A stretch of DNA of 39,966 bases from a virus, in the IMG/VR virus record IMGVR_UViG_3300000117_000050, positions 1 through 39,966 of that record. One strand, written 5' to 3'. The translations under genes and the position numbers were made by a program. Of this stretch, positions 1-39,966 are shown one piece after another. The stretch's first letter is position 1, and each line of letters starts with the position of its first letter. The notes beneath the pieces were generated by a model. The model was not told where the DNA came from and did not search any database. It worked only from the letters and a program-made list of their open reading frames with translations.

Positions 1-870
1 GATAGCTTCCAAGTACTTTTGATTACTACAAAGTTTGTTCAGCTGGCGCGCCCAATCTCTTTTCGGATCAATAACTGGAAATCTAACATCAGTTCTTTTA
101 ATTAATACTACTGGGTCTTGTAGTTGGCGAGGATCTCTAGCTTCAACCATAAATGGCGAAAAAAAGTCACCAAGAAAAACGTGTTTACCATCCTTACGTT
201 TAGGGGTTGCACTAATACCAATTTTAATTTTTGCATTAAGAGAGTTTAAAGCAGTTGAGAACATTTCTGCAGGACAAAGATGCGCTTCATCTACTAGTAC
301 CATTGAAAAATGCTCACTCATTTCATCTCTTCGGTTGTAAACAGACTTATAAATACCAACTGTTACTTCTTGTATATCATATAAGCCATCACCAACCCTA
401 CCTATTTTAACACCTGGTATTTGTCTCTCAAGCTCTTCTATCCATTGTCTAAAAAGTAACTTTGTGTGAACTAGCACAAGGGTTTGAGTTTTATTACGAG
501 ATATAATTTCACAACCTGTAAATGTTTTGCCCCAGCCACAAGGTGCCTGAAGTATTCCTGATCTTGCTCTGCCTCGCTTGAAAAATTTATCTACTACCTC
601 TTCTTGTTCCCACCTAAGTTTTCCGACGAAATTTAAATCTGCTGTGGTTTGTGTAAAGTTTCTATTATCCTCTATCTCATCCCATTCTAGTTTATGATAA
701 GAATTAGATGGTACTATATAGTAATCTTCATCTTCAGAAATAGTAGTGAGAAACTCATCTCCATTATCGTATGTGTATAAAGATATTAATAGATCTTCAT
801 CATACACATCATCTTTTTTGATGTATATCTTCTCTGATAAATATATCTTTTTTACTTTAGCTTTTTTCAT
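1..870 (-). CDS. SF2 DEAD/DEAH-type helicase, C-terminus cut by window edge
   Basis: The start codon is at 870 and the frame runs open for 290 codons to base 1, so the C-terminal RecA-like domain is missing. Visible motifs, in order: Walker A APCGWGKT near residues 109-116, motif Ia region (LVLVHTK) near 131-137, DEAH box (VDEAH) near 193-197 and motif III SATP near 220-223. This order is that of superfamily 2 ATP-dependent DNA translocases of the UvsW/XPB/RecG-like type. The 80 residues before Walker A are acidic and resemble an N-terminal accessory region. It lies 8 bases after apt and is the last gene of the replication operon seen here. A role in branch migration, fork restart or recombination is inferred from family and context; the exact subfamily cannot be fixed without the C-terminal half. 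Confidence 0.9.
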   Translation of the reverse strand, partial: MKKAKVKKIYLSEKIYIKKDDVYDEDLLISLYTYDNGDEFLTTISEDEDYYIVPSNSYHKLEWDEIEDNRNFTQTTADLNFVGKLRWEQEEVVDKFFKRGRARSGILQAPCGWGKTFTGCEIISRNKTQTLVLVHTKLLFRQWIEELERQIPGVKIGRVGDGLYDIQEVTVGIYKSVYNRRDEMSEHFSMVLVDEAHLCPAEMFSTALNSLNAKIKIGISATPKRKDGKHVFLGDFFSPFMVEARDPRQLQDPVVLIKRTDVRFPVIDPKRDWARQLNKLCSNQKYLEAI

Positions 871-878
871 GTTTATGC

Positions 879-1400
879 TCAATCATTATATTCAACCCCT
901 GCATATACTGGTATACCTCTATCTCGTATTTTACTAGATCCTAATAAAAAAGGTAAATCTACTAAACAACTAACAGCGATAACTTTGCCTCCTAATTCTT
1001 GGACAATATCGATCGCAGCATTCACTGTTCCTCCTGTAGCTATTAGATCATCAATGATAACTACATTATCATCCATCTCTATAGAGTCAGATTTTATCTC
1101 AAGATTAGCAGTCCCATACTCTAAATCGTATGACTTTGACTTAACAGGGGGAGGTAATTTACCTGCTTTACGTGCTAATATTAAGGGTTTTCTACTTCTG
1201 TCTGCTAATACAGATGCAAAAATAAATCCTCTTGCGTCTATGCCCATAACTTTATCTACTCCTATTGAACCAATAGAATTATAAATAAAATTATTCGCCT
1301 CTCTAAAGCCTTGAGCATGTTGACAAAGACTAGCTATACATTTAAAGTCTATTCCTTTTACAGGAAAATCTTTATATCGTTTTATATATTGTTTAATCAT
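879..1400 (-). CDS. apt: Adenine phosphoribosyltransferase
   Basis: Apt makes AMP and pyrophosphate from adenine and PRPP in the cytoplasm, salvaging purine. The 173 residues match the bacterial family in length (about 170-185). Family hallmarks are the ARGF segment near residues 56-59, the flexible-loop region with RKAGKLP near 77-83, YDLEYGT near 91-97, and the PRPP-binding loop IIDDLIATGGT near 115-125. The ATG at 1400 shares a base with the stop of the upstream 163-residue gene, so the two are probably translationally coupled. Together with guaC at 35.3-36.3 kb it would raise adenine nucleotides, which an AT-rich phage needs. It does not look truncated. Confidence 0.95.
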   Translation of the reverse strand: MIKQYIKRYKDFPVKGIDFKCIASLCQHAQGFREANNFIYNSIGSIGVDKVMGIDARGFIFASVLADRSRKPLILARKAGKLPPPVKSKSYDLEYGTANLEIKSDSIEMDDNVVIIDDLIATGGTVNAAIDIVQELGGKVIAVSCLVDLPFLLGSSKIRDRGIPVYAGVEYND

Positions 1401-1891
1401 TATATCCTCGCATAAACTGTTTTTATTGGTTCATAAGAAAACTCTTTTAAATACCACTCATTATCAACTTTTACAAGAGTGCCGAATATATCCTCGTTCA
1501 ACTCTAATTTTTCTTTTGTAGGAATTTCAAAAGGGTAAGAGACCTTATGTACCCACACCAAGTTTTCATTTACTTTTGTAATTTTAGCACAACGAACAGA
1601 GGCAACAAGTGATTTTGATAAATCATGAGGATTGGCTTCGCTATCCATTCCCCATTTACAACCGCTATATATTAGCTCTTGGAGATTTTTACAGGTATAA
1701 TCAAATTTTAATCTGTGATCCATTTGAGCAAGTCTTGCAAAATAATCTCCGTTTAATCTTTTATCATCAACACTTTCAAGATGTCCTGTATATGTTCTTT
1801 GTACTTGTATTTTATGTAAGTCATATACAACATTCCATGGCTTATGTTTGATTCCGAAAAATGGGTACTTTATATTAGAAAATTTATTCAT
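1400..1891 (-). CDS. Conserved-looking phage protein of unknown function, 163 aa
   Basis: I do not recognise this protein. It is soluble, rich in Lys, Asn and aromatic residues, with no signal peptide, membrane segment or obvious nucleotide-binding motif. The N-terminus contains a PFFGIKHKPWNVVYD-like segment. It sits between a 70-residue orphan (4-base overlap at 1888-1891) and apt (1-base overlap at 1400), so it is translated as part of the replication operon. Gene spacing and coding-style sequence make it a real gene; a function in replication or nucleotide metabolism is only suggested by position. Confidence 0.75.
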   Translation of the reverse strand: MNKFSNIKYPFFGIKHKPWNVVYDLHKIQVQRTYTGHLESVDDKRLNGDYFARLAQMDHRLKFDYTCKNLQELIYSGCKWGMDSEANPHDLSKSLVASVRCAKITKVNENLVWVHKVSYPFEIPTKEKLELNEDIFGTLVKVDNEWYLKEFSYEPIKTVYARI

Positions 1892-2100
1892 TTTCTTTTA
1901 GCCCACTCCTCCTCAAATCCTTTATCATCTGCTTCTTCATTATACCATACTCTTTTAAAGTAACTATCATAACAAGCTATTACAGTTTCTTCATCAATAT
2001 TAATGTGACCTTTTACTATCCAAAATATTCTATACTTTTCCTTAAGAAACTTTTTCCACTGAGTCTCTAATCCCAGTATTACAGGTTCGTCATACCTCAT
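1888..2100 (-). CDS. Small hypothetical protein, 70 aa
   Basis: Short acidic/basic mixed protein with no recognised motif. Its ATG overlaps the stop of the DNA polymerase gene (2097-2100) in an ATGA junction, and its own stop overlaps the next gene by 4 bases. Such coupled junctions on both sides argue that it is translated. It has several Trp residues and a charged C-terminus ending EEWAKRK. No function is proposed. Confidence 0.7.
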   Translation of the reverse strand: MRYDEPVILGLETQWKKFLKEKYRIFWIVKGHINIDEETVIACYDSYFKRVWYNEEADDKGFEEEWAKRK

Positions 2101-4352
2101 TGCTCAGTGAGGTCACCCCAACTTGGCCCAATTTCGAAATCTACTTTAATAGGGCATTTTGGAATTGATAGTCCTCTATCTGTTTGAATACACTTTCTAG
2201 CATTTTCAATATATTCATCTACTAAATCTTCTCTAACTTCTGATACGATTGAGTCATGAACAACAGTAAAAGGCTTAATATCATCTGTATACTTTTTATG
2301 TTCTATCCATTTAACTAAATCAATTACACCTAAAATATTTATATCTGATGCTACTGACTGAACTAAGAAGTTTACCCCTGAACGAATTGCGTGCTGAGAA
2401 ACTCCTCTGTTTGGAGATTTAGCTTCAGGTAGTCTACGTTTTCTACCGAAGAAAGAGTAGATAAAAGCATGATTTTCAATTTGTCGGTTTGAAGAGTCAA
2501 TAAACTTTTTAAGTGAACGAGCTTCGTTAAAATACTTTTGAATAAATTGTTTTGATTGAGCACTAGTAATTTCTTCTCCTGCCTTAGCATCTTTATTAAC
2601 AGTTTCTGCTATTTTCGCAGGTCCCGCTTGATACATGATTCCGAAAGTAATAGCTTTTGCGTATTGTCTCTCATTTGGGTGGAGTTTTTTAACATCGTTA
2701 ACTTCACATGATAAATTGAACATTTGTTTCGCAACATACGAGTGAAAGTCAAGTTTATCAATAAAAGCTTTTTGCAGAAACTGATCACCACTAAGCATAG
2801 CTGCATAATAAACCTCTGCAGTACCAAGATCACATTGTACAATTTTGTAACCAGGCCTAGCTTTAAATAGTTTTTTGATATCTTTGTTATCTCTCGGTAT
2901 ATTTTGGTAGTTGAGATTCCCACTACTACTAAGGCGACCACTGGTGGTCCCATGAATATTAAAGCCACTTCTAAGCCTTCCATCACGATCTACTCCATTT
3001 TTGATATTTGAAATATAAGTACCAGCCATCTTAGATTTTTCTCTAAGTTCTAGTACTGCTTCAGATAAAGGATGCCCAAGATTTGATAATACTTCTTTAT
3101 CAACTGACCAAGCACCTGTCTCTGTTTTTTTGGTTGGTTTTAGTTTTATAATATTAAAAAAGAGATCTCTAAGCTGCATAGTTGAGTTTGGATTAAAAGT
3201 TTTTTCATATACTCTTTCAAAACGTTGAACTGCCTCATGAGTGTTTATCTCTTCTAAACATTCTTCTACATCAATTTGGTATTGTTCTGCTAACCATGTA
3301 ACTTGTTCTATATTGATAGGCCCACCGTTCTTTTCTAGAGTTTTCATAGCATGAGTTGCAGGCATTAGAATATTATTATATAAATCATTAAATTCTTCAC
3401 TTTTTTCAACAAGAGGTCTAAACTTACCATATAATTGAAAGGTTGCATCAGCATCTTTACAAGCATAAGGAGCTAAAATGTCGCTTGGTAACATACCATA
3501 ATTAAAATCTGCTAGTTTTACTTTATTTTTCCTAGCCCATGATTTTTTATAGTCATCTAATTCTCTTTCATAATCTCCTAAATCTGTAAATCTAAGTGCT
3601 AAAGGCTTAAGACCATGAGTTCCGACAGACTCTTCTAAGCAATAATGTAATAACATTGTGTCTTCATACTGTGGAAATTGAAATCCCATCTCAGTTTCCA
3701 TATAATTTGTATCAAACTTAGCATTATGAAAAATACATAATTTGTTTACAAATAAGTCATGAAACCATTGTTTATGTTTATTAACTATATCTACCGATAC
3801 ATATATACCTTGATGAGGTCTTGTAGATATAGCAATACCTAGAATTGTACCAGTGTGAGGAGATACAGAAGTAGTTTCAATATCCACTACTAGTTTCTCT
3901 GCGTCTTCTAACTGATCTTTATATTGACTAAACTGTTCTTCAGTTTCTATAAAACAATAGTCTTTCTCAGCTTGCTTACCTACGTCTTCGCCTTGTAAAA
4001 GTTTTGGAATTTGTAAAAAGGCTTTTTTAATATCATCTTGTAATTGTGGTTTGATGATAGTTATATTAGGATGCATAATAGGTAAATACTTTTTTTCTAA
4101 GAAAACCCCATTATATTTTTGTATGCCTGTCATACCTGCAACATATTTTAAAGAATCAGCGCCTATAGGAGCTAATATTTTGTAATTATCTAATTCCGTC
4201 ATTTCTAAATCAATATCTTTTTTTAGAATTTTTTCTTTTCTACCAGAATGTAAATATTTTACATCGTAATCTACATCTTTTAAGTATTTATCAATTATTT
4301 TATTTGCATCTTTTTCTATAGCACTTGCAAATACAAAACACACATCATTCAT
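2097..4352 (-). CDS. polA: Family A DNA polymerase with 3'-5' exonuclease
   Basis: Replicative polymerase of 751 residues. The DEDDy exonuclease domain shows Exo I VVDIETT (D157, E159), Exo II FHNAKFD (N210, D214) and Exo III Y296-x3-D300. The polymerase domain shows motif A CDLGTAEV (D508), motif B RQYAKAITFG (R562, K566, F570) and motif C VVHDS (H699, D700). There is no 5'-3' exonuclease domain, as in T7-type phage enzymes. F570 aligns with Pol I Phe762, a residue variant reported to associate with virulent phages. Two deviations stand out: motif A reads DLGTAEV instead of the usual DYSQIELR type, and motif B continues FGIMYQ where YG is usual. It overlaps dadA upstream and a 70-codon gene downstream. 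Confidence 0.97.
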   Translation of the reverse strand: MNDVCFVFASAIEKDANKIIDKYLKDVDYDVKYLHSGRKEKILKKDIDLEMTELDNYKILAPIGADSLKYVAGMTGIQKYNGVFLEKKYLPIMHPNITIIKPQLQDDIKKAFLQIPKLLQGEDVGKQAEKDYCFIETEEQFSQYKDQLEDAEKLVVDIETTSVSPHTGTILGIAISTRPHQGIYVSVDIVNKHKQWFHDLFVNKLCIFHNAKFDTNYMETEMGFQFPQYEDTMLLHYCLEESVGTHGLKPLALRFTDLGDYERELDDYKKSWARKNKVKLADFNYGMLPSDILAPYACKDADATFQLYGKFRPLVEKSEEFNDLYNNILMPATHAMKTLEKNGGPINIEQVTWLAEQYQIDVEECLEEINTHEAVQRFERVYEKTFNPNSTMQLRDLFFNIIKLKPTKKTETGAWSVDKEVLSNLGHPLSEAVLELREKSKMAGTYISNIKNGVDRDGRLRSGFNIHGTTSGRLSSSGNLNYQNIPRDNKDIKKLFKARPGYKIVQCDLGTAEVYYAAMLSGDQFLQKAFIDKLDFHSYVAKQMFNLSCEVNDVKKLHPNERQYAKAITFGIMYQAGPAKIAETVNKDAKAGEEITSAQSKQFIQKYFNEARSLKKFIDSSNRQIENHAFIYSFFGRKRRLPEAKSPNRGVSQHAIRSGVNFLVQSVASDINILGVIDLVKWIEHKKYTDDIKPFTVVHDSIVSEVREDLVDEYIENARKCIQTDRGLSIPKCPIKVDFEIGPSWGDLTEQ

Positions 4353-5553
4353 TTATTATCTCCGTTATTTGTCTAGCTGTATACGCACTTAATGTCCACC
4401 CTAAATGTCCATGTCCTGTATTATACCAAACATTAGGGTGTTTGCCAACTTTAACTATCGGCATCATGTTAGGAGTCATAGGACGTAAACCTGCCCATGA
4501 CTTGTAATCTCGTAGCTCTAATTTTGGGAAATACTCTCTAACCCAGTTCATTAAAGGCGTGATTCTATCTATTCTAATATCTCTATTTTGGCCATTAAAT
4601 TCAGCTGTTCCAGCAACTCTGAATACACTTCCTAATGTAGAGGTAACTATTTTAGCTTCATCATCTAATAAAGAAACTTTAGGAGCATGTTCTTCTTGCC
4701 CTTTTATATTTATACTAACCGAGTAACCTTTTACTGGGTATATAGGTATATTATCACCTAATTCCTTACCTATTTTCTTTGAGTATACTCCCCCACAAAT
4801 TACAAGACCTTCATAATGTAAGTCATTTTTATTTCTATCAGTGAGTCTCCATCTTTTCTTATTACGGCTTAATCCCAGACAGGCTTTATTATACCAATCA
4901 ATTCTAGTGTCATATCTAAACTTAACACCCATAGTTTCACATTTCTTAGCTAGATTATAACAGAACTTGTGTATATCTCCAACTCCGTCATAGCTAGTAT
5001 ACATACCCCCAACAATACCGTCTGCTTTTAGTGTAGGCTCTTTTAGCTTAACCATATTTTCATTTATTACACTACGATGTAAACCTCCAGATTTATATAA
5101 CTCGTTTACCTTTTTTGCATGATTATACTCTTTTTCACTCTTGTATATGTGCATAATTCCACAATCACTTCTATCATATTCGATATCTTCAAATTCTGTT
5201 CTCATAATACGAATAGAGTGCATTGCCATTTCAGTAGTGGTCATTGTATTTTCTTTGGCGTGTTTAATATTAGCTATAAATTGCAACAACCATTTATATT
5301 TTGCGAAATCTAAATCATAACGCATTTTAAGTGGTGCATCTCTCTTAAAAGACCAGGCTATACCTTTAGCAACATTTGCCCATGAGTTCCACACTTCTGA
5401 GTTCGAGGCTGACAGTTGACCTCCATTTGCGTGCGATGCAAGCATTGCGGGATGCATGTTTGCATCTATAACAGTGACTTTGTGCCCTGACTGTCGTAAA
5501 AAATACGCAGTTGTCACTCCTGTTATTCCTGCTCCAATTACTGCTAATTTCAT
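4345..5553 (-). CDS. dadA: DadA-like FAD-dependent D-amino-acid dehydrogenase
   Basis: A flavoprotein of the DAO/DadA family, which oxidises D-amino acids to 2-oxo acids and ammonia and passes electrons to the respiratory chain. The N-terminus has the FAD-binding GxGxxG fold (AVIGAGITGVTTAYFL, residues 4-19) followed by an acidic strand end (VIDA). The C-terminus carries the family signature AGLRPMTPNMMPIV and WYNTGHGHLGWT. Length (402) is close to the family's 415-435. It is wedged between primase (4-base overlap, 5550-5553) and DNA polymerase (8-base overlap), so it is expressed with replication proteins. In a phage it is best seen as an auxiliary metabolic gene; the substrate (D-Ala from peptidoglycan, or another secondary amine) is not shown by the sequence. 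Confidence 0.9.
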   Translation of the reverse strand: MKLAVIGAGITGVTTAYFLRQSGHKVTVIDANMHPAMLASHANGGQLSASNSEVWNSWANVAKGIAWSFKRDAPLKMRYDLDFAKYKWLLQFIANIKHAKENTMTTTEMAMHSIRIMRTEFEDIEYDRSDCGIMHIYKSEKEYNHAKKVNELYKSGGLHRSVINENMVKLKEPTLKADGIVGGMYTSYDGVGDIHKFCYNLAKKCETMGVKFRYDTRIDWYNKACLGLSRNKKRWRLTDRNKNDLHYEGLVICGGVYSKKIGKELGDNIPIYPVKGYSVSINIKGQEEHAPKVSLLDDEAKIVTSTLGSVFRVAGTAEFNGQNRDIRIDRITPLMNWVREYFPKLELRDYKSWAGLRPMTPNMMPIVKVGKHPNVWYNTGHGHLGWTLSAYTARQITEIINE

Positions 5554-6407
5554 CGAATGTAATCCTTTGCTTGTATTAAGTTTAAATCACCTGGATCTAC
5601 TCCTATCGGTAATTTTATGTTTCTTGAGACAATATTTCTTGAGTCTAGTAACCCTGCTATCTTATTCGCCGCCATTTGGCCTGGGGCATCAGGGTCCATT
5701 AGTATATCAACCTTTGTTACGCCAATCCTATCTAATATTTCTAATTTATGTTTACCAAAGTTAGCTGCACCGAATATACACATAGTATTTTTATATCCTA
5801 GTTGCCACATATTTAACATATCAAATATTCCTTCGACTAAAATAACATAATTAGTATTTTTAATCTTATCTAACGGAAATAAAATATTACCTACACGACC
5901 ATTTTTTGGTTGTCTGTAATATTTTGATTTTCCTGTAACTGACTTCATTAATCTTCCTTCTATAAATTTAAGTTTACCAAATTGATAGACGGGAAAGCAA
6001 ATATAATCTTGAAACCCCATCTGCTCTGTTGTAAACGCTTGAAATTCTTTCATTGTTCTTGCATCTATATTTTTAAATTCACCAACATACACCTGTCGTT
6101 CAGAAGGAATCCTAATATCATCTGCCTCTATAACATTTCTAATTTTATCTCGTAATTTTTTAATTTTATAAGGTTGTTTACTATCAACATCCAATATAAC
6201 TGTTTCACCTATAGATTTCATGAATTTAGTTATACCACCACTAAAATCACAACTCCAACAATGGAATACATTTTTCTCAAGATTATATGAAAGACTAGGA
6301 GATTTGTCTGTATGTTCTCCGCTAGTACAAGAGATTAAAATTTCTGTAGGATTATTAGTTTTTTTATATTCTATCCCTCTACTGTCCAGTAATTCTACTA
6401 GATCCAT
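5550..6407 (-). CDS. DnaG/T7-type primase (zinc-binding plus TOPRIM)
   Basis: Synthesises RNA primers for replication. The N-terminus has a CHC2-type zinc ribbon with candidate ligands C27, H32, C50 and C53. A TOPRIM domain follows with LVEGIFD (E192) and DPDAPGQ (D238, D240), the metal-binding acidic residues of primases. At 285 residues it lacks a helicase domain, unlike T7 gp4. The helicase is a separate gene upstream with one small ORF between them, so this looks like a split primase-helicase system. The start at 6407 overlaps the preceding 66-codon gene by 10 bases and its stop overlaps dadA. Confidence 0.93.
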   Translation of the reverse strand: MDLVELLDSRGIEYKKTNNPTEILISCTSGEHTDKSPSLSYNLEKNVFHCWSCDFSGGITKFMKSIGETVILDVDSKQPYKIKKLRDKIRNVIEADDIRIPSERQVYVGEFKNIDARTMKEFQAFTTEQMGFQDYICFPVYQFGKLKFIEGRLMKSVTGKSKYYRQPKNGRVGNILFPLDKIKNTNYVILVEGIFDMLNMWQLGYKNTMCIFGAANFGKHKLEILDRIGVTKVDILMDPDAPGQMAANKIAGLLDSRNIVSRNIKLPIGVDPGDLNLIQAKDYIR

Positions 6408-6598
6408 TTTCTGTTTCCTAGTAAAACTCGTTTAGCTTTATTCATAAAAATTATCTGATCGTTATCTAACCCAGCATAAAATCTTAACAGTTTTAAATAA
6501 CTATCCCAAGCAGTTTGCGCAATTATCTTATCTTTCATGTGTTGATTAGTTTTTAGTAAGGTTATTAGTTCTTCAATATTTTTTTGTACTATACTCAT
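6398..6598 (-). CDS. Small helical protein between helicase and primase, 66 aa
   Basis: Predicted mostly helical and charged, with no recognised domain. It starts in an ATGA overlap with the helicase stop (6595-6598) and overlaps the primase start by 10 bases, so it is translated with both. Position between the two partners suggests an accessory or linker role in the primosome. That is inference only. Confidence 0.7.
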   Translation of the reverse strand: MSIVQKNIEELITLLKTNQHMKDKIIAQTAWDSYLKLLRFYAGLDNDQIIFMNKAKRVLLGNRKWI

Positions 6599-7983
6599 AA
6601 ATCTTGTGACCTTTCTTGTTTATCTGATCCGAATTTTACTGCGTTATGGGGTTTTTCATTAATTACGTTTGAGGTGTTTGGATTGATTTTTACACAACTC
6701 CAATCCATTAATACATCAAAACTCATATGCTTACCGTTTCTCATTTTTGTTGTGTGTATTGATATTTTACTTTCTAACTCTCTGTCTTCTCCCTCAGCTG
6801 GAGGAAAAAAGTTAAAACTACGATCTGCAGAATCAAGTATACCTTTTGCAAACCTAGCTTCTCCTGTAGCATCTATTTGATATGGAGAAATCATTGTTAA
6901 ATCATACTTTCTTGATAGACCTTTTAGGTTATCTGCTATTGTGATTTGTGTTTTCCAATCTTTTTGATCATCATGTTTTACAATATTTATATAATCAACA
7001 ACTGCCATATTATAATCTGGATACTTAGAAGAAAACATATTACAATAATGATCTATTCTATTAAGAGTTAGCGACTCATCATCTATCATAAATAACCTAT
7101 GATCTTTTAAGCCTGGTCGTTCTATCTTCACTCTTTTTTCAAAATTTTTAAAATCTTTTGTATATTCTAATTCTTTTATCATCTTATCTATTTTGTCTGA
7201 AGGTTTGTAAAAGTTTTCAAACTTTGCTTTAGCCATTTGTATTTTTTGTTTATCATTAAGTTTATTCCTAAAAATATCTAAAAATGGAACACCAGAAATA
7301 ATAGATAATACTCTATCATAAACTTCTTTATACCTCATCTCGATTGTAAAGAACGCTACAGTATTTCCTTGTAAAAATCTATTGAGGGCTAAGTTAAGCG
7401 ATATAATAGATTTACCAGAGCCTCTTCTACCTCCTAGTAATACCAGCTCCTGTGTAGCAAACCCTCCGTTTATTGCGTCAAATTCATTTGATAATCCTGA
7501 TGGATATATTTTAAAATCGTCTTCGTTTGGAAAAAATTCTAGCTCTGCAACATCGTAGAGTTCATCATCATGGGGTATAGCCTGATTCAAGTGTAATAGA
7601 TGATTTTGGAATTTGTCAACAATTTCTACTTTTTCTAAATCTTCAAGTTGATCAACGAATTTATCCATAAAATTAATTGTTTCATCACGAATGTAAAAGT
7701 CTTGTAACTGTGCAACTAAGAATTCATCTTGTATTTGGTCATTACTATTATCGTCTGCACAAATTTGATTTTCTATATACTCTTGTAATCCTGTATCTTT
7801 TCTTATAGTAAGAATCTCATCAGTCGACGGTAGACGAGTATTTGCCTTATAAAAAGACTTAATCTTTTCATATAAAACAAAATTAATACCTGTAAAATAT
7901 TGATTTAGTAATTTAGAATAAAGGTCGTTACTCTGCGTATCAAGTAATCTACGCAGAGTGAGTTTTTGTAAATCTATTGCCAT
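6595..7983 (-). CDS. DnaB-like replicative DNA helicase
   Basis: RecA-fold hexameric helicase, 462 residues. Walker A is GRRGSGKS (185-192) and Walker B ends in VVVD-type hydrophobics followed by D330 (MAVVDYIN). The SGLSNEFDAINGGF segment (162-175) just before Walker A is typical of DnaB/T4 gp41 C-terminal domains, and FFTIEM near 211-216 matches motif 1a. The first 150 residues would form the N-terminal primase-contact domain. The ATG shares one base with the stop of the HTH gene (TAATG at 7981-7985). It should unwind the fork and work with the primase two genes downstream. Confidence 0.93.
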   Translation of the reverse strand: MAIDLQKLTLRRLLDTQSNDLYSKLLNQYFTGINFVLYEKIKSFYKANTRLPSTDEILTIRKDTGLQEYIENQICADDNSNDQIQDEFLVAQLQDFYIRDETINFMDKFVDQLEDLEKVEIVDKFQNHLLHLNQAIPHDDELYDVAELEFFPNEDDFKIYPSGLSNEFDAINGGFATQELVLLGGRRGSGKSIISLNLALNRFLQGNTVAFFTIEMRYKEVYDRVLSIISGVPFLDIFRNKLNDKQKIQMAKAKFENFYKPSDKIDKMIKELEYTKDFKNFEKRVKIERPGLKDHRLFMIDDESLTLNRIDHYCNMFSSKYPDYNMAVVDYINIVKHDDQKDWKTQITIADNLKGLSRKYDLTMISPYQIDATGEARFAKGILDSADRSFNFFPPAEGEDRELESKISIHTTKMRNGKHMSFDVLMDWSCVKINPNTSNVINEKPHNAVKFGSDKQERSQDL

Positions 7984-8756
7984 TAAGCCGCCTTGACAGG
8001 AAAAAGTTGGTCACGAGTAGCATTTACATAGCCTCCGTGATCGCCTTGTCTATATAGTAGGTAAGATTCCCTACCTGTTTCTTCTATTATTCTACTAACA
8101 TTATTACGTTTATGCAAGAAAGCACTTAACTTACGTGTCGGCAAAACCTCTCCTTCAATCATCCAATAAATCTCGTAGTGAACTCCCTCAGTAGGTTCTG
8201 AATATCTACCTGCCTTGCCATTGGCCCCAGGTTTAAAAGGGTATATTTCGATGTATTTTTGATAACCGTTTTCATAGGTATCAATCCATTCTTCATCATA
8301 AACTTCTTTTACTACTGCAAAAGTATTTTCTTTTGCTAAAAACACTTTATCTCCAGTTCTAAATCTTACTTCAAGATCTTGTATAACATGCTCGACATTA
8401 GCTGCTTTACCTTTACCTCTGGCACGTATAGGCACATTCATCTCTATTAAAATATTTTTAATTCTTTGAGGCGAAATATAATATGTCTTAGCTAAGGAAG
8501 ATTGAGTATCTCCATTAAGATAAGAGTCTGCTATGGATTTCTTTTCTTCACTAGTAAACTTCTTGAGACGCGCCTTCTTTTTTAGGGCAGCTTCCTTGTC
8601 AATATTATTATGAAATTCTTGAATGATATTATCAAGTCTTTTGGTATTATATGCTATACCTAGATGTTCGCAGACTTGTTTCTTAGTCTTTTTTGCTTTT
8701 AACATCCAAATAGCTTGTCGGATTTTGGCTTCCGATATGCCTGTTGCTTTTGCCAT
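7983..8756 (-). CDS. HTH DNA-binding protein, first gene of replication operon
   Basis: I start this at 8756 because an AGGAG Shine-Dalgarno lies 5 bases upstream and a good promoter ends at 8779; a longer frame to 8807 would begin inside that promoter. The 257-residue protein has two N-terminal helix-turn-helix-like stretches: residues about 10-40 (KIRQAIWMLKAKKTKKQV) and about 70-115 (a recognition helix near SPQRIKNILIEM). The middle and C-terminal parts look like a beta-rich domain (RTGDKVFLAKENTFAVVKEV). It could be the operon regulator or an origin-binding protein; nothing visible decides this. Confidence 0.8.
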   Translation of the reverse strand: MAKATGISEAKIRQAIWMLKAKKTKKQVCEHLGIAYNTKRLDNIIQEFHNNIDKEAALKKKARLKKFTSEEKKSIADSYLNGDTQSSLAKTYYISPQRIKNILIEMNVPIRARGKGKAANVEHVIQDLEVRFRTGDKVFLAKENTFAVVKEVYDEEWIDTYENGYQKYIEIYPFKPGANGKAGRYSEPTEGVHYEIYWMIEGEVLPTRKLSAFLHKRNNVSRIIEETGRESYLLYRQGDHGGYVNATRDQLFPVKAA

Positions 8757-8778
8757 GAATACTCCTGTGATTTTCTTT

Positions 8779-8807
8779 ATTATAATAAAAGTCAAGCAGT
8801 TTGGCAA
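8779..8807 (-). promoter_or_regulatory. Sigma70-like promoter of the replication operon
   Basis: On the minus strand TTGCCA (8807-8802) is followed after exactly 17 bases by a perfect TATAAT (8784-8779). The start codon of the HTH gene lies 22 bases beyond the -10 box, with AGGAG in between. This should drive HTH, helicase, primase, dadA, polymerase, apt and the SF2 helicase as one unit. Confidence 0.7.
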
Positions 8808-8815
8808 TAATTATC

Positions 8816-9124
8816 TTAGTGAGTTATGAGATCATCGTCTGTATAATATAAATCTGACCATACGTTTCTTATTAAACCAGTTTGGGTATACACTATTATA
8901 AACTTTTCATTAAAGAACCTATTAGATCTATACATTTTTTCTACATAAAAGGAACTAACGTAATTTTCTAATATATCCTTAAATTGAGCTGAGTTTTCGT
9001 CTATTTTAGGGTAAAACTTTTTAGCTAATTTTGTGAAATACAGAGATTTTGCCTCTGGATGTAGAGACAAAACATGATCTAAAGCCTCTTCAGGTATATT
9101 TTCTAAAATAAATTCTTCAGCCAT
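8816..9124 (-). CDS. Hypothetical protein, 102 aa
   Basis: An acidic, aromatic-rich soluble protein without a motif I can name. Its start overlaps the Smr gene stop by 8 bases and it ends about 10 bases before the -35 box of the replication promoter, so it is the last gene of the amidinotransferase/Smr group. No signal peptide or membrane segment is seen. Confidence 0.7.
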   Translation of the reverse strand: MAEEFILENIPEEALDHVLSLHPEAKSLYFTKLAKKFYPKIDENSAQFKDILENYVSSFYVEKMYRSNRFFNEKFIIVYTQTGLIRNVWSDLYYTDDDLITH

Positions 9125-9341
9125 TTAACTCTACTTTCCAACTACCAGGATTATGTGGTTCTGTCTCCCATGAACTTGCAGGATTACAAGCTTCACACCA
9201 ACTTGGGAACTCTTTTTGTATTGCACCTTGTCCTGTAATTACTCTAATATATTTTTCTTCTTTATAATTTATATGTGCAAAATCCATAAATATTTTCCAT
9301 GCTTCGTGAAGGGTTTTTCCGTGTAAATCAACTGTTTTCAT
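9117..9341 (-). CDS. Stand-alone Smr-domain protein
   Basis: A compact Smr (small MutS-related) domain of 74 residues. The conserved DLHG motif is at residues 4-7, and VITGQG (34-39) corresponds to the second family motif [IV]TGxG. Smr domains bind or cut branched DNA or RNA, and recent work links them to cleavage of mRNA at collided ribosomes. The region after ITGQG is unusual: it holds two Cys and several Trp/Pro instead of the usual GG-rich stretch, so catalytic competence is uncertain. It overlaps the genes on both sides (4 and 8 bases). Confidence 0.75.
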   Translation of the reverse strand: MKTVDLHGKTLHEAWKIFMDFAHINYKEEKYIRVITGQGAIQKEFPSWCEACNPASSWETEPHNPGSWKVELNG

Positions 9342-9787
9342 TTTTCTTCTCTTAATATATCTTTATAGTAAGTATTTGTCCATAAATTATAGTATGTAGT
9401 GGTTTTTAAATGTGTTCTCGCTTTTTGTAAATCTTCTTTAGACTGAATTAAGAACAAAATACGTTTTCCATTACCTGTATAGTTACCGTCAATATATCCT
9501 GGCTTGTCTGGATGGTCTAAAAGTGTTATCGTGTCTTTTGCAAATAGATTACACTCATATTCTATATAAGATGCTTCTTCTACTGTCATGGAGGAATCTG
9601 CTAATTCACAAATCATCAAATCGTACTCACCTTTCCAATAAATTGCATATTTTAGGAGTGTAACTCTATCTAAGTGCGTATATATTTTGTATTTTGCTTT
9701 TCTTGCGTATGGACATATTTGATACCCGTTAATAGGGGTTGTTATTCGTTTAATCCATTTTTCTATATCTTTATAGATATTGCTCAC
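9338..9787 (-). CDS. Uncharacterised protein with ICPYA motif, 149 aa
   Basis: The N-terminal third has the segment NGYQICPYARKAKY (residues about 20-33), reminiscent of the CPFA motif in DUF1415-type proteins, though I cannot confirm membership. The rest is acidic with a YIDGNYTGNGKRILFLI strand-like stretch. The gene starts 17 bases inside the end of the amidinotransferase gene and overlaps Smr by 4. The coupling to the amidinotransferase suggests a shared pathway. The function is unknown. Confidence 0.7.
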   Translation of the reverse strand: MSNIYKDIEKWIKRITTPINGYQICPYARKAKYKIYTHLDRVTLLKYAIYWKGEYDLMICELADSSMTVEEASYIEYECNLFAKDTITLLDHPDKPGYIDGNYTGNGKRILFLIQSKEDLQKARTHLKTTTYYNLWTNTYYKDILREEK

Positions 9788-10805
9788 AATTACCTTCTCT
9801 TTCTAGATCAAGCGACATACAGTGTACCCCGCCGTCCCAAAAAAATCTATGTCTAACAGGGCATATTATCGGTTCTATTTTGTGTTTTTTAAAGTAATCA
9901 AAAACTTCTTTTCTATAATGCGAAACAATTACGTGGTTCTCATCTAAAGATAAACAATTTACATCAAATAAGGTTTCTTTTGCATACCCTACCCAATCTG
10001 AAAACCATGTTGTTATTGTTTGGTTCCAAACATCATCAATGTATTTGCTATCTTTAAATAAATAAGATTTTGTGTCGTTTTGATAGATATTCCACTTTTT
10101 CATCGATTCAAACGCTGGTTCTACTTGAAAAGCATCCCAATCTTTAAATATGTTCTTTGTATAGCCTTCTGCCTCTAAACAAGTTAATATAACTCCTGGT
10201 TTTAGTACTGAAAAAACCCCATCTGCGTGACTTATATTAGCTTTGAATTGAAAATTATGTGTAGTAAGATATATTATGTTATACCCTAAAGGCTCTAACC
10301 AGCTTTTTAAATATTCAACAGACTCTGGATCATTAGACTTCATATCTCTCTGTCTATCAATAATAATATCCTTACCCAATCTAACAATTGAAGGAGGCAT
10401 TAAATTATAAGTTTTGCTATTACGGACAATTCTGTTCTTATACTTTTGTAGTGGGTACAAGTAATCTACAGATGTTATTAAAGCTTCTTGCGCGCATACC
10501 AGCTTATTGTCTAAAACTATTAGATCATCACGAGGATTCATAAGATAAGGAGTAAATTCTATATCTTCTGACTCCCATTTTATACTATACTCGGGTCTTA
10601 TTACTTTAGCACCAAAGTCTGTACAAATTTTTGCTAAGTTTTGATAATCTTCCTCAGTCTCGTCAAGTAAATCAACTAATAATCTTTTAGTGCTTGGACT
10701 TAATTTTGATCGCATATATGGATTTTTAACTATTGTACTAGGTAACCCTCTACCTATTAAAACTGTTTTTAATTTTTGAAATTCTGTGTGTGCTTTTATT
10801 CCCAT
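9771..10805 (-). CDS. Pentein-family amidinotransferase / arginine deiminase-like enzyme
   Basis: Belongs by motif to the guanidine-modifying (GME/pentein) superfamily, related to glycine amidinotransferases. Starting at ATG 10805 gives 344 residues. Visible hallmarks are MNPRDDLIV (residues about 89-97, substrate Asp), SHADG (191-195, catalytic His region) and GGVHCMSLDLER (325-336, nucleophilic Cys329). Such enzymes transfer the amidino group of arginine to an amine acceptor, or hydrolyse it. A longer frame from a TTG at 10847 exists, but it would begin inside the promoter/operator region, so I reject it. The downstream CPYA-motif gene overlaps by 17 bases. Substrate is not deducible. Confidence 0.82.
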   Translation of the reverse strand: MGIKAHTEFQKLKTVLIGRGLPSTIVKNPYMRSKLSPSTKRLLVDLLDETEEDYQNLAKICTDFGAKVIRPEYSIKWESEDIEFTPYLMNPRDDLIVLDNKLVCAQEALITSVDYLYPLQKYKNRIVRNSKTYNLMPPSIVRLGKDIIIDRQRDMKSNDPESVEYLKSWLEPLGYNIIYLTTHNFQFKANISHADGVFSVLKPGVILTCLEAEGYTKNIFKDWDAFQVEPAFESMKKWNIYQNDTKSYLFKDSKYIDDVWNQTITTWFSDWVGYAKETLFDVNCLSLDENHVIVSHYRKEVFDYFKKHKIEPIICPVRHRFFWDGGVHCMSLDLEREGNCEQYL

Positions 10806-10827
10806 GTACGTCTTTCTATTCAAATTT

Positions 10828-10900
10828 TTGACAAAAAATATCGTCAATATTTTGACTATGCCAAATTATTGACGCTGACGCAAGTGTCAAATATTTGACA
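10828..10900. promoter_or_regulatory. Cluster of TTGAC/GTCAA half-sites, likely operator region
   Basis: Within 73 bases there are seven TTGAC/TGACG-type half-sites in both orientations. These include a perfect 16-bp palindrome TGTCAAATATTTGACA (10885-10900) and an imperfect one, GTCAATATTTTGAC (10843-10856). The clustering upstream of the amidinotransferase gene and between two divergent promoters suggests binding of a dimeric regulator. The AT-rich surroundings could also fit a replication origin, but no further support is seen. Confidence 0.5.
10863..10890 (-). promoter_or_regulatory. Leftward promoter for the amidinotransferase/Smr group
   Basis: On the minus strand a perfect TTGACA (10890-10885) is followed after 16 bases by TAATTT (10868-10863). 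The -35 box is the left arm of the 16-bp palindrome. The -10 is weak, so activity may depend on a regulator. Confidence 0.5.
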
Positions 10901-10922
10901 ACTTTTTCCCATCAATTATAAT
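10895..10922 (+). promoter_or_regulatory. Rightward consensus sigma70 promoter
   Basis: Perfect TTGACA (10895-10900) and perfect TATAAT (10917-10922) with a 16-base spacer, on the plus strand and opposite to the neighbouring genes. Its -35 box is the right arm of the palindrome that also supplies the leftward -35. Transcription would start near 10929 and meet a hairpin at 11005-11036, giving an RNA of about 110 nt. Confidence 0.65.
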
Positions 10923-10940
10923 GCTTTTAGGAGATGCATC

Positions 10941-10997
10941 ATGCTTATTTATATTTTTTACTTTTTAGTGTTTTTAATACTTTACTTTTATTTTTAG
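10941..10997 (+). CDS. Candidate 18-residue hydrophobic peptide (or small RNA)
   Basis: ATG at 10941 lies 7 bases after an AGGAG (10929-10933) and encodes 18 residues that are almost all Leu, Ile, Phe and Tyr, a single possible membrane helix, ending at TAG 10997. The promoter's start site would fall at or just before the AGGAG, leaving a very short leader. AT-rich sequence easily yields such peptides, so the transcript may instead be a small regulatory RNA. Confidence 0.3.
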   Translation: MLIYIFYFLVFLILYFYF

Positions 10998-11001
10998 AAA
11001 C

Positions 11002-11036
11002 AAAAAAAGGGCGACAATAGAACCTGCCACCCTTTT
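11002..11036 (-). terminator. Rho-independent terminator after tandem-HTH gene
   Basis: On the minus strand a 12-bp hairpin (arms 11036-11025 and 11016-11005, AAAAGGGTGGCA pairing with TGTCGCCCTTTT, including G-U pairs) is followed by a run of U from 11008 to 11002. It lies about 30 bases after the HTH gene stop. It also has four U after the hairpin on the plus strand, so it may stop the short rightward transcript. Confidence 0.8.
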
Positions 11037-11064
11037 ATATCCCCCCAAGGATTCGATTACTCGA

Positions 11065-11748
11065 CTACTCGTTAGATGCTTTAGGAGTATAGTCTGCACA
11101 AGCAAGACCACGTCTTGTAAGTACAGTTTTGACACCTCTAACTGTTTTGTCAAATGCTTCTGCAATCTCTTCAACAGTTTGGTCAAGCATATCTTCGATA
11201 CCAGCATATGGATCTGCTTTTGAATCTTTTTTATCTCTTTGTGGAGCTTTAAGACCCATAGACAGTAACTTACCTCTTATTGAGTTTACTGATCTACCCA
11301 TGGCATCAGCAATCTCTTCTAAGTATGAACCGCCTTCAACCATATCACTGATTTTTGACTCTTCGTCTTCTGAATAAGTTCTAGGAGTAACTTTCTTTTC
11401 AGCAGGCTTGACATGTGATGTCATCTCTAATGATAATGCTTTACCATTGATTTGCCTTGCTGTAAATTTATTTCCAGCAAACTGTTGAGCAATTTCTTCA
11501 GCTGTAAGATTTCCAGAATTTGCCTCTAGGAAAGATGCTAATTCGTCTGTCTCATCAGCAGAGAACACAGGAGCAGCGCCTGGCTTTTTAGGAACGTCGT
11601 AACCTAGTTTTCTTAACTTAGCAGTTACAGAACGTCTTGGAAAATCGAATTCTTCCATTAAAGATTCGATTATTTCTTCAGTTACACCACTACCTGCAAC
11701 GTCGTGCATACGTGTAACCATGTCTTCAGTGTATTCAAATTTTGACAT
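11065..11748 (-). CDS. Tandem helix-turn-helix repeat protein, 227 aa
   Basis: Built from about four related units of 45-55 residues: residues 1-53, 60-113, 121-170 and about 178-222. Each has an acidic helix, a turn and a basic recognition-like helix (RRSVTAKLRKLGY, TARQINGKALSL, SVNSIRGKLLSMGL, TVRGVKTVLTRRGL). This is the pattern of Myb/SANT or GcrA-like HTH arrays, suggesting a multi-site DNA-binding protein or transcription factor. It is monocistronic with its own promoter, a hairpin leader, a strong GAGGGG ribosome-binding site 8 bases before ATG and its own terminator. That design implies abundant, separately controlled expression. Exact family unknown. Confidence 0.85.
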   Translation of the reverse strand: MSKFEYTEDMVTRMHDVAGSGVTEEIIESLMEEFDFPRRSVTAKLRKLGYDVPKKPGAAPVFSADETDELASFLEANSGNLTAEEIAQQFAGNKFTARQINGKALSLEMTSHVKPAEKKVTPRTYSEDEESKISDMVEGGSYLEEIADAMGRSVNSIRGKLLSMGLKAPQRDKKDSKADPYAGIEDMLDQTVEEIAEAFDKTVRGVKTVLTRRGLACADYTPKASNE

Positions 11749-11784
11749 ATTATGATCCCCTCTGATCGTTAGTTATTGAATTTT

Positions 11785-11847
11785 TCAAGAGTTTCTTTTT
11801 CTCTTGACTTGTATAAAGATATTACCGAAAATATTTATAAGAAGCAA
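11785..11847 (-). promoter_or_regulatory. Promoter and leader hairpin of tandem-HTH gene
   Basis: Minus-strand TTGCTT (11847-11842), 17-base spacer, TAATAT (11824-11819). Downstream in the leader, TCAAGAG (11807-11801) and CTCTTGA (11791-11785) form a 7-bp hairpin with a 9-base A-rich loop, about 35 bases before the start codon. A 5' hairpin of this kind can stabilise the mRNA or bind a regulator. Confidence 0.5.
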
Positions 11848-11891
11848 CTGAAAATTAAAGGTAACTGCTTTCATGGTTCTTTTTAATTCTC

Positions 11892-13625
11892 TTAAAAATT
11901 ACCCGATAACACATCTTTTTTGCTTGACCAATAGTCAATTATAGTTACTCCTAAAGTATTAGCTTTAGTGTGTTTTGAACTACCACTGTCTCCAGCAACT
12001 AGTGCATAACAATCTTTAGTAACTGTAGATGTTATTTGAAAACCTTTTTCTTCCAGTATTTCACTAAGTTGTTTTCTCGTCATATCAAGTTTACCCGTAA
12101 TACAAACTTTTCTTTTGGATACTAATACTTCTTCAACTTGAACATTTTGTTCTAACTGTAGAGGTAATTGTAATACCCAATACTCATTATCGTCAAGCCA
12201 AGCAAGGATTGACTCAATCGTTGAAGGACCAATACCTTTAATATAGGTAGTTTCTATATCTCTAAGGTTTCTGAAAGCTGGGATATGAGGAACTATCATT
12301 TTAGATGCTCGTCTCCCAACCCCAGGTATTCCTAGGGATGCTAGTACTATGTCATAAGGTTTGGTGTTGGTTCTTTCAACCTCAGCCTCAACTTTAACTC
12401 CGTTTGCACCGAGTTTGCTCCAGTCAGGATTATCAAATAAATCGACTGGATGTGTTAAGCCTAGCTTCTTTACAGAAGCAGGACCTAATCCTTTTATTTC
12501 GAGTATCCTTATAAAATACTCTAAAAACTTTATAGAACTTATATTACTCTTATCATTAACGATAAGTCTAGGACCATCTCGCTTTGTCGTGGCACCAATG
12601 GCACGTTCTGCCGTAAGTTTTGTTACCTTTTGGTTATGTACTGAGTGTTCTATTACTCTTAAGAACTTAGGTATAACTCCGCCAGCTCGTTCTACTTGGA
12701 TCATGTCTCCAAGACCTAGATTGTGTTCTTCTATTATTCCGATATTATGAAGAGTAACTCTTCTAAGAGTTGCATCGTCTAAAATAACAGGCTCAATGAT
12801 TCCTGTTGGGTTTACTGTTCCAGTTCTACCTATCGCCCATTCTACTGAAAGCAGAGTAGTAACTGCAGTTTGAGATTCTCTTTCTTTGAGTGCTACAGCA
12901 AACTTAGGATATTTTGAAGTGTGACCTAATGCTTGTTCTTGTTCCCAAGAATCTGTTCTATATACAATTCCGTCTTGAGGATAGCTCCAGGACTCTTCGT
13001 CTAATGCTGTATAAAATCCCATGTTTTTAATTGATTTCATTCTAGCTTGATAGTTCATTTTAACTCCAAGCCAATCATGAGCGATAAATTTTATATTTCT
13101 CTGTTTAAATTCTTTTGCGCTTTTTAAGCCTAATGCTCCGCTTACATAGTTTCTATAATTTTCAACTTCGTTATTTGTTACGCACTCGCCGTTTATAACG
13201 ACCTCATCTTGAAGAGTATCAATCATGGCGGGAGCGCCGTTCAAGAATTGAGTTAAGTGCGTAACATTTTCACCACGCTCGCCATTACCTCTTGTTAGTG
13301 CTAATTTAAGTTTACCTCTTTTATAAATAAGAGTTAAGTTAGTACCATCAATTTTAGGTAACTTTACCGTCATAAACTTATCTACTTCTTCTAGTTCATA
13401 GACTTTACGAAGTGAATACAGTTTAAACGGATGCGAGACCTTCCCAGCAACACCACCTACTTTAACTGTAGGGGAGTCGTGATCCTTCCAACCTTGTGCC
13501 TTTTCGATCTGTTCTAATTTGTCGTAGAGCTGGTCGTATTCAGAATCTGTTATTTCAGAAGCTGACCTGTCATAATAGGCTTGGTTATGTTTTTCAATAA
13601 TTCTTTTGAGTTCTTTGTAATTCAT
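11892..13625 (-). CDS. ligA: NAD+-dependent DNA ligase without zinc finger
   Basis: Seals nicks using NAD+. Order of domains in 577 residues: Ia-like N-terminus with HNQAYYD and SEYDQLYD (14-34), adenylation domain with catalytic K91 in the KIDG motif, OB fold (GRTGTVNPTGIIEPV then VTLHN), helix-hairpin-helix region (IKGLGP, LGIPGVG, IKGIGP) and a C-terminal BRCT domain (VCITGKLDMTRKQLSEIL). Bacterial LigA (about 670 residues) has a Cys4 zinc finger between OB and HhH; here that stretch (residues about 330-375) contains no Cys. The protein is shorter for this reason, but the remaining domains look intact. Confidence 0.95.
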   Translation of the reverse strand: MNYKELKRIIEKHNQAYYDRSASEITDSEYDQLYDKLEQIEKAQGWKDHDSPTVKVGGVAGKVSHPFKLYSLRKVYELEEVDKFMTVKLPKIDGTNLTLIYKRGKLKLALTRGNGERGENVTHLTQFLNGAPAMIDTLQDEVVINGECVTNNEVENYRNYVSGALGLKSAKEFKQRNIKFIAHDWLGVKMNYQARMKSIKNMGFYTALDEESWSYPQDGIVYRTDSWEQEQALGHTSKYPKFAVALKERESQTAVTTLLSVEWAIGRTGTVNPTGIIEPVILDDATLRRVTLHNIGIIEEHNLGLGDMIQVERAGGVIPKFLRVIEHSVHNQKVTKLTAERAIGATTKRDGPRLIVNDKSNISSIKFLEYFIRILEIKGLGPASVKKLGLTHPVDLFDNPDWSKLGANGVKVEAEVERTNTKPYDIVLASLGIPGVGRRASKMIVPHIPAFRNLRDIETTYIKGIGPSTIESILAWLDDNEYWVLQLPLQLEQNVQVEEVLVSKRKVCITGKLDMTRKQLSEILEEKGFQITSTVTKDCYALVAGDSGSSKHTKANTLGVTIIDYWSSKKDVLSGNF

Positions 13626-13691
13626 ATATAGATAATATAAGAAAATTAAGCATTAAGAAAGTTTAATGTGTATTTAAATAGTGAAACTACT

Positions 13692-14351
13692 TTATTTAGT
13701 TTCATCATGCGGCAAACTTCCGTCATTCATAAATCCACCTTTTTTTCTTTTGTCTAACCAACTATGTTCTACATAATGAACATACTTAGCGTTTGGATCT
13801 TTGTTTAGAATGTAGTGAAGTTGTTCATTCTTATCATCTATAGGTATATTAAGTATATCATTCAAACTTTTTACATAATGATGTCTGAACATATATAAAA
13901 GTTCTACACTTAAAAATGTATGAGGAAATTGTGTTATGTCAGCTAACTTGTTTAAAAAGTTATGATAACTTTCAACACCTCTTTTTCTAGTTTGGTTTTG
14001 AGCGGTAATGTTTTGATCTCTTCCGATGATTCCTACTAAAAGATTACCTTTTTTACTTAATCGTTCTAAAACTTCAGTGTAGTTGGGATAAACCGTTTGT
14101 TTTTTACCATCGATATCATCAATAAAAGGGCCACTAACACTAATTAAGTAGTTTTGCTCTTTCCAAAAATAACTATCAATTTTAGATGGATCAGACCATA
14201 TATCTGCAAAAGGAGCTACGTGGTGAGGAATCCAGTATTCTTTTAAAAGTTTACCCCATCCATACACATCTTTGTGCATAGATAGGACTTTAGAAAATAC
14301 ATGATTACCAGTACCTTGCGGTCCTGTAATAACTAATATATTAGGCTTCAT
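13692..14351 (-). CDS. P-loop NTPase/sulfotransferase-like protein, 219 aa
   Basis: N-terminal strand and loop VITGPQGTGNH (residues 7-17) resemble the PAPS- or nucleotide-binding loop of sulfotransferases and related P-loop proteins, but without the GK[ST] of a true Walker A. The rest is aromatic and His-rich, with no membrane segment. It overlaps tctC by 4 bases. A distantly similar protein (MNRIFLTGVPGSRWSG) flanks the same tct pair on the other side, so both could modify a shared substrate. The 3' end contains an inverted repeat GAAACTA/TAGTTTC around the stop codon. Confidence 0.6.
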   Translation of the reverse strand: MKPNILVITGPQGTGNHVFSKVLSMHKDVYGWGKLLKEYWIPHHVAPFADIWSDPSKIDSYFWKEQNYLISVSGPFIDDIDGKKQTVYPNYTEVLERLSKKGNLLVGIIGRDQNITAQNQTRKRGVESYHNFLNKLADITQFPHTFLSVELLYMFRHHYVKSLNDILNIPIDDKNEQLHYILNKDPNAKYVHYVEHSWLDKRKKGGFMNDGSLPHDETK

Positions 14352-15403
14352 TTTATTAGCTCTTGTTTATAAATTGCTTTAATCCCGAAAGCCTCTTTAT
14401 TAAATTTAACTAAAGTTTTCAAAGCATCAGCAGTGATAAAAGTCATTAAAGTTTTTACGTGATCGTTTCCTTTGTCACCTAAAATCCACTCATATTTACC
14501 TACCTTCTTTTGTATTTTTTTAACTGACTCGGGGTCATTTGCTACTTTTCTTAAAGCTTCTACAAGTTTTGCTCTGTTAGGATTACCTTTGTTTACCCAT
14601 AATGCTTTTTGTAAACCATCTCTAAAGCTCTTAACTAATTTATAGGCTTTATACAAATCACTATGCGGTTTAACTCTGTTTGCGCCATAAAATAAATCTT
14701 CCATTAATATTCCTGGGTAGTTTGGGTCATCTGCATGACTTCCGTCTGATTGAAGTATGCCGTGATGGAACCAAAGAGTTGCTTGACCTTTATCAATAAT
14801 AGGTTGTACATGCTTTTTAAAAGCTGCTGGGTTATCTCTAGTGCCGTGTAGTTCTCCTCGCTTAAATGCTAAACGTCTCTCACTACCTTTCATACCTTTA
14901 ATCCAATTTACTTTCTTTTTAAAACAAGCGATATATTCATCTGTCGTAAGTCCGCTACCGCATTTTAGTAAAGTCATTGCAATACCTTCAGGTATTTTAC
15001 CTCCACCACCAGAAAATGACGTTGGCTCGCTGCTATAAGGATCGTGTGATTTTTGAACTGCTGTAATAATATTAAGATTCATTAATCCTACACTATCATA
15101 ATCACGATAGTTATAATCTACCTTTTCATTTAAAAATGAAACCCCATTGCCGCCATTTGATACCATGATAGTTTTATCATTAAAACGTAGATCATTGTGG
15201 AACTTATTAAACCCTGGTATGTCTCTAGCACCTCTTATATGTTTTAGGATGATTTTCTCTCCTAAATGTTTTTCTAATTCTGTAGCTACTATCTGAGCCC
15301 ATTGGCTAGTGCCGCCTCCAGGTTTTTGTGGAATAATCATTGTATAGTCAGCCCATGCAGATGCTGAAAATAACAACATTGATAATACTATTAATTTATG
15401 CAT
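14348..15403 (-). CDS. tctC: TctC-type periplasmic solute-binding protein
   Basis: Binding component of a tripartite tricarboxylate transporter (TTT). A clear signal peptide (residues 1-18, cleavage after ASAWA before DYT) directs it to the periplasm. The segment IIPQKPGGGTSQWAQIVA then LGEKI and GARDIPGFNKF corresponds to the family's N-terminal ligand loop (usual pattern vPfaaGGgtDxxAR...NrpGAgG). Length of 351 exceeds the usual 300-330. It starts 8 bases inside the end of tctA, so the two are co-translated. The ligand is probably a carboxylate, by family; the sequence does not show which. Confidence 0.85.
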   Translation of the reverse strand: MHKLIVLSMLLFSASAWADYTMIIPQKPGGGTSQWAQIVATELEKHLGEKIILKHIRGARDIPGFNKFHNDLRFNDKTIMVSNGGNGVSFLNEKVDYNYRDYDSVGLMNLNIITAVQKSHDPYSSEPTSFSGGGGKIPEGIAMTLLKCGSGLTTDEYIACFKKKVNWIKGMKGSERRLAFKRGELHGTRDNPAAFKKHVQPIIDKGQATLWFHHGILQSDGSHADDPNYPGILMEDLFYGANRVKPHSDLYKAYKLVKSFRDGLQKALWVNKGNPNRAKLVEALRKVANDPESVKKIQKKVGKYEWILGDKGNDHVKTLMTFITADALKTLVKFNKEAFGIKAIYKQELIK

Positions 15404-16832
15404 AATCTATTTTACCTTTTCTAATTATACTGTACGTGAAAACACCGATTATTAATACGACTAGACATATGAATATCGGTCTTATACTTAATGTTTCTAG
15501 GGTGTATAACCCTGTAATTTGTAATGTTAAACCTTCAACTTTTTCTGCAAGAATATAACCTATCAACAAAGCAGGTCTACTAAATTTAAAATGCTTACAT
15601 GAAAATCCTATTATAGAAAAAATTCCTAACATTGCCAAGTCCTCCCATCCTCCTGTGTACTGCATAGAAGTAAAAATGATTAATGCTAATAAAAATGGAA
15701 AGTAATACTTGTACGGTACTCTTGCAAGGGCACTTATTGGTCGAATTAAAAGTATACAGATTAAAGCAACGATAACAGTAGCCCCAAGAAAACCAAAAGT
15801 CATGCTAGTAAATAGTTCAGTATCTTCTGCTATATCAGGTGTACCAAGTTCAATATTTAGGTACATGAACAGACTCATAAGAATCGCTGCAAACTTAGCT
15901 CCAGGTATACCAAATATAACAGTCGTAATCATTGATGTTGCTTTTTGAGAGTTATTTGCACCTTCAGGTCCGATGACGCCCTTAATATTACCATTTCCAA
16001 ATTTTTCTTTTGGATTTGTAGCAACAGCTGATCCGTAAGCCATCCAGTCTGCCATTTGACCGCCTAGACCAGGCAAAAGTCCTATGAAAGCACCTATAAA
16101 TCCTCCTCTAAGAGCTAACCATCGATTAGTCCAAACTGCTTTCATTCCTTCTAATAATTCACCTTTTTTCAATCCGCTATTAGATGTACTAGTTTTAGTA
16201 AATAATCCTTTTGTTAATTCTGGTATTGCAAACAATCCAGCAGCAACTGCTATTATCTGAATACCATCTTCTAAGTAAAACCACCCCATAGTAAATCTCG
16301 GTTCATTATTATCAGGGTTTACTCCAACCATACCAATAAGTATGCCAAAAGCAATAGCTAAAATACTACGAAACCAGTACTGATTACTTAAAAAACCTAC
16401 TGTTGCGAGTGCTAGCATAGTAAAAGCCCAAAGTTCAGGAATTCCTAGAATCATTATCAAGTTTGTGTACCACGGTAAAAGTAAAAAAACTAAACATCCC
16501 CATATTAATCCATTTACTGTAGAAGTTGTAACTGCAGCACTAATAGCATAGCCAGCTCTACCTTGTTGCGCTAAAGGAAATCCATCAACCATTGTAGCAG
16601 CAGCACTATTTGCTCCAGGTATTCCTAATAATATTGCCGTAAAACTATCACCAGTCGTACTAGCGGCTACAACTGCCATTAAAAAAATAACACCAAGATA
16701 GGGATCATGCACAAAATAACTTATGAAACCAAAAAGAGCTACAAGACCTGTTGTGGCGCCTGCACTTGGTATAATTCCAACTATTAAGCCATAGAATACT
16801 CCTGCTAAAAGAGTAGCTATCATCTCAATCAT
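15396..16832 (-). CDS. tctA: TctA-type large transmembrane transporter subunit
   Basis: Large membrane subunit of a TTT transporter, 478 residues with about 10-12 hydrophobic helices. The two internal repeats each carry the glycine/proline motif of the family: GIIPSAGATTG near residue 19 and GLLPGLGGQ near 250. GDSFTAILLGIPGANSAAATMVDGFPLAQQG (about 61-91) and FGIPGAKFAAILMSLF are also TctA hallmarks. In cells TctA works with TctB and TctC; only tctC follows here (8-base overlap) and no four-helix TctB is encoded nearby. The start overlaps the upstream gene in an ATGA junction. Confidence 0.93.
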   Translation of the reverse strand: MIEMIATLLAGVFYGLIVGIIPSAGATTGLVALFGFISYFVHDPYLGVIFLMAVVAASTTGDSFTAILLGIPGANSAAATMVDGFPLAQQGRAGYAISAAVTTSTVNGLIWGCLVFLLLPWYTNLIMILGIPELWAFTMLALATVGFLSNQYWFRSILAIAFGILIGMVGVNPDNNEPRFTMGWFYLEDGIQIIAVAAGLFAIPELTKGLFTKTSTSNSGLKKGELLEGMKAVWTNRWLALRGGFIGAFIGLLPGLGGQMADWMAYGSAVATNPKEKFGNGNIKGVIGPEGANNSQKATSMITTVIFGIPGAKFAAILMSLFMYLNIELGTPDIAEDTELFTSMTFGFLGATVIVALICILLIRPISALARVPYKYYFPFLLALIIFTSMQYTGGWEDLAMLGIFSIIGFSCKHFKFSRPALLIGYILAEKVEGLTLQITGLYTLETLSIRPIFICLVVLIIGVFTYSIIRKGKIDYA

Positions 16833-17353
16833 TTTGGGAATTTTTTAGCTATTAGAACATCATAGTGTTTATGATGGTGCTTCCATTTCAATTTATGTTT
16901 GTGAGCAAATTTAAGAATTGCCTCGTTTTGAATAGCGATATGTTTTGCCATAGTTTGCTCATCTTTATAATAGTCATAGTTGGGATAAGCAATATTAAAT
17001 CCTCCTGCTTCAAGCCACCAAGCTAAGGCAGCTTCGTTAGGTCTATATATTAAAATAATACCATCCTTGGGATAAAAATAATTTATAGTACTAAGCATTA
17101 AACTCCATTCATGACTTTTATGAAGTTTAGGTTTTTTACCTTTCTTTTCATAAGGTAAGTCTAGGTTTTTAGTGTCAAGCATTGCAGGAAACTCCATGCC
17201 TTTGCCAAAGTATACGCCAACGTGGTTTCCTTTATCTGTATAGCTTCTTTCAGGAGTACGATCACTTATATCGTAGTTTCCTTCATTTTCTAATTCTTGT
17301 GCTATTCCGCTCCAACGACTACCAGGAACTCCTGTTAAAAATATTCTGTTCAT
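16829..17353 (-). CDS. P-loop/sulfotransferase-like protein, 174 aa
   Basis: Begins MNRIFLTGVPGSRWSGIAQEL, a strand-loop-helix that resembles the PAPS-binding loop of sulfotransferases (TGxPxSG type). No complete Walker A or B is present. The C-terminus is rich in His and Lys. ATGA overlap with tctA downstream and a 4-base overlap with the methyltransferase upstream place it in the tct operon. Its partner may be the related protein at 13692-14351. Function unproven. Confidence 0.6.
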   Translation of the reverse strand: MNRIFLTGVPGSRWSGIAQELENEGNYDISDRTPERSYTDKGNHVGVYFGKGMEFPAMLDTKNLDLPYEKKGKKPKLHKSHEWSLMLSTINYFYPKDGIILIYRPNEAALAWWLEAGGFNIAYPNYDYYKDEQTMAKHIAIQNEAILKFAHKHKLKWKHHHKHYDVLIAKKFPK

Positions 17354-17895
17354 ACTAAAGCATAAATATCCTCTACTTCTTTTATATACGGATAATCTGA
17401 TCTTACATAGTCAAATTTAAATCTACCCCCTGTAGAACCTTTTGTTCTAATGTTTTCAATAACTAAACCATATTTATAGGAAACATCACGTGCATAGTCC
17501 ATTGTCCATGGAAAAAACTCTAGCATAGTTCCATCAGCATGGGGATTGCCAGGATTTACCTTCATACAAATGCGAGAGCCTGGAGTCTCCTCTAATAAAT
17601 TAACTACTTTAGCCAGTCTATCCTCAACCCATTTTTTGTCGTAAAAATTAATTGATCCGTAACAAATAATTAAATCAAATATCTTATCAGTTTTATAATC
17701 TAAAACGTCTATTACTTCGTCAGCCTCTTCATTAGCAATATCTATACCTTTGAAGTACTGAGGTAACTTAGCATACTTTTTGTACTGATTAAAACCGCAC
17801 CCAACATCTAGTATGAGAGAAGATTTTTCCATACAGTCTATAATATGAGTATCTTCTTCAGTTTGTTGCCAATGATTTTTAAAGTAATCAATCAA
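17350..17895 (-). CDS. Class I SAM-dependent methyltransferase
   Basis: Motif I is LDVGCGF (residues 29-35), followed by an acidic strand end GIDIANEEADEVIDVLD and motif IV-like DLIICYGSINF. The Rossmann-type methyltransferase fold fills most of the 181 residues. No substrate domain is recognisable. Neighbouring glycosyltransferases and sulfotransferase-like genes suggest a small-molecule or glycan target more than DNA, but this is inference. Confidence 0.8.
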   Translation of the reverse strand: MIDYFKNHWQQTEEDTHIIDCMEKSSLILDVGCGFNQYKKYAKLPQYFKGIDIANEEADEVIDVLDYKTDKIFDLIICYGSINFYDKKWVEDRLAKVVNLLEETPGSRICMKVNPGNPHADGTMLEFFPWTMDYARDVSYKYGLVIENIRTKGSTGGRFKFDYVRSDYPYIKEVEDIYALV

Positions 17896-18343
17896 TAATC
17901 TTTTTTTCTAACTGTACTATTAAATCATTGAGATACCATTTTGCTTTGGCTAAATCTTCTCTTTGTTTTCTTAAATCACTGTGTTTTAGATTATATCTAG
18001 TCACATATTTTATAACATTACCTTGTGGATAACTCATTTCCCAAGAATTAATATATTCTGACGTTTCAATACCCTTATTATAGTGTGGTGGGTGATTAAC
18101 CATATCAGGTATTACTACTTTTGACTCTTTTACTAATTCTCTTTCAGTCTCTCCCGTTTTTCTTCTATATACTGTTTTTCCTTTGTCTGGAGATTCGTAA
18201 ATATATTTTTCATTCATTTTTTCTGTCCACTTTTGTTTTTGCCTAAGTTTCCAAAGAACCCAGTCATAGTATCTTTCTGGTTCTGGATCAGGTAATTCTA
18301 TATGATCACCTGTTCCTGTCATATCTTGAGTATACTTATTCAA
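17888..18343 (-). CDS. DUF3310-type phage protein
   Basis: The C-terminal half (residues about 80-145) matches the DUF3310 pattern: VNHPPHYNKGIE, then PQGNVIKYVTRYNLK, then EDLAKAKWYLNDLI. This domain is frequent in phage genomes and has been linked to nucleotide metabolism in some contexts. The N-terminal 75 residues are charged and not recognised. Overlaps of 4 and 8 bases join it to its neighbours. Confidence 0.82.
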   Translation of the reverse strand: MNKYTQDMTGTGDHIELPDPEPERYYDWVLWKLRQKQKWTEKMNEKYIYESPDKGKTVYRRKTGETERELVKESKVVIPDMVNHPPHYNKGIETSEYINSWEMSYPQGNVIKYVTRYNLKHSDLRKQREDLAKAKWYLNDLIVQLEKKIID

Positions 18344-18648
18344 CTTATTTTCTCTTTTATAACATTTAATAGCATACTTAAATTTTCTTTTTTGTTAAGA
18401 TTTGTTCCGTCTACTCTTATATTAAGAATATCTTCAAGTTCTCTTAACATTACTTTTACTGTTTGACTCTTATCTTCTTCACTCAGTTCAGGTTTTTCAT
18501 AAATTTTAAGTTGTACCAATTTACTTATAACACTTCTATAACCTTTTGCAAAGTGCGAAGCTAATTCATAAACGTCTTTTATGTCTTCTTCTGTATACAT
18601 TTTTATTAACTCAGCTTCTTGCTCGTCATTCCACGCTTTAACGCTCAT
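18340..18648 (-). CDS. Small HTH-like protein, 102 aa
   Basis: I start it at ATG 18648, where a TAATG junction shares one base with the PC4-like gene stop; a longer frame to 18684 would overlap that gene for no visible reason. The N-terminus MSVKAWNDEQEAELIKMY with VYELASHFAKGYRSVISKLVQL (residues about 20-50) looks like one Myb/GcrA-type HTH unit, similar in layout to the repeats of the 227-residue protein at 11 kb. The C-terminus is a charged helical region. Probably DNA-binding. Confidence 0.65.
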   Translation of the reverse strand: MSVKAWNDEQEAELIKMYTEEDIKDVYELASHFAKGYRSVISKLVQLKIYEKPELSEEDKSQTVKVMLRELEDILNIRVDGTNLNKKENLSMLLNVIKEKIS

Positions 18649-18914
18649 TATTTCTCCAATTCTAATTCTAATTGTGTATTCCAAATATATCTTTTTGCTA
18701 CTTGTTCACTTGCTTCCTGTAGTAAGGGTATTAAAGAACTTACTTCATCAGCAGGCATTGAGTAGCCTGATTTTGTTGGATACCACTGACCAGTATCCCC
18801 ATCCATAGAATATTCTCTAATATGAAGATATAACTGATCTCTAAATTCATTCACTGTAACTTTTACAGCATTTCCATTCGGTTTACGGAACGCTGTTCCA
18901 AAATCAATGTTCAC
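18648..18914 (-). CDS. PC4-like single-stranded DNA-binding protein
   Basis: The core LYLHIREYSMDGDTGQWYP then TKSGYSMPADEV matches the PC4/Sub1 domain pattern (ixIREyy.d.dGe..PtkkGisl..e.w..L), with a following helix LIPLLQEASEQV. PC4-like proteins bind single-stranded or melted DNA and occur in many phages, where they may assist transcription or act as SSB. Length of 88 residues fits a minimal domain with short extensions. It overlaps the upstream oxygenase by 11 bases and the downstream HTH gene by one. Confidence 0.8.
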   Translation of the reverse strand: MNIDFGTAFRKPNGNAVKVTVNEFRDQLYLHIREYSMDGDTGQWYPTKSGYSMPADEVSSLIPLLQEASEQVAKRYIWNTQLELELEK

Positions 18915-19461
18915 TAATATTCTCTTTTAACCAATTGTTAGGTTTGACAATCATATTTAGCGAGTATCTCGCCTCAGATCTGTCTAAGTTTTTTGCTCCG
19001 TGAGGAGTGTCTGGGTTAAAAACTACTCCTTGTCCAGCTTCTAAGCATATCTCATCTTTACCAAAAATACATATAAAGTTAGGATTGTAGTTAATTGCTA
19101 TCCATATTCTTAAATGCTTTTCAGTAGGATCATGCCAGTTCTCTTCGTCAATATGCACTGGCGTAACATACTGAGGCTCCTGTTTTAAAATCCTAATTCT
19201 TGCTGTAGGACATTCAAACTTATTTATTGCACTAATGGTTCTAGGTATGATACCACAAGTACTAGTAAATCTATAGCTATCACAAGTGTCAGGATATACT
19301 TTAAACATATTATTAGGCTTACCATCAGGGCTTTTTATTGCACAAGCAGTAATTGCATCTTTAAGATCCCTATCTTTATAGTTGTAATATACTAGTTTAG
19401 TACACTCGTCTAGCAAATCTTCAGCAATTTTGAATTTTAAATATTTATAAGTAAGACTCAT
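18904..19461 (-). CDS. Aspartyl/asparaginyl beta-hydroxylase-like oxygenase
   Basis: Cupin-fold 2-oxoglutarate/Fe(II)-dependent oxygenase of 185 residues. Iron ligands are likely H103 and D105 (VHIDEENWH) and H154 (NPDTPHGAKN), with R165 as the probable 2-oxoglutarate-binding residue (EARYSLNMIV). The RIWIAINYN strand between them is typical. The substrate is unknown. It is the first of three HxD...H proteins in the window (others at 20810-21445 and 27042-27674). Confidence 0.75.
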   Translation of the reverse strand: MSLTYKYLKFKIAEDLLDECTKLVYYNYKDRDLKDAITACAIKSPDGKPNNMFKVYPDTCDSYRFTSTCGIIPRTISAINKFECPTARIRILKQEPQYVTPVHIDEENWHDPTEKHLRIWIAINYNPNFICIFGKDEICLEAGQGVVFNPDTPHGAKNLDRSEARYSLNMIVKPNNWLKENISEH

Positions 19462-20832
19462 TTATCGTTTTTCACTTAGATACTCTTTTAATGTTCCGCC
19501 TTCAATTGGTTTATCAAGATAGTCTTTTCCTAAAATCCAAATATCAGAATTTTTACTATTTATTTGATCTAGCCATACATTATAGCAATCTTTTACACCC
19601 TGTAAACCTCTTACATATTGGGCATTAACTGTATGAAACGCATTACTCCACCATATGACACTATCAGGATCATTAGTTATTTTATTTGTTACTTTTTCGG
19701 GGTTCTCACAAATGTCTACATGAACATATGAGTGTTTCAATTGCTTATATCTTTCCCAATGATCTTTTATTACTTTCTCTGAACCCCAATACCCTATTTC
19801 TCTTTGCCACAAGTCATCTCTAGTTAATCGCTCAGTTTCTACACCACCTGTTTCACTGAATTGATACTTTGCTAGTGCCCACTTAATAAAACTAGGATAA
19901 TCCTCACCATCCCAATACGTGAGTAGTAACTTTTTAAACGCTAAAGAAGGCTTACTATAATCGTAATAAACTATTTCAGTATCATCATAAAAACCAAAAT
20001 GATGTAGTATCATGTTTGGTTTAAAACTTGCAGCAACACTGTATAGTTTTTTAATAGGCTTTTCAAGCTTAACATACTTTAAATCAAGATAGTTTTCTGT
20101 ATTCCAAAGAAAAACACATGTAGGAGCATACTCAACTATGTTCTGTATCCAATTTAGCTGTAAAGCTAATTCTTCCGCACTTTGTGACGGATAAATATAT
20201 TGTTTTGATTCTCTTATCTTTGGGTGAAAATTGTATACAGTTAAATCGTTTTCTAAACTAACATTAATAAAATTCCAACCATCTACTAATGGTGTACAAA
20301 CTGTAAGTTCCTCAGTAGGTCTCAAAGATAAAGGAGTATAATCGTCATGTATGTCTTTAGAATGTCTGTTAGCTTTTACCACGTTTTCTTCTTTAGTAGC
20401 TGATTTATTACCAAACACAGGTTTATCAAATTTTCTATAATAATCTAAATTAACTAACATACATTGTTTATGAAGTCCGTAGTATCCTATTTCGCCTTTG
20501 GGGTTATTCTTATTAGGTTTATTTTTATCCATAATATGCCCTGTGACAAAAAAGTTCTGCTTTTCTATCCATTTTTCAATATGCCTAAAGAACGCAGCTT
20601 CTTGAATTATATGACCTGTAGCTTGTACTATACAATACTTTACGTCATGCTCTAGTGCTTTATCTAAAACTTCGTTAACAGAGTTTGCAGTTATAATTGG
20701 TCCAAAGTATTTAAACCTAGTAAAAAATTCTGTTAATTCTTTATATTTTTGAGTGTTAGGAATATGCGTAGAAAAAGTTGTATCATTATAGATACCTACC
20801 ACATAATCTTTATTTAACCCCATTTTTCTCAT
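19462..20832 (-). CDS. Large uncharacterised protein, possibly glycan-related, 456 aa
   Basis: No catalytic motif is certain. The N-terminal half has alternating strand/helix sequence with VGIYNDT near residue 12, CIVQATGHI near 67, and a GYYGLHKQCMLVNLDYYRKF segment (about 116-135) that resembles nucleotide-sugar-enzyme loops. There are many aromatic residues and no membrane segments. ATG at 20832 overlaps the upstream gene by 23 bases; an ATG three codons later (20823) is an equal candidate. It abuts the oxygenase gene downstream with no gap. Its place among glycosyltransferases and oxygenases suggests surface-glycan or small-molecule work, by inference only. Confidence 0.65.
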   Translation of the reverse strand: MRKMGLNKDYVVGIYNDTTFSTHIPNTQKYKELTEFFTRFKYFGPIITANSVNEVLDKALEHDVKYCIVQATGHIIQEAAFFRHIEKWIEKQNFFVTGHIMDKNKPNKNNPKGEIGYYGLHKQCMLVNLDYYRKFDKPVFGNKSATKEENVVKANRHSKDIHDDYTPLSLRPTEELTVCTPLVDGWNFINVSLENDLTVYNFHPKIRESKQYIYPSQSAEELALQLNWIQNIVEYAPTCVFLWNTENYLDLKYVKLEKPIKKLYSVAASFKPNMILHHFGFYDDTEIVYYDYSKPSLAFKKLLLTYWDGEDYPSFIKWALAKYQFSETGGVETERLTRDDLWQREIGYWGSEKVIKDHWERYKQLKHSYVHVDICENPEKVTNKITNDPDSVIWWSNAFHTVNAQYVRGLQGVKDCYNVWLDQINSKNSDIWILGKDYLDKPIEGGTLKEYLSEKR

Positions 20833-21445
20833 AGCTACGTATTACCAATTCTTCATATTCTTTTGCTCTTGTTCCGTGCACAATTATGTGATATCTTTCT
20901 TCTGTGCTTTTATTAATGTAAGCGTGAGTATTTCCTACATCTAATAGTAGTGCTTTTCCTGGCGCAAATGGGACATAACCTTTATGACCTTCCATTTTCA
21001 TTTTACACCCTTTTGGGTGATTTAGTGCCATATTTATTGGAGATAATTTAGAGTCAAAACTGTCTTGATGCGGAGTGATAAATCCCTCTGGCTCTAATAA
21101 CATAAATCTAACTCGGTAATAAGACTTAAAAGGAAAAATATCACGAAAAAATTTATATGTGACAGGACATCTATCGACTATGTCTGTCCACACATAAGGA
21201 GTTTCTTGGTTTGACTTATACCCGTATTGTTCAAAATGATTAGTTTTTTCAGCATCGATACCATGAATGCATAAACTTCTCCAACCTTTATGTCTATAAC
21301 CGCCCTGACCGTCTTGATCTCTGTGTTTAACAAATCTATCTCTTAAATTAATTGCTTCTTTATGCATTTCTTCATAAGGAAACTCTATGTCCAAGTCTAA
21401 CCAAGGTATATTGCTCTCATTTATAATCCAATTAAAATCTTTCAT
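20810..21445 (-). CDS. Aspartyl/asparaginyl beta-hydroxylase-like oxygenase
   Basis: A 211-residue protein with the 2OG-Fe(II) jelly-roll motifs: H126 and D128 (ITPHQDSF), a second His at H174 (GNTHAYINKS) and a basic residue R184 (EERYHIIVHG). Strands RVRFMLLEPEGF and GKALLLDV flank the metal site as in the aspartyl hydroxylase family. The substrate may be a peptide, an amino acid or a sugar; nothing decides it. The start overlaps the 73-codon gene by one base. Confidence 0.78.
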   Translation of the reverse strand: MKDFNWIINESNIPWLDLDIEFPYEEMHKEAINLRDRFVKHRDQDGQGGYRHKGWRSLCIHGIDAEKTNHFEQYGYKSNQETPYVWTDIVDRCPVTYKFFRDIFPFKSYYRVRFMLLEPEGFITPHQDSFDSKLSPINMALNHPKGCKMKMEGHKGYVPFAPGKALLLDVGNTHAYINKSTEERYHIIVHGTRAKEYEELVIRSYEKNGVK

Positions 21446-21666
21446 TAATAAACCTTAACATCTTTTACATTAACTTTACTAGGTTCACAGACTGCTTTAT
21501 AATGACGTGACATAGGAGTTTGTCCTCCATCATCTACTCTGTTCGGTACTCCAACATTTTTATTTATTCTTACTGCAAAATACATACAATCATCTATACT
21601 TCTAAAGTAACTTGTATCTAATTTCTGAACTCCTAGATACGTTATCAGAGCAAAAACTAATTCCAT
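21445..21666 (-). CDS. Small conserved-type phage protein, 73 aa
   Basis: Begins MELVFALITYLGVQKLDTSYFRS and continues DDCMYFAVRIN, a layout I recall from small orphan proteins of marine myoviruses (hydrophobic start, CxYFAxRIN-like segment, late Cys). The N-terminal hydrophobic stretch is too short for a sure membrane helix but could be a weak signal anchor. It overlaps its neighbours by one base on each side. Function unknown. Confidence 0.65.
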   Translation of the reverse strand: MELVFALITYLGVQKLDTSYFRSIDDCMYFAVRINKNVGVPNRVDDGGQTPMSRHYKAVCEPSKVNVKDVKVY

Positions 21667-22169
21667 TAGCTATAGTTATCTAATAGACTTTCATCTACTG
21701 CAAAACTTGTCCCGCACCCGCAACTTGCTTTGGCACTAGGATTTTTTACAACTAACATTTTATTCATCATATGATCTTGTAAATCTACCTCAGATCCATA
21801 TAAATACTTAACACTTTCGCTATCTATTAAAGCTGGGGGATTATTGGAGAACTGAATATCATTATCTGCTATTTGCGTATCAATATCTAGCAAATAATTA
21901 AACCCTGAGCAGCCACCTCCTGTAACTCCAAATCTAAAATATTCTCCAGGCTTAAGTGTTTCTGAAATATAAATTTGTGCTTTAGGAGTAATAGTAGGTA
22001 AATCTCCTACAAACTTATCATCAATTGTTGGCGCAAATCCATGAAAATCTCTTAATATTTTGTCATCAAGACTTTCTTTTTTCATTGCTTCATAAACACT
22101 AGGTTTAGTGTCAAACTCATCAAACCAATCATCTAGCTCTTGTTGTGCTTTTTCTTTGTCCGATTTCAT
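21666..22169 (-). CDS. A-type iron-sulfur carrier (IscA/ErpA/HesB family)
   Basis: The Fe-S carrier domain (residues about 60-160) has the three family cysteines C87 (GGGCSGF), C150 and C152 (SCGCGTSF). I start at 22169 because AAGGAG lies 7 bases upstream; a longer frame to 22193 lacks this. Even so an N-terminal extension of about 58 acidic residues precedes the domain, which single-domain IscA proteins (about 107 residues) lack. Such carriers deliver Fe-S clusters to apo-enzymes, so it may service host or phage metalloproteins. It lies 40 bases inside the end of the glycosyltransferase gene. Confidence 0.9.
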   Translation of the reverse strand: MKSDKEKAQQELDDWFDEFDTKPSVYEAMKKESLDDKILRDFHGFAPTIDDKFVGDLPTITPKAQIYISETLKPGEYFRFGVTGGGCSGFNYLLDIDTQIADNDIQFSNNPPALIDSESVKYLYGSEVDLQDHMMNKMLVVKNPSAKASCGCGTSFAVDESLLDNYS

Positions 22170-23292
22170 TAATAACTCCTTCATACATATCAATTACGTG
22201 GTCCCAGGTATTTTCCATTGATACATTATCTAACTTTGTATATAAATCTTGTTTATTATGGTGATGGTATATATACTTTAACACTTGTTCTAGGTGATGT
22301 CCAGAAGGTTCGTTAACAAATGTATGAGTGCTCATCCGTGTCATAGCATCTCCAGGTTTCATTGCAAACACTCCAGAATCTGATATATTTACGTTTTGTT
22401 GAGATGTTGGAATTTTTAAACCAATTTCTTCGGGAACAAAATCATCGGTTGGTCCTCCTGAAGGAACAACAGGTAAACAACCACAAGCCATTGCTTCTTG
22501 AACATGCATTGCAAAACCTTCAGCTCTGTAGGGATGAACTAAGACATTTGATAATTTATATAAGTTAGCCATTTCTGACTCACTAAGGTTTTCATCTATG
22601 TATATCACCTCAGCACTTTCAGTTTTATGTTGCATTTTTATTACTTCATTAAGAATATTATTCTTTCCATAAACATTTGGGTTATCTTTAATTATAAGAG
22701 TGCATTTATCATATTTTTTAAAACATTTATGCCATACATTAATTAATACATCTAAACCTTTTCTCCATTGAGAGTTTCCAACGTATACAAAATTAAATCT
22801 ATCTGGTTTGATACCTAATAAAGGAGTGACTTCAGATTTATCTTTGTTAAACAGCTCTGGATTAAACCCGTTTGGTACTACAAAGGCTTTTGAAGGATTT
22901 AAACCTCCATCAGTAAAAACTTTTTTAACATAGTTACTAGGTATTATTAAAGCATCAGCGAATGTCTCAAACTTATATTGCCACTCAAAAGGAACTTTTG
23001 GGTATTCCCATGGTTGAATATATATCACTTTAGTTTCTTCTCCTACAGGCCAGTTCCAAATAGGTGGGTACGTATGTCTTATCTGAACTTCTGGATTAGA
23101 TTCTCCTAAATCTTTAGTTTCTAACTCTTTTAAATTTTTAACAGTGTCAGTTGATAATTTGTATTGAGGATCATATTTATCTAATGGGGTGATGTAAACG
23201 TCAAATTTTTTACTTAATCCAAATATAATATTACGATTTATAATCGTTAAAGAATGGTTGTCATAAAATTTTCCTATAAATTCTAATTTCAT
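22129..23292 (-). CDS. GT4-type glycosyltransferase
   Basis: GT-B fold, 387 residues. The N-terminal domain has MKLEFIGKFYDNHSL and ends near PSNYVKKVF. The C-terminal nucleotide-sugar domain begins with FVYVGNSQWRKGLDVLI, and the family E-x7-E region is EGFAMHVQE (YRAEGF...QEAMACG), followed by GCLPVVPSGGPTDDFV. Transfers a sugar from a nucleotide donor with retention; donor and acceptor unknown. Starts one base within the stop of the upstream GT2 gene and overlaps the Fe-S carrier gene by about 40 bases. Confidence 0.92.
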   Translation of the reverse strand: MKLEFIGKFYDNHSLTIINRNIIFGLSKKFDVYITPLDKYDPQYKLSTDTVKNLKELETKDLGESNPEVQIRHTYPPIWNWPVGEETKVIYIQPWEYPKVPFEWQYKFETFADALIIPSNYVKKVFTDGGLNPSKAFVVPNGFNPELFNKDKSEVTPLLGIKPDRFNFVYVGNSQWRKGLDVLINVWHKCFKKYDKCTLIIKDNPNVYGKNNILNEVIKMQHKTESAEVIYIDENLSESEMANLYKLSNVLVHPYRAEGFAMHVQEAMACGCLPVVPSGGPTDDFVPEEIGLKIPTSQQNVNISDSGVFAMKPGDAMTRMSTHTFVNEPSGHHLEQVLKYIYHHHNKQDLYTKLDNVSMENTWDHVIDMYEGVINEIGQRKSTTRAR

Positions 23293-24140
23293 TAGTAGGC
23301 CCTCGATGCGTAGTTTTTAATATAATTTTCTAATTCTGTAAGAGGTAAAGCCTCTAATCTAGGCCATTGAGTTCCCCCTAGACCTGATGTTTTAAAATTA
23401 CTCATTTCTTTATAGTTACTTAAATCAACCTGTTGCCATAATTGATAAAAAGGATCTTTTTCAACTAGATCGGAGTGACCTATATTTTTAATTTTTTGTT
23501 CTAATTCGTTAGACGGTCTGCATAGGCTCCAGTGTAATGCTACTAAAGGAGACATTAATCTGTTATCTCCTGCGGCTGATTTATCAGTCCATCTAGCATA
23601 AGTAAATGTGCTGTCTTTTGAAGTCATAAAACCTTGATTTTCGCCAAAGAAAGGGGTTCCATCTTCATTAGCTATAAGTAAAACAATATCCTGTTTTTCT
23701 TCCTCAGTTATAATTTTATAAGGAGTAGCCCATGTTAAAGATATATCTTTTTTATCCCTGTACCTTTCAACGATAGGTAGATAGTCATAAAAAAATTCTT
23801 TAGCATTCACTAACATTTCGTCTGCATCAACACTTACGATCCATTCATGAGTACATTCTTGTTTTAAAAAATTTCTCTCATAATTATCGTTTTCTATAGC
23901 TACTTTGGATTGATGAAAATCTTCTTCTACAATAGTGATTTTAGAGTCACCGTCTATCGCATCTAATTCTCTCCATAAAGCATTTTCGTCGACTTCAAAA
24001 GGGTTGCCGCTCCAGGTAATTCTATCTTTATCAATACCTAAAACTATCTCATCAACATACTCATAGTATCTTTTAATACTATCAGATAAGAATCTATTCG
24101 CATCATACGATATAAGACTTATAGCACTTTTTTTAATCAT
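23292..24140 (-). CDS. GT2-type glycosyltransferase-like protein
   Basis: N-terminus KKSAISLISYDANRFLSDSI is the usual first strand of GT-A glycosyltransferases, with a DxD-type metal site VDADEM near residue 104-108 preceded by HEWIVS. Length is 282. An acidic segment DAIDGDSKITIVEEDFHQSK between them fits the donor domain. Coupled to the methyltransferase (ATGA, 24137-24140) and to the GT4 gene. Probably acts on the same glycan. Confidence 0.8.
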   Translation of the reverse strand: MIKKSAISLISYDANRFLSDSIKRYYEYVDEIVLGIDKDRITWSGNPFEVDENALWRELDAIDGDSKITIVEEDFHQSKVAIENDNYERNFLKQECTHEWIVSVDADEMLVNAKEFFYDYLPIVERYRDKKDISLTWATPYKIITEEEKQDIVLLIANEDGTPFFGENQGFMTSKDSTFTYARWTDKSAAGDNRLMSPLVALHWSLCRPSNELEQKIKNIGHSDLVEKDPFYQLWQQVDLSNYKEMSNFKTSGLGGTQWPRLEALPLTELENYIKNYASRAY

Positions 24141-24928
24141 GTATTCGCTTTCGGTTTAACTGTTGGAGCAATAGGCTTTGTTGCAAAAGGTTTTGGAGTT
24201 ATAGTTGGCTTTACTATAAGTTTCTTCTTAAAACCTATCATAGCAATTCCACTAAAATACTTATATGAATCACTCATACTATTAGATACTCTATATTCTT
24301 TAAATCTTTCTTCTACTTTGTCCGCATATTTTATGAGAGCTTTATTTAACAGTTCTGCATATTCATGATTAGACTGCTGAGTAAATACAACTACACTTTC
24401 TGTTGCTAAAGAAGGAAGTACTAGTGTGAAAAAATCATCATATACTTTTTCGCTTACTGGCGATACGTCAAAATGTACGACATCAAATTTAGGTTGTTTA
24501 GCCCAATCAACATCTTCAAAAGGCTTTTCAATTAATGTTAAGTTTTTTACGTCGAGTCTATCTTTTTCATGCCTATAAATATTTAAGTTAGCCTCTAATT
24601 GAGATTTCATATTATCCCAAATAAAGCCTTCAGGTGCCCACTTTGGTGACTCTCTATCATCGTATAAATAGTGTTCTACTCCTACTGCTTTTAGAGTTGG
24701 ATTATCCAGCATTCCAGATATAAGAGTTGAGCCTTTATAAACTCCTATTTCTAAGAAATTTATATTACTACTAGAACATAGATTACTAATTAGTACTCTT
24801 TGCCTGATAGTTGATAAGCCGAAAATCATATTTCTCTCTCTATCTGTTGGTTTTCCTCTTTCATTGTCTGCATTCTGTAATGCTTCCATGCAAAAAGAAT
24901 GCGATACTTTTTTGTTACTGCCTATCAT
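24137..24928 (-). CDS. Class I methyltransferase (Methyltransf_24-like) with Pro/Lys-rich tail
   Basis: Motif I is FLEIGVYKGSTLI (residues 58-70), and VVHFDVSPVSEKVYDDFF corresponds to motif IV with the family's acidic residue. Enzymes of this group often modify sugars. The last 25 residues are a low-complexity Pro/Thr/Lys tail (KPTITPKPFATKPIAPTVKPK) that looks like a flexible linker end. 14-base overlap with the small membrane protein gene upstream. Confidence 0.75.
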   Translation of the reverse strand: MIGSNKKVSHSFCMEALQNADNERGKPTDRERNMIFGLSTIRQRVLISNLCSSSNINFLEIGVYKGSTLISGMLDNPTLKAVGVEHYLYDDRESPKWAPEGFIWDNMKSQLEANLNIYRHEKDRLDVKNLTLIEKPFEDVDWAKQPKFDVVHFDVSPVSEKVYDDFFTLVLPSLATESVVVFTQQSNHEYAELLNKALIKYADKVEERFKEYRVSNSMSDSYKYFSGIAMIGFKKKLIVKPTITPKPFATKPIAPTVKPKANT

Positions 24929-25142
24929 CTTTTTTCCTCTCTATAATAAGTCTGTCTATGAAATAAAATGGTATATACATTGTTAAAAGTATTATTAAAA
25001 ATACTATCATTGGTAAAATGAATAACAATATACTACTAAGTAGCCAAAACATAATAGTAGCAGTTAAAATAGGACCTGCGCTACTTTTTTGTTTATATAT
25101 CATTTTTGTAAGTTCACTCTTTGTTATAAACATTTTATCCAT
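24915..25142 (-). CDS. Small two-helix membrane protein, 75 aa
   Basis: Residues about 21-64 form two adjacent hydrophobic helices (FWLLSSILLFILPMIVFLIILL then MYIPFYFI) flanked by Lys/Arg-rich ends, so it should insert in the inner membrane. It is not TctB, which has four helices and about 150 residues. It lies between a glycosyltransferase and a methyltransferase, overlapping both. Function unknown. Confidence 0.7.
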   Translation of the reverse strand: MDKMFITKSELTKMIYKQKSSAGPILTATIMFWLLSSILLFILPMIVFLIILLTMYIPFYFIDRLIIERKKDDRQ

Positions 25143-25869
25143 TTTTGATTACTCTGTCCAGCGTTTTGTAAAATTTTGAATTTGCCCATTTCGTATGGAG
25201 TCTTTTCATGTTCCTTGTTTCCATGAGAAGTTTGTTTTCATCCTTTAATCGTTTATTATCTCTTGATTCGTGGTGATATAGTCTAACTGGGATATTATAA
25301 ATTATTTGATCCTGTTCTCTTGCTTGTAAACAATAATCAACATCTCTATTATATGTCCACTCGTAGCTTGCATCAAAATCGCCAACGCTATCAATAAACG
25401 ACCTTCTCAAATAACAACCACCAAAGGTAGTCCACGCTACTTCTCTAACATTATTGTATTGACCGGTATCTGTTTCTAGTTCCTTAAATTTAGATTCATT
25501 CTCCAAAACAAGCCCACTACCAAAATGATCTGGTCTATTATTGGTAAATTTTCCTCCAGCACATTGTACATAGTACTGGTCTTTATCATTTTTAGCGGGA
25601 TAAAGTAAAAGACACCCAAACATGCCTGCTTCTGGATGTTTTTGAACGTACTCTAATACTTCATCAAACCATCCGTCATGATGAGGGCTCATATCTGCAT
25701 GAAGTATAAATATATCATCATTAGGAAACTGTTTCCACATTTTTTGAAACATCAAATCTGAGCCTATACCTGCAGTATCTTGTTCATAATGCGCATCTAA
25801 ATACCAAAACATATCTTTATGATCAATTATTTCTTGTTCATAAACATAGGGTACAATTACTTTAGCCAT
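25135..25869 (-). CDS. GT2-type glycosyltransferase
   Basis: GT-A protein of 244 residues. The donor site motif is IFILHADMSPHHDGW (near 54-68), and VAWTTFGGCYLRRSFIDSVGDFDASY followed by RDVDYCLQ is the typical acceptor-side pattern (GgxyLirRsvfeevGxFDE...eDvDlclR). The start ATG lies within the last codons of the 59-residue gene upstream. Likely builds the same glycan as the neighbouring glycosyltransferases. Confidence 0.85.
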   Translation of the reverse strand: MAKVIVPYVYEQEIIDHKDMFWYLDAHYEQDTAGIGSDLMFQKMWKQFPNDDIFILHADMSPHHDGWFDEVLEYVQKHPEAGMFGCLLLYPAKNDKDQYYVQCAGGKFTNNRPDHFGSGLVLENESKFKELETDTGQYNNVREVAWTTFGGCYLRRSFIDSVGDFDASYEWTYNRDVDYCLQAREQDQIIYNIPVRLYHHESRDNKRLKDENKLLMETRNMKRLHTKWANSKFYKTLDRVIKNG

Positions 25870-26041
25870 TTAATTTTCCTTCAATATCTTTCATACGCGC
25901 ACCTACCCATTTAAGTACTATTTCACGTTCTGTACTTGTTATACCCCAACGTTCTTCAAAGTCTGTAACATTATTGAGGGTTGCTTCTTCATACCTTAAG
26001 GCATTATAAAGTGCTAGTTCAATGCTGTCTGGTTTTGTCAT
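25862..26041 (-). CDS. Small hypothetical protein, 59 aa
   Basis: ATG at 26041 begins inside the stop of the epimerase gene (ATGA, 26038-26041), and the TAA at 25862-25864 lies 8 bases into the following GT2 gene. The 59 residues (starting MTKPDSIELALYNALRYEEA) are helical and acidic, with a conserved-looking TSTEREIVLKWVGARM segment. Both junctions are the coupled type used across this genome, so it is most likely real. No family recognised. Confidence 0.65.
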   Translation of the reverse strand: MTKPDSIELALYNALRYEEATLNNVTDFEERWGITSTEREIVLKWVGARMKDIEGKLNG

Positions 26042-27042
26042 ATTAGTCTATCTGTCCAAGTTTTAGGGGTTTTATCTGTAATCAGTTCTAAAGGTAAATG
26101 ATATTCAAATTCTTTAACTTGTGGTCTTATCCATGCAACCATTTCTTTTAATGTTTGATCTACTGATATTGTAGCATTGTAATTCCACTCATCTCTCACT
26201 TTTTGGCTTGAACAAAAAGCATTTTTTACTTCTGCTGGTCTATCGGGAAAATGTTGAAGATTAGGATATACTTCACAAAAGTGCCCAACTTTATAAGCTA
26301 ACTCTTTAATTGATATTTCATTATCATCAGGACCAATGTTATACACTTGGCCACAAAGATCTGTTCGTGAACTCTCCATCATTCTATAAATTGCTTTTAT
26401 ACAATCTAAAACATTAGAAAATGATCTTTTTTGATCTCCCTCGCCATATACAATGATTGGTTTATGTTGCAAACATCTATTTATCATTATTCCAACAACA
26501 TTTCTGAAAGGATCAAAATATCTTTGACCGACCCCTACAACATTATGAGGAACTACTGTTAAGTAGTTTAAACCATGTAGCTTACTTAATATCTGTAAAT
26601 GTTGTTCTGCATTTACTTTTGCTAACCCATAAGGATCTACAGGTGCTGGTTGCATATTTTCTGTAAAAGGAGGTGTTTGTGCCCCATATCTAGCCATAGA
26701 GCTACAATTAATAAATAGTCTAATCTTATTGTGAATTGCTGCTGTTGCAGCTGCAATCGTACCTGATACAATACTTGTAGCAGTAACCATTGGAGAAAAA
26801 ACACTTAATCCTTCATACGGAAGTGCTGCTGTGTGAAATACTACTTCACAACCCTTCATTGACTCTTTCAATAGCTCTATGTCTAATATATCGCCTTTTA
26901 TATACGTTGCAAGTTCAGGTACGTTACCCTCAACACCACCAATCATGTTATCTATACCAACAACTTCATTGCCTTGATTAATAAGGAATCTAGCCATAGT
27001 GCTACCTAGTAGCCCACTAATTCCTGTGATAAATATTTTCAT
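26038..27042 (-). CDS. NAD-dependent sugar-nucleotide epimerase/dehydratase
   Basis: Extended short-chain dehydrogenase of the UDP-glucose 4-epimerase class, 334 residues. NAD-binding GISGLLG is at residues 7-13, and Ser of INCSSMARYG with Y138 and K142 (PYGLAK) forms the catalytic triad. VYNIGPDDNEISIKEL near the C-terminus is the family's substrate-domain motif. It would interconvert or oxidise/reduce a nucleotide sugar for the adjacent glycosyltransferases. Confidence 0.88.
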   Translation of the reverse strand: MKIFITGISGLLGSTMARFLINQGNEVVGIDNMIGGVEGNVPELATYIKGDILDIELLKESMKGCEVVFHTAALPYEGLSVFSPMVTATSIVSGTIAAATAAIHNKIRLFINCSSMARYGAQTPPFTENMQPAPVDPYGLAKVNAEQHLQILSKLHGLNYLTVVPHNVVGVGQRYFDPFRNVVGIMINRCLQHKPIIVYGEGDQKRSFSNVLDCIKAIYRMMESSRTDLCGQVYNIGPDDNEISIKELAYKVGHFCEVYPNLQHFPDRPAEVKNAFCSSQKVRDEWNYNATISVDQTLKEMVAWIRPQVKEFEYHLPLELITDKTPKTWTDRLI

Positions 27043-27674
27043 TATTTTACTATTCCTGTTACGGTTAAGGTGTATTTTGGGTTAATACCACAGTTTCCAC
27101 TAAGATGAAAAATGTTTTGAGGAATCTCTATAGTATATCCTGGTTCCCAATGATGAATCATGTTATCATGAAGTTGAAGAAAATGTCCCCAATCCCAGGG
27201 ACTAACTGCAACAAAATAACGTTTAGCTACACCCTCTGGAAATCTCAACCTAAAAGACCCAAACGCGTCAGTATGAAGCGGGATACCGTGTCCAGGATCA
27301 TAGCGTAAAAGTCTTACTGCGCTTTTATCTTTTATAAGGTTAATTGAATCAAAAAACTCATCGCCTAGCATTTCTTTGAGTTTTAAGTCATCTTCAGGCT
27401 CACAACCCCAGTTTTTTTCCATGGAGTTGCTTTCATTATACCCTGTATGCATTAGCAAAACTGCTTGTTTCATATTATCAGGAGTAGTAAAAGGTCTTGG
27501 ATTATAATATTTATGTAAAGCCTTATCAATATTATCAGTTGACCAGTCAATTATGTCTTTATAGGGGATATCTAATTTCAGTTCTAAGGGGGAAATTTCA
27601 AAGTGAGTATCTAAACTAACATTCTTTTCATCTAAATACTGTTGATAGTAGTCTTCTCTGGTGTATGCATTCAT
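27042..27674 (-). CDS. 2OG-Fe(II) oxygenase-like protein
   Basis: First gene after the tctC terminator. A strong AAGGAG lies 7 bases before the ATG. The 210 residues show H134 and D136 (GIPLHTDAFGSFR) and H190 (IPQNIFHLSGN), the iron triad, plus strands FLQLHDNMIHHWEPGY. The context of glycan genes suggests hydroxylation of a sugar or lipid, but amino-acid substrates are equally possible. No clear promoter is seen in the short space after the terminator, so it may rely on read-through. Confidence 0.75.
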   Translation of the reverse strand: MNAYTREDYYQQYLDEKNVSLDTHFEISPLELKLDIPYKDIIDWSTDNIDKALHKYYNPRPFTTPDNMKQAVLLMHTGYNESNSMEKNWGCEPEDDLKLKEMLGDEFFDSINLIKDKSAVRLLRYDPGHGIPLHTDAFGSFRLRFPEGVAKRYFVAVSPWDWGHFLQLHDNMIHHWEPGYTIEIPQNIFHLSGNCGINPKYTLTVTGIVK

Positions 27675-27698
27675 GTGTATGCTCCTTTTTAAGGGTAT

Positions 27699-27732
27699 AA
27701 AAAAAGCTAGCTAAGAAACCTAGCTAGCTTTT
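27699..27732 (-). terminator. Strong Rho-independent terminator after tctC
   Basis: A perfect 12-bp hairpin (AAAAGCTAGCTA, 7-base loop, TAGCTAGCTTTT; arms 27721-27732 and 27702-27713) is followed on the minus strand by seven U. It starts 7 bases after the tctC stop. It closes the guaC-to-tctC block. Confidence 0.92.
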
Positions 27733-27739
27733 AAACTAA

Positions 27740-28651
27740 TTATTTGTTGTCTAGGCTAATCCAAACGTCAACGATATTCCAAAAGTTTTTAAGGCTCATA
27801 CCCTTTGCTTCCATAATATCACCTGTCAAAATATGGCTTTTACCGTAGTATGCTTTTAAGTCAGCATCTTCCTTAAGCATTTTCATCACAGCAGTTTTTG
27901 CTACTGCTGTTTGCTTTGCATTCATGTTTACACCCTGCATTACACCATAGGTTGCCACATCTTTAAGCTTCCAGTTTGGAAACACATCTGCAAACTTCAC
28001 AGTTCCGTTTACACCTGCCGTAGTTGCAAAACAATTTACACCAGGGGTGTTGATCTCACGAGCAGTATAACCAGTGTAAATCATATCTACGTCACCAGCA
28101 ACTAGACCTTTAAGAGTCTTGCTAGAACCACTGAAATCTACACGATTAAATTTTATATTGAATTGCTTTTCTAAGTCAATAAACATTCCTTGCGGATAGT
28201 CAGAAACACCTATATTGATCTTTCCATCTTTTCCTTTTATCCACTTCTCAAAATCTGCTTTTGAATTAACATTATTGTATGGCTTCTTTGCTACACAAAG
28301 AGTCATACTTCTTAGAAATAACATTGATACTGTACTGTCTTCAGTAATAGCAGGGTTTGGGTCACATTTTTTTCTGAATTTATCAGATTTAAATTTATTA
28401 GCACTGATTAAATACATTGCAGCTCTGTCAGTATTTTTTACCCACTTATTGTTGGTATGGCAATTTTTAGTCCAGTGAAGCTTACTATCAAAACCTTGGC
28501 TTTGAAGAGCCTTATGGAACATAACTCCTTGTTTCCAAGAATTGCCTGTATTACCAGACGGTACAATGATATCTAACTGATCTGCTGTTGCAGCAAATGA
28601 AGTAAGTGTTAGTGCAATAGCAAGTGCGCTAGTTTTCTTAAGTAAGTTCAT
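27740..28651 (-). CDS. tctC: TctC-type periplasmic solute-binding protein (second copy)
   Basis: A signal peptide of 23 residues (cleavage after ATA before DQL) precedes a TctC-like body: DIIVPSGNTGNSWKQGVMF at the N-terminus and NIGVSDYPQGMFIDLEKQF later. The consensus ligand loop is altered (PSGNTGNSW rather than aaGGgtD). The copy is 303 residues long and only weakly like the first one at 14.3 kb, so ligands may differ. AGGAG lies 6 bases before the ATG. It is followed by a strong terminator. Confidence 0.8.
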   Translation of the reverse strand: MNLLKKTSALAIALTLTSFAATADQLDIIVPSGNTGNSWKQGVMFHKALQSQGFDSKLHWTKNCHTNNKWVKNTDRAAMYLISANKFKSDKFRKKCDPNPAITEDSTVSMLFLRSMTLCVAKKPYNNVNSKADFEKWIKGKDGKINIGVSDYPQGMFIDLEKQFNIKFNRVDFSGSSKTLKGLVAGDVDMIYTGYTAREINTPGVNCFATTAGVNGTVKFADVFPNWKLKDVATYGVMQGVNMNAKQTAVAKTAVMKMLKEDADLKAYYGKSHILTGDIMEAKGMSLKNFWNIVDVWISLDNK

Positions 28652-28670
28652 AATATCTCCTATGTGGTTC

Positions 28671-30041
28671 TTACATTAAATTGATTTGATAAAAGGCATA
28701 AAACGCCTCTAATATTTTGTCTTGTAGCATAAAAGCGATCATTAAGACTAATGGTTCAGTTTTTCGCAGTAAATATCCTAGCGGTGTTAAAACTAACATC
28801 ACTGTAAGATGATACCACATATCATAATCAAGTGACCCAGTGTATAGCACGAGCCCGATTAGTAATATTCCTGTCCCGATTAACATGTAATTCATATTAA
28901 CCTTTTGTAGGATGTTAATGTACTTTACTGCAGGCCAGCATAGTATTAACCCTATTGCATTAACTATAACAAACCAAGCACACAGATGCAAGAACAAATT
29001 TGTTTTGATTGTTGTCGTGTAATTGATGATATAGGTATTTATTTCTATAATTGCCAGTAGGAGTGTTTCACTACCAGAAATCGGAATTCCTATTAGTAGT
29101 AAAGGCATTAAACCAGTCATGTTAGTTGCATTGTTTGATGTCTCAGCTGATACTAATGACTTGATATCTCCTTCCTCAGAATATGTACCTCTTTTTCTCC
29201 CTAAATACCTTTCAAGGGCATAGCTAAGATTAGTTCCGACAGCTGTTCCAACATGAGGCACTAAGCCAATAAAAGCTCCTATAATACTACCTCTAATAGA
29301 TGATGTTATATTACCAAAATATTCTTTTATATGTAACCAGACAGGAGTTTTATCTTCATAAACTCTATCAGTTTTAAAGTTTTTAAATTGATCTTTTACC
29401 TGTAATAACACAGGAAATACATACAAACTTACCATTACAGGAAATAAAGGTAAACCAGTTATCAACTCAGGAAATCTTTCATACGGAAGGTAATCTTCAG
29501 CAAAAATAGTAGGAGGAACACTTAATTGCCCTATACATGATAGTAAAAATCCTAACGCAAATATAAACGCATTCTGTATCTTACTATGTCCAAGAAGAAA
29601 TACGACACTAAAAGATGCAATTAGTAATATTACTGATTGAATATTGTTATTATAAAATTTAGTGATCAGTTCGACTGCTGAAGGTAATGCTAATAAAACC
29701 ATACCTAAAGCAATAAAAGCACCAACTACACTTCCTATTGCCGCATTTGAGATAGCTATATTTCCTAGTCCACGAGAAAACATTCGTTTGCCCTCTCTTA
29801 CTGCAGGAAGACTACTAGCTTCTCCAGGGACTCCAAATACCGTAGCAACTACACTACCGCTAAACTGTGATACTGAAGTTAGTGCCATATAAAATAATAA
29901 TAGTTGTAATAACGTTGAATCTAGTAAAAATGGATAAACTAAAAACAAAGTGACTAAGTTACCTATTCCAGGAATAAACCCTGAAAAATAACCACAAGTT
30001 ATACCAGCTAAAACATGAGCTGTGTCGCCTAAATCAATCAT
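28671..30041 (-). CDS. tctA: TctA-type large transmembrane transporter subunit (second copy)
   Basis: 456 residues with about ten hydrophobic helices. The repeat motifs are GFIPGIGNLVT near residue 21 and GLVPHVGTAVG near 265, with ATVFGVPGEASSLPAVREGKRM (about 66-87) and LLIGIPISGSETLLLAIIEIN as other TctA signatures. It differs clearly from the copy at 15.4 kb, so this is not a recent tandem duplication. It is followed after 19 bases by its own tctC. No TctB is seen. The PP-loop gene stops 3 bases upstream of its ATG. Confidence 0.9.
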   Translation of the reverse strand: MIDLGDTAHVLAGITCGYFSGFIPGIGNLVTLFLVYPFLLDSTLLQLLLFYMALTSVSQFSGSVVATVFGVPGEASSLPAVREGKRMFSRGLGNIAISNAAIGSVVGAFIALGMVLLALPSAVELITKFYNNNIQSVILLIASFSVVFLLGHSKIQNAFIFALGFLLSCIGQLSVPPTIFAEDYLPYERFPELITGLPLFPVMVSLYVFPVLLQVKDQFKNFKTDRVYEDKTPVWLHIKEYFGNITSSIRGSIIGAFIGLVPHVGTAVGTNLSYALERYLGRKRGTYSEEGDIKSLVSAETSNNATNMTGLMPLLLIGIPISGSETLLLAIIEINTYIINYTTTIKTNLFLHLCAWFVIVNAIGLILCWPAVKYINILQKVNMNYMLIGTGILLIGLVLYTGSLDYDMWYHLTVMLVLTPLGYLLRKTEPLVLMIAFMLQDKILEAFYAFYQINLM

Positions 30042-30044
30042 TTA

Positions 30045-31151
30045 CTACTCTAAATAATATTTACCAATTAAAACGCCCTCTGGATATCTATGTAAAGGAA
30101 CTCCACGAAGTTTTGAGTTATTTACTCCTAATAAATCCTTAAACAATTCGGGGTATATTTTAAACATTTGCTTTGCAAATGCGTCTGCCTTTCTTGAGAT
30201 GTTTAGCTTAGAAACATGTTTTTTATCAAAAAAGGGTGATTTTCTATTCAATACATTAGTTCTACACAGAGTTTGGAATATATTTCTATATTGTGTCTGC
30301 CTAGCAGCACTAAAAGCAAATAATTTATGTTGTCTTAGATAATTTTTTACCATATGACATTGTTTTGAATGAACCCACGGAGCTTCTGGGCTTGTAAAAA
30401 ATGAAAGTCTATTACTTCCTTGACTACCACAAATAAAATTATCTGTATCCCAGATTTCTACATAAAATTTATCTAGCATCTCATCGTATACTACAGTTGG
30501 GTGAGTGCATCCTCTTATTATGATACCAGCTTCTTTTTGTGTTTGCATTGCTATGCCCGCTAATGGGGCAGAATACTTTTCAAACGTTCTACTACTATGA
30601 CTAAATACGTACTTTTCTGTATACGCTTCTTTTAGTAAAGTCCAACTATCCATTTGCCAAATATTTATTGTTGGATTACCTATTAAAGAAAGATTAGTTG
30701 CTTTTAGTCTTGGAAGAGCTACTTGGTTTATTTCCCAATTTAGATGCTCGTGAAAATCTTTTTCTAGTCCCTCAAGATTAGTCGCATAAATAACTATTTC
30801 ATCAATCTTAATTTTATGTTTAAGAGCCGTGTCTAAAATTACTTGACTGTCAGCACCTCCACTATATGATAAAGCTATATAATTATAATTATCTCTATAC
30901 CATTGTAACCTATTTTTTAGAATATCATCCCATGACTCGATAGGCTCTTTAGTCCAATCATAATAATCAAAAGATAAATCTTTATCTAAACAACATCTTA
31001 GTTTTTCAAATACCTGAGTGCGTGTCAAACCTTTATTGAAGGCGTGATCGATTGCTAACCATTTAGTTGGAAAAAAATGACCATCTTGTATATGATAGAA
31101 TATTCCAGAGTCACTATGATAAAAAGTTTTTGCCGATATAGTTTGGATCAT
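30045..31151 (-). CDS. PP-loop ATPase-like protein, 368 aa
   Basis: SYSGGADS (residues 95-102) is the pyrophosphatase loop of N-type ATP pyrophosphatases such as QueC, TilS, asparagine synthetase and NAD synthetase. These enzymes adenylate a substrate carbonyl and then amidate or thiolate it. The surrounding NYIALSYSGGADSQVILDTAL strand-loop-helix is complete. The first 90 residues and the last 200 are unfamiliar, so the substrate is unknown. Its place between tctA and a sugar dehydratase leaves open amide formation on a sugar or another metabolite. Confidence 0.75.
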   Translation of the reverse strand: MIQTISAKTFYHSDSGIFYHIQDGHFFPTKWLAIDHAFNKGLTRTQVFEKLRCCLDKDLSFDYYDWTKEPIESWDDILKNRLQWYRDNYNYIALSYSGGADSQVILDTALKHKIKIDEIVIYATNLEGLEKDFHEHLNWEINQVALPRLKATNLSLIGNPTINIWQMDSWTLLKEAYTEKYVFSHSSRTFEKYSAPLAGIAMQTQKEAGIIIRGCTHPTVVYDEMLDKFYVEIWDTDNFICGSQGSNRLSFFTSPEAPWVHSKQCHMVKNYLRQHKLFAFSAARQTQYRNIFQTLCRTNVLNRKSPFFDKKHVSKLNISRKADAFAKQMFKIYPELFKDLLGVNNSKLRGVPLHRYPEGVLIGKYYLE

Positions 31152-31154
31152 TTT

Positions 31155-32132
31155 TTACCATCGCCAATTCTCTTTAAAATGTTTTACTAATTTTAACAAT
31201 TCTTTATCAAATTCTTTTTTAGGCTCCCACCCTAATTTTCTGAGAGGATCGCAGCTTATAGCATATCTGACATCTTGCCCAGGTCTTTCAAAGGATAAAT
31301 CTAGATGAGTCTCTAAGTCAGGAACTTCTCTTTTAGAATGTTCTAAAAAATAACAATTAATTAGTTTTCTTACTGTATCATAGTTAGATTGCTCAAACTC
31401 AGACGATATATTGTAGATACAATTTCTTTCTGCTTTTTCATACAAAGTTATTAAAGCATCAGAGGTGTCCTCGGTATGAGTCCAAGTTCTAACTGGTAAT
31501 CCATTGTTATGTAACTTAATTTTTTTATTTCTTGATAATCTTTTACAGGCTAAAGGAATTAGCTTTTCAGGATATTGATGAGGCCCATAATTATTAGACG
31601 GTCTTGCTATTATATAGTCTAATCCATGAGTTCTTGCCCAGCTCTGAATTAATAGATCTGCACTAGCTTTAGTTGCGGCATAAGGATTAGAAGGATTTAA
31701 AGTTGCTGTTTCATCAAAAGATTCTTTTTTTATGTCTCCATAAACTTCATCAGTAGAAATTTGAAAAAATAACGGCTTATCAGTTCTGATTGTTATTCTT
31801 TTTTGAATTAATGTTAAGAGGTTTTTTACCCCATAGATATTTGAGTGTAAAAATGGATCAACATTTTGATTTCCTATGTCAACATCGCTTTCAGCAGCTA
31901 AATTAAATATTACATCACATTCTGGTAACCAAGTAAGATTACAAATATCTTCCATAATAATGTGGACTTTTTTACCATACGTATTGATAAGTTTATCTAT
32001 TAGTGGTTGATTTGATAAATAACAAAACTTATCAATAGCATATACATACCATCCTTGCTCTAATAATCTTTCAGTAAAAGTACTTCCAATAAATCCTGCA
32101 AAACCAGTTACGACTGCAACTTTTTTAGACAT
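31155..32132 (-). CDS. rfbB: NDP-glucose 4,6-dehydratase (RmlB/RfbB-like)
   Basis: Extended SDR fold, 325 residues. NAD-binding GFAGFIG (10-16); STDEVYGD (126-133) supplies the Thr-Asp-Glu trio diagnostic of 4,6-dehydratases; Y151 and K155 (NPYAATK) complete the site. RTWTHTEDTSDALITL near 215-230 matches the rmlB substrate region. It makes the 4-keto-6-deoxy sugar used by the adjacent PLP aminotransferase (overlap of 8 bases). The donor nucleotide (dTDP, UDP or CDP) is not shown. Confidence 0.93.
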   Translation of the reverse strand: MSKKVAVVTGFAGFIGSTFTERLLEQGWYVYAIDKFCYLSNQPLIDKLINTYGKKVHIIMEDICNLTWLPECDVIFNLAAESDVDIGNQNVDPFLHSNIYGVKNLLTLIQKRITIRTDKPLFFQISTDEVYGDIKKESFDETATLNPSNPYAATKASADLLIQSWARTHGLDYIIARPSNNYGPHQYPEKLIPLACKRLSRNKKIKLHNNGLPVRTWTHTEDTSDALITLYEKAERNCIYNISSEFEQSNYDTVRKLINCYFLEHSKREVPDLETHLDLSFERPGQDVRYAISCDPLRKLGWEPKKEFDKELLKLVKHFKENWRW

Positions 32133-33105
32133 AGTTAATTCCTTCTGTTAGCGCAAAACACTTTATGTTGTTAAATAGGTAATTAGACACGGTAAGCCCT
32201 CTTAATGGTTTATAATATTGTTTATATTCGTATTTATTTAAAAAATCTTCTGGTAGGGCTTCTTCTGTAATATAAGGAAAACAATTCGGAAAAAAAGTTT
32301 CATCCTCTGAGTAGTTAGTATAACTTGTACCATCTAAATCTCTTAATTCATATTTTAATTTATAATAGTTATCTTGATATTGTCTTGCTAGAGTATCTAT
32401 ATCAAATTGATCCCACCACTGCAGTATTGCAGCAGCGCTGATTTCGCTAATTTTATAGTTACCACTACGCTCATTAAATGCGCCCTCGATAATTCCAAAG
32501 TTTGTAGCGATTCTAACAGCATCTTCATATTCTTTATCTATAATAGCTAAGCCACCTTCTCCAAAACCAATAGGTTTGGTATGGTGAAGTGATATATAAG
32601 AACCACAAGCATAGTTACAGCTATTTGTACCATCTAAAAAAGTGTAAGGAGACGCTGCATTATCAAATATTATGTAAGGAAATTTGTGTTGTGATATGTA
32701 CTCAAAATCTTGTAAATGACCAAATACATTAGTAACTATAAGTATTTTAGCTTGGTCTATATAGGGACTGTCTAAATCAATATTAAAATCTGGTCTCATG
32801 TCCGTTACTACCGGTCCTTGGGCTGGTCCTAAAGAATTAGAGGCAAAAGTAAAATCTTGTGTTCCAATTCTTGCGGCTCCGTCCTGTCTTTGTATACCCC
32901 AGAGCATAGCATGCAAAGCTGAAGTACCGCTTGAGCAAGCAATAATAGCTTTTGATTCATCAATTTTAAGCATATCTCTTGCTCTGATTTCAAGTTCTTT
33001 AGCTGCCCAGCCATTATTAGTAAACTGATTAGTTTTTTGTGCGGTTTCCAAATAATGTTGAAATTTGTCTTGCAAGAGTGTTTTTTTGAGTATGTATGGT
33101 ATCAT
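32125..33105 (-). CDS. DegT/DnrJ/EryC1/StrS-type sugar aminotransferase
   Basis: PLP-dependent aminotransferase of 326 residues acting on keto-sugars. CSSGTSALHAML (57-68) is the cofactor phosphate-binding region, D148 in IIFDNAASP pairs with the pyridine nitrogen, and K177 in SLHHTKPIGFGEGG is the Schiff-base lysine. It is a little short for the family (360-400), mainly in the C-terminal region. Its ATG at 33105 lies 77 bases inside the end of the methyltransferase gene in another frame and has no clear ribosome-binding site. A later start would delete the conserved N-terminus. Confidence 0.88.
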   Translation of the reverse strand: MIPYILKKTLLQDKFQHYLETAQKTNQFTNNGWAAKELEIRARDMLKIDESKAIIACSSGTSALHAMLWGIQRQDGAARIGTQDFTFASNSLGPAQGPVVTDMRPDFNIDLDSPYIDQAKILIVTNVFGHLQDFEYISQHKFPYIIFDNAASPYTFLDGTNSCNYACGSYISLHHTKPIGFGEGGLAIIDKEYEDAVRIATNFGIIEGAFNERSGNYKISEISAAAILQWWDQFDIDTLARQYQDNYYKLKYELRDLDGTSYTNYSEDETFFPNCFPYITEEALPEDFLNKYEYKQYYKPLRGLTVSNYLFNNIKCFALTEGINYV

Positions 33106-33658
33106 TTCTATAAAGCGCCACTTTTGGTTGTTCTATATCAAGGTCATACACCCTGATTAATGATAATTTGTTCATTTCTACAAATTGTTCACAAACTTCT
33201 CTGATCCCGTTTGTGCTATTATTTGTCCAATAATCATCAAATAATAATAAAGGTATTTCTAAATCAATACATAGTCTTATATCAGATGCTACCCCTGTTT
33301 TAGAGTGATCACCATCTATAAACGCTAAATCAAATAGTTGTCCTTTTAGTTGTTGTTTTACTTTTTTACTGTTACTTAGTATAAAAGAAAATCTATCACC
33401 ATGCAAGTTTTTTACTGCTTCAGATGCCTTGATAGTATCAGGATGGACTCCTATATCTACTGATGTTAACTTTGATTTCTTATCTACATCAAACTCTAAC
33501 CACATTGAAGCTGAATAACCTATGTTAAAGCCTATCTCAAGTATTGACTCAATTTTGTATTGATTATATATATCTTGAATTATAGGTCTATATACGTTTC
33601 TATCATTCCAGTGACCTTCTGTAGTTTTAAAATTAGCTAGATGTGGATATTGAGTCAT
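33029..33658 (-). CDS. Class I methyltransferase (Methyltransf_24-like)
   Basis: Motif I ILEIGFNIGYSASMW (39-53), SVDIG for the acidic strand end, and DLAFIDGDHSKTG (motif IV with the metal-binding DGDH typical of the family). The 209-residue protein may methylate a sugar. Both ends overlap neighbours: 26 bases with the glycosyltransferase upstream and 77 bases with the aminotransferase downstream. Confidence 0.82.
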   Translation of the reverse strand: MTQYPHLANFKTTEGHWNDRNVYRPIIQDIYNQYKIESILEIGFNIGYSASMWLEFDVDKKSKLTSVDIGVHPDTIKASEAVKNLHGDRFSFILSNSKKVKQQLKGQLFDLAFIDGDHSKTGVASDIRLCIDLEIPLLLFDDYWTNNSTNGIREVCEQFVEMNKLSLIRVYDLDIEQPKVALYRNDTIHTQKNTLARQISTLFGNRTKN

Positions 33659-34406
33659 AGACTTGTTCCCAAGGTATTAATGGAGTAATGCACCCGTCTT
33701 GTAAATGCGTAGCGTGGCCTGGAACTGGGCAGTATGCTCCAACTTGGCTAAAGGCTTTCCAAGTCCAAGTATCGTCTGCAAAAGCTCCTGCTCTTAATAA
33801 TTCAAATTTGTATTTTAACCAGGTAGAGCCTAATGCTGCAACAGTTAATGTGGCACTAGGTATAGATCTGATGTGTCCATAATTTGTAATTTCTAACCTA
33901 CACATTCTATTGCTATCTATAAAATATCTGTCAGGATAATCTTGAGGTGCATAAAAACCTCCAAATTTATTACCAAAAAATGCTTTCATCGCTTCTATAG
34001 CTTGAGGTATGTGTAAATAATCATCTTCACAAATATAGATTAATTCATCTTTGTTTTGTTCAGATAGTTCTACTAAAAACTCCATCAACTCTGGACAAGA
34101 ATTAGCTAACACTGGATGATACGTTGGATATGGATGATTTGCTCTAAGTTCTGGTAACGGAGTAATTTTATGAATACTAAACTCTGCATTAGTATTATTT
34201 TTCATCCACTCAAGAGTATCGTTGGTGGTTCTATCATCTATAATAATTATTTTATCATTTTTATCTAACGACCTTTGAATCGAAAGATAACATTTTCTAA
34301 TTATTTCTAATTTATGTTTTCCATTCCAACGTAGACCCTCTTTTGTCTCGTCTCCTAATGAACCTGCAGATACAGCAGCTTCTGAACTTCTAAATAATAC
34401 TATCAT
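33633..34406 (-). CDS. GT2-like glycosyltransferase
   Basis: The IIIIDDRTTNDTLEWM segment (53-68) matches the donor-binding strand of GT2 proteins, and IYICEDDYLHIPQAI (near 122-136) holds an acidic ED-D cluster like a metal site. The first 30 residues MIVLFRSSEAAVSAGSLGDETKEG resemble the start of uncharacterised GT-A proteins. The stop codon overlaps the methyltransferase start region. ATGA-type overlap with the acyltransferase upstream. Confidence 0.75.
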   Translation of the reverse strand: MIVLFRSSEAAVSAGSLGDETKEGLRWNGKHKLEIIRKCYLSIQRSLDKNDKIIIIDDRTTNDTLEWMKNNTNAEFSIHKITPLPELRANHPYPTYHPVLANSCPELMEFLVELSEQNKDELIYICEDDYLHIPQAIEAMKAFFGNKFGGFYAPQDYPDRYFIDSNRMCRLEITNYGHIRSIPSATLTVAALGSTWLKYKFELLRAGAFADDTWTWKAFSQVGAYCPVPGHATHLQDGCITPLIPWEQVYDSISTSS

Positions 34407-35032
34407 TTTTTTGGTGGTTTATTAACAATCACACCTGACTTGAAAAACTGTCTATCTTTCATATCGTCGAAAAGATGTTCTCCAGAACTTAGTGTGTTGT
34501 CATTTCCTAAGTTAGTTCGTTGTGTAACGGTTGTTGCGTTACCTAGCCAGTTATCATCTCCTACGTTACAATAACCTAGCACAGTGGCATATGTAGTGAA
34601 TATATTATGGTTTCCCATTCTGACATCATGATGAACAGACGCATAACAATTTAACAAGTTAAAATTACCTATATCAGCGTTTGCGTTTGTCATTGCAAAA
34701 CAATTTAGTACATTACCAATACCCAATCTACTAGTTTGAGATAAATGTGCTTCATTAGCCGCTATATTTGGAAAATGATTAATGTCTTGCTCGTAAACTT
34801 TAAATAAATGTTCTAAAAACTTTTTTCTCCAAACACGATGTCCTGTGCCTAAGACAAAAGAAGCTTTATCAGGGTATTTAAAATCATCAACACCTTCTTC
34901 GTTAATTATTACTAGTTTATTGTTTTTTAAAATTAGAAAACCTCCGAAGTCTTCTATGACTCCGCCTAACACAAATTGATCAAAACACTCTTGAGCATAT
35001 CCGCCATTTCCTAATAGATAAGTTTTATACAC
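34403..35032 (-). CDS. Hexapeptide-repeat sugar acyltransferase (NeuD/PglD-like)
   Basis: N-terminal Rossmann-like start YLLGNGGYAQECFD (5-18), as in PglD/NeuD, followed from about residue 95 by a left-handed beta-helix with hexapeptide repeats (LGIGNVLNCF, ADIGNFNLLNC, VRMGNHNIF, CNVGDDNWLGN, TNLGNDNTLSSG). H124/H125 in SVHHDV is the expected general base. It would acylate the amine installed by the aminotransferase, completing the dehydratase-aminotransferase-acyltransferase series. The acyl donor is probably acetyl-CoA or similar, by family. Confidence 0.85.
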   Translation of the reverse strand: MYKTYLLGNGGYAQECFDQFVLGGVIEDFGGFLILKNNKLVIINEEGVDDFKYPDKASFVLGTGHRVWRKKFLEHLFKVYEQDINHFPNIAANEAHLSQTSRLGIGNVLNCFAMTNANADIGNFNLLNCYASVHHDVRMGNHNIFTTYATVLGYCNVGDDNWLGNATTVTQRTNLGNDNTLSSGEHLFDDMKDRQFFKSGVIVNKPPKK

Positions 35033-35264
35033 CTTTTATTGTGCCATCTTCGTATGCGGCATCCCATAAATTTCTATTAAGTCTTACTCTCTTATCATTA
35101 ACATCTACGTAATCTGTTTCTAGTTCTTTTTTTACTTCTTCAACTCTATGTTGCAGCCAACTGATAGATGTATGTATATGACCGGTATCATGAGGTTGTA
35201 ACCTACTTTTTGCTACTGCAATTTCATCCATTAACATTATAAGTTTATCGGTATTTTTTATCAT
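35025..35264 (-). CDS. Small helical protein, 79 aa
   Basis: Charged, helical and coiled-coil-like (MLDEIAVAKSRLQP-type heptads and an acidic middle), ending with LWDAAYEDGTIKGV. No known motif. Overlaps guaC by 4 bases (ATG in the guaC stop) and the acyltransferase by 8, so it is co-translated. Function unknown. Confidence 0.65.
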   Translation of the reverse strand: MIKNTDKLIMLMDEIAVAKSRLQPHDTGHIHTSISWLQHRVEEVKKELETDYVDVNDKRVRLNRNLWDAAYEDGTIKGV

Positions 35265-36289
35265 TTTTCTTCTCCAAAAATTGTGTTGTGTGTGTTATTA
35301 ACTCTTATAAAAGTGGCACACTTTGATAAAGATTTTAGCCTCTTTGCACCTACGTAAGTACAGGCAGATCTAATACCACTTAGTATATCTATTAAGGTAT
35401 TATTAACAGCACCTTTATAGGGTACTTCAACTGTTTTACCTTCTACCCCTCTATAATCTTTAGTAGGAACATTGTGTCTGCTCATTGCAGATTCAGAAGA
35501 CATTCCATAAAATCTCATTTTCCCTTCAACAATTTCGCCATCACACTCATCATGCCCAGCTAAAATTCCTCCGATCATTACGAAATCAGCTCCTGCAGCA
35601 AATGCCTTTACAATATCTCCTGAGTTATTACACCCTCCATCCGCAATAATATGAGCATTAAGCCCGTGTGCTGCATCTGCGCATTCCATTACTGCACTTA
35701 GTTGGGGATATCCTACTCCAGTTTTTATTCTTGTAGTACAAACAGAGCCAGGTCCTACACCGACTTTTATAATATCAGCTCCTGCTAAAATTAATTCTTG
35801 TGCTATGTCCGCGGTCACAACATTACCAGCAACAATAATTGCATCTGGCAATCTCATTCGCATATCTTTGATTGCTTCAATTACAGAAATAGTATAACCG
35901 TTAGCAACATCAATTCCAACCATATCCCACTTTAAGTGATTTGTTACCATATGTCCTACATCATCAATACCACCCATCATACATACATTTTTACCTAGCA
36001 TCTTATTATTAGTTGTACCGATTCTCCACCAAGTAGCATCTTTCTTCATAAAATGCCTTGCCGGACACGTAATCATACCGTGTTCTAACATTTTTTTATG
36101 CATTTCAGGCGTACCTACAGTATCCATATTAGATGCCATAATAGGAACTCCAGTCCATTCCATTTTACTATGTTTAAATTTAAATGTTCGGGTAATATCA
36201 ACATCATAACGGGATGTTAGTGTTGATCGCTTAGGTCTCAGAAGAACATCTGAATAATCTAACTTAATATCGTCTTCGATTCTCATCAT
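35261..36289 (-). CDS. guaC: GMP reductase
   Basis: Reduces GMP to IMP and ammonia with NADPH. The 342 residues follow GuaC closely: [18 protein letters not shown] (10-27), SNMDTVGT (53-60), [11 protein letters not shown] with catalytic C184 and T186, [20 protein letters not shown] (191-210), MSSESAM and EGKTVEVP with E283. GMP reductase-specific features, and not the IMPDH flap or CBS domains, make this GuaC. Two ATGs are adjacent (36289 and 36286). GAGG lies 2 bases before the first and 5 before the second, and alignment also favours the second. A long structured leader precedes it. Confidence 0.95.
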
Positions 36290-36305
36290 TGCCTCATTTT
36301 AAATG

Positions 36306-36622
36306 TGTTGGCAGGGCTATTTTAGTTCCCACAGGCATCCAGCCCGCCCTGCCGTGTAGGTAATTTTACGTTCTTATATCGAGTCTACCTTATCCGTCTT
36401 GGTAGCCCACCTACGTCGCCGATACATTACATCATAGCTACTGATGTACTTTCATCTTTACGATAGTATCGCCTGCGAATCCTCTTTTTACGAGGAAAAA
36501 AGTTCCTACAAAATCAAGACCTCTTGCTGACAGTTAGCTAGACCGTTGATCTCTTACGTGTTAATTCACGATGACGTACCTCAGACCCGATCGAACCAGT
36601 GGTACACCTTGACGTTGTAGGT
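36306..36622 (-). ncRNA. Structured non-coding RNA or leader between tmRNA and guaC
   Basis: About 300 nt without a credible ORF but full of inverted repeats on the transcribed strand: GGCAGGGC/GCCCTGCC (36353-36346 with 36317-36310), TACATCA/TGATGTA, TCCTC/GAGGA, CAAG/CTTG, CTACC/GGTAG, CGTG/CACG. GTAGGT (36414-36409) can pair either with upstream ACCTAC (36622-36617, in a 9-bp helix with a bulge) or with downstream ACCTAC (36361-36356). The alternative pairings make a switch-like leader for guaC conceivable. It matches no riboswitch or RNase P/SRP core I can identify. It could also be a separate RNA processed from the tmRNA transcript. Confidence 0.55.
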
Positions 36623-36814
36623 ATCCTTACAAGGAATAAGGGGAGAGATTCTGTTTCCGCGCTCTCTCCAGGCGCATAGAAATTAAGCGGCTAGCGCTAA
36701 CTCCTGAGGTGCAAAATTATCGTTTGCGTTTATTAAAATCTTGCGGTTAAGGTCGCTTGCGCACCTGCTTCTAAGTATAGGTGTTTACTCATCTGTCGAT
36801 CCTATTTCACCCCC
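36617..36814 (-). ncRNA. ssrA: tmRNA, coding piece of a permuted two-piece ssrA
   Basis: Mature 5' end at G36814: GGGGGUGAAAUAGGAUCGACAG matches the tmRNA 5' acceptor strand and D-like loop. GGGGGUG pairs fully with CACCUCC in the acceptor piece at 37051-37057, giving the G3-U70 pair that alanyl-tRNA synthetase reads. CCUAUACUU (36781-36773) pairs with AAGUA and UAGG of the acceptor piece to form helix P2 (9 bp, 3-nt bulge). The tag frame is at 36683-36727. An H-type pseudoknot follows: GCGC/GCGC at 36675-36672 and 36662-36659, with loop GGAGAGA (36669-36663) pairing with UCUCUCC (36648-36642). A small hairpin (36641-36625) probably ends the piece; the 3' end is approximate. Role: rescue of stalled ribosomes with SmpB, which is not encoded here. 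Confidence 0.93.
36683..36727 (-). other. tmRNA proteolysis-tag reading frame
   Basis: The resume codon GCA (36727-36725) opens a 14-codon frame that encodes ANDNFAPQELALAA and ends with TAA. ANDNFA is a start typical of alphaproteobacterial tags as I recall them, and the terminal ALAA is the degron read by ClpX/ClpA in bacteria. With the non-templated alanine the added tag would be 15 residues. The long middle (PQEL) is not familiar to me. Confidence 0.93.
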
Positions 36815-36820
36815 AATGGG

Positions 36821-37030
36821 TTATGCTGCGAGCCAAGTATTTACTTCAAAAACTTCAATAAGCATAAAGCTAAAAAGTAATAAGAGTATACTATATACAA
36901 TTAATTTACCACTGAAGTTGTGTGCCGCCATTTTAATTGCTATAAGTTCATTGCCTAAAAATCTTAGTGCTAGCTCAAACTCATTATGCTCATCTTTAAT
37001 GACTACGCCGTTTTTCTTTTCTTCGCTCAT
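36821..37030 (-). CDS. Small membrane protein nested in the tmRNA intervening segment
   Basis: A 69-residue protein with a charged N-terminal half (MSEEKKNGVVIKDEHNEFELAL), then FLGNELIAIKM, and a hydrophobic helix (residues about 44-63, LIVYSILLLLFSFMLIEVF). It has the look of small single-helix proteins of marine myoviruses. The ATG lies 16 bases after the encoded CCA end of the acceptor piece (37047) and the stop ends 6 bases before the mature 5' end of the coding piece (36814). Weak AG-rich sequence (AGAGAGAAA) precedes the start. It therefore occupies almost the whole 232-base segment removed when the precursor is processed. Confidence 0.7.
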   Translation of the reverse strand: MSEEKKNGVVIKDEHNEFELALRFLGNELIAIKMAAHNFSGKLIVYSILLLLFSFMLIEVFEVNTWLAA

Positions 37031-37046
37031 AATTTTCTCTCTTTTT

Positions 37047-37100
37047 TGGTGGAGGTGTCGGGTACCGCCCCCGAGTCCAGTCTGCCTACTCTACTTATAC
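37047..37100 (-). ncRNA. ssrA: tmRNA, acceptor piece of the permuted ssrA
   Basis: Reading leftward: P2 strand AAGUA-(GAG)-UAGG (37096-37085), T-arm UCGGG / loop GGCGGUA / CCCGA (37074-37058), acceptor strand CACCUCC (37057-37051), discriminator A (37050) and an encoded CCA (37049-37047). The T-loop lacks the usual TTCRA sequence. This piece lies upstream of the coding piece, the permuted order of alphaproteobacterial two-piece tmRNAs. The 5' end is uncertain; the P2 strand begins inside the stop codon of the upstream 82-residue gene (TAA, 37097-37095). Confidence 0.9.
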
Positions 37101-37343
37101 CTCAAACAAAGCACTGTCTATATTAAGTTCTTTGAGTTCTTCTTTAGTATTGTAATTAAAGATTCTAAAACTATCTGCTTCAAGATCCCATACTAATTCC
37201 ATACCCTCTGGGTATTTGCTTTCAGAACCTGCACCTTGAACGTGCTTTTTTAAAAACGGTTCTGGTAAATCCCAAATTCTTGCGAAAACCATTTCTCGAT
37301 TTTCTCCGTTCTTTTTCTTAAAAGTTCCTTTGTATGCTTTCAT
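37095..37343 (-). CDS. Small hypothetical protein upstream of tmRNA, 82 aa
   Basis: Starts MKAYKGTFKKKNGENREMVFARIWDLPEPF, reminiscent of small phage proteins with a GTFxKKDGTxRxM beginning, and ends with an SH3-like pattern of strands (MELVWDLEADSFRIFNYNT). A GGAGAG lies 4 bases before the ATG and a promoter lies at 37368-37396. Its stop codon is part of the tmRNA P2 strand, so mRNA processing at the acceptor piece must trim right at its 3' end. Function unknown. Confidence 0.7.
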   Translation of the reverse strand: MKAYKGTFKKKNGENREMVFARIWDLPEPFLKKHVQGAGSESKYPEGMELVWDLEADSFRIFNYNTKEELKELNIDSALFEV

Positions 37344-37367
37344 CTAACTCTCCATAATTATTACTTA

Positions 37368-37396
37368 ATTATAAAGAATTATTTAGCAACGTGCAA
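37368..37396 (-). promoter_or_regulatory. Promoter upstream of the 82-aa gene and tmRNA
   Basis: Minus-strand TTGCAC (37396-37391), 17-base spacer, perfect TATAAT (37373-37368), inside and just after the preceding gene's stop. Transcription would begin about 18 bases before the 82-aa start codon. It can drive the 82-aa gene, both tmRNA pieces, the nested membrane protein and guaC. Confidence 0.55.
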
Positions 37397-37666
37397 CTTC
37401 AAAGCGTCTGTAAATTGTTTCTTAACTGTTTCCCAATCATCTAGAGACAATCTATAGTGTCTAAAATAATCATTTGTATAAATCTTAACATGATTACTTA
37501 AAACAGTCAAAGTAAAATTGTGGTATACTACATGACCTGTTTTTATAGCCTTAATAAAAGCTTCTAGCGTAAAAGTTAAATTATGTACGTGGTTTTCTGA
37601 AATTTTTATTGCTAGATGGACGTGGTTTGTTTTGCTGATTTGGATTTTTATTAGGTCTTTGAACAT
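37379..37666 (-). CDS. Hypothetical protein overlapping bS21 tail, 95 aa
   Basis: The start chosen is the ATG at 37666 (MFKDLIKIQIS), although an earlier in-frame ATG at 37714 cannot be excluded. The protein is rich in His, Asn and Lys, with alternating beta-like stretches (NHVHLAIKISENHVHNLTF, HVVYHNFTLTVLSNHVKIY) and no known motif. Its first 86 bases overlap the end of bS21 in the +1 frame. A weak AGAAG lies about 9 bases upstream. It ends just inside the promoter of the next gene. Confidence 0.65.
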   Translation of the reverse strand: MFKDLIKIQISKTNHVHLAIKISENHVHNLTFTLEAFIKAIKTGHVVYHNFTLTVLSNHVKIYTNDYFRHYRLSLDDWETVKKQFTDALKLHVAK

Positions 37667-37907
37667 TTTTATTTCTTCTATTTTTTCTAAATTGATTAAG
37701 TTCATCACGAACAAATTGCTGTTCTAGTTGTGCCCGTTTTTTGATCCAACGTTTTTTACCTGCTTTTTTTGCAAGTCTTTTCTTTTCTGCTTTTCCAGTA
37801 AAGTGCCGTCTTTCTCTAAGTTCTTTTGAAATACCTTCTTCTAAAAGTTTCTTTTTGAGAATCCTAAGAGCTTTACTTACATCATTATTTCTGACTGAAA
37901 TGTACAT
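37581..37907 (-). CDS. rpsU: Ribosomal protein bS21 with long C-terminal tail
   Basis: The first 60 residues match bS21: MYISVRNNDVSKALRILKKKL then GISKELRERRHFTGKAEKKRLAKKAGKKRW. bS21 sits at the 30S platform near the mRNA exit and anti-Shine-Dalgarno, and is the ribosomal protein most often found in phages, including pelagiphages. Length is 108 versus about 71 in E. coli. The extra tail (residues about 75-108) is Asn/Pro/Lys/Arg-rich, probably disordered and RNA-binding. It overlaps the epimerase by 23 bases upstream and the 95-aa gene by 86 downstream. It could replace host bS21 and shift translation toward phage mRNAs (inference). Confidence 0.93.
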   Translation of the reverse strand: MYISVRNNDVSKALRILKKKLLEEGISKELRERRHFTGKAEKKRLAKKAGKKRWIKKRAQLEQQFVRDELNQFRKNRRNKNVQRPNKNPNQQNKPRPSSNKNFRKPRT

Positions 37908-38820
37908 ATTTTTTATAATAGTCTTTTATAGTAGACTCATAATCCTTGTAGTTAAAGTTAAAATCAAAAGTTTTTAATAACTTTTGCGAGTCTAATAATC
38001 CTCTCGGTTTTCCTGTAGGCCCAAACTTTTCTTCCCACTCAAACGGTTCTGTATATACTAGCTCTATTGCTTTTGCTGATCTGACAAAATTATATGATAT
38101 ATTATATATGCCAGGATTCCAGTTGTCTAAAATATTTTTAATTGCCAAAACGAAGTCCTCTATATAGATGCATGACGCCGCTTCTATCATAAAAGGTTTT
38201 TTAGCTAAAATTTGTCTCTCTAAATTCATCCATATGGAAAATTTTCCGTCTCCCATACCGTACACATGAATTGGTCTTAATATAATATCTTTTTCACTGC
38301 AGATAGTTTCTGCCTTTGCTTTACTGTCTCCGTAATGGTCTACAGATCCTAAAGAGTACTGCTCGTCAATTAATCCTTCCCAAGTGCCGTAAACCATGCT
38401 ACTACTAATATGTAAAACAGGTGTATCACCGTAAGCATTTTTAATTTCTTGTAATCCTGTTACTATTGAATTAGTTGTAAATTCTGGAAAATGTTGAGAA
38501 AGAATAGCTTCAGATAAAGCTCCACAATTAATAATTAAATCATATTCTTTATGTATAGGTAGCATCTCAAAAGAATTTGATCGATGAATCTCTTTTACTT
38601 TTTCTTTTATGAGTCCAAGCCTATACTTTAAATTTAAAGTTCTATGCTTTGCTTCAATTTCATTTATAGGCTGAAGTCCTTGTGATCCTCGATGGATATA
38701 CTTAAAACCAACATAATCTAAATCAAAGCCATCTACAATGTCAACCTCGTGAATATGCCCTAATTCATTTACTAGGTGGGCTCCGATAAAGCCCAGTCCG
38801 CCTGTAATTAGTATTTTCAT
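37885..38820 (-). CDS. NAD-dependent epimerase/dehydratase (extended SDR)
   Basis: NAD-binding TGGLGFIG (6-13), Ser in HISSSMVYG and the active pair Y163 and K167 (HYGDSK). RPIHVYGMGDGK (182-193) matches the family's mid-domain. The 311-residue length is normal. The exact reaction (4-epimerase or dehydratase) cannot be told; the STDE trio of 4,6-dehydratases is absent (SSSMVYG instead), favouring an epimerase or reductase. Probably supplies the sugar pathway at 31-35 kb. Confidence 0.85.
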   Translation of the reverse strand: MKILITGGLGFIGAHLVNELGHIHEVDIVDGFDLDYVGFKYIHRGSQGLQPINEIEAKHRTLNLKYRLGLIKEKVKEIHRSNSFEMLPIHKEYDLIINCGALSEAILSQHFPEFTTNSIVTGLQEIKNAYGDTPVLHISSSMVYGTWEGLIDEQYSLGSVDHYGDSKAKAETICSEKDIILRPIHVYGMGDGKFSIWMNLERQILAKKPFMIEAASCIYIEDFVLAIKNILDNWNPGIYNISYNFVRSAKAIELVYTEPFEWEEKFGPTGKPRGLLDSQKLLKTFDFNFNYKDYESTIKDYYKKYVHFSQK

Positions 38821-38892
38821 AAATAATTTTCAACTGTGATAATTGTGTTATAAAACTTATTAAGTAAGGAAATAAGCATAACGTCTATTGTT

Positions 38893-39162
38893 CTATCCTA
38901 TGTGGGTTAGGGCCCACTCAATAGCCTTTTTATTAGATAGTTTAGCATTGATGTGAGTTTTATGAGTATCATTTTTAAATAACATTAAACAAGGAAGTCT
39001 GCCTGGTTTTTGATTATACAAAGCTAAACGAGGATCGTTTTCATTTGCAAACTCTGTTACTAGTCCTTCAATCTCATTAGATATTGCCGTAAGCTGATTT
39101 TTTATATATTCTATATTTAATGAATTTGACGAGTGAGAAAAACCTACTAGTTTATGCGCCAT
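38893..39162 (-). CDS. Small protein, possibly thioredoxin-like fold, 89 aa
   Basis: The C-terminal part RLPCLMLFKNDTHKTHINAKLSNKKAIEWALTHIG resembles the cis-Pro/last-helix region of thioredoxin-like folds, but no CxxC is present, so a redox role is unlikely. The N-terminal part is helical. Its start overlaps the coiled-coil protein upstream by 11 bases. Call is tentative. Confidence 0.5.
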   Translation of the reverse strand: MAHKLVGFSHSSNSLNIEYIKNQLTAISNEIEGLVTEFANENDPRLALYNQKPGRLPCLMLFKNDTHKTHINAKLSNKKAIEWALTHIG

Positions 39163-39337
39163 TGACTTGTTCCTTTAACTGCTTAATATCTTGTTGAAGT
39201 AACTCAATTGTTTCACGAAGTTCAGATATCTCTTGATGTAGATAACGAATATCCCCACCAAGATCATTAGCCAATTCATGAATTGAAGAATGTACTTCTT
39301 TCATCTCAAATTTTAATTGTTTATCGTCTATATACAT
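39152..39337 (-). CDS. Small coiled-coil protein, 61 aa
   Basis: Residues about 8-55 show heptad spacing of Leu/Ile (EVHSSIHELANDLGG, YLHQEISELRETIELLQQDIKQL), so a coiled coil is likely. It is the first gene of the leftward block and diverges from the plus-strand gene at 39381. No homology is recognised. Confidence 0.7.
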   Translation of the reverse strand: MYIDDKQLKFEMKEVHSSIHELANDLGGDIRYLHQEISELRETIELLQQDIKQLKEQVNGA

Positions 39338-39339
39338 AT

Positions 39340-39352
39340 TTGTAGACTACAA
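39340..39352. promoter_or_regulatory. Palindrome TTGTAGACTACAA between divergent genes
   Basis: A 13-bp inverted repeat (6-bp arms around a central A) sits 3 bases upstream of the leftward coiled-coil gene and 28 bases from the start of the rightward gene at 39381. It is a plausible operator. No convincing -35/-10 pair was found on either side. Confidence 0.35.
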
Positions 39353-39380
39353 CATAATTTTATTTTTAGCAAGGAAATTT

Positions 39381-39566
39381 ATGCACAAACGACCATCTCT
39401 ATTAGAAGCAAAAGCACTTCTGAATCAACATGCGCCTGACGTAATGAAAGAGTATTATACCCTTATAGTAACTCACGGAGAGTTCTTTGCAGCTCGGTAC
39501 CTTGTTGATATTGTTGACCACTACAATCATATAACCTCAGTAACTGCTCAAGCTAACAATTCATAA
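39381..39566 (+). CDS. Small hypothetical protein on the plus strand, 61 aa
   Basis: AAGGAA precedes the ATG by 6 bases. Sequence begins MHKRPSLLEAKALLNQHAPD and continues with helical ITHGEFFAARYLVDIVDHY, with no known motif. It is one of two rightward genes at this end of the window, so the leftward block ends at 39.34 kb. No clear terminator follows; the next 174 bases contain only promoter-like sequence. Confidence 0.7.
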   Translation: MHKRPSLLEAKALLNQHAPDVMKEYYTLIVTHGEFFAARYLVDIVDHYNHITSVTAQANNS

Positions 39567-39621
39567 AGAGAGTTAGCTAGTTTAACATTATTTTCTTTAG
39601 TTAAATGAATCGCCGCAAAAG

Positions 39622-39651
39622 TTGATTGTGTTACTCATACCTAATTATATA
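39622..39651 (+). promoter_or_regulatory. Possible promoter, distal of two
   Basis: TTGATT (39622-39627), 18-base spacer and TATATA (39646-39651). It lies 67 bases upstream of the better-matching promoter for the same gene. Weak evidence in AT-rich sequence. Confidence 0.3.
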
Positions 39652-39688
39652 AAAATACACTGTTTTAGCAAGTACTTTTACAAAGCGC

Positions 39689-39717
39689 TTGATTGTAGCT
39701 TAAATATTTTATATAAT
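39689..39717 (+). promoter_or_regulatory. Promoter of the rightmost plus-strand gene
   Basis: TTGATT (39689-39694), 17-base spacer, perfect TATAAT (39712-39717). The start codon at 39741 lies 24 bases downstream and an AAGGGAG ribosome-binding site lies between. Confidence 0.6.
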
Positions 39718-39740
39718 TAATCATAAATAAGGGAGATTTT

Positions 39741-39966
39741 ATGGCTAAAGCAAAAAGAACAGTATTATCAAAAATCGGTTACTCTGACTGGAGTGTAAGA
39801 AGAACTATAGATGAAGCAGAAAATATTGCTCGTTGGCAACCTTGGTTAACCCATGAGTGGATGGAAGAAGCTGCCTCAAGACTAGATATTGTTTATGCAC
39901 CTCATCATGACTATTATGATGCCGCAGTACATCGTATTAACGCATTGTGGAAACAACATAGGCGAT
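39741..39966 (+). CDS. Plus-strand protein, 3' end beyond the window
   Basis: AAGGGAG is 5-6 bases before ATG 39741 and the frame stays open for 75 codons to the window edge. It begins MAKAKRTVLSKIGYSDWSV and is rich in Trp, His and charged residues (RWQPWLTHEWMEEAASRL). I do not recognise the family. Direction and its own promoter suggest a transcription unit going out of the window. Confidence 0.75.
   Translation, partial: MAKAKRTVLSKIGYSDWSVRRTIDEAENIARWQPWLTHEWMEEAASRLDIVYAPHHDYYDAAVHRINALWKQHRR

What the first reader, a model, noticed from the sequence alone, without database searches (positions are those of the whole stretch)
36815..37046. Protein gene inserted in the intervening segment of the split tmRNA
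The 232-base stretch between the CCA end and the coding-piece 5' end is almost filled by a 69-codon ORF with one transmembrane helix. It starts 16 bases after the CCA and stops 6 bases before the cleavage site. As I recall, these intervening segments are short and non-coding. Here, RNase P and 3' trimming would release a mini-mRNA, so tmRNA maturation and protein expression could be coupled. This looks previously undescribed.
Basis: partly seen in the sequence, partly recalled or inferred. Interest (0 to 1): 0.9.

Follow-up and report, generated by a model that had tools for sequence, protein, structure and literature searches.

The report
Small gene inside phage split-tmRNA spacer
In this marine phage a real, selectively conserved gene for a small membrane protein sits inside the throw-away spacer of a split ribosome-rescue RNA (tmRNA), and a wider search shows that many marine phages use this spacer as a slot for unrelated small genes, which appears not to have been described.

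Summary
On the minus strand a permuted alpha-type tmRNA (Rfam RF01849 and RF04321) has a 232-nt intervening segment (IVS, 36815-37046). The IVS is filled by a 69-codon ORF that starts 16 nt after CCA and stops 6 nt before the coding piece. The ORF is a real gene. Homologues occur in more than 100 marine viral contigs. Two nested relatives differ by 25 synonymous and 5 nonsynonymous changes. Most homologues are free-standing, often just downstream of a tmRNA. The tree requires at least two separate moves into the IVS.

The larger result is that this is not a one-off. In viral contigs, 72 of 214 pattern-found permuted tmRNAs have an IVS of at least 100 nt. Of 59 dereplicated long ones, 42 carry a sense ORF filling at least 75% of the IVS, against 2 antisense. 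At least nine sequence-unrelated families show pN/pS of 0.09-0.37. Most viral IVS are closed by a covarying helix. Alphaproteobacterial IVS are short, and the long ones inspected are non-coding. So the IVS acts as a recurrent slot for small genes.

That translation and tmRNA maturation compete on one transcript follows from geometry but is untested. Regulated coupling is possible, not shown. No description was found in open-access papers.

The parts
37047..37113 (-). tRNA-like 3' (acceptor) piece of the permuted tmRNA, ending in CCTCCACCA (T arm, acceptor 3' strand, encoded CCA)
   Evidence: RF04321 match 37113-36683. Pairs 7/7 with the 5' end of the coding piece, with G3-U70 type wobble (sequence; fold).
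36815..37046 (-). Intervening segment (IVS), 232 nt, absent from mature two-piece tmRNA
   Evidence: Bounded by CCA and the 5' GGGG of the coding piece.
36821..37030 (-). Nested gene: 69-aa single-TM protein MSEEKKNGVV...NTWLAA, stop TAA
   Evidence: 25 synonymous versus 5 nonsynonymous differences from nested L002; differences by codon position 6/0/24.
37037..37041 (-). GAGAG, possible weak Shine-Dalgarno, 6 nt before the ATG
   Evidence: Sequence only; it did not reach the strict SD patterns.
37023..37032 (-). 5' arm of a predicted IVS helix UUAUG-A-GCGA that contains the start codon
   Evidence: MFE fold of the precursor. Not the canonical phage IVS closing helix, which is absent here. Nested relative L002 could pair AUUAUGAG with CUCAUAAU, but its MFE does not form it.
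36821..36831 (-). 3' arm UCGC-AG-CAUAA of that helix, containing the stop codon
   Evidence: MFE fold.
36639..36814 (-). Coding (mRNA-like) piece of tmRNA, 5' acceptor strand GGGGGUG to the end of the RF01849 match
36683..36727 (-). Proteolysis tag frame ANDNFAPQELALAA*
   Evidence: Sequence; aligns with relatives.
37095..37343 (-). Upstream 82-aa ORF in the same direction; its 3' end overlaps the acceptor piece by about 19 nt, suggesting one compact transcription unit
   Evidence: conserved upstream of the tmRNA in L002 and L003.

Best explanation
The 69-codon ORF is a working phage gene for a small single-TM protein that moved into the spacer of a permuted (two-piece) tmRNA gene. Because the spacer is cut away from mature tmRNA, marine phages repeatedly use it as a slot for small genes. 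One transcript would then serve two ends: RNase P and 3' processing release the two tmRNA pieces, and the spacer is translated either from the precursor before cutting or from the released fragment. A ribosome starting 16 nt after CCA, or stopping 6 nt before the RNase P site, would cover a processing site, so translation and maturation should exclude each other on one molecule at one moment. Shown: the anatomy, the coding selection, at least two independent entries of this family, the recurrence with unrelated families, and the covarying closing helix in most phages. Inferred: co-transcription, RNase P cleavage here, translation, and mutual exclusion.
For: Anatomy. Coding selection while nested: WIN/L002 25 syn versus 5 nonsyn; L015 clade pN/pS 0.17. 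Two entries: nested copies fall in two well-supported clades (100/99 and 100/98), with 0% of bootstrap trees joining them. Second family (62 aa): about 24 of 80 loci nested and the rest free; pN/pS 0.29 nested, 0.33 free. Third family (38-44 aa, TM): 65 of 80 loci nested, pN/pS 0.23. Survey: 42/59 sense versus 2/59 antisense filling ORFs. IVS of at least 100 nt in 72/214 viral versus 4/106 bacterial tmRNAs counted (its own listing shows three, one doubtful). Closing helix 86% paired versus 60% when arms are re-paired, maximum 64% of 500. SD-like sequence in the first 22 nt in 30/53 cargo IVS versus 7/84 non-cargo.
Against: No expression data. The window's IVS lacks the canonical closing helix and has only a weak SD. 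No function is known for the protein: no Pfam, PHROG or NCBIfam match. Many viral IVS (142 of 214) are under 100 nt and mostly hold no ORF, so cargo is not required.
Confidence: 0.7

Rival explanations
1. Dedicated regulatory coupling: the nested position is selected because tmRNA maturation controls the cargo protein, as in ArfA, where cleavage makes a non-stop mRNA whose product tmRNA tags. Cargo would be made only when processing or tmRNA is limiting.
For: In one class (for example the L081/L107 family, pN/pS 0.17) the frame runs over the RNase P site and stops at GAAA-TAG inside the tmRNA, so maturation would remove the stop. In another class the stop UGA lies 1 nt before the cut. AAGGA sits at IVS positions 2-6, inside the 5' arm of the closing helix, in 14/53 cargo versus 2/84 non-cargo IVS. 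ArfA precedent with an inverted repeat: PMC3989581.
Against: The window ORF has its own stop 6 nt before the cut and no SD inside a closing helix. The three reading frames across the conserved UUUAUGAUGGGG end all occur among cargo, as chance placement would give. Free homologues of the same families live without tmRNA.
Confidence: 0.22
2. Silent passenger: the gene landed in a tolerant spacer and is no longer usefully expressed there.
For: The spacer is discarded from mature tmRNA, and insertions there are tolerated (IVS lengths 5 to 499 nt).
Against: Purifying selection in nested copies is as strong as in free copies. Nested copies of the 62-aa family keep full length with C termini adapted to the helix. 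SD enrichment in cargo IVS.
Confidence: 0.06
3. Mobile element: a homing or transposing cassette that targets tmRNA, like endonuclease genes in tmRNA group I introns.
For: tmRNA genes are known integration sites, and tmRNA introns sometimes hold endonuclease genes (PMC11915505).
Against: No endonuclease or recombinase match in the cargo proteins scanned. Cargo families are unrelated to each other and some also occur as ordinary genes. The IVS is not an intron and does not interrupt the T loop.
Confidence: 0.02

Closest known systems
Permuted two-piece tmRNA of Alphaproteobacteria (alpha_tmRNA RF01849, tmRNA_permuted RF04321)
   Same: Acceptor piece upstream of coding piece, IVS between them, alpha-type 5' end, G-U in the acceptor stem, ANDN...LAA-type tag
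   Different: Bacterial IVS in the survey are almost all 71 nt or shorter and the long ones inspected are non-coding; here 232 nt with a conserved protein gene
Methylophilales phage Melnitz tmRNA (PMC9004378; MZ577097)
   Same: Marine phage permuted alpha-type tmRNA. Its 142-nt IVS also holds an unannotated ORF with an SD (IPKYLSG motif), and a 62-aa family gene lies directly upstream
   Different: The paper describes the tmRNA and a glutamine riboswitch; no IVS ORF is mentioned in the passages read. That ORF has no stop inside the IVS
tmRNA gene with group I intron carrying a LAGLIDADG endonuclease ORF (PMC11915505)
   Same: Protein-coding sequence inside a removed part of a tmRNA gene
   Different: Standard-form tmRNA, self-splicing intron in the T loop, endonuclease cargo; here a permuted gene, no intron, small membrane or unknown proteins
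Permuted tmRNA with tRNA-Ala or repeat in the IVS (GCA-2688965 sp002688965; HGM16780 sp944390355; PMC11915505)
   Same: Extra element in the IVS
   Different: RNA gene or repeat, single cases, not protein genes
E. coli arfA (PMC3989581)
   Same: Possible parallel: small protein, inverted repeat at the ORF 3' end, RNA cleavage producing non-stop mRNA subject to trans-translation
   Different: Not nested in tmRNA, cut by RNase III, and the window ORF keeps its stop codon

Membership tests
Permuted (two-piece) alpha-type tmRNA | Covariance-model match over the whole permuted gene | tested here: met
   RF01849 100.5 bits (threshold 50) and RF04321 99.9 bits (threshold 47), full model
Permuted (two-piece) alpha-type tmRNA | Acceptor stem formed between the two pieces with alanine-type G-U pair and CCA | tested here: met
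   GGGGGUG pairs with CACCUCC, CCA encoded; about 6.8 of 7 pairs expected in the fold
Permuted (two-piece) alpha-type tmRNA | Tag reading frame ending in a protease signal | tested here: met
   ANDNFAPQELALAA*
Permuted (two-piece) alpha-type tmRNA | Processing into two RNAs that work in trans-translation | not testable with these tools
   Needs Northern blot or tagging assay
Group I intron tmRNA with homing endonuclease | Intron in the T loop of a standard-form gene | tested here: not met
   T arm is continuous and the gene is permuted; no Rfam intron match in the window
Group I intron tmRNA with homing endonuclease | Cargo is a homing endonuclease | tested here: not met
   No Pfam, PHROG or NCBIfam hit for the 69-aa protein
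ArfA-type trans-translation-regulated gene | mRNA made non-stop by cleavage before its stop codon | tested here: not met
   Window ORF stop is 6 nt before the cut. Met in sequence for other cargo families such as L081/L107
ArfA-type trans-translation-regulated gene | Expression rises when tmRNA activity is lost | not testable with these tools
   Needs infected-cell experiment

The most novel reading that the evidence does not exclude
The spacer of phage split tmRNAs is a structured expression device. The closing helix that brings the two tmRNA ends together also hides the Shine-Dalgarno and last codons of the cargo gene, and RNase P cutting either frees the mini-mRNA or turns it into a non-stop mRNA that the same tmRNA tags. 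Each phage would thereby set the level of a small protein by its own ribosome-rescue capacity.
Probability: 0.2. Interest if true: 0.93.

Novelty: new variant of a known kind. Interest (0 to 1): 0.8.

Why it matters
Split tmRNA spacers have been treated as processing waste. If phages routinely store and express small genes there, standard annotation misses a class of small proteins (ARAGORN missed this tmRNA, and the Melnitz IVS ORF is unannotated). A single transcript would carry both a structural RNA and an mRNA whose ends nearly coincide with RNA processing sites. It also makes a question testable in a cultured phage (Melnitz on OM43): how translation and RNase P share one molecule, and why phages carry tmRNA.

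Tried and rejected
Chance ORF: rejected. Assembly artefact: rejected, the same arrangement occurs in several metagenomes. Duplicate copy of the gene elsewhere in the window: none found by tblastn. A group I intron or other Rfam RNA in the window's IVS: none. Function by family search: no Pfam, PHROG or NCBIfam hit; no tblastn hit in INPHARED for the window protein or the L046 homologue. A single origin for nesting: disfavoured by the tree. One ORF cluster (component 1) is an artefact, joined by the tmRNA-coded tail GGEIGST, and is not counted. Two bacterial 'long IVS' calls (931 and 1876 nt) are doubtful acceptor assignments. Structure prediction was not run, since a 69-aa single-helix membrane protein would not discriminate between explanations.

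Full report
Observation. Rfam finds a permuted tmRNA on the minus strand (RF01849 100.5 bits; RF04321 99.9 bits, 37113-36683), which ARAGORN misses. CCA ends at 37047 and the coding piece starts at 36814. The 232-nt IVS between them holds a 69-codon ORF, 37030-36821, starting 16 nt after CCA and stopping 6 nt before the coding piece. Against dinucleotide shuffles the ORF length has p=0.005, the floor of 200 shuffles, and the antisense strand has 12 aa. The tmRNA looks intact: 7/7 acceptor pairs, CCA, and tag ANDNFAPQELALAA*.

The ORF is a gene. tblastn-confirmed homologues lie in 55 viral contigs with the window query and 67 with a nested relative, partly overlapping. The nested relative L002 differs from the window by 25 synonymous and 5 nonsynonymous changes (dN about 0.03, dS about 1.3), spread over codon positions as 6/0/24; L015 and L025 give 7/3/21. 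Nested copies of the L015 clade have pN/pS 0.17, and non-nested copies 0.20. The protein is one predicted TM segment with a conserved NEFELxLRFxGNE(L/I)xAIK region; no Pfam, PHROG or NCBIfam model matches.

Where relatives keep it. Most homologues are free-standing. In many the gene follows a permuted tmRNA by a few hundred bases, for example L007, L012 and L014, whose IVS is 27-31 nt. The closest non-nested relatives of the window copy are these free copies, and L009 even has a different ORF in its IVS. In a tree of 68 different proteins the nested copies fall in two separate supported clades: WIN and L002 inside a clade with L007, L009 and L012 (100/99), and L015, L025 and L604 inside another (100/98). 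No bootstrap tree joins them. So this family entered the slot at least twice, or entered once and left repeatedly.

A general slot. I scanned viral contigs for the conserved 5' end of the coding piece and paired each hit with an upstream acceptor. Of 214 unique pattern-found viral tmRNAs, 72 have IVS of at least 100 nt. Of 106 unique bacterial ones, one search used a count of four at that length, while its own listing shows three, one of them doubtful. A wider look at 289 genomes of the same class gave, among the listed matches, a longest IVS of 165 nt, and neither of the two longest is coding. Among 59 dereplicated long viral IVS, 42 have a sense ORF covering at least 75%, against 2 antisense; 35 have p of 0.05 or less against shuffles. 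Cargo proteins fall into many unrelated groups, nine of which have pooled pN/pS of 0.09-0.37, some from a single pair of sequences.

Two other families were followed. A 62-aa family (MEVIWHILLTVC...) is nested in about 24 of 80 loci and otherwise free; nested copies end ...GSMSL or GSVSL, coded by the helix arm, with UGA one base before GGGG, while free copies end ...GSKGV or GSTST. pN/pS is 0.29 nested and 0.33 free. A 38-44 aa TM family is nested in 65 of 80 loci, pN/pS 0.23, usually behind a short overlapping leader ORF. One cargo (L179) is DUF6356 (E 5e-12). Another (L190) has a free homologue in Pelagibacter phage HTVC010P. The cultured phage Melnitz has an unannotated IVS ORF and a free 62-aa family gene just upstream of ssrA.

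Structure. In viral IVS of 60 nt or more, the first 10 nt pair with the 10 nt lying 4 nt before the coding piece: 86% standard pairs, against 60% (maximum 64%) when arms are re-paired among sequences, with several pair types per position. The last four bases are usually UGAU. AAGGA sits at IVS positions 2-6 in 14/53 cargo IVS and 2/84 non-cargo viral IVS (Fisher p 3e-5), and any SD-like motif in the first 22 nt in 30/53 versus 7/84 (p 1e-9). The window is an exception: it has only an inward helix, UUAUG-A-GCGA with UCGC-AG-CAUAA, that contains its start and stop codons, and a weak GAGAG.

Mechanism. Most likely the spacer is a tolerated and reused gene slot, translated from the precursor or the released fragment. 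Geometry means a ribosome at the start or stop would cover a processing site. Whether phages exploit this for control is open. The strongest hint is the class whose stop lies inside the tmRNA, so that maturation would create a non-stop message, the logic known for ArfA (PMC3989581). The window ORF is not of that class.

Known or new. The 2025 tmRNA database paper reports a tRNA gene and a repeat inside single permuted IVS, and endonuclease ORFs in group I introns, but in the passages read no protein gene in a permuted IVS (PMC11915505). The Melnitz paper describes tmRNA and riboswitch but no IVS ORF in the passages read (PMC9004378). Searches for other reports found none. Subscription papers and preprints were not searchable, so novelty is likely, not certain.

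Limits.

Noticed in passing
window 15396-16832 and 28671-30041 (minus): Two TctA-family (tripartite tricarboxylate transporter) genes in one phage (Pfam PF01970, E 2e-94 and 1e-61), each beside a gene that reads like a periplasmic binding protein but has no Pfam hit (14348-15403, 27740-28651).
   Followed up: partly
window 4345-5553 and 35261-36289 (minus): Phage-encoded DAO-family oxidoreductase and IMP dehydrogenase/GMP reductase genes; the latter lies right after the tmRNA in the window but is missing there in relative L002.
   Followed up: partly
L129, L148, L159 and L662-L741 loci: The 44-aa IVS TM gene is preceded by a conserved 20-25 codon ORF (...GDSDEE(P/S)SxKK...) overlapping its start out of frame, so this IVS may hold two overlapping genes.
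   Followed up: partly
L585 3286-3427 (phage Melnitz MZ577097): Unannotated IVS ORF MFKWLSKTRLVV...IPKYLSGTR with an SD but no stop inside the IVS; the PKYL motif recurs in IVS ORFs of L147, L089 and L328, with a looser form in L044.
   Followed up: partly
L588 1533-1942 (Sinorhizobium phage Phosso PV764938): A 410-nt IVS in a jumbo-phage permuted tmRNA with no convincing ORF and no Rfam match of its own; possibly a structured RNA.
   Followed up: partly
L586 845-1278 and L587 895-1358: GOLLD RNA lies shortly upstream of the permuted tmRNA in two roseophages (V10, DSS3_MAL1).
   Followed up: no
L012, L014, L016, L028, L033, L035, L036, L041: Glutamine riboswitch aptamers 1-2 kb from the tmRNA in many of these marine viral contigs; in Melnitz one lies just after the tmRNA.
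   Followed up: no
L170 and L198 IVS, L175, L248, L152: Some long viral IVS hold non-coding, probably structured sequence (for example CUCGUCCAGUA...GGUAAGACAUU in L170) instead of, or in front of, an ORF.
   Followed up: no
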